A DNA stretch of 44,182 nt from assembly GCA_025928935.1 (NCBI GenBank), contig JAICNB010000022.1, positions 1 through 44,182 on the forward strand. The letters are read 5' to 3'. The notes beneath the pieces are model-generated. The model was not told the origin of the DNA. It did not search any database and saw nothing but the letters and a program-made list of their open reading frames with translations. The stretch comes from Acidimicrobiia bacterium (GTDB taxonomy: Bacteria; Actinomycetota; Acidimicrobiia; Spongiisociales; ZC4RG35). Made by a program: the position numbers and the translations under genes. This document shows, piece by piece, positions 1-44,182 of the stretch. The stretch's first letter is position 1. Every line of letters begins with the position of its first letter.

Positions 1-1074
1 ACCGCCCACCTCGGAGCTGTGTCGTCCGATCGACTGCTCTACCTCCTCGGCCGACATCGAGACCAATCCCTTCCCGATCACAGCTCCGTCGGGGCCGGCG
101 ATCTCCACCGCACTGTTGGAGCCGAAACCACCCTCGACATCGGTGATGCCCACCGCGAGCAAGGAGCGCTTCCCGTCGAGCAGGGCGGCGGCGGCTCCAG
201 CATCGACCGCGAGACAGCCCTCGGTGTGCAGGCCGAAGGCTATCCAGAGCTTCCGGGCCGGGAGTCTCGACCCATGTGGGGTGACCCACGTCCCGACGGC
301 CTCGCCTAAGGCGGCGCGGGTCACGACCCCGGGCTCACGAGCAGAGGCGATAACGGTCGGAATGCCCGACCAGGCCGCCATCCTCGCCGCCAGTACCTTG
401 GTCGCCGCCCCGCCCGAACCAAACGGGCCCGGCTGGCCGGTGGAGATCTCGTCCAGAGCGGCGTCCCCGGAGCTGACCGCGGAGAGAAGCTCGACGTCGT
501 CCATGGTCCTCGGGTCGCCGGAGTAGATGCCACCGGTGTCGGTGAGGATCACCAGTATCCCAGCCGAAACCAGATGGGACACGATGGCGGCGAGCTCGTC
601 GTTCCCGCCGAGGCGGAATTCGTCGACCACGACCGTGTCGTTCTCGTTGACGATGGGAACGACGCCGAGCGACAGCATGCGCTCGAGCGTGTTCCGTGCG
701 TTGAGGTACTGGGCCCTGTTGGCCAATACGTCCTTGGTGAGCAAGACCTGGCCCACGACCATCCCCTGGCCTTTGAACAGGGCGGCATACCGCTCCATCA
801 GGAGGCCCTGGCCGACCGCTGCCGCCGCCTGCTGACCGGGCACGTCCCTGGGTCGTGCCGAGAGCCCGAGGGCGGGGAAGCCGGCGGCCACTGCGCCCGA
901 TGAGACCAGAAGCGTGGGGTGACCTTCCCGCCACATGTCGGCGACATGAGACACCGCCAGCTCCAGACCCTCGGGATCCAGCTCACCGGAGCCCTCGACG
1001 AGGCTCGACGAGCCCGCTTTCACCACCACCGGCAAGCCCGCCGCGACCCGCCATCGCCCCGAAGTCGTCGTCAT
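1..1074 (-). CDS. proB: glutamate 5-kinase ProB, 3' end cut by window
   Basis: This gene encodes the cytoplasmic kinase that phosphorylates L-glutamate to glutamyl 5-phosphate, the first step of proline synthesis. Reading the minus strand from ATG 1074 gives 358 residues with no stop before the window edge, against about 367 for E. coli ProB, so only the last few residues are missing. Visible motifs are VVVKAGSSSLV (about 16-26, nucleotide site), LLVSSGAVAAG, the amino-acid-kinase core VPIVNENDTV, and LGGNDELAAIV. The last 80 or so residues match a PUA domain in position and character (for example CLAVDAGAAAAL and VEIAGPDGAVIGKG). It starts 10 bases after the ribF stop and probably shares its transcript. 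The ATG is chosen because it is the only in-frame ATG ahead of the kinase motif. Confidence 0.93.
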   Translation of the reverse strand, partial: MTTTSGRWRVAAGLPVVVKAGSSSLVEGSGELDPEGLELAVSHVADMWREGHPTLLVSSGAVAAGFPALGLSARPRDVPGQQAAAAVGQGLLMERYAALFKGQGMVVGQVLLTKDVLANRAQYLNARNTLERMLSLGVVPIVNENDTVVVDEFRLGGNDELAAIVSHLVSAGILVILTDTGGIYSGDPRTMDDVELLSAVSSGDAALDEISTGQPGPFGSGGAATKVLAARMAAWSGIPTVIASAREPGVVTRAALGEAVGTWVTPHGSRLPARKLWIAFGLHTEGCLAVDAGAAAALLDGKRSLLAVGITDVEGGFGSNSAVEIAGPDGAVIGKGLVSMSAEEVEQSIGRHSSEVGG

Positions 1075-1084
1075 CCGGTTCTGC

Positions 1085-2011
1085 CTAACCGGACACCGGG
1101 CTGCTGTCCAGCAGCCGGCGGACGCGGGCGACGTCCACACTGATCGCTTCGATCAGCGCCTCGGCATCGGCGAACTCGAGCTCGGGCCGGAGCCGGTCCA
1201 CGAACTCGAGGGTCACGGTCGTGCCATAGAGATCGCCGTCGAAATCGAGGAGATGGGCCTCGATGAGCAGCTCGGTGCCACCGAAGGTGGGCCTGGTCCC
1301 GACGTTGACGGCCGCGGCCATCCGCTCCCGGCCGAGATGGGCCCAGACTGCGTAGATGCCATTGCCCGGGATCACCTTGCGATCGGGCGGCTTCAGATTC
1401 GCCGTGGGAAAGCCGAGATCCTTCCCGCGCTGATCACCCGGGACCACCATGCCGGAGAGCCGGTACCTGGAGCCGAGCAATCGCGCGGCCCCAGCCACGT
1501 CTCCCTGCTCGATGAGCCGGCGAATACGCGTGGAAGAGACGACGCCCTCGGCCTCCACCAGACCTACGACCTCGACATCGAACCCGTTGCGGCGGCCGGA
1601 TTCAATCAGGAATTCACAATCGCCGGCCCGGTCTCGACCGAACTGGAAGTCCGCCCCCACCACGACATGACCGGCGCCCAGCCTGGACAGGAGGACCTGG
1701 GACACGAACTCTTCCGGCTGCAGATGTCTGATCTCCGCGAGATCGACGACAGCGACGACATCGATTCCCACACCTTCGAGCAGGGCGAGTCGCTCCTCGA
1801 TGGTGGTGATGAGACGAGGATTGGTCCCCGGGGCGAGAACCTCGGCAGGATGCGGCTCGAAGGTGAGCACCACCGATGGCAGCGAGGGCGCCATCAGTTG
1901 CTCCAGGATGGACCGGTGACCGACATGGACACCATCGAAGACACCGACCGTGACCGCCGTCGGCCCGGCCAGGGCCTCCCATCCCTCATAGTGCCCCCGC
2001 AGGACTCTCAC
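1085..2011 (-). CDS. ribF: bifunctional riboflavin kinase / FAD synthetase
   Basis: The product converts riboflavin to FMN and then to FAD in the cytoplasm. It is 308 residues, normal for the family. The N-terminal adenylyltransferase half shows VGVFDGVHVGHRSIL, the nucleotidyltransferase GxFDGxHxGH motif, near residue 22. SSTRIRRLIEQGDV closes that half near 160. The C-terminal flavokinase domain contains the GFPTANL signature near residue 203 and ends with LEFVDRLRPELEF. Its ATG overlaps the truB stop by four bases (ATGA), so translation is probably coupled. The truB-ribF order is widespread in bacteria and ties flavin activation to the translation cluster only by location. Confidence 0.96.
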   Translation of the reverse strand: MRVLRGHYEGWEALAGPTAVTVGVFDGVHVGHRSILEQLMAPSLPSVVLTFEPHPAEVLAPGTNPRLITTIEERLALLEGVGIDVVAVVDLAEIRHLQPEEFVSQVLLSRLGAGHVVVGADFQFGRDRAGDCEFLIESGRRNGFDVEVVGLVEAEGVVSSTRIRRLIEQGDVAGAARLLGSRYRLSGMVVPGDQRGKDLGFPTANLKPPDRKVIPGNGIYAVWAHLGRERMAAAVNVGTRPTFGGTELLIEAHLLDFDGDLYGTTVTLEFVDRLRPELEFADAEALIEAISVDVARVRRLLDSSPVSG

Positions 2012-2886
2012 GAGGCAAGCACCACCTCGGGCCTGGCGTGATCACCGTCGCGCCGGTAGACGGCGAGCAGGTCTCCCGACTCGTCCAGGACCCGCATCGC
2101 GGATTGGTCGGGTGCCGTGACCATCTCTCCACCCACGAAACGCATCCCGTGGGCCACTCCCCGCGCCGTCTCCTCCCCCACGGTGACCGCGGGCAGGTCA
2201 CCGAGCGCCTCGGAGGGGGTCAGGAAGCGTGATTCCCAATTCTCGAGATCGTCAAGCTCCAATCCATGTGTCTCGACACGGAGGGAGCCGGTGCGGGTGC
2301 GGCGGAGGGCGGTCAGGTGGGCAGAGCCCCCGAGGGCCGCGGCCAGGTCGTCTGCCAGGGAGCGGACATAGGTTCCCTTGCCACACACGACCCGAAACTC
2401 GACCTCGGGGTAGGGACCGGTCCCGACTGCCTCGATCTGGAGCTCGTGGATCTCCACGGGCCTCGCCTGCCTCTCCACCACCTCACCCTGGCGGGCAAGC
2501 TCGTAGAGACGCCTGCCCTGATGTTTGAGGGCGGAGACCATCGGGGGAACCTGCAGCACCGTCCCCACGAAACGGGCGGCCACCTGGTTCAGCTCGTCCT
2601 CGCTGAACTCCATCGGCTCCCGCGACAACACCGCGCCCTCCGAATCGAGCGTGTCGGTGGAGACTCCGAATTGCGCCGTAGCCTCGTACTCCTTCGGCTG
2701 ATCCTGGATGAACCGGATCAGACGGGTCACGGGCCCCACCGCAACCACCACCACCCCTGTGGCCAGCGGGTCGAGGGTGCCGGCGTGCCCTACCTTCTTG
2801 ATCCCGGTTGCCCGCTTCACACTCATGACCACGTCGTTGGAGGTCATGCCGCTGGGCTTGTCGATGACGAGGAACCCCCGGGTCAT
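2008..2886 (-). CDS. truB: tRNA pseudouridine-55 synthase TruB
   Basis: TruB isomerises U55 of the tRNA T-loop to pseudouridine. The 292-residue protein opens with the family motif FLVIDKPSGMTSNDVV. It carries HAGTLDPLATGVVVV, whose aspartate is the catalytic residue in this family. CGKGTYVRSLADDLAAALG (about 167-185) is the second conserved RNA-contact segment, and the C-terminal part is a PUA-like domain. The gene overlaps the start of ribF by four bases and its own start overlaps the end of the DHH gene, so it sits inside a tight minus-strand operon downstream of rbfA. Confidence 0.96.
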   Translation of the reverse strand: MTRGFLVIDKPSGMTSNDVVMSVKRATGIKKVGHAGTLDPLATGVVVVAVGPVTRLIRFIQDQPKEYEATAQFGVSTDTLDSEGAVLSREPMEFSEDELNQVAARFVGTVLQVPPMVSALKHQGRRLYELARQGEVVERQARPVEIHELQIEAVGTGPYPEVEFRVVCGKGTYVRSLADDLAAALGGSAHLTALRRTRTGSLRVETHGLELDDLENWESRFLTPSEALGDLPAVTVGEETARGVAHGMRFVGGEMVTAPDQSAMRVLDESGDLLAVYRRDGDHARPEVVLAS

Positions 2887-3854
2887 CGGTACTCCTCCAA
2901 CCGAGCCCTGACCTCGTCGATAGCCTTCTCCGGTGGCCCGTCGAAGGTGACGCCGGCGGCGAGACGATGCCCCCCGCCACCCAGGGCGGCGGCCAGCGCC
3001 CCAACGTCGGTATCGCCCCGGGAGCGGACGCTCAGCCTCACCTGCCCGTCGGCGTGGACCTTGGCCAGCACGGCGACGTCGGCCTCCTCGGCCAGCCTCA
3101 GGGTGTTGATGAGATTGTCGATGTCACCCCAGCCCACCCCCGCCTCGTCCAGGTCCTGCTCGGTGATGATGGTCGAGACCATCCGGGCGGCCAGATCGAG
3201 CTCGGCACGACTCAGGGCCGCACCGGCGACCTTGAGATAACCAAAAGGCGCCTCCTCGTAGACCTTTTGGCTGATCAGGTCGGGTCGGGCCCCTGCCCCG
3301 ACCAGACGGGCTGCCAGCTCCAGGGCCGCCGGGTTGGTGTTGGCGTACTGGAAGCGACCGGTGTCGGTGACGAGCGCGGTGAGGAGGCACGTGGCGATGT
3401 CCGTCGTGATCGGCCAGCCCAGGACATCGAGCAGCTCGGCCACGATCACCCCGGTGGCAGCCGCCTCGGGATCGACCAGTCCGATGTCGCCGAAGCCTTC
3501 GTTGGTGACGTGATGGTCGATCACCACCAGGGTCCCGGAATCACCGGCCGACGACCCGAGCTCGGCGAGCCGGTCCGGCGACCCGGCGTCGAAGACCACC
3601 ATGGTCTCGGGTGCCTCCGGGAACGAGTCCGGGTCCACCAGCAGGTCATCGGGAATGAAGGACAGCGTGCCGGGCACCGCGAACGGCGAGCCAAAGCCGG
3701 CGACCACGCCCTTCCCGGCGTTGCGGGCCGCGATCCCGAACCCGACCATGGAGCCGAGGGCGTCCCCGTCCGGGCCGACGTGGCAGGCCAGGGCCAGTTC
3801 CTTGCTACCGGCGATGGCGGCCGCAGCCTTCTCCAACAGCTGACGATCGATCAT
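2883..3854 (-). CDS. DHH/DHHA1 phosphoesterase, NrnA-like
   Basis: This is a DHH-superfamily phosphoesterase of the NrnA type, enzymes that degrade nano-RNA oligonucleotides and often 3'-phosphoadenosine 5'-phosphate. Visible are HVGPDGDALGSMVG near residue 23 (DxD metal site), VFDAGSPDRL, and the diagnostic VVIDHHVTNEGFG (DHH). The C-terminal DHHA1 part ends with ALGGGGHRLAAG. I place the start at ATG 3854 (MIDRQLLEKA) rather than at an upstream TTG, because this avoids overlap with rbfA and has AGGAGGAGG upstream. The length is then 323 residues. The position between rbfA and truB is the common one for this gene. Confidence 0.9.
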   Translation of the reverse strand: MIDRQLLEKAAAAIAGSKELALACHVGPDGDALGSMVGFGIAARNAGKGVVAGFGSPFAVPGTLSFIPDDLLVDPDSFPEAPETMVVFDAGSPDRLAELGSSAGDSGTLVVIDHHVTNEGFGDIGLVDPEAAATGVIVAELLDVLGWPITTDIATCLLTALVTDTGRFQYANTNPAALELAARLVGAGARPDLISQKVYEEAPFGYLKVAGAALSRAELDLAARMVSTIITEQDLDEAGVGWGDIDNLINTLRLAEEADVAVLAKVHADGQVRLSVRSRGDTDVGALAAALGGGGHRLAAGVTFDGPPEKAIDEVRARLEEYR

Positions 3855-3861
3855 CCCTGGT

Positions 3862-4206
3862 TCATTCCTCCTCCTGCAAGGAGCGAAGGATGGCATCAAT
3901 CCGCTCGCCTCCGGTCACACCCGGGTCGACCGCGAACTCGAGGACCGGTGTGTACTTCATCCTCACCTGGCGGGCGATGAGCGATTGGAGTCGATGGGAG
4001 GCGTGCTGGAGCGCGGTGAGGGCGTCGGCGGCGTCGCTGCCCAGGACATCGATGTACACCGTTGCGTGACGGAGGTTGGGACTGGTCTCGACCCCGGTGA
4101 TCGAGACCATGTCCAGCCGGGAGTCGCTCATCCGCTCTATCTCCTCCGCCAGCACTTCGCGCAGGGTCGAGTTGACCTTGAGCATCCGGGGGCTGGTATC
4201 TCTCAC
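3862..4206 (-). CDS. rbfA: ribosome-binding factor A
   Basis: RbfA binds the 30S subunit during late maturation, near the 5' end helix of 16S rRNA, and is also a cold-response factor in model bacteria. The 114-residue protein has the usual single KH-like fold: MLKVNSTLREVLAEEIERM at the N-terminus, SITGVETSPNLRHATVYIDV in the middle, and RHVRMKYTP-type text near the C-terminal third (seen as RQVRMKYTPVLEF). The start codon overlaps the stop of the DUF503 gene. It lies in the standard infB-ylxP-rbfA order. Confidence 0.93.
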   Translation of the reverse strand: MRDTSPRMLKVNSTLREVLAEEIERMSDSRLDMVSITGVETSPNLRHATVYIDVLGSDAADALTALQHASHRLQSLIARQVRMKYTPVLEFAVDPGVTGGERIDAILRSLQEEE

Positions 4207-4496
4207 TCGGGATCCTCCAACTCGCTCATGAGCACGTCGAGGACTTCGACCTCCAGTCGACTCTCAAGGTAGCGACGAAGCTTCGACACCTGCTGGGAGA
4301 GGCTGGCCCCGTCCGGTGCCACGATCGCCACCCCGATCACCGCCCTCTGCCACGAGTCGTGATGGCCGACCTCGGCCACGCTGTACGAGCCCAGCCGTCG
4401 CATCCCCTCGATGACCGGCCGTAGCACGGCCCTCTTCTGCTTGAGCGATTGTGGTGTGGGCAGGTGGAGCTCGACCCGCAAGGCCGCCGCCCGCAT
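4203..4496 (-). CDS. DUF503 protein, YlxP-like
   Basis: This is a 97-residue member of the DUF503 (YlxP) family, small proteins almost always encoded between infB and rbfA and thought to act in ribosome assembly. The evidence is HLPTPQSLKQKRAVLRPVIE near residue 11, the family hallmark SLKxKR, and VAEVGHHDSWQRAVIGVA in the middle. It overlaps rbfA by four bases and follows infB by 13. The exact biochemical role is not established for the family, so only a ribosome-associated role by context is suggested. Confidence 0.85.
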   Translation of the reverse strand: MRAAALRVELHLPTPQSLKQKRAVLRPVIEGMRRLGSYSVAEVGHHDSWQRAVIGVAIVAPDGASLSQQVSKLRRYLESRLEVEVLDVLMSELEDPE

Positions 4497-4509
4497 CAGG
4501 CGGCCAGCA

Positions 4510-6522
4510 TCAGGTTCGGGCCACCTCGCGAATCAAGTAGGCCTCGATGTTGTCGCCTTCCTTGACGTCGTTGTAGCCCTCGAGCCCGATACCGCACTCG
4601 AACCCGGCCGCGACCTCTCGTACGTCGTCTTTGAACCTCTTCAGCGACGAGATGGTGCCATCGTGGATGACCACGCCGTCGCGGATGAGACGGGCCTTGG
4701 CGCCACGCTGCACCACACCTTCGATCACGTAACACCCGGCAACGGTGCCGATGCGTGGCACTTTGAAGGTGGCCCTCACCTCGGCGGTGCCCAGGACCTG
4801 CTCCTGCTCCTCGGGGGCGAGCTGGCCCACCAACAGCTGCTCGATGTCGTCGAGCAGCTCATAGATGATCCCATAGGTCCGGATCTCGACGCCTGCCTCC
4901 TCGGCTGCTTTGCGCGCCTTGGGCTCAGGGCGGACGTTGAACCCGACGATGACCGATTCGGTGACCTCGGCCAGCGTGACGTCGTTCTCGTTGATGCCCC
5001 CCACCGCCCCGTGCAGCACCTGGATCTTCCCGCCTTCACGCTCGATCTTCGATATCGAGTCGCGCAAGGCCTCGAGGGAGCCGTGGGCGTCGGCCTTCAC
5101 GATGACGTTGAGGGTGGCGTCTTCGCTTCGCAGTTGCTCGAGAAGGCCCTGGAGACGGTCACGGGCCGACGGCATGGCCTGGCTGACCGCCTTCAGCTCT
5201 TCCTCGCGCTCGGTTGCAATGCGACGCGCCTCCCGGTCGCTCTCCACGACGCTGAAGAAGTCACCGGCGGTGGGCACCTCGTCCCAGCCCATGATCTGGA
5301 CCGGCATGGATGGGCCGGCCTCCTTGACCTGCTGGCCCTTCTCGTCCATCAGGGCACGGGCACGACCCGAGGTGGCGCCGGCGACGAAAGGGTCACCGGT
5401 GTGCAGGGTCCCGCGCTGGACGATGACCGAGGCTATGGCGCCCTTCCCCCGCTCCAGCTGTGACTCGACGACGACGCCGGAGGCCTCTGCCTTCGGATTC
5501 GCCTTGTACTCCTCGAGCTGGGCGATCAGGTCGACGACCTCGAGCAGGTCGTCGACTCCCTGGCCGTTGAGGGCTGAGATCTCGACACTCGGCACGTCGC
5601 CACCCAGTTCCTCGGTGATGACCCCGTGCTCGGTCAGTTCGGTTCGCACCCGGAGCGGATCCGCACCGGGGAGATCCACCTTGTTCACCGCCACGATCAT
5701 CTTGACGTCCGCGGCCTTGGCATGGGAGATGGCCTCGACCGTCTGAGGCATGACGCCGTCGTTGGCCGCCACGACCAGGATCACGATGTCGGTGATGTTC
5801 GCCCCCCGAGCGCGCAACGAGGTGAAGGCCTCGTGACCCGGGGTGTCGATGAACGTGACGGGGTGGCCGTTCACGTCGACCTGATAGGCGCCGATGTGCT
5901 GGGTGATCCCGCCCTGCTCGCCCTCTACCACGCTGGTCTTGCGGATCGTGTCGAGGAGAGTGGTCTTGCCGTGGTCGACATGGCCCATCACGGTCACCAC
6001 CGGTGGGCGTGGGGACAACTCGGAATCGTCGTCCTCGAAGACAGGCCGCTCGGCCACGGCCGGTGGAGGAGGTGAGGCCTCGACATCGACAATGAAACCA
6101 AACGCCTCGGCCACCTCATCGATCAGCTCGGGCGGCATGGTCTGTCCCGCTCCGACTGGCTGGCCCATGGTGAGGAGCCGACTTACGACATCCTTGGCAG
6201 GCACCCCCAGGGCCTCGGCAAAGACGGTCACGCTGGCTCCGTGTGGGACCGAGACGATGTCGAGCTCTGGCTCGGGCTCGGTCTCCGCGACCTGCTCGGC
6301 CTCGGGCTCCGCCTCGACGATGGTGTCCGCGGTCCCGGGCTCCGGCTCGGTGGTTTCGACCACTTCCGGCTCGTCGCCGGCAACCGCCAAACGGAGCAAC
6401 TCAGCCGACTCGTCGTCGAGCCCGGAGGAAGCCGTCTTCACTTCGATGCCCAGGTCCTGGGCCTGCTGGAGCAGAACCTTCGAATCCACCGCCAGGTCCC
6501 TGGCCAGCTCGTAAACCCTCAC
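4510..6522 (-). CDS. infB: translation initiation factor IF-2
   Basis: IF-2 is the GTPase that places formyl-methionyl-tRNA on the 30S subunit and promotes subunit joining. The protein has 670 residues, short compared with many actinobacterial IF-2 proteins because the low-complexity N-terminal linker is reduced to an acidic stretch (about 50-90). The first residues [18 protein letters not shown] form the IF2 N-terminal helical domain. The G domain shows GHVDHGKTT (G1), [18 protein letters not shown] (G3), NKVD (G4) and SALNGQG (G5). Domains II to IV follow, ending in [19 protein letters not shown]. The gene begins 12 bases after the nusA stop with no ylxR gene between them. Confidence 0.97.
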
Positions 6523-6534
6523 GTCCGAATCCCT

Positions 6535-7713
6535 CTATTCGCTCTCGTCGTCCCCGCCGGCGGCGGGCACTGCATCCTCTTCGTCGTTCTCACCTTCCGG
6601 GGCCACCGTCTCGCTCTCGACTGATACGTCTTCGACCGCCTCTGCAGCAGGGGTGGCACCGGCCTCCTCCGGCGCGGTCTCGTCGGTGGGGAGTTCATCG
6701 GCGGCCGGAGCATCGGCAGCCGGGGGAGGTTCGACCTCGACACCCTCCATATCCGAGCGGATGTCGACCTTGTACCCGGATAGCCGCGCCGCCAGCCGGG
6801 CGTTCTGGCCTTCCTTCCCGATGGCCAACGAGAGCTGGTGCTCGGAGACGACCACGTCGGCGGTCTTGGTCTCCTCGTCGATATGGACTTCCTTGACCTT
6901 GGCCGGGCCCAATGCCTCGGCGATGAACTGCCCGATGTCGTCCCGCCACTGGACGACATCGACCTTCTCGCCGCGAAGCTCGTTGACGACCTGACGGACC
7001 CGTGATCCCCTGGCCCCTACACAGGCGCCCTTGGGATCCACGTTGGGGTCGTGGGAGATGACTGCGATCTTGGTCCGGTGGCCCGGCTCGCGGGCGATGT
7101 TGACGATCTCGACAGTGCCGTCGGTCAACTCGGGCACCTCGAGCTCGAGGAGGCGGCGAACCAGGTCGGGATGGCTCCTGGAGACCACGATCTGGGCCCC
7201 CTTCGCCTCGTTGCGGACCTCCAGGATCAGGGCCTTCACCCGGTTGCCCCGCTCGAGCCGCTCGAATGGGATTCGCTCGGACCCGGGGAGGATGGCCTCG
7301 GCGTCACCCAGGTCGAGGATGACCGACCGGTAGTCCACCTGCTGAACCAATCCTGTGACCAGGTCGCCTTCGCGCCCTTCGTACATCTCGAACACGTGCT
7401 CGCGCTTGGCCTCACGCAGCTTGTGCTGCATGACCTGCTTGAAGGACTGGGCGGCGATGCGGCCGAAAGCCTCCCCCTCCGGCGTGTCCTCCCACTCCGA
7501 GACGACATTGCCGTCCTCGTCCAACTCCTGTGCGTACACGATCACCTCACCCGAGTCCGGGTCGATGGTTACCCGCGCCTCCTCGGCTGCCCCTGGGCTG
7601 CGCTTGTAAGCCGCAACCAGAGCGTTGGCGAACGCATCGAGGATGGTGTCGACAGCCACGCCGCGCTCTCGGGCGAGTACCTCGATTGCCTCCATCATGG
7701 TGTCGAGCTTCAT
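6535..7713 (-). CDS. nusA: transcription termination/antitermination factor NusA
   Basis: NusA binds RNA polymerase and modulates pausing, intrinsic termination and antitermination. The 392-residue protein has the N-terminal polymerase-binding domain (1-130, with ALVAAYKRSPGA), the S1 domain starting at GDLVTGLVQQVDYRSV, and the tandem KH domains. KH1 contains DPKGACVGARGSRVRQVV and KH2 contains LAIGKEGQNARLAARLSGY. A C-terminal tail of about 55 acidic and alanine-rich residues replaces the repeats seen in E. coli. It is the second gene of the rimP-nusA-infB unit, and the leader hairpin upstream of rimP is a plausible control point. Confidence 0.96.
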   Translation of the reverse strand: MKLDTMMEAIEVLARERGVAVDTILDAFANALVAAYKRSPGAAEEARVTIDPDSGEVIVYAQELDEDGNVVSEWEDTPEGEAFGRIAAQSFKQVMQHKLREAKREHVFEMYEGREGDLVTGLVQQVDYRSVILDLGDAEAILPGSERIPFERLERGNRVKALILEVRNEAKGAQIVVSRSHPDLVRRLLELEVPELTDGTVEIVNIAREPGHRTKIAVISHDPNVDPKGACVGARGSRVRQVVNELRGEKVDVVQWRDDIGQFIAEALGPAKVKEVHIDEETKTADVVVSEHQLSLAIGKEGQNARLAARLSGYKVDIRSDMEGVEVEPPPAADAPAADELPTDETAPEEAGATPAAEAVEDVSVESETVAPEGENDEEDAVPAAGGDDESE

Positions 7714-7722
7714 GGTTCTCCT

Positions 7723-8196
7723 TCAGTGACCTGGCTTGGGGGCTTTCTCCCACCTGAACACGGTCCTGGCGGCGAGCACGTCTGCGTAATCGACGACCTG
7801 GCGATCGCCCTCGGCCTCTACTGTGAACCCGTCCTCGCCGGCTTCGGCAATGACCCCTCGAATGGTCGTCTTGTGGTCGCCGTCCGCGGTCTTGACGACG
7901 ACCTCGCGGCCGATCGACTTGGCGTACTGGGAGGGCCGACGGAGGTTTCTCTCCAGGCCGGGCGAGGTGACCTCGAGACGGTAGGAGCTGTCCAGGTCGG
8001 TCTCGTTGTCGAGGAGGCGAGACACGCCGCGGGAGACATCGGCGAGACGGTCGATGTCCACTCCCTCACCGTCGACCACGACGCGCAACAACGTCCCCGG
8101 CCCGCGGCCGAGCAGTTCGACATCGTCGAGTTCCAGCCGCTCGGCGGCGAGATAGGGCTCCACCACCGTCCAGATGTCCGAGACCGTCGTCGTCAT
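7723..8196 (-). CDS. rimP: ribosome maturation factor RimP
   Basis: RimP is needed for early assembly of the 30S subunit and interacts with ribosomal protein S12 in studied bacteria. I start it at ATG 8196 (MTTTVSDIWTVVEPYL), 157 residues, because AGGAGCAGGGAA lies just upstream and an in-frame upstream start would run into the leader hairpin. Family features include LRVVVDGEGVDIDRLADVS, the stretch SRLLDNE, and SYRLEVTSPGLERNLRRP near residue 80, the most conserved RimP motif. It heads the nusA-infB operon. Confidence 0.93.
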   Translation of the reverse strand: MTTTVSDIWTVVEPYLAAERLELDDVELLGRGPGTLLRVVVDGEGVDIDRLADVSRGVSRLLDNETDLDSSYRLEVTSPGLERNLRRPSQYAKSIGREVVVKTADGDHKTTIRGVIAEAGEDGFTVEAEGDRQVVDYADVLAARTVFRWEKAPKPGH

Positions 8197-8244
8197 TTCC
8201 CTGCTCCTGGCTTCGACATTCGTCACCCGGTGAGCCCGGGCGAC

Positions 8245-8279
8245 AAAAAAACAGGCGGGTGCCAAAAGGCGCCCACCTG
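8245..8279 (-). terminator. intrinsic terminator hairpin in the rimP leader
   Basis: On the minus strand, a 12-position stem (8279-8268 pairing with 8263-8252) has ten Watson-Crick pairs, one U-G pair and one C-A mismatch. A UUUU loop closes it, and it is followed directly by seven U (8251-8245). This is a textbook intrinsic terminator. It lies between a good -10 element (8312-8307) and the rimP start (8196), so besides ending transcripts from the DinB-like gene it would also act on transcripts starting at the rimP promoter. Confidence 0.8.
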
Positions 8280-8306
8280 GTTCAAAGCGTCCTTGTTGTC
8301 GGCCTA

Positions 8307-8312
8307 AGTATA
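8307..8312 (-). promoter_or_regulatory. candidate -10 element of the rimP-nusA-infB promoter
   Basis: The minus strand reads TATACT at 8312-8307, five of six matches to TATAAT, in an otherwise GC-rich gap between the DinB-like stop (8364) and rimP. No convincing -35 hexamer is visible 16-18 bases upstream. Predicted initiation near 8300 would give a leader of about 100 bases that contains the terminator hairpin at 8279-8245. Confidence 0.5.
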
Positions 8313-8363
8313 GGCGCGCCCCGGCAGCTTCATGTAGGCCGACTACTGCCCTGCCGCCACGGG

Positions 8364-8786
8364 TCAGGACTCACGCAGCGCCTGCACGTAAACGATCAAT
8401 TGCCCCGTGTGGTACCACTCGTGGGCGGCGATGTTCCTCAGAATCTCGCTGCGAGGACAGGCTTCCAGGCGGAGCGCTTCCCACCACTTCTCAGGGCTCG
8501 AGACCAGTTCCTCCAGGCCTTCCTCATCGAACGAGTCGATATAGCGCAGGGTCTGGTGGCGTAAGCCGTCGAAAACAGAGCGCATTTCGGCGAGCGTCGC
8601 CGTCTCCTCGAACGAGTCGGGATCGTCGTCGGGCCACTCGCCCGTCTGCAGCCAGGCGATCAGCTCCCTCTCCTTGTTGGCCATCTCGACGAGGAGACCG
8701 GCTACGGATGGCATGTCGTCCCATGGCCGGCGGGGCAAGTCCGCGTCGGTCAGCTTGTCGAGCACCTCATCGAGGTCTTGTCGCAC
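8364..8786 (-). CDS. DinB-like four-helix protein
   Basis: This resembles the DinB/DUF664 superfamily of small four-helix proteins, many of which bind a metal through scattered histidines and serve as thiol transferases or unknown enzymes. The histidine-rich segment NIAAHEWYHTGQLIVY near the C-terminus fits the third metal ligand helix, and KERELIAWLQTGEWPDDD lies in the middle. The listed start is GTG 8786 (140 residues). The same frame continues upstream to a stop with plausible protein text (DYLKARLQYVRQ) but no ATG, GTG or TTG, so the true N-terminus may be about a dozen residues longer with a rare start. It is an isolated gene between proS and rimP, and its function is unknown. Confidence 0.7.
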   Translation of the reverse strand: MRQDLDEVLDKLTDADLPRRPWDDMPSVAGLLVEMANKERELIAWLQTGEWPDDDPDSFEETATLAEMRSVFDGLRHQTLRYIDSFDEEGLEELVSSPEKWWEALRLEACPRSEILRNIAAHEWYHTGQLIVYVQALRES

Positions 8787-8901
8787 GTATTGCAGCCGAG
8801 CCTTGAGATAGTCGTGCGTCCTGATAGGGCAAATCTACGGGATTCCGTCACGCCGCAAGCCGGCTTTTCACGCTGCTCGACCGGTCCTTGATTTGAGTGA
8901 C

Positions 8902-10620
8902 TCAGATCCCGAAACGCTGGCCGGTGACCCGCTCCAACAGGTACCCAACCACGTCGCCCAAGGGCATCTCCTCGGTGATGAGGCCATCTCGCGTTGTGAG
9001 CTCGACCACGCCCTTCTCCACGCCTTTCGGTCCGACCGTGACCCGGTAAGGGATCCCGATCAACTCGGCGTCGGCGAACTTGACCCCGGGTCGCTCCACC
9101 CGGTCGTCGAACAGGACCTCGATCGCGGAATCCCCCAGTTCGGCGTAGAGGCGCTCCGCCGCCTCGACGGTGGCAGGGTCATCTGCCCTGACCACGGTGA
9201 TCACGGTCTCATAGGGGGCGACCGACACCGGCCAGACGATGCCCTTCTCGTCATGGGAGGACTCGACCACGGCCGCCATCCCCCGCTCCACTCCGATCCC
9301 GTAAGACCCCATGATGATCGGGTGGCTTTCCCCTTTCTCGTCCTGGACGTAGACCCCGAAGGTCTCCGAGTACTTGGTGCCCAGCTTGAAGATATGGCCG
9401 ACCTCTATCCCCTTCCACAGATCGAGGGCGCCGCCACACAGCGGGCATGGCTCACCCGATGTGACCTCCCTGAGATCGGCCCACTGAGAAACCCTGATGT
9501 CCCGTTCCACGTCGACCCCGGAGCGATGCCAATCGTCCTCGTTGGCACCGGTGACCAGGTTGAAGCGACCACGGAGCGCCTCATCGGCGACGATCTTCAC
9601 CCCGTCGACCGAGACTGCCCCGAGACTCCCCGGATCGGCGCCGAGCAGGGCCCTGATCTCCTCGGGAGTGGCGGCACGTGCCTCGACCGCGACGGTGGCA
9701 TCGAGCAGCTTCTGCTCCTGGAGGTTGTGATCACCGCGGAGGAGGACCAGGACCTGCTCCCCGTCGAGAAGATAGACCAGGGTTTTGATCTGCCGGTCGG
9801 GGGCGGCGATCTCGGGGTGCGCAGCGGCCAAGGCTCTGATGGTGCGCAACCCCGGTGTGGGGAACCGGCCCAGGTCCTCACGCTCGCCGTCCTCCACAGC
9901 CGCCACGGCGGAGGTGGCCCTTTCCACGTTGGCCCGGTAGTCGCAGTTGGCACAGGTGACGATCCAGTCCTCGCCTGCCTCGCTGCGGACCATGAACTCG
10001 ACCGACTCCGAGCCACCCATGGCCCCGGATGAGGCCTCCACCCCGACGGCGTCGAGACCCATCCGGCTGAAGATCCGCTGGTAGGCACCACGATGCTTCT
10101 CGAAGCCGGCATCGAGACCTGCTCGGTCGATGTCGAGGGTGTATGAGTCCTTCATGGTGAACTCGCGCACCCGGAGCAGTCCCGACTTGGGCCGGGGCTC
10201 ATCCCGGAACTTGGTGTGCATCTGGTACCAAATCTGGGGTAGATCCCGATAGGAGGAGAGCTCGAGGGCGGTCAGGGCGAAGAGCTCCTCTTCGGTCATG
10301 CCCAGCACCAGGTCGGCGCCCTTACGGTCCTCCAGCCTGAACAGGTTCTCCCCCATCAGCTCGTAGCGGCCGGACTTGCGCCAGATCTCGGCCGGGTGCA
10401 GGGTCGGCGGCATCATCTCCTGGCCGCCGATCGCGTTCATCTCCTCACGGATGATCCCCGCCACCTTGAGCCGTACCCGTTGCCCCAGGGGCAGGATGGT
10501 GTAGGACCCGGCCGCGACCTGCCGGATGAACCCGCCCCGGACCAGCAGGACGTGGCTGACCGCCTCGGCATCCGCCGGGGCGTCGCGCAGCGTCGGGATG
10601 AAAGCCTCCGACCAGCGCAT
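8902..10620 (-). CDS. proS: prolyl-tRNA synthetase, bacterial type
   Basis: This class II aminoacyl-tRNA synthetase charges tRNA-Pro. At 572 residues it is the long bacterial form with the editing (INS) insertion in the middle (about 225-400). N-terminal class II motif 1 lies around LPLGQRVRLKVAGIIREE. Motif 2 is seen in YQMHTKFRDEPRPKSGLLR and REFTMKDSYT. Motif 3 is GSYGIGVERGMAAV near 435. The anticodon-binding domain occupies the C-terminal part (VAPYETVITVV onward). The start is ATG 10620; just upstream is an intergenic inverted repeat rather than an obvious promoter. Confidence 0.96.
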   Translation of the reverse strand: MRWSEAFIPTLRDAPADAEAVSHVLLVRGGFIRQVAAGSYTILPLGQRVRLKVAGIIREEMNAIGGQEMMPPTLHPAEIWRKSGRYELMGENLFRLEDRKGADLVLGMTEEELFALTALELSSYRDLPQIWYQMHTKFRDEPRPKSGLLRVREFTMKDSYTLDIDRAGLDAGFEKHRGAYQRIFSRMGLDAVGVEASSGAMGGSESVEFMVRSEAGEDWIVTCANCDYRANVERATSAVAAVEDGEREDLGRFPTPGLRTIRALAAAHPEIAAPDRQIKTLVYLLDGEQVLVLLRGDHNLQEQKLLDATVAVEARAATPEEIRALLGADPGSLGAVSVDGVKIVADEALRGRFNLVTGANEDDWHRSGVDVERDIRVSQWADLREVTSGEPCPLCGGALDLWKGIEVGHIFKLGTKYSETFGVYVQDEKGESHPIIMGSYGIGVERGMAAVVESSHDEKGIVWPVSVAPYETVITVVRADDPATVEAAERLYAELGDSAIEVLFDDRVERPGVKFADAELIGIPYRVTVGPKGVEKGVVELTTRDGLITEEMPLGDVVGYLLERVTGQRFGI

Positions 10621-10654
10621 CAGCGATTCAACGACACGGGAGCGGCGACGCTAG

Positions 10655-10720
10655 CCCCCTCCTCGAAATTGGGAGGATCCGTTTCGCATACGGTGTCTGT
10701 TCGTCCCAATTTCGGAGGGG
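10655..10720. repeat. intergenic inverted-repeat element, copy 1 (ispG/proS gap)
   Basis: The core is aattggga (10667-10674) and its exact complement tcccaatt (10704-10711), separated by 29 bases. The arms extend outward to 11 bp of perfect pairing, and with one bulge to about 16 bp, reaching the C-rich and G-rich ends. The spacer contains a smaller hairpin (ccgt/acgg). It lies one base after the ispG stop and about 35 bases before proS. A second copy with the same arms and spacer length is at 37894-37938. There is no U-tract, so it is not a classical terminator. Confidence 0.7.
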
Positions 10721-11929
10721 TCAGTCCGATCGGGCGATCTCGGCCACACGGGCACGACGATCCTGGGAGCGGTTGGCGTCCCCCTGGATCTGGATCAGCT
10801 CATCCCGGGCCGCGGCTGCGATCTCGGCGGCGTGCGCCTCGGCGTGGGCGAGCCTGCTCTCGACACCCTCCTCAACCAGCTTGCGGGCCTCGTCGAGGAG
10901 GGCCTCGACCATCTCGGACTCGGGGACCACCCGGACCACCTGGCCCTTGATGAAGAGATGCCCCCGGCCCCGACCGGCCGCGATGCCGATGTCGGCTTCG
11001 CGCGCCTCGCCCGGGCCGTTCACGACACAACCCATGACCGCGACCTGGATGGGCAGATTCTCCGCCTCGAGAGCGGTTTGAGCCTGGGTGGCGACCGCGA
11101 TCACGTCTACCTCGGCCCGACCACAAGATGGACAGGCGATCAGGTCGAGGCCCTTGCGCTCACGGAGGCCGAGGTTCTCCAAGAGCTGCCGGCCGGCCTT
11201 CGCCTCCTCGACCGGGTCGGCGGTCAAAGAGAAGCGAATCGTGTCGCCGATCCCGTCATTGAGCAGGGTGGCGATCCCCGCCACCGATTTGATCAGCCCC
11301 GCCGGCGGCGGGCCGGCCTCGGTCACCCCCAGGTGCAGCGGGTAGTCGACAGTCTCCGACAGGAGGCGGTAGGACTCGATCATCGAAGGAACGTTGGAGT
11401 GCTTCACCGAGATCTTGATGTCCTCGAAGTCGACGTCCTGGAGGTAACGGATCTCGATGAGTGCCGAGTCGACGAGGGCCTGGGGCACGGGGCTGCCGTA
11501 CTTGTCGAGCAGGTCCTTGTCCAGCGAGCCGGCATTCACCCCGACCCGGATGGGCACTCCCCGATCCTTCGCTTCCCGGGCGACGCTCTTTATCTGGTCT
11601 TCCTTGCGGATGTTGCCCGGGTTGAGGCGGAGGCCATGCACCCCGGCCTCGAGGGCCGCCAGAGCGAGGCGGTATTGGTAGTGGATATCGGCGATGATCG
11701 GGACCGGGGACCGCGGCACTATCTCGGCCAGCCCCTGGGCGGCCTCGACCTCGTTGCAGGTGATCCGGACGATGTCGGCCCCGGCCCCGGCCAGGGCATA
11801 CACCTGGGCGAGGGTGCCGTCGACGTCGGCCGTCTTGGTGGTCGTCATCGACTGCACCGTGATCGGCGCATCACCACCAACAGCGACATTGCCGACGTGG
11901 ATCTGCCGGGTCTTGCGGCGGGTGATCAT
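10721..11929 (-). CDS. ispG: 4-hydroxy-3-methylbut-2-enyl diphosphate synthase IspG
   Basis: IspG carries out the penultimate step of the methylerythritol phosphate (MEP) pathway using a [4Fe-4S] cluster. The 402-residue protein begins RRKTRQIHVGNVAVGGDAPI and contains IADIHYQYRLALAALEAG, RVGVNAGSLDKDLL and LGVTEAGPP. The cluster cysteines appear in IACPSCGR and VMGCVVNGPGEA, as expected. A C-terminal tail of about 40 helical residues extends past the usual end. It follows the M50 protease by 17 bases; dxr and ispG lie in the same run, so two MEP enzymes are co-located. Confidence 0.96.
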   Translation of the reverse strand: MITRRKTRQIHVGNVAVGGDAPITVQSMTTTKTADVDGTLAQVYALAGAGADIVRITCNEVEAAQGLAEIVPRSPVPIIADIHYQYRLALAALEAGVHGLRLNPGNIRKEDQIKSVAREAKDRGVPIRVGVNAGSLDKDLLDKYGSPVPQALVDSALIEIRYLQDVDFEDIKISVKHSNVPSMIESYRLLSETVDYPLHLGVTEAGPPPAGLIKSVAGIATLLNDGIGDTIRFSLTADPVEEAKAGRQLLENLGLRERKGLDLIACPSCGRAEVDVIAVATQAQTALEAENLPIQVAVMGCVVNGPGEAREADIGIAAGRGRGHLFIKGQVVRVVPESEMVEALLDEARKLVEEGVESRLAHAEAHAAEIAAAARDELIQIQGDANRSQDRRARVAEIARSD

Positions 11930-11946
11930 CTGCCTGAACGGTACCG

Positions 11947-13056
11947 CTAGAGGCTGATCGGATCGACGATGTCGAGGACGATCGCCACGAACCCGAGGAA
12001 GGCGAACAGGCCGATGACGGCCGCCGCAACCGGGGCCAGCCTGCGGACGTTGGCTTCCCGCCCCGAGATCTTCTCATAGGCAGCGACCGCGAAATGCCCG
12101 CCGTCGAGCGGGTACAGCGGAAGCAGGTTGATCGTGGCCAGGATGACGTTGACGAAGGCGAGGATGCCGAGGAATGCGGCAGCCGATTCGGTCTGGCTGC
12201 CGATGTTGACGATTCCGATCGGGCTCACCGGGCGGATCTCCTCGTCAACCTCGGTGTCACCGGCGAGGACCCCGAGGTACTGGGCCAGACTCGAGGGCCT
12301 GATCATGTCCCCGATCGCCTGGAAGGTGAACCCGATCCCCTCCCACACCTGGCTCCCGGCCACACCGATCGCCCCAAGAACACCCGGGTCGTGGGTCAGC
12401 ACGATGGGCCGGACTCCGAGGAACCCGGCGCCGCCCTCTACGCCGTCGCTGTCGATCAGATCGGCGTCGAGGCTGACCTGCTGGCCGTCGCGGCTCACCA
12501 CCACCGTTGTGGGCCCGGCTCCCACTTCGGAGAGCGCCTCGGGCACATCGGCCCAGACATGGATCGGGTGGCCGCCGATCGAGAGGATCACGTCGTTGGG
12601 TTCCAAACCCGCTGCGGCCGCAGGCGTGGGCACCATTTCGTCGTCAACGTCTGCCTCGGCCACGACCTCCAGCACCACCGGCTGGGGCTCGGACACCCCA
12701 TTGACCAGGACGATCCCGTAGAAGAGGAGGAATGCGATGAGAAAGTTCATCCCCACTCCGGCGAGGACCACCACGCTCTTCTCCCAGAACTTCTTCTCTC
12801 GATAGGTCCGGCCGACATCCTCGGATGAGACCTCCTCGAGGGGGTTCATCCCGATGATGCGCACGTAACCGCCGAGGGGGACCGCCTTCAGCCCGTACTC
12901 GGTCTCACCTCGGCGCCACGAGAAGAGACGGGGGCCGAAGCCAAAGAAGAACTCGGTGACCTTCATCCCGGTCGCCTTGGCCGCGAAGAAGTGTCCGGCC
13001 TCGTGCGCGGTCACGAAGAGGATGATCGCCGCCGCTGCGGCCAGGCCTCCGAGCAT
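11947..13056 (-). CDS. M50 site-2 protease, RseP/Rip1-like
   Basis: This is a membrane zinc metalloprotease that cuts transmembrane segments of anti-sigma factors and similar proteins. HEAGH at residues 18-22 lies in the first membrane helix (FVTAHEAGHFFAAK) and is the catalytic HExxH. One PDZ domain spans roughly residues 115-215 (ILSIGGHPIHVWADVPEAL). The second catalytic motif is INLLPLYPLDGGHF near 320, with the aspartate of LDGG as third zinc ligand. The length of 369 residues fits actinobacterial members. It sits between dxr and ispG, the common position. A possible substrate is the membrane partner of the ECF sigma factor at 24251, but nothing here proves it. Confidence 0.93.
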   Translation of the reverse strand: MLGGLAAAAAIILFVTAHEAGHFFAAKATGMKVTEFFFGFGPRLFSWRRGETEYGLKAVPLGGYVRIIGMNPLEEVSSEDVGRTYREKKFWEKSVVVLAGVGMNFLIAFLLFYGIVLVNGVSEPQPVVLEVVAEADVDDEMVPTPAAAAGLEPNDVILSIGGHPIHVWADVPEALSEVGAGPTTVVVSRDGQQVSLDADLIDSDGVEGGAGFLGVRPIVLTHDPGVLGAIGVAGSQVWEGIGFTFQAIGDMIRPSSLAQYLGVLAGDTEVDEEIRPVSPIGIVNIGSQTESAAAFLGILAFVNVILATINLLPLYPLDGGHFAVAAYEKISGREANVRRLAPVAAAVIGLFAFLGFVAIVLDIVDPISL

Positions 13057-13086
13057 GCGGACACGCTACCCGTGAACGCGCTCTAG

Positions 13087-14298
13087 TCAGCAGGCTCCTG
13101 CAATGAAGGATGCGGCTATCTCACGACCCTCGCGGTCCGCCTCGATCACGTCGTCGACGGTCTGCACGGGGCGCCACTCGGCCGCTTCCAAGGTGGCGGC
13201 GACCACCTCGGCGATCCCGAGAAAGCCGAGTCTGTGATCCAGGAATGCCGCCACCGCCACCTCGTCGGCGGCGTTCAGCACCGCAGGTGAGGACCCGCCC
13301 TCCCGTCCCGCCGCATAGGCGAGCGCGATCGCTGGGAACGACTCGATGTCGGGCGTCTCGAAGGTGAGATCCATGCCGGCCAGATCGAATGGCCGGGCGG
13401 GTGATGGTGCCCGCTCCGGCGCGGTCAGGGCATACTGGATCGGGATTCTCATGTCGGGATGGCCGAGATGGCCCTTCCACGAGCCGTCGACGAACTCCAC
13501 CGCCGAGTGCAGGATGGACTGGGGGTGCACGAGGACCGTGATCCGGTCATAGTCCACATCGAAGAGGTGATGTGCCTCGATCACCTCCAGGCCCTTGTTG
13601 AACAGGGTGGCCGAGTCGACTGTTATCCGCGGTCCCATGTCCCAGGTGGGATGGGCCAGCGCCTCGTGCGGAGTCACTTCGGCCAACGACTCGACGGGCC
13701 TCCCCCGGAAGGGGCCGCCAGAGGCCGTCAGGATCAATCGTGCCACGCTTTCCGGTGGCTCGCCGGCGAGACACTGGAGGAGGGCCGAGTGCTCGCTGTC
13801 GACTGGGATCAACTCGCCGCCGTGCTCGGAGAGCGCCGCCTTGACCACCGGGCCCCCGGCCACCAAGCTCTCCTTGTTGGCCAGAGCGACCCGGTTCCCG
13901 CTCTCCAGGCCGGCGATGGTCGCCCTGAGACCCGCCGCCCCGACGATTCCGTTGACCACGACTGCCCCCGGAGCTCGCGCCCCATCCACCACCGCATCGG
14001 CTCCGAACTCGACAGGCCTCCCCACTCGTTGCTCGAACTCCGCCCGCTCATCCGCGGCGCCCCCGGCGACGAGGACCCGTGCCTCGGGGTGGGCGACGGC
14101 CAGATCGGCCAGCTTCGCTGATGGGGAACGCGCGCCCAGCGCGGTGATGCGCAGTCCCAGTGCGGAGGCCACTTCGATTGTCTGGGACCCAATCGACCCG
14201 GTCGCCCCGAGGACGACAACATCTGGGGGGCGATCCTCAGACCCCCGCGGCACATCTGGGGGGCGATCCCCAGACCCCCGCGGCACATCTGGGGTCAC
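13087..14298 (-). CDS. dxr: 1-deoxy-D-xylulose 5-phosphate reductoisomerase
   Basis: Dxr makes methylerythritol phosphate from deoxyxylulose phosphate with NADPH and a divalent metal. The motifs are VVLGATGSIGSQTIEV (NADPH), ANKESLVAGG, PVDSEHSALLQCL (metal ligands), SGGPFRG, HPTWDMGPRITVDSATLFNK and VHPQSILHSAVEF, all in order. The start is GTG 14298, overlapping the cdsA stop as GTGA. The first 26 residues are unusual: an 11-residue repeat (PRGSxDRPPDV, two full copies after TPDV) encoded by a 33-bp DNA repeat. No ATG or TTG exists closer to the fold in this frame, but GTG codons inside the repeat could serve instead. Confidence 0.95.
   Translation of the reverse strand: MTPDVPRGSGDRPPDVPRGSEDRPPDVVVLGATGSIGSQTIEVASALGLRITALGARSPSAKLADLAVAHPEARVLVAGGAADERAEFEQRVGRPVEFGADAVVDGARAPGAVVVNGIVGAAGLRATIAGLESGNRVALANKESLVAGGPVVKAALSEHGGELIPVDSEHSALLQCLAGEPPESVARLILTASGGPFRGRPVESLAEVTPHEALAHPTWDMGPRITVDSATLFNKGLEVIEAHHLFDVDYDRITVLVHPQSILHSAVEFVDGSWKGHLGHPDMRIPIQYALTAPERAPSPARPFDLAGMDLTFETPDIESFPAIALAYAAGREGGSSPAVLNAADEVAVAAFLDHRLGFLGIAEVVAATLEAAEWRPVQTVDDVIEADREGREIAASFIAGAC
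14219..14294. repeat. 33-bp tandem repeat at the cdsA/dxr junction
   Basis: Units lie at 14219-14251 and 14252-14284, with a 10-base partial third at 14285-14294. The two full units differ at one base. The unit length is 11 codons, so the repeat keeps the dxr frame. Each unit begins with tctgggg and carries cc(c/t)caga, so neighbouring pieces can pair in several alternative 7-bp hairpins right at the dxr start codon. Confidence 0.9.
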
Positions 14299-15533
14299 AG
14301 CAACCCGAAGCCGCGGAACAGGTAGTAGATCGCCGGCACGGCGAACAGGAACCCGTCGATCCGGTCGAGCATCCCGCCATGCCCGGGGAGCACCGAGCCC
14401 ATGTCCTTGACACCGAGCGAGCGCTTCACCATGGACTCGACGGCATCACCGAGAGGAACCACGACACCGATCAATGCCCCCGCGACGAGCGCCCTTGTTA
14501 TGCCGATCGTCTCCCAGGCCGGGAACGTGGCGAGAACGGCGGCCACGATCAAGCCGGCGATGAACCCGCCAGCCAGGCCCTCCACCGTCTTTTGGGGGGA
14601 CAGCTCAGGGGCGAGCTTGCGTCGCCCTAGGGCACGGCCCGCGAAATAGGCAGCCGTGTCGTTGGCGACCACGAGGAACACCACGAACAAGATGTAGGCG
14701 ACGGGTTGCGGGCCATGTGCGATCAGGATGGCGAACGCGAGCATCCCGACCCAGCCCATCCCGGCGATGGTGACGGCGGCATCGTCGAGCGGCTGACGGC
14801 GCGGAGACAGCGTGAGGTAGAGCACGGTCAACACAGCAAAGGCGGCCGCCCACCCGGCGATGGCACTGGCGCCGACCATCTGCGCCCCGACCCCCATGAA
14901 GACCACCCCGAGCAGGCCGAAGATGGCGAGGGGGCGGACCTCCTCGGAGCGAATAGTCGCGTAGAACTCGCCGGCCGCGACGACCATCACGAGGATGACG
15001 AAGGCGGCGAACCACCAGCCCCCGAGGAGGAGGCTGCCCAGGAAGAGCCCGAACACGACCAGGGCTGACGCGATCCGCATGGCCAGGTCGCTGGTGGCTG
15101 CCTGCTCGGATGCCTCGAAGTCCTCCTCGGAGTCGCCTCGCGATCCCGTGACGTCTTCGAAGCCCACCAGACCGCTGTCCACCCCTGGGACCGTGGCGGA
15201 CACTGCCTGTTGCTCCCATTCCGCTTCCGCGGCCCTGCTGACCTCTTCGGCCAGCCCTTGGTACTCGTGGGTGGTGGAGCCGGTGTATTGGTTCGCCCCA
15301 TAGTCGTCGAGCTCCTGGGGAAAGCTCATCGACTCGAACTCGTCGCCGCCCTCTCCGGAAACTGCCGGTTCACGGGTGGCCTCCGGTGCCCCCTCGCCGT
15401 TCTTCGCATCGTCCTCGGCGGCCTCGTCGTCGTCCCCGAGGAGTGGAGGCAGCGAGAACACCTCGGCGTCTTCCTCCGAGTCGTCCCAGAGACGGCCAGG
15501 CTTCTTCTCTTCGTCAGGGGTTCGCTCGTCCAA
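14295..15533 (-). CDS. cdsA: phosphatidate cytidylyltransferase with long acidic N-terminus
   Basis: CdsA makes CDP-diacylglycerol, the precursor of membrane phospholipids, in the cytoplasmic membrane. The C-terminal 265 residues contain about eight hydrophobic helices and the family signature MVKRSLGVKDMGSVLPGHGG followed by MLDRIDG near residue 370-395. The first 145 or so residues are hydrophilic and rich in aspartate and glutamate, with no recognised domain, making the protein 412 residues instead of roughly 270. Extended N-termini are seen in other actinobacterial CdsA proteins. It overlaps dxr by three bases and follows frr by two. Confidence 0.93.
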   Translation of the reverse strand: MDERTPDEEKKPGRLWDDSEEDAEVFSLPPLLGDDDEAAEDDAKNGEGAPEATREPAVSGEGGDEFESMSFPQELDDYGANQYTGSTTHEYQGLAEEVSRAAEAEWEQQAVSATVPGVDSGLVGFEDVTGSRGDSEEDFEASEQAATSDLAMRIASALVVFGLFLGSLLLGGWWFAAFVILVMVVAAGEFYATIRSEEVRPLAIFGLLGVVFMGVGAQMVGASAIAGWAAAFAVLTVLYLTLSPRRQPLDDAAVTIAGMGWVGMLAFAILIAHGPQPVAYILFVVFLVVANDTAAYFAGRALGRRKLAPELSPQKTVEGLAGGFIAGLIVAAVLATFPAWETIGITRALVAGALIGVVVPLGDAVESMVKRSLGVKDMGSVLPGHGGMLDRIDGFLFAVPAIYYLFRGFGLL

Positions 15534-15535
15534 GA

Positions 15536-16087
15536 TCAGACCTCGAGAAGCTCATCTTCCTTGTGACTGAGGAGACGATCGATCCTCTCGACGTAGCGAT
15601 CGGTGAGCTTCTGCAACTCCTCCTCGCCACGCCGGATGTCGTCGTCGGAGATCTCACCGTGCATCGCCTCCATGTCGCTCTTGGAGTGTCGGCGCAGGTT
15701 TCGCACTGCGACCCGGCCCTCCTCGGCCATGTTCCGCACCAGCTTGATCAGGTCCTTCCGCCGTTCCTCGGTGAGCGGGGGGAAGGCGATTCGGATCACG
15801 TTGCCGTCGTTGGAGGGGTTGAGCCCGAGATCGGAGGTCTGCAGCGCCCGCTCGATGTCGTTGACGGTGCTCTTGTCGAAGGGCTGCACTACCAGCATCC
15901 GGGGCTCGGGGACCGAGATCGAGGCCAGCTGCTGGAGAGGGGTCGGTGAGCCGTAGTACTCGACTGTGATCCTCTGCAACAGCTGGGGGTTGGCCCGACC
16001 GGTGCGGACGGTGGAGAACTCGGAGGTCACATGTTCCGTGGCCTGTTCCATCTTGTGCTCGGCCTCGGTCAGGAGGTCGCTGATCAC
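15536..16087 (-). CDS. frr: ribosome recycling factor
   Basis: This factor splits post-termination ribosomes together with EF-G. The 183-residue length is typical. The family text is clear: EFSTVRTGRANPQLLQRITV near residue 25, YYGSPTPLQQLASISVPEPR, RIAFPPLTEERRKDLIKLV and GRVAVRNLRRHSKSD. It lies directly after pyrH (9-base gap) and before cdsA (2-base gap), the canonical order. Confidence 0.97.
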   Translation of the reverse strand: MISDLLTEAEHKMEQATEHVTSEFSTVRTGRANPQLLQRITVEYYGSPTPLQQLASISVPEPRMLVVQPFDKSTVNDIERALQTSDLGLNPSNDGNVIRIAFPPLTEERRKDLIKLVRNMAEEGRVAVRNLRRHSKSDMEAMHGEISDDDIRRGEEELQKLTDRYVERIDRLLSHKEDELLEV

Positions 16088-16096
16088 TGTTCCTCC

Positions 16097-16813
16097 TCAG
16101 TGGATCACTGTGCCGATCTTCTCGCCGCTCACAGCCTTGACGATGTTGCCGGGAACCGTCATGTCGAACACGACGATCGGCACACCGTGCTCCTTGCTCA
16201 TCGTAACGGCGGTGGCATCCATCACCCTGAGCTCGTTGGAGATGAAGTCCATGTACGACAGCTCATCGAGACGCTTCGCATCGGGATGGGTGGCGGGGTC
16301 GGCGTCGTAGATGCCGTCCACCTTGCTCGCCTTGAGCAGGGCGTCGGCGCCCATCTCGACCGCCCGCAGAGCGGCGGTGGTGTCGGTGGTGAAGAACGGG
16401 TTCCCCGTCCCGGCGGCGAAGATGACCACCCTCCCCTTCTCGAGGTGACGGATCGCCCTGAGCCTGATGTAGGGCTCGGCCAGCTCCTGCATGGTGATGG
16501 CGCTCTGCACCCTCGTGGGCACGCCGGCCTTCTCCAACGCATCGCGAAGGGCGAGGGCGTTGATCACCGTGGCCAGCATCCCCATGTAGTCGGCCGAGGC
16601 CGCATCCATGCCCTTTGCGGCCTGGGAGACACCGCGGAAGATGTTGCCCCCTCCCACCACCACAGCGATCTGCACGGAGTCGTCGTGGGCTTCGGCCACC
16701 TCTTCGGCAACACGCACGACCGTGAGCGGGTCGATGCCGTATCCGAGCGTGGGGTCGGCAAAGGCCTCGCCCGACAGCTTGAGGACCACTCTTCTCACCG
16801 GGGGATTGGACAA
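16097..16813 (-). CDS. pyrH: UMP kinase
   Basis: PyrH is a hexameric amino-acid-kinase-fold enzyme that phosphorylates UMP to UDP for RNA and cell-wall precursors. The protein has 238 residues, full length. The motifs are [13 protein letters not shown] at the N-terminus, [11 protein letters not shown] near 50, the [20 protein letters not shown] stretch, [13 protein letters not shown] and [13 protein letters not shown]. It follows tsf by 9 bases. Confidence 0.97.
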
Positions 16814-16822
16814 ACCTTCCTC

Positions 16823-17434
16823 CTAATCGCCTACGGCGACGCGTGCCACCCTGCGCACGGAGATGTTCTCACCCATCTTGGACGCCAGGTTGGACACCAT
16901 GTCGCCCACAGTGCCGTCGAACTTCTCGGCGTTCACGAATTTCTGGTCGTAGAGCACGTTCTCGGCGAACCAGGACTCGATCTTGCCGTCGACGATCCGC
17001 TCCACGACGTTCTCCGGCTTGCCCTCGGCCACGGCCTGTCGGGAGATCAGCTCACGCTCCTTGGCCAGGGCGTCGCCGTCGACCTGATCGCGGGTCACCC
17101 AGGTGGGCTTGGCCCAGCTGACATGCATCGCGATGTCGTCGGCGGTCTGGCGGAACTCATCGCTCTTGGCGACGAAGTCGGTCTCACAAGACAACTCGAC
17201 CAGCACACCCAGGACGGGGCGATCGTTCTGAACGTGGATGTAGCTGCCGATGGTGCCTTCGTTCGCCTCACGGTCGGTCCGCTTGGCCATCTTGGCCTGG
17301 CCCCGCTCCCGGAGCAGCTCGAAGGCCTTCTCCACGTCGCCGTCGGCGTCGGTGAGAGCCTTCTTGGCATCCATCATCCCGACTCCGGCGTCATGACGGA
17401 GTTTCTGGATGTCCTTGACGCCGATCTCAGCCAC
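16823..17434 (-). CDS. tsf: elongation factor Ts, short form
   Basis: EF-Ts is the nucleotide exchange factor for EF-Tu. The N-terminal UBA-like domain contains LRHDAGVGMMDAKKALTDAD and the core contains VLVELSCETDFVAKSDEF. At 203 residues it is well short of the roughly 270 residues usual in Streptomyces and Mycobacterium, and resembles the compact forms of cyanobacteria and Thermus. The GTG start at 17434 lies inside the last codons of rpsB (8-base overlap), implying coupled translation. Confidence 0.95.
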   Translation of the reverse strand: MAEIGVKDIQKLRHDAGVGMMDAKKALTDADGDVEKAFELLRERGQAKMAKRTDREANEGTIGSYIHVQNDRPVLGVLVELSCETDFVAKSDEFRQTADDIAMHVSWAKPTWVTRDQVDGDALAKERELISRQAVAEGKPENVVERIVDGKIESWFAENVLYDQKFVNAEKFDGTVGDMVSNLASKMGENISVRRVARVAVGD

Positions 17435-18236
17435 TGGCGCCCTCCGTCTGCGTCACCGGCTGGTCTGCCGTCGTCTCCTGCTCGAAGTCGGGGCCCTCCT
17501 CGAAGTCGAGCCCCTCGCCGGGGAGCTCGTCACCCTTCGATGCCTTGGCCCCGGCCATCCTCCGGCCTTCGAGGGCGGCATCGGCGATGGCCCCGGCGAT
17601 CAGATCGGCGGCACGGATCGCGTCGTCGTTGCCGGCGATGACATAGTCGACCTTGTCCGGGTCGCTGTTCGAGTCGACCAGGGCGATGACCGGCATCCCC
17701 AGGCGTGAGGCTTCGATCACCGCGGTGGTCTCGGTGTTCACGTCGATCACGAACACCGCGTCCGGGGTCTTCTGCAGGTCGACCACACCACCCAGGTTCT
17801 GCTCCAGCTTGGCGAGCTCACGACGGAGCTTGAGCCGCTCCTTCTTGGGCAGGGCGTTGATCTCGCCGCTCGCCTCGAGACGCCGCAGCTCGCGCATGTA
17901 GAAGATGCGCTTCTGGATCGTCTGGAAGTTGGTGAGCATGCCCCCCAGCCAGCGATAATTGACGTATGGCATGCCCGACCTGGTGGCATGCTCGGCTATC
18001 GCCCCCTGAGCCTGCTTCTTCGTGCCGACGAAGAGCACGACCCCACCGTTGGCTGTGAGGTTCTTGACGTAATCGGCCGCAGCCGCGGTCTGATCGACCG
18101 TCTGGCGCAGGTCGATGATGTGGATCCCGTTGCGCTCCCCGTAGATGAACGGGCGCATCTTGGGGTTCCAGCGCCGGGTTTGGTGCCCGAAGTGGACGCC
18201 GGCCTCCAAGAGTTGCTTCATTGTGACAGCAGCCAC
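17427..18236 (-). CDS. rpsB: 30S ribosomal protein S2
   Basis: S2 is a late-binding 30S protein. The start is placed at GTG 18236 (VAAVTMKQLLEAGVHFGHQ) because AAAGGAG lies 5 bases upstream and the family N-terminus begins there; the length is then 269 residues. Conserved stretches include VHFGHQTRRWNPKM, IIDLRQTVDQ, VLFVGTKKQAQGAI, YVNYRWLGGMLTNFQTI and VIALVDSNSDPDKVDY. A 40-residue acidic tail rich in glutamate follows the fold. It is the first gene of the rpsB-tsf-pyrH-frr unit; the upstream leader carries paired hairpins. Confidence 0.96.
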   Translation of the reverse strand: MAAVTMKQLLEAGVHFGHQTRRWNPKMRPFIYGERNGIHIIDLRQTVDQTAAAADYVKNLTANGGVVLFVGTKKQAQGAIAEHATRSGMPYVNYRWLGGMLTNFQTIQKRIFYMRELRRLEASGEINALPKKERLKLRRELAKLEQNLGGVVDLQKTPDAVFVIDVNTETTAVIEASRLGMPVIALVDSNSDPDKVDYVIAGNDDAIRAADLIAGAIADAALEGRRMAGAKASKGDELPGEGLDFEEGPDFEQETTADQPVTQTEGASG

Positions 18237-18270
18237 AATCGCTCCTTTCTGGTTGTTTCCTCCGCTTGCC

Positions 18271-18298
18271 GGTGGATTCCCACCCGGTGAACCAGGTG
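18271..18298 (-). promoter_or_regulatory. overlapping hairpins in the rpsB leader
   Basis: On the minus strand two stem-loops share sequence. The upstream one pairs CACCTGG with CCGGGTG (18298-18281). The downstream one pairs GGTGG with CCACC (18284-18271). They overlap by four bases at 18281-18284 and cannot both form fully. They lie about 25 bases upstream of the rpsB ribosome-binding site. S2 genes are autoregulated in some bacteria, so a control role is possible but not shown. Confidence 0.4.
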
Positions 18299-18404
18299 AC
18301 CCTCGTTCGGGACGCGCCCGACCAGTGAGGGTGAGCAAGCGTGCGTGATGGAGCGAATGGTAAGGGTCTCCCTGGCAGAACGTAAAACGTCGAACGTATG
18401 GCGC

Positions 18405-19184
18405 TTATTGCCAGGAGGGCTCGCCGAGACGATTGCGCAGCGACATCATCGTCTTGGCATGGATCTGACAGACCCGGGACTCGGTGACACCGAGCACTTC
18501 CCCGATCTCGGCCAGGGTCATCCCCTCGTAGTAGTAGAGGGTCACGACGAGGCGCTCCCGTTGCGGGAGACGGTTGATCGCGTCCACCAGCCCGTGACGG
18601 GTCTCCTCCGCCTGAAAGGCGGTCTCGGGCGAGACACCCGTCGGGTCGGCCAGCATGTCCCCGACCGACGTCGAAGAGTCGTTGCCGACGAACTCGTCCA
18701 GGGCGGCGATGCCGGACCGACCGATCTCGGCGAGGGCGCCCTGCAGGTCACCAACCTCCATCTCGAGGTTCTCGGCCAACTCCTGGTCGGTAGGTGCCCG
18801 CTGCAATGTGTGCTCCAGCTCGGCTACCGCGGTCTCGATGAGCCGGGCCCGGGATCTCACCGAACGGGGCACCCAGTCGAGTGCGCGGAGCTCGTCGAGG
18901 ATCGCCCCCTTGATGCGGTTGATGGCGTAGGTCTCGAACTTGAACCCACGCTCCAGCTCGAACTTGTCGATCGCGTCGATCAAGCCGAAAAGCCCATAGC
19001 TGGCCAGGTCGTTCTGATCGACCGAACGTGGCAATCCCGAGCCGACCCGGCCTGCCACGTATTTGACCAACGGCGAGTAGTGGAGGATCAGCCGCTCACG
19101 CGCATCGGCGTCGGCCGAGGACTTGAAGCGCTCCCATAGGGCGTCGACCTGGTTGGCCTCAGGCCCTCGGGTGGCTTCGGTCAT
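18405..19184 (-). CDS. whiG: WhiG/FliA-family sigma factor
   Basis: This is a sigma-28-type factor (sigma regions 2, 3 and 4 without region 1.1), which directs RNA polymerase to sporulation promoters in Streptomyces and flagellar promoters in motile bacteria. Region 2 is seen as LILHYSPLVKYVAGRVG and DLASYGLFGLIDAIDKFE. The conserved helix FETYAINRIKGAILDELRAL and WVPRSVRSRAR follow, and region 4 is TLAEIGEVLGVTESRVCQIH near 220-240. It has 259 residues. The position next to rpsB matches Streptomyces whiG. No flagellar genes are in view, so its regulon is open. The start overlaps the Xer gene end by 26 bases. Confidence 0.88.
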   Translation of the reverse strand: MTEATRGPEANQVDALWERFKSSADADARERLILHYSPLVKYVAGRVGSGLPRSVDQNDLASYGLFGLIDAIDKFELERGFKFETYAINRIKGAILDELRALDWVPRSVRSRARLIETAVAELEHTLQRAPTDQELAENLEMEVGDLQGALAEIGRSGIAALDEFVGNDSSTSVGDMLADPTGVSPETAFQAEETRHGLVDAINRLPQRERLVVTLYYYEGMTLAEIGEVLGVTESRVCQIHAKTMMSLRNRLGEPSWQ

Positions 19185-20046
19185 AGGTTCCTCTCAGGTG
19201 TTGCCGGGTGACGGCAGTGTAGATCTGGGTGGTGGCCAGGTCGGTGTGACCGAGAAGATCCTGAACGGACCGCAGATCGGCCCCACCCTCGAGGAGATGG
19301 GTGGCAAAGCTGTGTCGGAGGGCATGTGGGAACGTGGACATGCGCTTTCTGACCACGGCGCGTACGCCACGAGCACCGAGCGGGCGACCCCTGACCCCAA
19401 CCCATAGCGCCTGGCCCGCCTCCGGCCCGGCCAGCTTCGGGCGGCCCTGGCCGAGATAACGGCGCACGGACTCCTGGGCGGGACGGCCGATGGGGACACG
19501 CCGGGTCTTCCGTCCCTTGCCCGTGACGGTCACCAGGTCGCGGCCGACATCGTCGATGGTCATCGATGCAAGCTCGGACACCCGCAGACCCGTCGAGTAG
19601 AGGGTGTCGATGAGTGCCCGGTCCCGCAGGCCTTCCGGGGTGACAGGGTCGATGGTCTCGATGGCATGGACCACCGTCCGGGCCGGGAGCGCATGGGGCA
19701 ACGGCCTGTCGAGTCGGGGTCGGGAGACTCCCTCGAAGGGGTTGGTCACGGCCGATCCCCTTCGCCCTGCGTCGTTGTAGAAAGAGCGGACTGCCGATGC
19801 CTTCCGTGTCATCGACCGTTTCGAGTAACCCGACGCGGAAAGGACGGCCAGATAACGACGAGCGTGCTGCCGTTGAACGTCGTCGATCGAGCCAGCCCCT
19901 TCCCCGTCGCAGTAGGAGAAGAACTGGGCCAGGTCGCGCCGATAGGCATCGAGGGTGTTGGAAGAAAGCTCCCTCTGGTCGCGCATCCGTTCGAGGAATC
20001 CGGCGACAGGCCCACTCGCCCATGGCGGCATAGGAGGGATCTTCAC
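19159..20046 (-). CDS. tyrosine recombinase, XerC/XerD-like
   Basis: This is a site-specific tyrosine recombinase of the chromosome-dimer-resolution type. The N-terminal SAM-like DNA-binding domain covers about residues 10-95 (LSSNTLDAYRRDLAQFF). The catalytic domain has the first arginine in LYSTGLRVSEL, lysine in VTGKGRKTRRVPIG, HALRHSFATHLL (H-x-x-R), LLGHTDLATTQIY (H and tyrosine nucleophile). The length of 295 residues is typical. It sits in the conserved dprA-xer-whiG-rpsB order, which argues for a housekeeping enzyme rather than a phage integrase. GTG 20046 is used; ATG 20031 is an alternative. Confidence 0.92.
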   Translation of the reverse strand: MKIPPMPPWASGPVAGFLERMRDQRELSSNTLDAYRRDLAQFFSYCDGEGAGSIDDVQRQHARRYLAVLSASGYSKRSMTRKASAVRSFYNDAGRRGSAVTNPFEGVSRPRLDRPLPHALPARTVVHAIETIDPVTPEGLRDRALIDTLYSTGLRVSELASMTIDDVGRDLVTVTGKGRKTRRVPIGRPAQESVRRYLGQGRPKLAGPEAGQALWVGVRGRPLGARGVRAVVRKRMSTFPHALRHSFATHLLEGGADLRSVQDLLGHTDLATTQIYTAVTRQHLRGTYDRSHPRA

Positions 20047-20097
20047 CCCCGCGATGCTATTGGGAGAAAGTGCTCATTCCCGGCCAAGCCGATTACC

Positions 20098-20937
20098 TCA
20101 TGGCACTGATGATTCGCCCGGCACCACGACGTCCCCAACCCGACGCGCTTTCCCCGCCACCTCCATCCGGGCGAGACGTGCCAGCGCCTCCGCCGGGCTG
20201 CATCGCCAGAGATCGGGGAGGTCTTCGATGGGGATACCGGTGACCGGGATCTCCTCGTCATCCAGAGTCAGTTCTACGGGCGGTCGTCCCAGGATCAGCT
20301 CCAGCTCCGCGATGAGGTCCGCTACTCCGAGCACGGGATGGGCCCCATCCTTGATCAAACGGTTGCATCCGACCGAGGCGAGCCGGTCGACGTCCCCGGG
20401 GACGACGAGGACCGGGCGCCCCAGCTCTGCGGCCAGTCGCGCCGTGATCAGTGCCCCACCCTTCTCCCCTGCCTCGACAACCACCACCGCCGAGGCGATT
20501 GCAGCGATGATGCGATTGCGAGCGGGGAAGCGCCAGCGGTCCGGTTGGGTGCCCGGGGGATACTCGGACACGATCGCGCCATGGCCATCGAGGATCGATC
20601 GGTAGAGACCGATGTTCTCTACCGGATAGACCACATCCACGCCAGAGCCGAGCACCGCCACCGCCATGCCGGAACCACGGAGGGCCCCATGGTGGGCGGC
20701 GCCGTCGATCCCTCTCGCCAGCCCGCTGACCGTCGTCCAGCCCGCCCGTGACAGGGCTTCGCCGAACCCCATGGCCAGCCCCATCCCGTATCGAGTAGAG
20801 CGTCTGGTCCCGACCACCGACACGGCCGGGGCTGTGGTGGTAGACCCGAGGACGTAGAGCGGGGGTGGCTCCTCCAGATCGTTCAACCCGTCCGGATAAT
20901 CGGTTTCGCCGGGCCGGACGAGCCGGATCTCACTCAT
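20098..20937 (-). CDS. dprA: DNA-processing protein DprA
   Basis: DprA protects incoming single-stranded DNA and loads RecA in natural transformation; in many non-competent bacteria it persists with unclear function. I use ATG 20937 (MSEIRLVRPG), which overlaps the comM stop by 8 bases, giving 279 residues. That is short because the usual N-terminal SAM-like domain is absent. The Rossmann-like core is complete: VSVVGTRRSTRYG, VSGLARGIDGAAHHGAL, AVLGSGVDVVYPVEN, FPARNRIIAAIASAVVVVEA and GGALITARLAAELGRPV. A winged-helix-like tail (WRCSPAEALARLARMEVAG) closes it. Confidence 0.93.
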   Translation of the reverse strand: MSEIRLVRPGETDYPDGLNDLEEPPPLYVLGSTTTAPAVSVVGTRRSTRYGMGLAMGFGEALSRAGWTTVSGLARGIDGAAHHGALRGSGMAVAVLGSGVDVVYPVENIGLYRSILDGHGAIVSEYPPGTQPDRWRFPARNRIIAAIASAVVVVEAGEKGGALITARLAAELGRPVLVVPGDVDRLASVGCNRLIKDGAHPVLGVADLIAELELILGRPPVELTLDDEEIPVTGIPIEDLPDLWRCSPAEALARLARMEVAGKARRVGDVVVPGESSVP

Positions 20938-22405
20938 CACGCCACTCGCCCCGGAGGCCGATCGCCTCCGCCATGTGCACTTCTTCCACACGGGTTGCGC
21001 CTTCGAGATCGGCGACGGTTCGGGCCACGCGACGCACCCGGTCCGCCCCACGGGCAGTCAGTATCCCGGCTCCCAACGCGCCATTGACCAAAGCCAGCGC
21101 CGCCTCCGCCTCACCGAGACCCGAGAACGAAGCGAGGTGGCGGTTGATCACTCCGCGCTCGAGCTGCGCACGACGGGCTTGGAGGACTCGGTCGGCAACC
21201 ATCACGCTCGACTCGCCGGCCGGGCCGGAGTACTCGCCGGATTCCACTCGACCCACTCGAACGATGAGGTCGAACCGATCGAGCAACGGGCCGGAGATCC
21301 GCGCCCGATACCGGCCGAGGATGGCCGGCCGACACTCACAAGGCCGCCTCGCATCGCCATAGAAGCCGCACGGGCACGGATTGGTCGCGGCCACCAGCTG
21401 GAAGGATGCGGGGAAGTCGACCGACATCCCACGTCTCGCCACCGAGACAACTCCCTCCTCCAGCGGCTGGCGCAGAGTGTCGAGGTGGCCGCGGGGGAAC
21501 TCGGCCAGCTCATCCAGGAACAGGATTCCCTTGTGGGCCAGCGAGGCCTCGCCCGGGACCGGGTTGCCGGTGCCGCCACCGACCAGCGCCGCCTTGGACG
21601 CGGTGTGATGGGGTGCCCGGAAAGGGGGTGTCACCACCATCCCCCGGCGTCTACCCGCCGCCGCCCAGAGCATCGCCGTCTCCACCGCCTTCTCCGGTTC
21701 CAGGGCCGGGAGGATCCCGACCATGCGCCGCGCCAGCATGGTCTTGCCGGAGCCCGGCGGGCCATGCATCAAGAAATGGTGCCCACCCGCTGCCGCCACC
21801 TCGAGAGCCCGCCTCGCCATCGGTTGACCCCGGATGTCGGCTAGGTCGGCCACCTGGCCTGCCTCGACCCTGGGGGCGGGCACCACCGGCTCGATGTGGT
21901 CGAGGCCGTTGCGGAGGAGATCCACCGCTTCGGCCAGACTGGCGACACCGTACGCCCTGGCCCCCGGTATGGAGGCCGCCTCTCCGGCATCGTGCCGGGC
22001 GAGAAGGCACGGGACGTTGTCACGGGCGCTGAGGACGCCTGCGCCAAATGCGTTGGAGCCGGGCCGCACCGTCCCGTCCAGGGCCAATTCCCCGACCACG
22101 ACGGCGCGACGCAGATCTGGGATCTCACGGCTGGCGGCCAGAATGCCGAGGGCGATGGGGAGGTCGTAGTCGGTGCCGCCCTTGGGCAAGTCGGCAGGGG
22201 CGAGGTTGACAGTCACGGTGCGATTGGGGAAGCGGATCCCCGCCGAGGCCACCGCGGCACGGACCCGATCCTTCGCTTCTCGAACCGCGGTGTCGGGGAG
22301 CCCGGACAGCTTGAAGGCCTCATTCTGACGCCCAACATGGGCCTCGACCCTGACCGGTCTTGCTTCTCCCCCGACCAGCGCCACCGACGTGGCGGCTGCG
22401 TACAT
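20930..22405 (-). CDS. comM: ComM/YifB-type magnesium-chelatase-like ATPase
   Basis: ComM is a hexameric AAA+ helicase that extends recombination during natural transformation. The protein starts at ATG 22405 (MYAAATSVALVGGEARPV), giving 491 residues as usual. The N-terminal Lon-protease-like domain spans 1-165 (LSGLPDTAVREAKDRVRAA). Walker A is GPPGSGKTMLARRM, Walker B FLDELAEFPRG, sensor VAATNPCPCGFYGD, followed by the zinc-like CECRP segment and GPLLDRFDLIVRV. The C-terminal Mg-chelatase-like part ends VEEVHMAEAIGLRGE. comM and dprA overlap, so they are co-translated. Confidence 0.94.
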   Translation of the reverse strand: MYAAATSVALVGGEARPVRVEAHVGRQNEAFKLSGLPDTAVREAKDRVRAAVASAGIRFPNRTVTVNLAPADLPKGGTDYDLPIALGILAASREIPDLRRAVVVGELALDGTVRPGSNAFGAGVLSARDNVPCLLARHDAGEAASIPGARAYGVASLAEAVDLLRNGLDHIEPVVPAPRVEAGQVADLADIRGQPMARRALEVAAAGGHHFLMHGPPGSGKTMLARRMVGILPALEPEKAVETAMLWAAAGRRRGMVVTPPFRAPHHTASKAALVGGGTGNPVPGEASLAHKGILFLDELAEFPRGHLDTLRQPLEEGVVSVARRGMSVDFPASFQLVAATNPCPCGFYGDARRPCECRPAILGRYRARISGPLLDRFDLIVRVGRVESGEYSGPAGESSVMVADRVLQARRAQLERGVINRHLASFSGLGEAEAALALVNGALGAGILTARGADRVRRVARTVADLEGATRVEEVHMAEAIGLRGEWRDE

Positions 22406-22468
22406 GCCTCGAAAGTAGGTGGTGACCGGGCTGGTGGGAAGGGGTCTGACCTTTGCGAAGAGCGCGAC

Positions 22469-22488
22469 TAAACCTGACATCAGGTTTA
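22469..22488. promoter_or_regulatory. perfect 9-bp-arm palindrome between comM and the LCP gene
   Basis: TAAACCTGA (22469-22477) and TCAGGTTTA (22480-22488) are exact inverted repeats around a central CA. It lies in the 116-bp divergent gap, 64 bases from the comM start and 34 bases from the LCP start, where an operator for both could act. No matching regulator is adjacent; I do not recognise the site. Confidence 0.6.
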
Positions 22489-22521
22489 CCGTCCTCCTGG
22501 CACCCTCTGCCTCAGCACGAC

Positions 22522-23529
22522 ATGAGTCACAACCCTGCCACCACAACTCCGGCCCGGCGCGCCCCGCAACAGAACCGGAGGCGCCGTCGGTACAGCCGTG
22601 GCCAACGTTGGACACTCGGAATACTGCTTCTTCTCGTCTTGGCGGCCGCCACCCTCGTCGGCCTCACGGTGCTGGCTGACTTCCAGATGGAGGACGCGGG
22701 GCCGATGCCCTCACTTGCGGCCGGCGACGGGGTCTATCTCATCGTCGGCAGCGACAGCCGGGAGAATCTCCCCGACGACCTGAACCAAGGCAACTTCGGT
22801 GACTTCTCGGGTGCTCGAGCCGATGTCATCATCCTGGCCCAGGTGGTCGACGGGCGGAGGCAGCTGCTCTCACTCCCCAGGGACCTCCTGGTGGAGATCC
22901 CCGGCCACGGTGGGGACAAGATCAACGCCGCGTATGCCTTTGGAGGACCCGACCTGATGGTCGACACGGTGGCCGATGCAACCGGTATTCGGCCCAACCA
23001 CTATCTGGAGGTCGAGTTCGGCGGCTTCGCCGGGATCATCGACGCTCTGGGCGGCATCGAGCTCGAAGTTCCTTATCCCGCACGCGACAACAAGTCAGGT
23101 CTCGTGCTGGAGCCAGGGTTGCAGAGGGTGGATGGCGCCACCGCCCTCGCCTATGCCCGCTCCCGGAGCTATGAGGAGCTGCGGGACGGCGAGTGGGTGT
23201 CCCAGGGTGGTGGAGACATCGCCCGCGCCGCCCGTCAGCGAGAGGTGCTCACCAAGATGATGGCAGAGGCCTCATCCCCTGCCGGACTGGTCCGCAGCCC
23301 TCTCGTTGTGACCGCGATCGGCTCGCATCTGACTGGCGATTCCGGGTTGAGCCTCTTCGATCTGGCCAGGACCGGCTGGGACATGCGGTCGGCGACAGTC
23401 ACCGAGTCGATGACACTTCCGGTTGTCTTCGCCGAGCAGGGCGGGGTCTCCTACCTGGTGCGAGATGATCCGGCGGCAACCGAGGTGCTCAACGCCTTCG
23501 CTGCCGGTCAGCCGCTGCCAGCTCAGTAG
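22522..23529 (+). CDS. LytR-CpsA-Psr family cell-wall ligase
   Basis: LCP enzymes transfer undecaprenyl-linked glycopolymers such as arabinogalactan or teichoic acid onto peptidoglycan outside the membrane. The 335-residue protein has a basic N-terminus, one membrane helix (about 30-52), and an extracytoplasmic LCP domain. Its family motifs are LIVGSDSREN, ARADVIILAQV, SLPRDLLVEIPGHGGDKIN, AGIIDALGGIELEVP and DGATALAYARSRS. Start ATG 22522 (MSHNPATT) is chosen for the basic leader. It is on the plus strand, divergent from comM, and is the first gene of the accessory block. The acceptor polymer cannot be deduced. Confidence 0.9.
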   Translation: MSHNPATTTPARRAPQQNRRRRRYSRGQRWTLGILLLLVLAAATLVGLTVLADFQMEDAGPMPSLAAGDGVYLIVGSDSRENLPDDLNQGNFGDFSGARADVIILAQVVDGRRQLLSLPRDLLVEIPGHGGDKINAAYAFGGPDLMVDTVADATGIRPNHYLEVEFGGFAGIIDALGGIELEVPYPARDNKSGLVLEPGLQRVDGATALAYARSRSYEELRDGEWVSQGGGDIARAARQREVLTKMMAEASSPAGLVRSPLVVTAIGSHLTGDSGLSLFDLARTGWDMRSATVTESMTLPVVFAEQGGVSYLVRDDPAATEVLNAFAAGQPLPAQ

Positions 23530-23576
23530 GTTTCGACCGAGGGGCGGTTCCACGGCCGGGAACGCGGACCCGCCGG

Positions 23577-23592
23577 GCAACCCCCCGGTTGC
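23577..23592 (+). terminator. weak hairpin after the LCP gene
   Basis: GCAACC (23577-23582) pairs perfectly with GGTTGC (23587-23592) around a four-C loop, 48 bases after the LCP stop. The following bases are only moderately T-rich. A weak intrinsic terminator is possible. The rest of the 145-base gap before the ECF sigma gene shows no other clear feature. Confidence 0.35.
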
Positions 23593-23678
23593 TCGATCTC
23601 TTCAGTGCCCGGCATCGACGGACCGTCACCTGAAAAGATCCTGTTACCAGATGGGCCGACGGGGCACATGGAGTGGTG

Positions 23679-24254
23679 ATGACGACCGGCACCGGACATC
23701 GACACGCGATGACAGGCGACGAGGCACGCTTCACCGACATCTACCGGCGCTTCGGCCAGCCGATCCATGCCTACTGCGCCCGCCGCACCGCCGATTCACA
23801 GGTCGCCGATGCCGTGGCTGATACCTTTCTGGTGGCCTGGCGGAGAATCGATCAGGTTCCGGACGGCGATGCTGCACTCCCATGGCTGTATGGGGTCGCA
23901 TATCGAGTGATCTCGCATCAGTGGCGGCACCGCGCCAGAAGCCGGCGCCTCAAGGATCGACTCCGCTCTCTAGCCCAGGTCGACGAGATGGCGCCCGACG
24001 TGCTTCTGGTCAGGAGTGAGGAGCACCGGGTCGTGCTGGCCGCATCGGCACGTCTGCGACCGATCGATCAGGAGATCCTCCGTCTCACTCTCTGGGAGGA
24101 GTTGTCACACGCCGACGTGGCCCTTGTCCTTGGCATCGAGGTCACCGCGGTCAAGCAACGCGCCTACCGCGCCCGTCAGAACCTGGCCGACGAATACCGC
24201 AAGCTGACTGGAGATCGCAAACCCCCCGCTGCTCGGAAAGGAGGTGACTCGTGA
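23679..24254 (+). CDS. ECF-type RNA polymerase sigma factor
   Basis: This is a 191-residue sigma-70 family protein with only regions 2 and 4, as in extracytoplasmic-function sigma factors. Region 2 is FTDIYRRFGQPIHAYCARR and DAVADTFLVAWRRIDQVP with WLYGVAYRVISHQWRHRAR. Region 4 is LRPIDQEILRLTLWEELS and VALVLGIEVTAVKQRAYRAR, a helix-turn-helix. ATG 23679 is chosen, preceded by GGAG; two GTG codons just upstream are alternatives. Its stop overlaps the next gene as GTGA, so the two are translated together, the usual layout of an ECF factor and its membrane regulator. Confidence 0.9.
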   Translation: MTTGTGHRHAMTGDEARFTDIYRRFGQPIHAYCARRTADSQVADAVADTFLVAWRRIDQVPDGDAALPWLYGVAYRVISHQWRHRARSRRLKDRLRSLAQVDEMAPDVLLVRSEEHRVVLAASARLRPIDQEILRLTLWEELSHADVALVLGIEVTAVKQRAYRARQNLADEYRKLTGDRKPPAARKGGDS

Positions 24255-25024
24255 TCACTGAAGACCAGGTCGTTGCCATGTTTGCCAAAGCGAACCCGGT
24301 GCCGTCGCTTGATCTGCTCGACCCGGTCGAGCCGCTTGATCCCGGACACCTCGAAGACCGATCCAAGAGGAGCTGGGAAATGACCGAGTTGAAGACCGAG
24401 AAGCAGCAGGTGCCACCGCGGCAGGCCCGTTGGCTGGTACCAGCATTGGCAACATTGGCGATCGTGACCGCGATCGGGTTGTTCATGGCGAGTCGAGGGC
24501 CGCAGATCGCGGCGACGCCGGTCGACATGGCTACCGCATTCTGGGTGGCGGTAGCTGACGGTGATGCCGAAGCGGCCATCGCCTACGTGGATCCCGCCGC
24601 CGCCACCGAATCCGGGGGGGCCAACATCTTCGGTCGGGCTCACAGCCTCGAGGGCCAATTCGAGTGGTATGAGTCCGTCGGGTGGCAATGGACGCTCGAT
24701 GAATGCATCCAGACCGATCAGGGTCAAGCGGAATGCGCGGTTGCGGGAAGCAACGCCTGGTCCGACGCACTCGGTGAGGAGCCGGTGCCCGGCACCTACA
24801 TCATGGAGGTCGGGCCAAAGGGTATTACCGCGATGGTCGACAAGGACGAGGGTTTCGCCCGGAGGTGGGGGGAGGTTTCTTTCCTGGTCTTCGCCGACTG
24901 GGTTGAGCGCAACCATCCAAGCGACGCAGCCGTCATGTGGAGCGACTCTGACATCAACCAAGAGATCTTGGATCTCTTCGAGGTCAATACGGCGCGGTTC
25001 GTCGCAGAGCAGACCGGCGGCTGA
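24251..25024 (+). CDS. single-pass membrane protein, candidate anti-sigma factor
   Basis: I do not recognise this 257-residue protein as a defined family. It has a cytoplasmic N-terminus of about 58 residues (MITEDQVVAMFAKANPVPSL at the start), one membrane helix near 60-81 (WLVPALATLAIVTAIGLF), and an extracytoplasmic domain of about 175 residues. That domain starts MATAFWVAVADGDAEAAIAY, reminiscent of the SnoaL/NTF2-like fold. Because it overlaps the ECF sigma gene (GTGA) and has the right topology, an anti-sigma or sigma-regulating role is inferred. It lacks the HxxxCxxC zinc motif of classical ZAS anti-sigma proteins. Two cysteines occur in the outer domain. Confidence 0.6.
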   Translation: MITEDQVVAMFAKANPVPSLDLLDPVEPLDPGHLEDRSKRSWEMTELKTEKQQVPPRQARWLVPALATLAIVTAIGLFMASRGPQIAATPVDMATAFWVAVADGDAEAAIAYVDPAAATESGGANIFGRAHSLEGQFEWYESVGWQWTLDECIQTDQGQAECAVAGSNAWSDALGEEPVPGTYIMEVGPKGITAMVDKDEGFARRWGEVSFLVFADWVERNHPSDAAVMWSDSDINQEILDLFEVNTARFVAEQTGG

Positions 25025-25055
25025 GCGGATCGGGTCGGGCACGTACCATCTCCTC

Positions 25056-25499
25056 GTGCCCGACCCGTTTCTCGACGCCGCCATCGATGAGGCCGGGATC
25101 GGTCTTGCCGAGGGCGGCATCCCGATCGGATCGGTCCTCGTCCTCGACGGTGAGATCGTGGGGAAGGGTCACAACCGACGGGTGCAGAAGGGCAGCCCGA
25201 TCCTCCATGGTGAGATGGATGCCCTGGAAGACGCCGGTCGTCTCGTCGCCGCCGAATACCGCCGTTCGATCATCTACACGACCCTCTCCCCATGTCACAT
25301 GTGCACCGGGGCGATCCTCCTCTACGACATTCCCCGGGTCGTCATTGGTGAGAACCGAACGTTCCTCGGCGCCGAGGATCTGCTCCGTGACAACGGGGTC
25401 GAGGTGGTGGTCGTCGACGATCAGCGCTGCGTCGACATGATGACGGTATTCATCGAGGCGCGACCCGAGCTATGGAACGAGGACATCGGAGAGGTCTGA
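25056..25499 (+). CDS. cytosine deaminase, yeast Fcy1-like
   Basis: This is a zinc-dependent deaminase of the cytidine-deaminase fold, 147 residues from GTG 25056. The zinc site is H51-G-E53 (LHGEMDALEDAGRL) with LSPCHMCTGAILLY giving C80 and C83. From memory of the family, the text matches fungal cytosine deaminase Fcy1 unusually closely, not the larger bacterial CodA. Shared features are GGIPIGSVL, GHNRRVQKGS, the TTLSPC-x-MCTGAI block, VVVVDDQRC, and the C-terminal ERP-like ARPELWNEDIGE, which in yeast closes the active site. Deamination of cytosine to uracil for pyrimidine salvage is therefore likely. It follows the anti-sigma-like gene by 31 bases and converges on the crotonase gene with a 4-base gap. 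Confidence 0.85.
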   Translation: MPDPFLDAAIDEAGIGLAEGGIPIGSVLVLDGEIVGKGHNRRVQKGSPILHGEMDALEDAGRLVAAEYRRSIIYTTLSPCHMCTGAILLYDIPRVVIGENRTFLGAEDLLRDNGVEVVVVDDQRCVDMMTVFIEARPELWNEDIGEV

Positions 25500-25503
25500 G
25501 CGT

Positions 25504-26301
25504 TCAACGGCCCTTCCAGACGGGGTCGCGTTTCTCCAGGAAGGAAAGCAGGCCCTCGGCAGCATCCTCGGTGCCGAGGGCCACCGACTGGGCATCGCCC
25601 TCCCACGACAGGGCATCGGCCAGACTGATCTGGAAGGCGGCTTCGATGGTCTGCTTGGCGAACATCTGAGCCATTGGCGCCCCCTGCAGGAAGCTCTCCG
25701 CGAGTTCTGTCGCTCGTCTTTCCAGCTCCTCGACCGGCACCACCTCGGCCACCAGGCCGATGCGCGCTGCCTCCGCGGCCTCGACGATGCGCCCGGATAG
25801 CGCCAATTCCTTGGCCCGCTGCAGACCAACGACCCGGGGCAGCAGCCACGACCCGCCGAAGTCCACGGTCAGCCCCCTCCGGACGAAGATCTCGGCGAAC
25901 CGGGCCCGCTCGGTAGCCACCACCACGTCACACCCCAGGGCCAGGTTCATACCCGCACCCACCGCAACCCCGTCGACGGCGGCGATGGTCGGCTTGGTGA
26001 GACGGTGAAGGGCCATGGCGGCCGCCCCCACCACCTTCATCCGGAGGTGCCGGTCGGCCACGGTCTGCATCCGGTCCAGTCGTGACGGGTCGAGGTCGGC
26101 GCCTGCACAGAACTCACCCCCGGCGCCGGTGACCACCAGCACCCTCTGCCCGGACTTCTCGAAGTCTTCGAACGCCTCTCTGAGCTCGTCCCATCCATCG
26201 AAGGGAATGGCATTCTTTCGCTCCGGCCGATCGATGGTGAGCCACCTCAGCGGGCCTCGATCGTCGGTCACCAACCACGTCACAACGATGACGGTAGACA
26301 C
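25504..26301 (-). CDS. enoyl-CoA hydratase/isomerase (crotonase) family enzyme
   Basis: The 265-residue crotonase-fold protein acts on acyl-CoA thioesters in the cytoplasm. The oxyanion-hole segments are GGEFCAGADL near residue 63 and DGVAVGAGMNLALGCDVVVA near 110. Where hydratases such as rat mitochondrial crotonase have the first catalytic glutamate (FGQPE), this protein has FAEIF. The aspartate of GLTVDFGGSWLLPRVVG matches the position seen in PaaG-type isomerases instead. An isomerase or other non-hydratase activity is therefore at least as likely. GTG 26283 is an alternative start that shortens the protein by six residues. It is isolated on the minus strand inside a plus-strand block. 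Confidence 0.85.
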   Translation of the reverse strand: MSTVIVVTWLVTDDRGPLRWLTIDRPERKNAIPFDGWDELREAFEDFEKSGQRVLVVTGAGGEFCAGADLDPSRLDRMQTVADRHLRMKVVGAAAMALHRLTKPTIAAVDGVAVGAGMNLALGCDVVVATERARFAEIFVRRGLTVDFGGSWLLPRVVGLQRAKELALSGRIVEAAEAARIGLVAEVVPVEELERRATELAESFLQGAPMAQMFAKQTIEAAFQISLADALSWEGDAQSVALGTEDAAEGLLSFLEKRDPVWKGR

Positions 26302-26327
26302 ACCCGACCGGGGTTACCGTTCCACCG

Positions 26328-26441
26328 ATGGGGTTCAACCCGTTTCGCGATCACGAGAAGGACGTCACCGACATCGTCGTCATGGTGATCGCGCTCATAG
26401 CGATCTTGGCGGTCCTGGCGTGGGCGATCTTCTCGGGGTGA
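26328..26441 (+). CDS. 37-residue single-pass membrane microprotein
   Basis: ATG 26328 opens a 37-residue reading frame: a charged N-terminus (MGFNPFRDHEKDVTD) followed by one uninterrupted hydrophobic helix (IVVMVIALIAILAVLAWAIF) and a two-residue tail. Its TGA overlaps the GTG of the next gene (GTGA), arguing that it is translated. No Shine-Dalgarno sequence is visible; TACCGT seven bases before the ATG could be a -10 element of a leaderless transcript. It lies 26 bases from the divergent crotonase start. I do not recognise a family; an inner-membrane anchor or regulator is conceivable. Confidence 0.6.
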   Translation: MGFNPFRDHEKDVTDIVVMVIALIAILAVLAWAIFSG

Positions 26442-26635
26442 CCGTCTCGCCGGTCCAGCCGTATGCGGCCCGCAAGGACTACATCTGCCCCGGCTGCGAG
26501 ATGACGATTCCACCCGGGACATTCCACGTGGTCGTCGTGCCCGACGAAGAGCCGGACCTGCGCCGGCATTGGCACCACGGCTGTTGGCACAAGGAGATGC
26601 GACGCCGCTTCGGCTCCCGCACCCCTCGCCCCTGA
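26438..26635 (+). CDS. 65-residue zinc-ribbon-like protein
   Basis: The GTG at 26438 starts a 65-residue protein with CPGCEMTIPPGTFHVVVVP and a second cluster RRHWHHGCWHKEMRRR, that is CxxC plus several histidines and one cysteine, a likely single zinc site. Similar short proteins occur throughout actinobacteria, often labelled ATP/GTP-binding proteins without any nucleotide motif. It overlaps the 37-residue membrane gene by four bases and was probably made with it. Its role is unknown; the very basic C-terminus could contact nucleic acid. Confidence 0.7.
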   Translation: MTVSPVQPYAARKDYICPGCEMTIPPGTFHVVVVPDEEPDLRRHWHHGCWHKEMRRRFGSRTPRP

Positions 26636-26679
26636 ACGATTTCGCGGTCGTTTCCCTTCCATCGTGTGCGTTTTTTCTT

Positions 26680-26729
26680 GTGCCAATCTGGCACTTGACG
26701 AGGTGCCACAATTGTGCCATAGTGGCACC
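26680..26729 (+). promoter_or_regulatory. leaderless promoter with GTGCCA-N3-TGGCAC operators
   Basis: TTGACG (26695-26700), a 17-base spacer and CATAGT (26718-26723) form a promoter whose start would fall at the ATG at 26730, so the transcript should be leaderless. Two perfect palindromes GTGCCA-N3-TGGCAC flank it: 26680-26694 abuts the -35 box and 26714-26728 covers the -10 box and start site. A further half-site GTGCCA lies at 26703-26708 in the spacer. The centres are 34 bp apart. The downstream gene encodes a ribbon-helix-helix protein, the obvious candidate binder. Confidence 0.75.
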
Positions 26730-27236
26730 ATGAATCTAAACCGCTACACCGACACGCTGCGCGAGCAGCTGGCGATAGCCGCCGAGGCCGGGGGTGACGA
26801 GGCTCGCGCCCTGGCCGATCGGCTCACTGCCCCACTGGAGTCGGCGGCCCGGCTGGTGCTGCTCGAGGCCCTGTCCGCGGCTGCGGACGAGATCACGCGC
26901 GAGATGGCGCCGGGTGTGGTGGAAGTCCGTCTTCGCGGGAGCGATCCCGAGTTCGTCGTGACCCCGGCTCCGGCCGAAGGGGGCTTCGAACCCCGGCCCG
27001 CCAACCTGGCGTCTCCGTCCGCTCAGACAGGCGAGGGCGACGATGGCAACACCGCTCGCCTCAATCTCCGTCTCCCCGAGGGTCTGAAGCTTCGGATCGA
27101 AGAAGCGGCGAGCAACGAGGGGCTCTCCCTCAACGCCTGGTTGGTGCGGGCTGCGACCTCCGCCCTGACCACGGCCCAACACCCATCACGCCGCAACCAG
27201 TCAGGTGGCGAGCGTTACACCGGATGGCTCCGCTGA
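26730..27236 (+). CDS. ribbon-helix-helix regulator with N-terminal helical domain
   Basis: The 168-residue protein starts at ATG 26730, right at the predicted transcription start. Residues about 109-146 (ARLNLRLPEGLKLRIEEAA, then LSLNAWLVRAATSAL) form a ribbon-helix-helix DNA-binding domain like those of HicB and Arc repressors. Residues 1-75 are helical and of unknown function, and 80-108 form a linker. The end of the gene overlaps the start region of the DUF4097 gene. The palindromes over its own promoter make autorepression likely. No toxin gene is adjacent, so despite HicB-like annotation habits this is probably not a toxin-antitoxin module but the controller of the exporter cassette downstream. 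Confidence 0.8.
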   Translation: MNLNRYTDTLREQLAIAAEAGGDEARALADRLTAPLESAARLVLLEALSAAADEITREMAPGVVEVRLRGSDPEFVVTPAPAEGGFEPRPANLASPSAQTGEGDDGNTARLNLRLPEGLKLRIEEAASNEGLSLNAWLVRAATSALTTAQHPSRRNQSGGERYTGWLR

Positions 27237-28084
27237 TGCGTCGGTTCGAGACACCACAGCCGACGCCGGTGACCATCGAGATCCCTGTCGGGACGGTGCA
27301 TCTGATCGCATCCGAGCGTTCCGACACCGTCGTCACCGTCAATCCGACGGATCGGACGAGATCCGTCGACGTGGAGGCAGCCGAGAAGACGATCGTGGAC
27401 TTCGCCAACGGCGCCCTGCTGGTCAGGGGACAAAAGCCCCGTGGCTTCAAGTATGTGGGCTGGGGCAGGTCAGGGTCGGTCGATGTGACGATCGAACTCC
27501 CCTCCGGCTCGCCGGTGCGTGGCGACGCGGGCGTGGGCGACTTCAGGGCCGATGGCCGGTTGGGTGACACCCACATTCGAAACGGTGTTGGGGACGTCCG
27601 ACTCGATGAAACCGGAGCCGTCGACGTCGTCAGTGGCCTCGGCAGCTTCACGCTTAATCGGGCCGAGGGAAGGACCCGGGTCGTCACCGCAGGCGAGATG
27701 CGTTTGGGTGTGATCGATGGGAGCGCCGAAATCAAGAATCAGAACGGCAAGACCTGGATCGGCGAGGTCGCCGGCGTCGCAGGTGTCAAGTCGGACAATG
27801 GCGATGTCACCGTGGACCGGGCTCACAGATCGCTGACCGTCAAGACCGCCAACGGCGACATCCAGATCGGCTCAGTCGAGTCCGGCGCGGTCGACCTCAA
27901 GACCGCCGCGGGACACCTGGACATCGGAGTCGAGAACGGCATCGCTGCATGGGTCGACGCCAGTACCCAATTCGGCCGCGTCTTGAACCTGATGGGAGAG
28001 GGAGCTGCCCCCGCTTCCACCGAGCGGACTGTGGAAATCCATGCCCGGACCGCCTTCGGGGACATCTCCATCCGACGCTCCTGA
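27224..28084 (+). CDS. DUF4097 beta-repeat protein
   Basis: This 286-residue protein has repeated short beta strands typical of DUF4097, a right-handed beta-helix-like fold: VGDFRADGRLGDTHIRNGVG, LGSFTLNRAEGRTRV, VKSDNGDVTVDRAHR and VKTANGDIQIGSVESG recur with a G-D/N spacing. No signal peptide or membrane helix is visible, so it should be cytoplasmic or soluble. The start is ATG 27224, or ATG 27236, which forms TGATG with the regulator stop. It is second in the cassette, ahead of an ABC transporter. The function of DUF4097 proteins is not established. Confidence 0.85.
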   Translation: MAPLMRRFETPQPTPVTIEIPVGTVHLIASERSDTVVTVNPTDRTRSVDVEAAEKTIVDFANGALLVRGQKPRGFKYVGWGRSGSVDVTIELPSGSPVRGDAGVGDFRADGRLGDTHIRNGVGDVRLDETGAVDVVSGLGSFTLNRAEGRTRVVTAGEMRLGVIDGSAEIKNQNGKTWIGEVAGVAGVKSDNGDVTVDRAHRSLTVKTANGDIQIGSVESGAVDLKTAAGHLDIGVENGIAAWVDASTQFGRVLNLMGEGAAPASTERTVEIHARTAFGDISIRRS

Positions 28085-28106
28085 ATTCATGAGAAAAGGA
28101 AACGAA

Positions 28107-29057
28107 ATGGACGAGAACCATGCAATCGAGGTGAAGCGCCTCGCCAAGGGATACAAGGAAGTACCTGTGCTCCACGACGTCTCGTTCTCAGTGAGACCGG
28201 GCACCGTGTTCGCGCTGCTCGGCGCGAACGGATCGGGCAAGACGACGACGATCAACATCCTGACCACGTTGATCAAGGCCGACGGTGGCTCGGCGACCGT
28301 CGCCGGTTTCGACGTGGCAGCCGAGCCCGCCAGGGTGCGGGAGGTGATCAGTGTCACCGGGCAGTCCGCAGCCGTCGACTACATCCTCACCGCCCGGGAG
28401 AACCTGGTGCTCATGGGCGAGCTACGGCACATCGCCGATCCCCAACAGACCGCCTCTTCCCTGCTCGACAAATTCGACCTCGACGAAGCGGCGGACCGTC
28501 GTCTTCTCACCTTCTCTGGTGGGATGCGGCGCCGGCTCGACATCGCAATGAGTCTGGTGGGCGAGGCGCCCATCATCTTCTTCGACGAGCCGACAACGGG
28601 ACTGGACCCGCAGGGTCGGAACGACATGTGGCAGACCATCCGGGAGCTGGCCGGCAAGGGGACAACGATCTTCCTCACCACCCAATATCTGGAGGAGGCC
28701 GACCGTCTCGCCGACGAGATCGCAATCCTTCACGGTGGCCGGGTGGTGGCCAACGGGACACCGGAACAGCTGAAGGCGATGGTGCCGGCCGGGTTGGTCG
28801 AGCTCGATTTCATCGACGAGCGAGAGCTGGTGGCTGCCCAGACCGCGTTGAGCGCTGGACACGAGCTCAGCCGGGTCGACTCGAAGCTGGTCGTGGCCGG
28901 CAATGGCTCGGTGTCCGACACGGCCGACATGTTCATCAGGCTCAACAAAGCCGGTGTGGAGCCAACCGGATTCACTACGAAGGCACCGACCCTCGACGAC
29001 GTGTTCTTCAAGATCCTCGGAGAAGACAAGGAAGAAGCGCATGCGAGCTCTCACTGA
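28107..29057 (+). CDS. ABC transporter ATPase, DrrA-like
   Basis: This is the ATP-binding subunit of a drug-export-type ABC transporter. The 316-residue protein has Walker A GANGSGKTT (39-47), signature FSGGM (136-140), Walker B IIFFDEP (156-162), and TTQYLEEADRLADEIAIL as D/H-loop. The C-terminal 100 residues form the extra domain seen in daunorubicin-resistance DrrA (ending APTLDDVFFKILG). AAAAGGAAACGAA precedes ATG 28107. It follows the DUF4097 stop by 22 bases and overlaps the permease start by 17, so the complex is co-translated. Confidence 0.93.
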   Translation: MDENHAIEVKRLAKGYKEVPVLHDVSFSVRPGTVFALLGANGSGKTTTINILTTLIKADGGSATVAGFDVAAEPARVREVISVTGQSAAVDYILTARENLVLMGELRHIADPQQTASSLLDKFDLDEAADRRLLTFSGGMRRRLDIAMSLVGEAPIIFFDEPTTGLDPQGRNDMWQTIRELAGKGTTIFLTTQYLEEADRLADEIAILHGGRVVANGTPEQLKAMVPAGLVELDFIDERELVAAQTALSAGHELSRVDSKLVVAGNGSVSDTADMFIRLNKAGVEPTGFTTKAPTLDDVFFKILGEDKEEAHASSH

Positions 29058-29814
29058 TACATGGACCATGGCCAAGCGGAGCCTCCGTCACACCACCCGG
29101 AGCATGGACACGATCATCACCGTTGTCCTGATGCCGATCGCGCTGATGCTGCTCTTCGTGTACGTGTTCGGCGGCGCCCTCGGTGCCCAGACTTCGGTGG
29201 ATTACATCGACTTCCTGACCCCGGGTGTCGTGATCATGACCGTGATCAGCGGGATCGCTTATGCCGCCTTTCGGCTCGCCATGGACATGCAGAAGGGGAT
29301 CATCAGTCGCTTCCGGACCATGCCGGTGAGACCCTCGTCGGTGCTGAGCGGACAAGCCTTGTCATCAACTGTGTCGAACGCCCTCTCCTGTGCCCTGGTT
29401 GTCGTGGTGGCGTTCTTGATCGGGTTTCGCCCGGTCCCCGACGCCGGCGCCTGGGTGCTGGCCGCAGGCCTCGTGCTCCTGTTCATACTGGCCACCACTT
29501 GGCTGGCAATGTTCTTCGGGCTGCTCGCCAGGACCGTGGAAGGCGCAGGGGCATTCAGCTACATCCTGTTCCTGCTGATATTCATCAGCCCTTCGTTCGT
29601 GCCGACCGACTCGATGGCACCGTGGCTGCAGAGCTTCGCCGAGAATCAGCCGCTGACACCGATAGTGGACACGATTCGCTCACTGCTCACCGATGGAACC
29701 CCCGGTCCTCGCTTTTGGGTGGCCCTGGCCTGGGCGATCGGGATCCTCGTGGTCTCCTACGCACTGGCCCTGGTTGCCTATCGCCGGAGTGACCCGCCCC
29801 AGGCAGTGGCGTAG
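29041..29814 (+). CDS. ABC-2 type permease, DrrB-like
   Basis: This membrane subunit pairs with the preceding ATPase. The 257 residues contain about six hydrophobic segments: IITVVLMPIALMLLFVYVFG, VVIMTVISGIAYAAF, ALVVVVAFLIGF, AAGLVLLFILATTWLAMFF, YILFLLIFISPSF and VALAWAIGILVVSYAL. The conserved ABC-2 segment MPVRPSSVLSGQ lies near 100 and FAENQPLTPIVDTIRSLL near 210, both typical of the DrrB family. The start is ATG 29041 inside the ATPase end. The substrate is unknown; the family exports hydrophobic compounds or lipids. Confidence 0.92.
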   Translation: MRALTDTWTMAKRSLRHTTRSMDTIITVVLMPIALMLLFVYVFGGALGAQTSVDYIDFLTPGVVIMTVISGIAYAAFRLAMDMQKGIISRFRTMPVRPSSVLSGQALSSTVSNALSCALVVVVAFLIGFRPVPDAGAWVLAAGLVLLFILATTWLAMFFGLLARTVEGAGAFSYILFLLIFISPSFVPTDSMAPWLQSFAENQPLTPIVDTIRSLLTDGTPGPRFWVALAWAIGILVVSYALALVAYRRSDPPQAVA

Positions 29815-29835
29815 CCAATCACCCGTCAGACGCGG

Positions 29836-29858
29836 CGCTCTGGCCCCTTGGTCAGGCG
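29836..29858. terminator. hairpin between convergent transporter genes
   Basis: CGC-T-CTGGCC (29836-29845) can pair with GGTCAGGCG (29850-29858) around a CCTT loop, giving nine pairs with one bulged base. It lies 21 bases past the plus-strand permease stop and overlaps the last codons of the minus-strand permease. There is no T-run on either side, so efficient termination is uncertain. Confidence 0.3.
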
Positions 29859-30616
29859 TCGCGCCGGCGTAGCCCCCACCAGGTGACGGCCAACCCCAGC
29901 AACGTCCACCCCACCACGATCGCCACGGCGTGGGGCAAGGACAGGTCGCCCCCCGGCACCAAGGCGCCGAACCCACCTGGGATGTCGATCTGGAACAGGG
30001 CATTGGTCGCAGCCGAAAGAGACACATTCTCCCAGGGCCCCCAGAGGCCGAGGATCGGATCGACGAAGTACAGCGCCAGCGCCGCGCCGATGGCGGGCCC
30101 GACCGAGCGGAGCATCGCGACAGCCCCGAGGCCGATCGCGGTCCAGGCGAGCTCGATGAGGGCCAGCTTCCAGACCAGCGACAGCCATTCCGTGATGGCG
30201 GGCCCGCCATCCCCCGGCACGGCGAGTGCCGTCACCAGCGTCCAGCCGGCGACACCGGCCGCGATGGCCAAGAAGGATGCCGTCGCCAGGACGATGAACC
30301 TGGCCGAGACCTGGGCGGTCCGGCGCGGGTCCCTGGTCAGCGCGGTGGCCCACACGGTGCTCCCGAACTCGCTGCCCAGCATCACCACCGCCAGGATGAG
30401 TGGGAACCAGGTCTGCCCGGCGACCTGTTGGGCTCCGAAGACGTAGGCCTCCGGTTTCTCGAGCAACGGCACGCCTTCGGCGAACTCGGGAGCGATCTGC
30501 GGAAAGACGAGTAGGAAGAAGGCAAGGAGCCCGACCAGCGCGGCCAGGATCAGGACCATCGTGTAGTACAGCCGTCGCCTGCTCAGCTTCAGATACTCGG
30601 CGTGGAGAAGGCTCAT
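29852..30616 (-). CDS. ABC-2 type permease subunit
   Basis: The 254-residue membrane protein begins MSLLHAEYLKLSRRRLYY, an N-terminus shared by ABC-2 permeases of the bacitracin/lantibiotic-immunity kind. It has about six hydrophobic segments, including VLILAALVGLLAFFLLVF, LILAVVMLGSEFGSTVW, ASFLAIAAGVAGWTLV and IVVGWTLLGLAVTWWG. Its ATG overlaps the ATPase stop (ATGA). Together with that ATPase it forms a second, independent exporter, transcribed toward and converging on the DrrAB-like cassette. The substrate is unknown. Confidence 0.88.
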   Translation of the reverse strand: MSLLHAEYLKLSRRRLYYTMVLILAALVGLLAFFLLVFPQIAPEFAEGVPLLEKPEAYVFGAQQVAGQTWFPLILAVVMLGSEFGSTVWATALTRDPRRTAQVSARFIVLATASFLAIAAGVAGWTLVTALAVPGDGGPAITEWLSLVWKLALIELAWTAIGLGAVAMLRSVGPAIGAALALYFVDPILGLWGPWENVSLSAATNALFQIDIPGGFGALVPGGDLSLPHAVAIVVGWTLLGLAVTWWGLRRRDA

Positions 30617-31512
30617 CCCTGGTCATCCCCTGTGATGCCGAGGAACACGGATTCCAGCGTTGAGCGTGCCGGCCCCACCTCGCTCGGATAGATCCCGGAC
30701 TCGGCCAACACCCGCACCACCCGGCTCCCGTCCTCCTCGTCCGCGATCAACGCCGTGCCATCCAGGCGGACGTCCATACCGGCGTCAGCCAGAGCGGTCC
30801 TGGCCTCCTCGGCCGACGGGGTCACCACCCGGGTGGCTGCCCCCGAGAGAAGATCTTCGAGCGGCCCCTGTGTCACCAACCTGCCGTGGTTGAGCACGAT
30901 CACGTAATCGGCCAGCGCTTCGATATCGGCGAGGTCATGACTCGACACAACCACTGTGCGCCCGCTGTCGGCCAGGTCCCTGAGCCGTGCTCGGAAAGCC
31001 ATCTGGCCGGCCGGGTCCAGCCCGTCCAATGGCTCGTCGAGCAGGAGCAACTGCGGATCTCCGACCAGGGCCGCGGCCAGACCCAGCCTCTGCCGCATCC
31101 CCTTGGAGTACTCGTCGAGCTTGCGCCCCGCATCGGCTTGCAGACCGACGAACTCGAGCAACTCCTCGATGCGCTCGTGGCCGAACCCGAGCTGATCTGC
31201 GGCCACCGTCATGTTCACCCGCCCGGTGAGGGCCCGGATCGTCCCCGGCTCCTCGACGATGGCACCCAGTTTCTTGGTCACTTCGGCGAGACGAGCGGGG
31301 ATCTCCTGTCCGAGGATCCGGATGTTGCCGCTGTCCGTCCTGGTCAGGCCGAGCAGTGATCGGAACAAGGTCGTCTTGCCCGCGCCGTTCGGGCCGAGCA
31401 AGCCGGTGATGGCGCCCGATGGCACCGCACAGTCGAGACCGTCGAGGGCGGTGGTGCGCTTGTAACGCTTGACGAGGGAATCGACCTCGATCGCCGGCTG
31501 ATCGAGGTTCAC
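30613..31512 (-). CDS. ABC transporter ATPase subunit
   Basis: The 299-residue ATPase shows Walker [11 protein letters not shown] near residue 39, signature YSKGMRQRLGLAAAL near 133, and Walker B LLLLDEPLDGLDP. VVSSHDLADIEALADYVIVL is the switch region, and a C-terminal domain of about 80 residues follows. The YSKGM signature instead of LSGGQ is common in ABC-2 exporters. It is followed at once by its permease. The 85-base gap upstream to yraN contains two mutually exclusive short hairpins (CCCGTA/TACGGG and CTCCCC/GGGGAG on the minus strand) but no clear promoter. Confidence 0.92.
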   Translation of the reverse strand: MNLDQPAIEVDSLVKRYKRTTALDGLDCAVPSGAITGLLGPNGAGKTTLFRSLLGLTRTDSGNIRILGQEIPARLAEVTKKLGAIVEEPGTIRALTGRVNMTVAADQLGFGHERIEELLEFVGLQADAGRKLDEYSKGMRQRLGLAAALVGDPQLLLLDEPLDGLDPAGQMAFRARLRDLADSGRTVVVSSHDLADIEALADYVIVLNHGRLVTQGPLEDLLSGAATRVVTPSAEEARTALADAGMDVRLDGTALIADEEDGSRVVRVLAESGIYPSEVGPARSTLESVFLGITGDDQG

Positions 31513-31597
31513 GGCCGGGGCCTTTCTCTCCCCGTAGAGGGGAGTACGGGCGTAGCCAGGGAGTGGGGACCCGTTTCAGCTGTCATGGGCCGGAGAG

Positions 31598-31921
31598 TCA
31601 ACCACAGCCAGGGACCCAGTGGACCACCACGTCGTCGACGGCAACTCTCACTCCGACGAAGTCGACCCGGGACCCTCCCGACGAACCGGAGAGCTGTCGA
31701 ACCCGACGACGCTTGGACGGGCCGACTGCATCGATCGGGTCGCCATCGCTGGTGACCGTGCGAACCTCGACCACGACTCTCTCCCCCTGGTCGAGGGCCA
31801 TCAAATCGATCTCGCCTCTGCCGACGCTGACATTTCGGGCAACGACCTGGAGCCCATGCCGAGTGAGGAATCCCGCAGCGATCGTTTCACCGAGCGACCC
31901 AATTTGGGCCCGATCGGTCAG
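31598..31921 (-). CDS. YraN/UPF0102 nuclease-fold protein, probable CTG start
   Basis: This is a 107-residue member of the YraN family, which has a PD-(D/E)xK endonuclease-like fold and is linked to DNA processing. QIGSLGETIAAGFLTRHG begins the fold, then GRGEIDLMALDQGERVVVEV carries the acidic residues and EVRTV the basic ones. The only ATG in this frame is 105 bases upstream, inside the DUF2469 gene. The family N-terminus starts just after CTG 31921, which overlaps the DUF2469 stop as CTGA. I take CTG as the likely start. In many actinobacteria yraN is followed by comM; here 9 kb intervene. Confidence 0.75.
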   Translation of the reverse strand: MTDRAQIGSLGETIAAGFLTRHGLQVVARNVSVGRGEIDLMALDQGERVVVEVRTVTSDGDPIDAVGPSKRRRVRQLSGSSGGSRVDFVGVRVAVDDVVVHWVPGCG

Positions 31922-32214
31922 ATCGAGATTTCTTGCTGCTCCAGTTCCTCGACGTTGACGTCGCGGAAGGTGAGCACCTTCACGTGCTCCAGGAATCTTG
32001 CCGGCCGGAACATGTCCCAAACCCATGCATCCTTCATCTCCACTTCGAAGAAGACGGACCCATTGGCCTCACGCACCTGGAGGTCGACGTGGTTGGCCAG
32101 ATAGAACCTGCGCTCGGTCTCCACCACGTACCGGAACATCGGGAGGACGTCGTGGTACTCCTTGTAGATCTTGAGCTCAACCTCGGATTCGTACCGTTCC
32201 AGGTCCTCTTCCAT
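31918..32214 (-). CDS. DUF2469 protein
   Basis: The 98-residue protein belongs to DUF2469, an actinobacterial family found with lepB and yraN. Features are MEEDLERYESEVELKIYKEY at the start, a conserved aromatic and basic middle (FRYVVETERRFYLANHVDL), and a C-terminus FLEHVKVLTFRDVNVEELEQ. AAGAGGAGAAC precedes the ATG. No membrane helix or known catalytic motif is visible. The function is unknown. Confidence 0.88.
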   Translation of the reverse strand: MEEDLERYESEVELKIYKEYHDVLPMFRYVVETERRFYLANHVDLQVREANGSVFFEVEMKDAWVWDMFRPARFLEHVKVLTFRDVNVEELEQQEISI

Positions 32215-32250
32215 GTTCTCCTCTTGACACGCGCCGACACTGCGATCATA

Positions 32251-32279
32251 TGCATAAACCGTGGCTTAACGGCTGACAA
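32251..32279 (-). promoter_or_regulatory. candidate promoter of DUF2469-yraN
   Basis: On the minus strand TTGTCA (32279-32274) is five of six to the -35 consensus. A 17-base spacer leads to TATGCA (32256-32251), with a better hexamer TATGAT immediately downstream (32250-32245) at a poor spacing. This gap between lepB and DUF2469 is notably AT-rich for the window. Confidence 0.4.
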
Positions 32280-32308
32280 TCGGGTGGAACTATTTCGGCG
32301 ACAGGCCT

Positions 32309-32947
32309 CTAGAGACCGCCGATGTGAGAGGGGGGCCAGATCGTCACGAACGCCTCCCCGATCAGGTCGTCGAGGGGTATGGGCCCGAATCTGCGGCTGT
32401 CGAACGAGGCGTTGCGATTGTCACCCATGACGAACACCTCGTTCGTGCCGAGCGTGATCGGCGGCTCGTCTGGCATGAACACCTCCGGCAGATATGGCTC
32501 GTCCAGGGGAACACCGTCGACCACGACCCGGTTGCGAAGAACCTCGATCGTCTCCCCGGGCAGACCCACCACCCTCTTGATCAAGTCGTCGTGACCGCGG
32601 GTGCGGATGCCCACCGCTTCGAGGACGGAGCGGATCACTGCTTCCGGGACCGACTCCTCCATGTCGCCTTCGCGCGGGTCCCTGAAGACGACGACGTCAC
32701 CACGCTCGGGCTCACCCCACTGGTAGGCGAGCTTGTTCACCATCACCCGGTCGTTGACCTCGATGGTCGGCAACATCGACTCGGACGGGATCCAGAACGG
32801 CTGGATCAGGAAGGTCTTTATCACGACCGCGATGGCAAGCGCGGTGAGCAGGAGCCCCGGCAGCTCGGCGAGGAACGACCGCCGTGGCCGGGAGGGCTTC
32901 TCCGGGACCGCCTGTTCGTCGACTGAGTCCGTGTGCTGGGGAATCAG
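32309..32947 (-). CDS. lepB: signal peptidase I, probable CTG start
   Basis: This is the membrane serine protease that removes signal peptides. The catalytic serine is in [11 protein letters not shown] and the lysine in [17 protein letters not shown]; the C-terminal box [16 protein letters not shown] is also present. A GTG start at 32824 would delete most of the membrane anchor. In frame upstream the codons give [20 protein letters not shown], a proper anchor, and no ATG, GTG or TTG. CTG 32947 overlaps the rplS stop as CTGA and has AAGGAG eight bases upstream, so it is the likely start, giving 212 residues with Ser57 as nucleophile. Confidence 0.88.
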
Positions 32948-33288
32948 TCCCGCAGCTCCTTGATACGGGCCGACTTCCCGACCCTATCGCGCAGGTAGTA
33001 GAGCTTCGAACGGCGCACATCGCCCCGTCTCACCACCTCGATACGGGAGATGATGGGTGCATGGACCGGGAAGACACGCTCAACCCCGACCCCGAAGCTC
33101 AGCTTGCGGACTGTGAATGAGGCCTTGACGCCGGCGCCGTTGCGGGCGATGACCAGGCCTTCGAAGATCTGGACGCGCTCCCTGCCGCCTTCGACCACCC
33201 TGACGTGGACCTTGACCGTGTCACCGGCCCGGAAATCGGGGATGTCGTCGCGGACATGCGCGCTCTCAACTACGTGAAGATCGTTCAT
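32944..33288 (-). CDS. rplS: 50S ribosomal protein L19
   Basis: L19 sits at the 30S-50S interface. It has 114 residues, normal length. The family text is clear: [55 protein letters not shown] and [20 protein letters not shown]. The start is ATG 33288 with AGGAGTCC upstream. Its last bases include the AAGGAG that appears to serve lepB. It lies after trmD with a 55-base gap that holds a short hairpin but no clear promoter. Confidence 0.97.
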
Positions 33289-33343
33289 GGAGGACTCCTA
33301 GAGGCGCCGGGGAGAACTGCTAGCCCCAACGGGCAGAAGTGTA

Positions 33344-34027
33344 TCAGCTCTCCGAACTCACGCCATCTGCCAGGAGGTCGGGCCGGCGCTCCCTGGTCCT
33401 CGCTTGGCGCTGTCTCTCTCGCCATTCCTCGATCAGGGCATGGTTGCCGGAGAGCAGGACCTCGGGCACCTCCCACCCCCTGAAATCGGCAGGACGGGTG
33501 TACACGGGCTCCTCGAGACGGCCATCGCGAAACGACTCGCTGTCGACCGAGTCCGGGTTCCCCACCACACCAGGGAGCAGCCGGGCGATGCCCTCGATTG
33601 AAAGTGCGGCCGCCACTTCCCCGCCGGCGACGACGAAATCGCCCACCGAGACCTCCTCATCGATCAGATGGTCCGCCACCCGCTGATCGACGCCCTCGAA
33701 CCTGCCGCAGACGTAGGTGAGCTCAGGAAGCTTCGCCCACCGGTCGAACGTCGCCTGTGTCATCGGGGCCCCTGCCGGGGTGAAAAGGACTCGATGGGTC
33801 GTCTCTAGCGGGTCCAGTGCTGCGGCGAGGGGCTCGATCATCATCACCATGCCCGGTCCTCCGCCAAAGGGAGCGTCATCCAGCTGGTGATGCTTCCCAA
33901 GGCCGTGCCGGCGCAGGTCGACCAGGGTCACCTCGAGGATCCCGGCCTCGATACCGCGAGCGACGATGGAGACTCCGAGCGGCCCGTCGAAGAACCCGGG
34001 AAACATGGTGACGACGTTTATCCGCAC
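33344..34027 (-). CDS. trmD: tRNA (guanine-37-N1)-methyltransferase
   Basis: TrmD methylates G37 beside the anticodon to prevent frameshifting, using S-adenosylmethionine in a trefoil knot. The 227-residue protein has DDAPFGGGPGMVMMIEP near residue 50, YVCGRFEGVDQRV near 110, and the knot segment SVGDFVVAGGEVAAALSIEG. LLPGVVGNPDSVDSESF and EVPEVLLSGNHALIEEWR complete the set. The start is GTG 34027. It is separated from rimM, its usual partner, by the thiolase gene. Confidence 0.96.
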   Translation of the reverse strand: MRINVVTMFPGFFDGPLGVSIVARGIEAGILEVTLVDLRRHGLGKHHQLDDAPFGGGPGMVMMIEPLAAALDPLETTHRVLFTPAGAPMTQATFDRWAKLPELTYVCGRFEGVDQRVADHLIDEEVSVGDFVVAGGEVAAALSIEGIARLLPGVVGNPDSVDSESFRDGRLEEPVYTRPADFRGWEVPEVLLSGNHALIEEWRERQRQARTRERRPDLLADGVSSES

Positions 34028-34056
34028 TGCGTAGACCTCTGGGGCAAGGCTAGGAC

Positions 34057-34111
34057 GGGCCGGAACGGCCCTGGTCCCGATCGTCGTGAGCGTCTACCCC
34101 TGCTCCAGGGG
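34057..34111 (-). promoter_or_regulatory. two GC hairpins between the thiolase gene and trmD
   Basis: In the 135-base gap two perfect stem-loops follow each other on the minus strand: CCCCTG/CAGGGG with a 3-base loop (34111-34097) and GGGCC/GGCCC with a 5-base loop (34071-34057). Neither is followed by a U-run. They could mark transcript processing or weak termination after the inserted thiolase gene; the rest of the gap shows nothing recognisable. Confidence 0.35.
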
Positions 34112-34162
34112 ACCACGACCGCTCCTCTGGCCAACCGTCTCGGTCGAGCGGCGACGTGATAC

Positions 34163-35341
34163 TCAGGAGAGACGCTCGACGATCATCGCCATCCCCTGCC
34201 CTCCACCGACGCACATCGTCTCCAGGCCGATGGTCTTGTCCAGAGTGCGGAGGTCATTGAGCAGGGTGCCCATGATCCGGGCCCCGGTCATGCCGAAGGG
34301 ATGGCCAAGCGCAATGGCGCCGCCGTTCGGGTTGAGACGCTCCATGTCGATGCCGAGCTCGTCGGCGCAGGCCAGGACCTGAGCGGCGAAGGCCTCGTTG
34401 AGCTCGATGACATCGACGTCGCCCAGGTCCATCCCGCTCTGATCGAGCACGGCGCGAACCGCCTCCACCGGGCCCATCCCCATGTACTCGGGCTCGAGCC
34501 CGACAACGGATGTGGCGACGATCCTGGCCAACGGGTCGAGGCCGAGCTCGGATGCCCGTTGGCCGGACATAACCAACACGGCCGCCGCCCCGTCGTTGAG
34601 CGGGCAGGAGTTGCCGGCGGTCACCCGCCCGTCGGGCTTGAAGGCGGGGGGCAGCTCGGCCAGCTTCTCCAGGGTGGTGTTGGGTCGGGGCCCGTCGTCA
34701 GTGGCGATGATCCGGCCATCGGGAACCTCGATAGGGCTGATCTCGCGGTCGAAGAAGCCGTTCTTCTGGGCCTCGACCGCCCGGTCTTGCGACCGCTTGG
34801 CGAACTCGTCCATCCGCTCCCTCGTGATCCCGTGGCGCTCGGCGACGTTCTCTGCGGTGTTGCCCATCGGGATGTAGACGTAGTCGATGAAATCGTCCCG
34901 ACCCGGGTCGGTGAAACGAGGATTGAGGTCGTCGCTGTCGAACGCCTTGCCATAGGTGCGGGTCACCGACTCCGCACCTGCCGCCACATAGGTATGACCT
35001 TCCCCCTGTTTGATCGCATGGAACGCCATGCGAATGGTCTGCAGCGATGACGCGCAGAACCGGTTGACCGTGGTTGCAGGGACGCTCTCCGGCATGCCGC
35101 CAAGCAGCGAGGCGGGTCGGGCCAGGTTGAAGCCCTGCTCGTGATGGGTGAGACCGCAGCCGACCATCACATCGGCCACGGAGGCCCGATCGACCTCCGG
35201 CACCTTGTTCATCACGGCATCGATGGCGAACCCGGCCAGGTCGTCGGCTCGAACGTCGATCAGCGAGCCCTTGTAGGCCCGGCCGATCGGTGAGCGTGCT
35301 GTGGCAACGATCACTGCATCTGGGATTGCGGCTGCCGGCAT
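34163..35341 (-). CDS. thiolase (acetyl-CoA acyltransferase)
   Basis: This thiolase condenses or cleaves 3-ketoacyl-CoA. The 392-residue protein is full length and carries the nucleophilic cysteine in VNRFCASSLQTI near residue 89. The pair AIALGHPFGMTGARIM (histidine) and ETMCVGGGQGMAMIV (second cysteine) is at the C-terminus. The sequence around EQGFNLARPASLL and NTAENVAERHGI resembles degradative FadA-type thiolases more than biosynthetic PhaA, but this is a judgement from the motif context. It interrupts the rimM-trmD pair and has its own palindromic upstream region, so it is probably transcribed and controlled separately. Confidence 0.93.
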   Translation of the reverse strand: MPAAAIPDAVIVATARSPIGRAYKGSLIDVRADDLAGFAIDAVMNKVPEVDRASVADVMVGCGLTHHEQGFNLARPASLLGGMPESVPATTVNRFCASSLQTIRMAFHAIKQGEGHTYVAAGAESVTRTYGKAFDSDDLNPRFTDPGRDDFIDYVYIPMGNTAENVAERHGITRERMDEFAKRSQDRAVEAQKNGFFDREISPIEVPDGRIIATDDGPRPNTTLEKLAELPPAFKPDGRVTAGNSCPLNDGAAAVLVMSGQRASELGLDPLARIVATSVVGLEPEYMGMGPVEAVRAVLDQSGMDLGDVDVIELNEAFAAQVLACADELGIDMERLNPNGGAIALGHPFGMTGARIMGTLLNDLRTLDKTIGLETMCVGGGQGMAMIVERLS

Positions 35342-35359
35342 GAGCTTCTTCCGATTTTG

Positions 35360-35379
35360 ACTACACGCTCAAATGTAGT
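35360..35379. promoter_or_regulatory. ACTACA-N8-TGTAGT operator-like repeat upstream of the thiolase
   Basis: ACTACA (35360-35365) and TGTAGT (35374-35379) are perfect inverted repeats, 19 bases upstream of the thiolase ATG. The gap from rimM is only 57 bases and relatively AT-rich. A regulator of fatty-acid genes could bind here; none is encoded nearby. Confidence 0.45.
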
Positions 35380-35398
35380 GCCGGACGGTGGCTGATCG

Positions 35399-35914
35399 TC
35401 AGGTACCGTCGATCAGACCGGGAATGGCGACGATCTCGATGCGACGCTTGTCCAGGTCCACCACCGGCACAAGGGCGTCCACGAATGGGATCTCGAATTC
35501 CCCGCCGCTGCCCTTCACCAGGAGGCGGTCCTGACCCGGCCCGTTGATCACGCGCTCGACGACGCCAACCTCGTTTCCGGCCTGGTCGAACACCTCGAGC
35601 CCGGCGAGCTGTTCCGGCCAGTATTCCCCTTCGGCCAGCTCCCGACGCCGGGCGACGGAGACGATTGCGCCCCTGATCTCTTCGGCGGAAGCCCGATCAT
35701 CCACCCCTTCGAAGGCGATGTGGGACCCGCGGTCGGTGCGGCGCACCGCCCGCACCACATAGGGGGAATCACCCAGATAGACCTGGGAGCCGGGCTCGAC
35801 AGTGACGATGTCGTCCTCGTCGATGTAGATGCCCAGGAACCCGTCGAGGCCGTGGGGGCGTCCCAGGCCCCCGATTACGAACCGCTCGGACTCAGTCGAG
35901 GAACTCGACGCCAG
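35399..35914 (-). CDS. rimM: ribosome maturation factor RimM, probable CTG start
   Basis: RimM binds S19 and helps fold the 30S head. The C-terminal PRC-barrel part is clear: EYWPEQLAGLEVFDQAGNEVG, VERVINGPGQDRLLVKG and EIPFVDALVPVVDLDKRRI. A GTG at 35758 would give only 119 residues and lose the N-terminal domain. The frame continues upstream with RFVIGGLGRPHGLDGFLGIY, the expected RimM start, until a TAA, with no ATG, GTG or TTG. CTG 35914 lies just inside, with GAGGG eight bases upstream, and would give a 171-residue protein starting M-A-S-S-S-T. It overlaps the KH gene by 23 bases. Confidence 0.85.
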   Translation of the reverse strand: MASSSSTESERFVIGGLGRPHGLDGFLGIYIDEDDIVTVEPGSQVYLGDSPYVVRAVRRTDRGSHIAFEGVDDRASAEEIRGAIVSVARRRELAEGEYWPEQLAGLEVFDQAGNEVGVVERVINGPGQDRLLVKGSGGEFEIPFVDALVPVVDLDKRRIEIVAIPGLIDGT

Positions 35915-36149
35915 CGGTTATGCCCTCTTCGTCACCGGCGGCGCCGGCCGCCGCCCGGATCGCCTTGGCCACGCGGCCCCTCCGACCGATGACCCGGCCC
36001 ATGTCCCCTTTGGCGGTTCTCACTTCGGCGACGACGTCGTCGGGGCCCTGTTCAACCAGTGTCACGACGACCTCGTCCGGCTCCTCCACGATGCTCTTCA
36101 CGATGTAGGTGACAACCCGCTCGACGATCTCGCCTTTGGCCACCGTCAC
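35892..36149 (-). CDS. khpA: KH-domain RNA-binding protein KhpA
   Basis: This 85-residue single-KH protein has the GxxG loop as [19 protein letters not shown] near residue 50. KhpA (YlqC) binds RNA with KhpB in Gram-positive bacteria and affects cell elongation and division. It lies between rpsP (4-base overlap) and rimM, the canonical location. Confidence 0.92.
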
Positions 36150-36541
36150 TCCTCTTCCCCAATGGTGTTCGCCCCAACGGTGTTCGCCGTGTCGGCCAGG
36201 ACCTCTTCCTCGACCGGCTCGCCGCCCGCTTCAACGGTCGCGGCCGGGTTGGTGTCGCCGCCGACGGTGTGGATCTGCCCGGAACGGATCTTCATCGTGT
36301 TCAGGGCGCCGGAGATGTTGAGCAGCTTCTCGACAGCCTCGGTGGGCTGGGCGCCCTTGGAGAGCCAGGTCGCCGCCTTCTCGTTGTCTATCTCGACCAG
36401 GGACGGGTCCTGTTGCGGGTCGTACCGCCCGATCTGCTCTATGTAGCGGCCGTCGCGCGGCGCTCTGCCGTCGACCACCACCACGCGGTACGAAGGGGAC
36501 TTCTTCTTCCCCATCCGCATCAACCTCATCTTCACGGCCAT
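36146..36541 (-). CDS. rpsP: 30S ribosomal protein S16 with C-terminal tail
   Basis: S16 is an early-binding 30S protein. The first 80 residues are the conserved fold: [34 protein letters not shown] and [21 protein letters not shown] tail of about 45 acidic and valine-rich residues (ending [12 protein letters not shown]) brings it to 131 residues; extended tails are common in actinobacterial S16. It follows ffh by 4 bases. Confidence 0.96.
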
Positions 36542-36545
36542 CTGT

Positions 36546-37880
36546 TCACCTCTTGGCTCGCTGCGCCGGTAGGAGCCCCTGCAACGAGGGGACGCCTTTG
36601 CCTCCGGCCAGCATCTTCATCATCTTCTGTGCGTCGGCAAACTGCTTGAGCACCCGGTTCACGTCCTGGGCCCTGGTGCCCGAGCCGGACGCGATACGGC
36701 GCTTTCGGCTGCCGCCGATGAGCTTTGGGTTCCGGCGCTCCTCAGGAGTCATGGACTGGATGATCGCCTCGACGCGACGCAGATCGCGGTCGTCGACGTC
36801 CACTTCACGCATGAGCGAACCGGAGCCCGGGATCATAGCAAGGATGTCCTTCAGAGGCCCCATCCGCTTCATCGACTCGAACTGGGACAGGAAGTCCTCG
36901 AGGGTGAACTCCCCCTTCTGGAGCTTCCTCGCCGCTTTCTCCGCCTCGGCCTCGTCGAAGGTCGCTTCCGCCTTCTCGATGAGGCTCATCACGTCGCCCA
37001 TGCCGAGGATCCTGGACGCCATTCGGTCGGGGTGGAACGGCTCCAGGTCGCCCAGTCCCTCACCCATGCCGGCGAATTTGACCGGTGCCCCGGTCACCTC
37101 ACGCACCGAGATGGCGGCCCCACCCCTGGCATCGCCATCGAGCTTGGACAGGATCACCCCCGTGAGCCCGATTTGCTCCTGAAACCCGATGGCGACGTTG
37201 ACGGCGTCCTGCCCCGTCATCGCGTCGACGACGAGCAGCACCTCATCGGGATCGGCGGACTTGCGCACGTCGGCCAGCTCGCTCATCAATTGCTGGTCGA
37301 TCTGGAGACGTCCCGCGGTGTCGACGATCACCACGTCGCGCCCGGTGCGGGCCGCCTCCTTCATGGCGCTCTTCACCAAACGTGCGGGTTTGCCCTTGCG
37401 CTCGGCGTAGACGGGGACGTCGATACGGCCGCCCAGCGTCTCCAGCTGGTCGATGGCAGCCGGCCGTTGCAGGTCGGCGGCCACCAGGAGTGGCTTCTTG
37501 CCCTGCTTCTTGAGCAGGAGGGCGAGCTTGCCGGCGGTGGTGGTCTTTCCCGATCCCTGCAGCCCGACCATGAGGATCGTCAAAGGTGGCGCTGCCTTCT
37601 TCAATGGCACTGCTTCGAGGCCGAGCGTGGCCACCAGCTCCGCATGGACGATCTTGATCACCTGCTGGCCGGGCGAGAGCGACTTCGACACGTCCTCTCC
37701 GAGAGCACGCTCCTTGACTCGCCCCAGGAAGTCCCGGACCACCTTGACGTTCACATCGGCCTCGAGCAGGGCGAGCCGCACCTCACGAAGGGCGGCGTCG
37801 ATGTCCTTCTCGGTGAGACGCCCTTTGCCCCGAAGGGTGGCGAACACGCTCTCGAAGCGCTGCGTCAGGCTGTCGAACAT
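36546..37880 (-). CDS. ffh: signal recognition particle protein Ffh
   Basis: Ffh binds signal sequences of nascent membrane proteins and, with 4.5S RNA, docks at FtsY. The N domain is at 1-90. The G domain has [15 protein letters not shown] near 107, DTAGRLQID, and [12 protein letters not shown]. The methionine-rich M domain contains [33 protein letters not shown] and [13 protein letters not shown]. It has 444 residues. The ATG is preceded by GAGGAGAA. An intergenic inverted-repeat element lies 14 bases upstream of the start. Confidence 0.97.
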
Positions 37881-37893
37881 TTCTCCTCACCGT

Positions 37894-37938
37894 AATTGGG
37901 ACAAGGGAGTGTCATATACGACACTCCTGCTCCCAATT
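37894..37938. repeat. intergenic inverted-repeat element, copy 2 (upstream of ffh)
   Basis: The arms are aattggga (37894-37901) and tcccaatt (37931-37938), separated by exactly 29 bases, the same arms and spacer as the copy at 10667-10711. One more complementary pair extends the arms to nine. The spacer holds a perfect 8-bp inner palindrome, ggagtgtc and gacactcc, around atatac (37906-37927). The element is confined to the gap between the ABC permease stop and ffh. Confidence 0.75.
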
Positions 37939-37956
37939 ATGCGACGGTGACTTGCG

Positions 37957-39555
37957 CTAGCCGATGTCGCGACGCCGAAAGCCGATGAGACCTGCCCCGG
38001 TCAGCGCGATCGCTACCAAGAGCAAGACCGCCATGGGCAGTACCTCGATGTCCTGGGCCGGGAAGTTGGGGACATGGGTGAACGGCGACAGGTTGAGGGT
38101 CCACTGGGGGAATCGCAGGATCTGGCCCAGTTGCCCGAGGACCAGACAGGCGATCAGTGCGCCCCAGCTGAGGCCGACATGGCGTGGCGCCAGCCCGTAT
38201 AGCGCCATGGCGATGCCGGTGAGGATCCAAACGGCCGGTAGCTGCACCACGGCGGCGGCGAGCACCCGGGGAACCTGGCCCGTCACGTCGCCGCTGATCA
38301 GCCCATAGGTCAGGCCACCGAGAACACCGGCCAGCGCCAGGATCAGCACGGGCCCGGCCAGGCCGTAGACGAGATGGCTCCACGCCCAGCGTGAGCGCGG
38401 GGTTGCGGTGGCCAGGACCGGCTCGGCCCGGAGATCTTCCTCTTCGGCGCGGAGCCTGAGGACGGCGCGTATGGCATACGCCGCTGCCAGCAACGCGATC
38501 ACCCCGACCACAAATGAGAAGTAGGTGTCGGTGAGCCCCTGCTCACCGCCCATCTGCTCGAAGATCTGGGCCAGCTGCGGGCTCCCCTCCAACATGTCCC
38601 CGATGCTGTCGGCGGCGCCCCCATAGACCATGCCCAGCACGCCTAGGCCCAGACTCCAGCCGAGTAGCGCCCCTCTCTGCAACCGCCACCCGAGACCCGA
38701 CGCGCTCCTCAACCCAGGTCCTGCTTCTGCCGGCCCAGGGCGGGGCGGGAAGGCCCCGGCGCCGACATCCCGACGTGACGAGACGGCAAACGCACCACCC
38801 AACAGCACCAAGGTAAGGCCACCCCAAAGGGCCAGCACCCTCCACTGTTCCCCGGCAAACGGGCGCAGTTGGGAGAACCAGCCAATGGGAGAAAGCCATG
38901 ACAACCAAAGGGCACCGCTCGACTCCCCCACATCGCCGGCGATGCGAAGGAGATAGGCGATGCCGAGTCCGGCCACCCCTATGGTCTTGGCCGACGACGA
39001 GGCCTGGGTGAGCTGGGCCGATACCGCTCCCAGGCCGGCGAAGGTCGCGGTGACGCCGGCCAGCCCGAGGCCGAATGCGAGGGAGCCGGCCGACGGGAAC
39101 CCCATCCCTATGAAGCCTCCGGTGAGGATCAGGCCAATGAGCACCCCCGCCCCGATGGGAACGATCAGCGCAGCCGCCAGCGGCGCATGGCGACCGATGA
39201 CGGTCGCCCCCAGCAGCTCCCGCCGCCCGGTCTCCTCCTCCTCCCGGGTGTGACGGATCACCGTGAGCACTGCCATGAGACCTATGAGGAAGGCGGCGAT
39301 GACACCCACCCGCCATGTCACGAGACCCCCGACGCTCGAGTCGTAGAGCGGGCCCAGAACGGCGACCAGCGAAGGAGAGGAACTGACGGTCGCAGCCAAC
39401 TGCTCTCTGGAGGCGGCATCGGGGTAGAGCTCGATGAATGCGCTGGCGGTGCCCAACGGCACGGCTGCGAGAAGGATCACCCAGACCGCAAGTCGGAGCC
39501 GATCGCGTCGCAAGATCAGACGGACCAGGCTGCCGGTCCCGACCATGGTGCTCAT
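37957..39555 (-). CDS. large ABC exporter permease, polyketide-antibiotic type
   Basis: This 532-residue membrane protein has about twelve hydrophobic segments in two similar halves, as in the fused permeases of TetR-controlled antibiotic exporters. Segments include [37 protein letters not shown] with the following [11 protein letters not shown], and [17 protein letters not shown]. Later ones include [20 protein letters not shown] and [13 protein letters not shown], all recognisable in that family. It overlaps the ATPase gene by four bases (ATGA). The substrate is unknown. Confidence 0.9.
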
Positions 39556-40466
39556 GTCTCGGTCTCCGATGAGTCCACATCCACGTCGTCCTGATAGTGC
39601 CTCAGGAAGAGCTCTTCGAGTGTGGGTGGATGGCTGATCAGACTGCGCACGCCGAGCGGAGCCAATGAGCGCACCACCACGTCCAATCGATCCGAATCGA
39701 CCTCGAAATCGACCTTGTGGTCGTGGAGACGTAGGCCGTGCACCCCTTCTATTGCCGCCATTGGAGCCGGATCGGAGGTGAGCTCGGCGCTGATCGTAGT
39801 GCGGGTGAGATGTCTCAGCTCGGCCAGACTGCCGCTCTCCACGATCTTGCCCTTGCGGACGATACTGACCCGGTCACAGAGCGCCTCCACCTCGGCGAGG
39901 ATGTGACTGGCGAGAAACACCGTTCGTCCGTTTGACCTGTCTTCCTCGATGCAGGCCCTGAATTCCGCTTCCATGAGGGGGTCGAGGCCGGCGGTCGGCT
40001 CGTCCAAGATGAGCAGTTCGACATTGGAGGCCAGTGCGGCGACGAGCGCCACCTTCTGACGATTCCCCTTCGAGTAGGTGCTGCCCTTCTTGGTGGGGTC
40101 GAGATCGAAACGCTCCAGCAACTTGTCCTTCTTGGAGGTGTCGAGTCCGCCACGCAGCTTGCCAAGGAGGTCGATTACCTCGCCACCACTCAGGTTGGGC
40201 CACAACATGACATCGCCAGGCACGTAAGCCAGACGGCGATGAAGCTCGGTGGCCTCGGCCCAGGGATCACCATCGAGGAGTGAGACAGTGCCCGCGTCAT
40301 GACGGATCAGCCCGAGCAGGACCCGAATAGTCGTCGTCTTACCCGCCCCGTTGGGCCCAAGGAAACCATGGATCTCCCCGGTTGCCACCTCGAGATCGAG
40401 ACCATCGAGGGCGCGGACATGGCCGAAATTCTTGACCAGGCCTGATATCGAGATCGCATTGCTCAT
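39552..40466 (-). CDS. ABC exporter ATPase
   Basis: The 304-residue ATPase has Walker [15 protein letters not shown] near residue 36, signature [15 protein letters not shown] near 132, and Walker [34 protein letters not shown] is the switch, and there is a C-terminal accessory domain. With the 532-residue permease it forms a complete exporter. The start at 40466 lies 50 bases from the divergent TetR gene, and its promoter overlaps the proposed TetR operator. Confidence 0.93.
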
Positions 40467-40475
40467 GATCAGTGG

Positions 40476-40508
40476 ATCTTAACACCGCCTTGAACAGCTG
40501 TTTAGTAT
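40476..40508. promoter_or_regulatory. overlapping divergent promoters with AACAGCTGTT operator
   Basis: On the plus strand TTAACA (40479-40484), 18 bases, TAGTAT (40503-40508) point to a start at the TetR ATG (40516), leaderless. On the minus strand TAAACA (40504-40499), 17 bases, TAAGAT (40481-40476) point toward the ABC ATPase. The perfect palindrome AACAGCTGTT (40493-40502) sits in both spacers, where TetR binding would block both promoters. Confidence 0.7.
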
Positions 40509-40515
40509 ATTGACC

Positions 40516-41175
40516 ATGCGTTCAGTCGAACACCCAGACCTGACCACAAGGGCTCGCATCCGTGACGCCGCTCTGACCCGGTTCCCCAATGATGGCTTCG
40601 GTGCCACCACCATCCGGGCCGTCGCCGCCGATGCAGGAGTGTCGCCTGCGCTCGTGGTCCATCACTTCGGCTCGAAGGAGCGTCTGCGTGAGGCCTGCGA
40701 CCAATACGTGGTGGCTCGATACCGCGACACCAAGCTGGCGGCGATGCAGGAGGGGAATGTGTTCGATCCCGGCTTCGCCGCGTCCGCCTTCCAAATGGCA
40801 CAGCCGCTCCTCCGCTACTTCGGGTGGGCGCTGTCCCGCAATCATCCGGCGGCGGGGGACCTGTTCGACGAGATCGTGCGGGAGGCCCTCGAGATCACCC
40901 GAATCGCGGTGGAGAAGGGCATGATCTACGACTCACCCGACCTCCCGCGACGCACCTCCGTCGTCATGGCCCTCAACCTGGGCATGATCGTGATGCACGC
41001 CCATCTGGAGCGAAACGTCGGGGTCGACGTCCTCACCGCCGATGGCATGGCCGAGCTCTCGCCCACCCTGTTCGAGATCTTCGGAGGCATGTTCACCCCC
41101 GAGGTCAGGGAGCGGATCGAGACCGCCTACGGTGAGGAGGCGCGGGGGATCCTGGCCGCCCGATCCGGGATCTGA
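40516..41175 (+). CDS. TetR-family transcriptional repressor
   Basis: The 219-residue protein has an N-terminal TetR helix-turn-helix: ARIRDAALTRFPNDGFGATT then IRAVAADAGVSPALVVHHFG, typical of the family, and a variable C-terminal ligand domain. The start is ATG 40516 (MRSVEHPD); a TTG six bases upstream is less likely. It is divergent from the ABC exporter and should repress it until a ligand, perhaps the exported compound, binds. Confidence 0.93.
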   Translation: MRSVEHPDLTTRARIRDAALTRFPNDGFGATTIRAVAADAGVSPALVVHHFGSKERLREACDQYVVARYRDTKLAAMQEGNVFDPGFAASAFQMAQPLLRYFGWALSRNHPAAGDLFDEIVREALEITRIAVEKGMIYDSPDLPRRTSVVMALNLGMIVMHAHLERNVGVDVLTADGMAELSPTLFEIFGGMFTPEVRERIETAYGEEARGILAARSGI

Positions 41176-41202
41176 GAAGCCGAACACAGACGGGCATCGG
41201 CA

Positions 41203-42273
41203 TCATTCGCTCCGAGTGGCGATGACACGTGCGACATGGGCGGCATCCCGGCTCACCCCATTGATCTGCCCCGACGACAGGGAATAGAGGAATTGGAGCC
41301 CGACGAAGTACAGGCCTGGTTGCTCGGCCACCACTCCTCGATGGTGACTGGGCTCACGGTCCCCGAACACGGGCATGTCGATCCAGGAGAATTCGGGCCG
41401 ATACCCGGTGCACCAGATGACGTTTGCCACATCGAGGACCTGGCCGTCTTCGAGGAGGGGGCGACCGTCGACGACTCCGACGGTCCGGGCCACTCTCGTC
41501 ACACCGGCGTGTATCAGGTGACGGGGCTTGGCCCTCACCAGCGGAGGAGTCCTGCCAATCAGCTTGGGTCTCGCCCTGCGGCCCACCGGTGTGGCCTGGG
41601 AGAGGACTCGATGAAACACGTTCCTCAAGATCGGTGCGATGAGAGCGGCGGTGAGGCGGTTGGGCGGGAAAGGGAGATGCCCCGGATGCGGTCCCGAGAT
41701 GAGTGTCGGTTGCCCTGGGGCTACATCGAGGGCGATCTCGGCCCCGGAGTTGCCGGCGCCCACAACCAGGACGATGCCCTCTCTGAGCTGGGACGGGTTT
41801 CGGTAGTCCGTTGAGTGCATCTGCACGATATCGGGCCGGAGGTCAGCACTGAAGTCCGGGAGGAACGGTCGCTGGTTCCACATGGCCACCACGACGTGAT
41901 CGGACTCGATAGTGCTTCCGTTGCCGGTCACTGTGAACCCGCCCCCGTTCCGAGCCACCCTCTCCACCGTCACACCCGAACGAACCGGGAGGCCGAAGTG
42001 CTCGGCGTAGCCCTCCAGGTAGTCGGCCATCTCGTCCTTGGTTGGAAAAGCGGTGCGAGGGGCGGGGAAGGGCATGCCGTCAAGCCGGTCGTAGCGGGCG
42101 GGAGTGAACAACCGGAGCGAGTCCCAGCGCCTACGCCACGCATCGCCGACGCGTTGCTCGGCATCGAGGATGACGAAGGGGACGTTCCGTCTCTGCAGGT
42201 GATAGCCGACCGCAAGGCCGGCCTGACCCCCACCTATCACCACGGTATCGATTCGCTCTGCCGATTCAGTCAT
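41203..42273 (-). CDS. flavin-containing monooxygenase-like oxidoreductase
   Basis: This FAD/NAD(P)-dependent enzyme has 356 residues. The first dinucleotide fold is TVVIGGGQAGLAVGYHLQRR near residue 10, the second is VLVVGAGNSGAEIALDVAPG near 167. VIWCTGYRPEFSWI near 287 is the conserved ATG-like motif of class B monooxygenases and their relatives. GLYFVGLQFLYSLSSGQING closes the FAD site. Related proteins oxidise nitrogen, sulfur or ketone substrates; the substrate here is unknown. It converges with the TetR gene and is followed upstream by the small membrane gene with a 4-base gap. Confidence 0.9.
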   Translation of the reverse strand: MTESAERIDTVVIGGGQAGLAVGYHLQRRNVPFVILDAEQRVGDAWRRRWDSLRLFTPARYDRLDGMPFPAPRTAFPTKDEMADYLEGYAEHFGLPVRSGVTVERVARNGGGFTVTGNGSTIESDHVVVAMWNQRPFLPDFSADLRPDIVQMHSTDYRNPSQLREGIVLVVGAGNSGAEIALDVAPGQPTLISGPHPGHLPFPPNRLTAALIAPILRNVFHRVLSQATPVGRRARPKLIGRTPPLVRAKPRHLIHAGVTRVARTVGVVDGRPLLEDGQVLDVANVIWCTGYRPEFSWIDMPVFGDREPSHHRGVVAEQPGLYFVGLQFLYSLSSGQINGVSRDAAHVARVIATRSE

Positions 42274-42277
42274 CTCC

Positions 42278-42652
42278 TCACCTCCACGGTGGCCCGGCCG
42301 GAGCCAGACTCTCGATCACAGGGCCAGGACGTCTTAGGCTCATGAAGCTGTGGGCCTGGACGATGGCCGAGATGGTGCATCCGGGAATGAATCCGATCTG
42401 TCCGGTGAGAAGGGCATAGGCGATCCAGGCTGGTTGCACGGCCGCCCCGACCGGCCATCCCCACCATCGTTTGGTCCCTGCAGCCCACAACGAGAGGACC
42501 TGGATCCCGGTGAGTGCCCAGGTCCAGTAGAGCGGGGCGCCCATCCCTGCCTCGCCGGCATCGGCTGTGGCCCACACCGCCAAAGAGAGGGTGAGGCTCA
42601 TGGCCGACGTGCCGGCTAGTACCAGTGTGCGATGGGGACGCCGCTGCTCCAT
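42278..42652 (-). CDS. small multi-pass membrane protein of unknown function
   Basis: The 124-residue protein from ATG 42652 has three to four hydrophobic segments: TLVLAGTSAMSLTLSLAVWA, YWTWALTGIQVLSLWAAG and AWIAYALLTGQIGFIPG. The tryptophan-rich loop KRWWGWPVGAAVQPAWIAY is seen in small actinobacterial membrane proteins of unknown role. A longer in-frame extension to 42880 lies over the LuxR gene and is rejected as overlap. It precedes the monooxygenase gene by 4 bases, so they may be co-transcribed. Confidence 0.65.
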   Translation of the reverse strand: MEQRRPHRTLVLAGTSAMSLTLSLAVWATADAGEAGMGAPLYWTWALTGIQVLSLWAAGTKRWWGWPVGAAVQPAWIAYALLTGQIGFIPGCTISAIVQAHSFMSLRRPGPVIESLAPAGPPWR

Positions 42653-42680
42653 ACCGGCGAAGGTATGGGGAGGGGCGCGC

Positions 42681-44182
42681 TCAGGGAATCGGGAGTTCTC
42701 CCGAGGCGACCAAGCCGTTCTCGATGGCGAAGATGGTGGCGGCGGCCCGAGTGGACACTCCGATCTTCCGGTAAGTGTTCTGGATATGGGAGTCGGCCGT
42801 CTTGACGGATATCGCGAGCGCTCGCGCCACTTGCTTGGTCTGCATCCCGCGAGCCACCAGTCCGAGCACCTCGGCCTCACGCTCGCTCAACCCGGCGGGG
42901 CGTTCGAAGCGAGGAGCCGGTTGACCTGCTGCGGAGACGACCGCCGAGACCAGTTCCGGATCGTGAACCCCCGCACGGGCCCCTTCGGCAAGTGCCTCGG
43001 CCGCCATCTCCGGCGCCATCGCTGGACGATATGGCCTTGGCTCGGTCATGGCCTGAAAGCTGTCACAGACACCGAGCAGACGGGCGATCGGGGAGAGCGT
43101 CGCGGCTCCGACACCCCGGTGGTAGCCGCTTCCGTCGAGCCTCTCGTGGTGGGCGCCGCCCTCCTGTCCCAGTCGGGAGAGGAAGGTGGAGCGGGAGAGG
43201 ATGCGCTCGGTGTGGTAGGCGTGGAGCCGAACCTGCTCCCACTCGTCGGCGCTGAGCCGCTCCGCCTTCTGCCAGATGCGAGGATGCACCGCAACCCTTC
43301 CCAGATCGTGGAGATGCCCGGCTCGTCGAGCGGCGGTCAGATCGGCGGCATCTAAGCCGGCTACGGCTGCAGCCGATTCGGCCAGGTCGGCTACCCCCTG
43401 GGAATGGCCCGGCCACGGACAAACGAGATCGGCGAAATACCCCATCGCCGCCACGGCCCGGTCGATCTCGTCACCCTCCAGCCAGAGCCACGGTCGCGGC
43501 TCGGCCGCCAGTACCGGCTCCCAGCACTCCGCAGCGTCGGCCGCCGAGAAGATCTCCTCGCTGTGGTCGACCAGCATCTCGGCAACGTCGGGGTCGAAAG
43601 CATGGCCCGATCGCTGTCGGATGATGCGAACGGCATGCTCGTCGCCACCGAGGAGACGTTGGCGGATGGCGTCTCGTCCGACGTGGACGATTCGGACTGG
43701 GAGGGGGACACCCTCGCCCTCGGCCCGGCGCAGGGCGCCGTCACCGTCCCATCGTTCGGTGATGAAGGCGAACATCGTGTGGACGGCCGGAGGGAGTCCA
43801 AGCCGCTCGGCCAGCATCGAAGCCACCTCGCAGATCGCCCGGAACTGCGGCTTTCTGTTCTTGACCGCCTGCGGGAGCCGTCTCGCCACCTCGAATGGCC
43901 GGAGGAGGGGGGATGTGTCGGGTGGTGGCAGCGCCCGCAACACCCCTCCCAGGGCCTCAGCCCGCGACCCGTGCTGAACCGGATTGATGTGGTCGGTCGC
44001 GTTGCCGCCGAATATCCGCACTGTCGTGTCGATGTCAGTTGTGCAGCCCGAGTACATGAGGAGGCTCGAATAGAACGTTTGCGAGCTGGTCTCGGCGTCG
44101 ACGTCGAGCAGGTCGGCCAGCCTCATCGTCGCCAATGTGGCTCGAAGCCCGTGCTCGAACGGGAACCCCATTCCCAGATCGG
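42681..44182 (-). CDS. HD-GYP-like phosphohydrolase fused to LuxR helix-turn-helix, 5' end cut by window
   Basis: This regulator is read without a stop from the window edge. The visible 499 residues start DLGMGFPFEHGLRATLATMR, the characteristic beginning of this family, so ATG 44171 is not the true start and about 10-20 residues are missing. A first degenerate HD-like region spans about 1-220. The second has HLHDLGRVAVHPRIW and GGAHHERLDGSGYHRG, the HD and HHERxDGxGY signatures of HD-GYP domains. The last 65 residues are a LuxR-type helix-turn-helix (LSEREAEVLGLVARGMQTKQ, then VKTADSHIQNTYRKIGVST). It may couple nucleotide-signal hydrolysis to transcription, but only the fold is shown. Confidence 0.88.
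   Translation of the reverse strand, partial: DLGMGFPFEHGLRATLATMRLADLLDVDAETSSQTFYSSLLMYSGCTTDIDTTVRIFGGNATDHINPVQHGSRAEALGGVLRALPPPDTSPLLRPFEVARRLPQAVKNRKPQFRAICEVASMLAERLGLPPAVHTMFAFITERWDGDGALRRAEGEGVPLPVRIVHVGRDAIRQRLLGGDEHAVRIIRQRSGHAFDPDVAEMLVDHSEEIFSAADAAECWEPVLAAEPRPWLWLEGDEIDRAVAAMGYFADLVCPWPGHSQGVADLAESAAAVAGLDAADLTAARRAGHLHDLGRVAVHPRIWQKAERLSADEWEQVRLHAYHTERILSRSTFLSRLGQEGGAHHERLDGSGYHRGVGAATLSPIARLLGVCDSFQAMTEPRPYRPAMAPEMAAEALAEGARAGVHDPELVSAVVSAAGQPAPRFERPAGLSEREAEVLGLVARGMQTKQVARALAISVKTADSHIQNTYRKIGVSTRAAATIFAIENGLVASGELPIP

Follow-up and report, generated by a model that had tools for sequence, protein, structure and literature searches.

A conserved promoter-proximal hairpin that probably lets NusA limit its own production from the rimP-nusA-infB operon of Acidimicrobiia

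NusA acts generally in transcriptional pausing and termination, and its gene lies in an operon that, in the Acidimicrobiia bacterium considered here, appears to be preceded by a strong intrinsic terminator. What is such a terminator doing between a promoter and the first gene of rimP-nusA-infB? The locus was studied within a 44,182-nucleotide stretch of DNA (the window) from an assembly of 3.08 Mb in 144 contigs, in which no 16S rRNA gene was found. The original prediction had described a TATACT element, a 12-position hairpin, seven U residues and only then rimP; on re-reading of the sequence this description and its coordinates hold. Comparison with relatives indicates that the conserved hairpin just past the promoter probably stops most transcripts early, letting NusA limit its own production.

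Anatomy of the leader and its operon

All features described in this section are on the minus strand. The -10 element of the operon promoter, TATACT (8307–8312), was assigned by its position and is conserved in relatives. No TTGACA-like -35 element is visible at the right distance from it, so that a promoter called from this single sequence is weak evidence; support comes from conservation. The position of the -10 element predicts a transcription start near 8300. Between this predicted start and the hairpin lies a GGACGC box (8287–8292), recognised through the recurrence of GGACG in leaders of the order. The terminator hairpin (8252–8279), defined by sequence, fold and an alignment of 52 leaders, has a GTGGG/CCC core resembling that of the rimP-leader (see below). 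Its stem-loop reads CAGGTGGGCGCC-TTTT-GGCACCCGCCTG, with 11 of 12 positions paired and a single C·A mismatch, and it is directly followed by seven T residues (8245–8251) that form the U tract of the terminator. The first stem base is 27 nt from TATACT, and the GTGGG motif 30 nt. Together, -10 element and T tract predict a terminated leader RNA of about 54–56 nt (8245–8300).

The segment 8305–8245 has a folding energy of −24.0 kcal/mol, and comparison with 200 shuffles puts its z score at −2.56. Our own scan of both strands of the 44 kb window returned two terminator-like sites, of which 8279–8245 alone combines 12 positions with seven T; shuffled versions of the window contain on average 0.57 sites of any such kind (30 shuffles). 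A stock consensus scan called neither a promoter nor a terminator at the leader, because there is no good -35 element and because its limits on contiguous stems and loops exclude this hairpin. An inverted repeat around the -10 element (GTCGGCCTA/TAGGCCGAC) was dropped as a candidate, since by eye it is missing from a congener (L004).

Downstream, the T tract (8245) is separated by 48 nt from the rimP start codon (ATG at 8196), a distance inside the 4–130 nt that define the rimP-leader, and a Shine-Dalgarno-like AGGAG is found at 8204–8208. Immediately 3' of the T tract, a second strong hairpin, GTCGCCCGG-GCTCA-CCGGGTGAC (8222–8244), was read by eye and from the fold. Its GTCGCCC...GGGCGAC-like form is visible in the window and in the same congener, that is, in this genus only; an influence on folding of the leader or on the access of ribosomes is conceivable.

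The operon itself comprises rimP (7723–8196; 157 aa; Pfam RimP_N with 59.7 bits, RimP C-terminal SH3 with 38 bits), nusA (6535–7713; 392 aa; Pfam NusA_N and KH domains) and infB (4510–6522; 670 aa; Pfam IF-2, IF2_N and GTP_EFTU). rimP and nusA run in the same direction, 9 nt apart, and from gene order they are predicted to share a transcript. Upstream of the leader, and outside the conserved unit, lies a DinB-family gene (8364–8786; Pfam DinB_2, 41.7 bits) on the same strand, whose stop codon is 85 nt upstream of the hairpin.

Conservation within the order

Sixty genomes of the order were sampled. RimP was found in 59 of these, including that of the window; one (L059) was excluded for lack of upstream sequence, giving 58 loci, and a further 12 genomes raised the number of rimP upstream regions to 70. 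The hairpin occurs in 52 of the 58 loci, and in 64 of the 70. Its occurrence upstream of rimP in relatives had been put forward as a check on the original prediction, which is thus supported. The 52 hairpin-bearing leaders of the first set were aligned, leaving out the six loci that lack the hairpin. GTGGG in the 5' arm is invariant in all 52, and CCC is nearly so. In a helix of eight pairs, 98.8% of cells are paired, with compensatory changes in three pairs of the lower stem, and sliding the 3' partner by one to three columns lowers pairing to 41–64%. An outer stem, ACAAC/GTTGT, is visible by eye in part of one family (f1).

The promoter is conserved along with the hairpin. A -10 element with at least five of six matches is present in 60 of the 64 hairpin-bearing relatives, in 59 of them at 24–41 nt before GTGGG; a control window 85 nt further upstream has none (0/61). 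A conserved -10 element at such a narrow distance indicates that the promoter is inherited together, as a unit, with a terminator some 20 nt past the start. Together with the frequency of the hairpin, this supports the reading of the site as an attenuator leader. The U tract is more variable: 56 of the 64 have at least five T among the eight positions that follow the stem core, and the other eight have two to four (overall range 2–7).

A covariance model built from the leaders of the order gives the site 54.7 bits, and the next match in the genome 17.7 bits; with a single strong match, the core motif is absent from the genome's other terminators. In a search across the class, the model reaches E 0.01 in 46 of 50 genomes of the order. 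The exception to conservation is genus g10, in which the hairpin is missing from all six genomes with upstream sequence (L026, L027, L030, L032, L034 and L054). Since rimP, the operon's first gene, is kept there, the hairpin is dispensable in this genus.

Distribution beyond the order and the link to nusA

Elsewhere in the class, 48 genomes were chosen from other orders for family spread, out of 181 with RimP. For the rest of the phylum, 69 loci were taken, 29 of them best RimP matches and 40 picked for family spread, out of 129 genomes with a RimP match, a number that includes class members. A GTGGG...CCC[AG]C core precedes rimP in 42 of the 48 and in 43 of the 69, one locus with just 24 nt of upstream sequence (L215) being scored as a miss. 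Under a stricter rule, 60 loci match in the order, 41 in the rest of the class and 42 in the rest of the phylum, with shuffle means of 0.5, 0.35 and 0.25, and far-upstream control sequence gives 1, 0 and 0 matches, respectively. A reverse-complement control (28, 35 and 28 matches) was discarded as invalid, because GTGGG..CCCAC nearly equals its own reverse complement.

Among the class-level misses, five (L154, L162, L171, L178 and L193) show a near variant by eye, and only L186 shows nothing. Many of the 26 phylum-level misses are large-genome actinomycetes. A check of 26 missing cases, from 25 distinct genomes, showed nusA following rimP; the hairpin has thus been lost or replaced, rather than the operon being different. 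Another family, f47, is also among the phylum-level misses: in seven of its loci (L225, L232–L235, L240 and L242), a hairpin of inverse sense, GCCCC...GGGGC, stands before rimP; it recalls the gammaproteobacterial CCCg...cGGG hairpin in the rimP-leader account of Naville and Gautheret (PMC2965389).

Genomes in which rimP is missing reveal which gene the hairpin accompanies. Twenty actinobacterial genomes in which Pfam detects no RimP yielded 18 NusA loci. In ten of these (L282, L283, L284, L285, L287, L289, L290, L291, L293 and L294), the hairpin stands directly before nusA, 58–252 nt ahead of the NusA domain and with no intervening open reading frame of at least 80 aa. In two (L280 and L295), it precedes an open reading frame with weak RimP similarity; three have no hairpin, and a further three have none within the 0–193 nt of upstream sequence available. 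The same arrangement, hairpin directly before nusA, is found in Chloroflexi- or Dehalococcoidia-titled records (L138 and L141–L143), in Bacterium HR23 (L145) and in a Verrucomicrobium-titled record (L139); RimP_N was not found in these six genomes. One rimP-less record, L146, has no hairpin, and the converse, rimP standing away from nusA, turned up in no genome. A hairpin that keeps its place ahead of nusA in the absence of rimP goes with nusA: in the genomes compared, it tracks nusA rather than rimP.

These observations bear on which factor might set readthrough. The GTGGG stem could be bound by another product of the operon, such as RimP or IF2, or by a factor from elsewhere, with NusA a mere helper. 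RimP was also considered by Naville and Gautheret in their account of the rimP-leader (PMC2965389), and the invariance of GTGGG in 52 of 52 leaders while the U tract varies does suggest sequence-specific recognition. The hairpin stays before nusA, however, in lineages without detectable RimP, and we regard a controlling factor other than NusA as improbable.

Slightly less probable still is that the hairpin plays no role for rimP-nusA-infB and is merely the 3' terminator of the upstream gene, which is DinB in this genome and proS in most relatives. It lies 85 nt past a DinB stop codon on the same strand, and proS is co-directional and directly upstream of rimP in many relatives; the hairpin may in addition block readthrough from whatever gene lies upstream. 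Against an exclusive role of this kind, a conserved -10 element intervenes, at a narrow distance, between upstream gene and hairpin, and the stem is conserved in sequence and unique in the genome. Furthermore, the upstream gene varies while the hairpin persists. This genome alone has DinB inserted between proS and rimP, and a tblastn search for a DinB homologue upstream of rimP in other relatives gave no match, leaving the window's own locus as the sole case. Restriction of the hairpin to positions behind DinB-like genes, named at the outset as the outcome that would speak against an attenuator, is therefore not what is seen, given its presence in 64 of 70 loci. Among the nusA-first records, open reading frames further upstream were catalogued in L138, L139, L141 and L145; three of these four (L138, L139 and L145) have a divergent gene there.

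A classical attenuator with an antiterminator or a leader peptide is very improbable, as the possible pairing of the GGACGC box with GCGCC of the 5' arm, with a bulged A (both present in 44 of 64 leaders), is equalled in strength by 200 of 200 shuffles and by 180 of 200 swapped arms, and the approximately 20 nt before the hairpin are too few for a leader peptide. Overall, pairing of the upstream leader with the 5' arm is no stronger than that of shuffled leaders or swapped arms. NusA attenuation in Bacillus subtilis reportedly does not rely on antiterminators, and the lack of a competing structure agrees with attenuation of that kind, in B. subtilis as in the rimP-leader.

Known leaders and the proposed circuit

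The element as such is already known. The rimP-leader was described in 2010 by Naville and Gautheret, whose account covers element, position, core and a NusA hypothesis, NusA being named as the best regulator candidate (PMC2965389). Shared features are an intrinsic terminator just 5' of rimP-nusA-infB, a GGGc...gCCC stem followed by a T stretch and, in the general form, the absence of both a larger conserved structure and an antiterminator (PMC2965389). The site agrees with this general form throughout: hairpin and T stretch lie in the 5' UTR of rimP-nusA-infB, GGGc...gCCC is conserved, the distance to rimP falls within 4–130 nt, no antiterminator is found, and the motif is unique. Unlike GGGc...gCCC, the first pair above GGG/CCC is C·A in the window; it is C-G in several relatives. 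In E. coli MG1655, CTGGGCTTTAGGCCC followed by seven T is found about 45 nt before rimP.

The additions made here are the nusA-first lineages and the GGACG box. The rimP-leader account names Firmicutes and Gammaproteobacteria and is not known to treat Acidimicrobiia or to describe nusA-first lineages (PMC2965389). A further difference from the element as described there is the GGACG box that, in this order, stands ahead of the hairpin. Of the order's 64 leaders, 49 have GGACG in the 32 nt that precede GTGGG; in a control window the number is 4 of 64, and among leaders from other orders of the class it is 0 of 42.

The Rfam family RF01770 (rimP) has the same gene position and function class as the window's leader. 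A search of the window region with its model, whose gathering score is 47 bits, returned nothing even with the limit set at E 10, and the model exceeds its cut-off in 0 of 41 relatives and in 1 of 14 control genomes; with just one control passing, RF01770 covers a narrow variant. Matches to ar35 and L20_leader with weak E-values merely re-find the hairpin and were set aside; no family is over threshold. A literature search on NusA autoregulation and on rimP/nusA in Actinobacteria, with most subscription journals outside its range, returned no title treating this leader in this clade.

Two precedents come from other bacteria. In B. subtilis, a NusA-stimulated terminator in the 5' leader has been shown experimentally to exert feedback on nusA (Mondal et al. 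2016, as summarised in the review PMC12288461); the same circuit is proposed here from comparison. The B. subtilis leader is given as about 180 nt (PMC2965389), compared with about 20 nt before the hairpin here. For rimP-nusA of Streptococcus agalactiae, from another phylum, RNA-seq is reported to detect a short RNA as well as a long transcript, both beginning at a single start, and termination 31 nt past it at an intrinsic terminator, and NusA feedback was proposed (PMC4448216); the window's leader is known from its sequence.

Probably, though with room for doubt, the site is an attenuator leader of rimP-nusA-infB that terminates most rounds of transcription and mediates negative feedback by NusA without an antiterminator. 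Polymerase would start near 8300 and make about 20 nt before meeting the strong hairpin and U tract. Most rounds would end at the U tract and release a leader RNA some 55 nt long; by the anatomy of the leader, the choice would be only between stopping and readthrough within about 55 nt of the start. Polymerase-bound NusA would stimulate hairpin-dependent pausing and termination, so that more NusA would mean less readthrough into its own operon, with termination efficiency itself as the set point. The start site, termination in vivo and the sign and agent of control belong to this proposed part; the role of NusA, which we infer, gains support from hairpins directly before nusA in the absence of rimP and from the precedents in B. 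subtilis and S. agalactiae.

Several observations count against this feedback reading: the loss of the hairpin in genus g10, the many phylum-level misses, the poor U tract of some leaders, the three hairpin-less nusA loci among rimP-less genomes, and the strictness of GTGGG. For termination that NusA stimulates in the generic way, the sequence of the stem is not critical. The invariant GTGGG, the variable U tract, the GGACG box and the loss of the hairpin in one genus point to an unrecognised reader of the sequence. A more speculative proposal, which we advance tentatively and would not yet favour, is that GTGGG...CCCAC is an ancient cis-element of nusA across several phyla, more than a generic terminator, that is read sequence-specifically by NusA or the NusA-polymerase complex and has been kept despite poor U tracts and after loss of rimP. 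In this order, the GGACG box might then be an added RNA or DNA signal that tunes escape from the promoter-proximal terminator.

A terminator that heads the operon of nusA itself would make the level of this general termination factor self-limiting, and the present case would extend the NusA circuit to the Acidimicrobiia and to much of the Actinobacteriota. The invariant stem raises the question of what reads it, and, by comparison, the nusA-first lineages argue for NusA rather than RimP as the product that matters.
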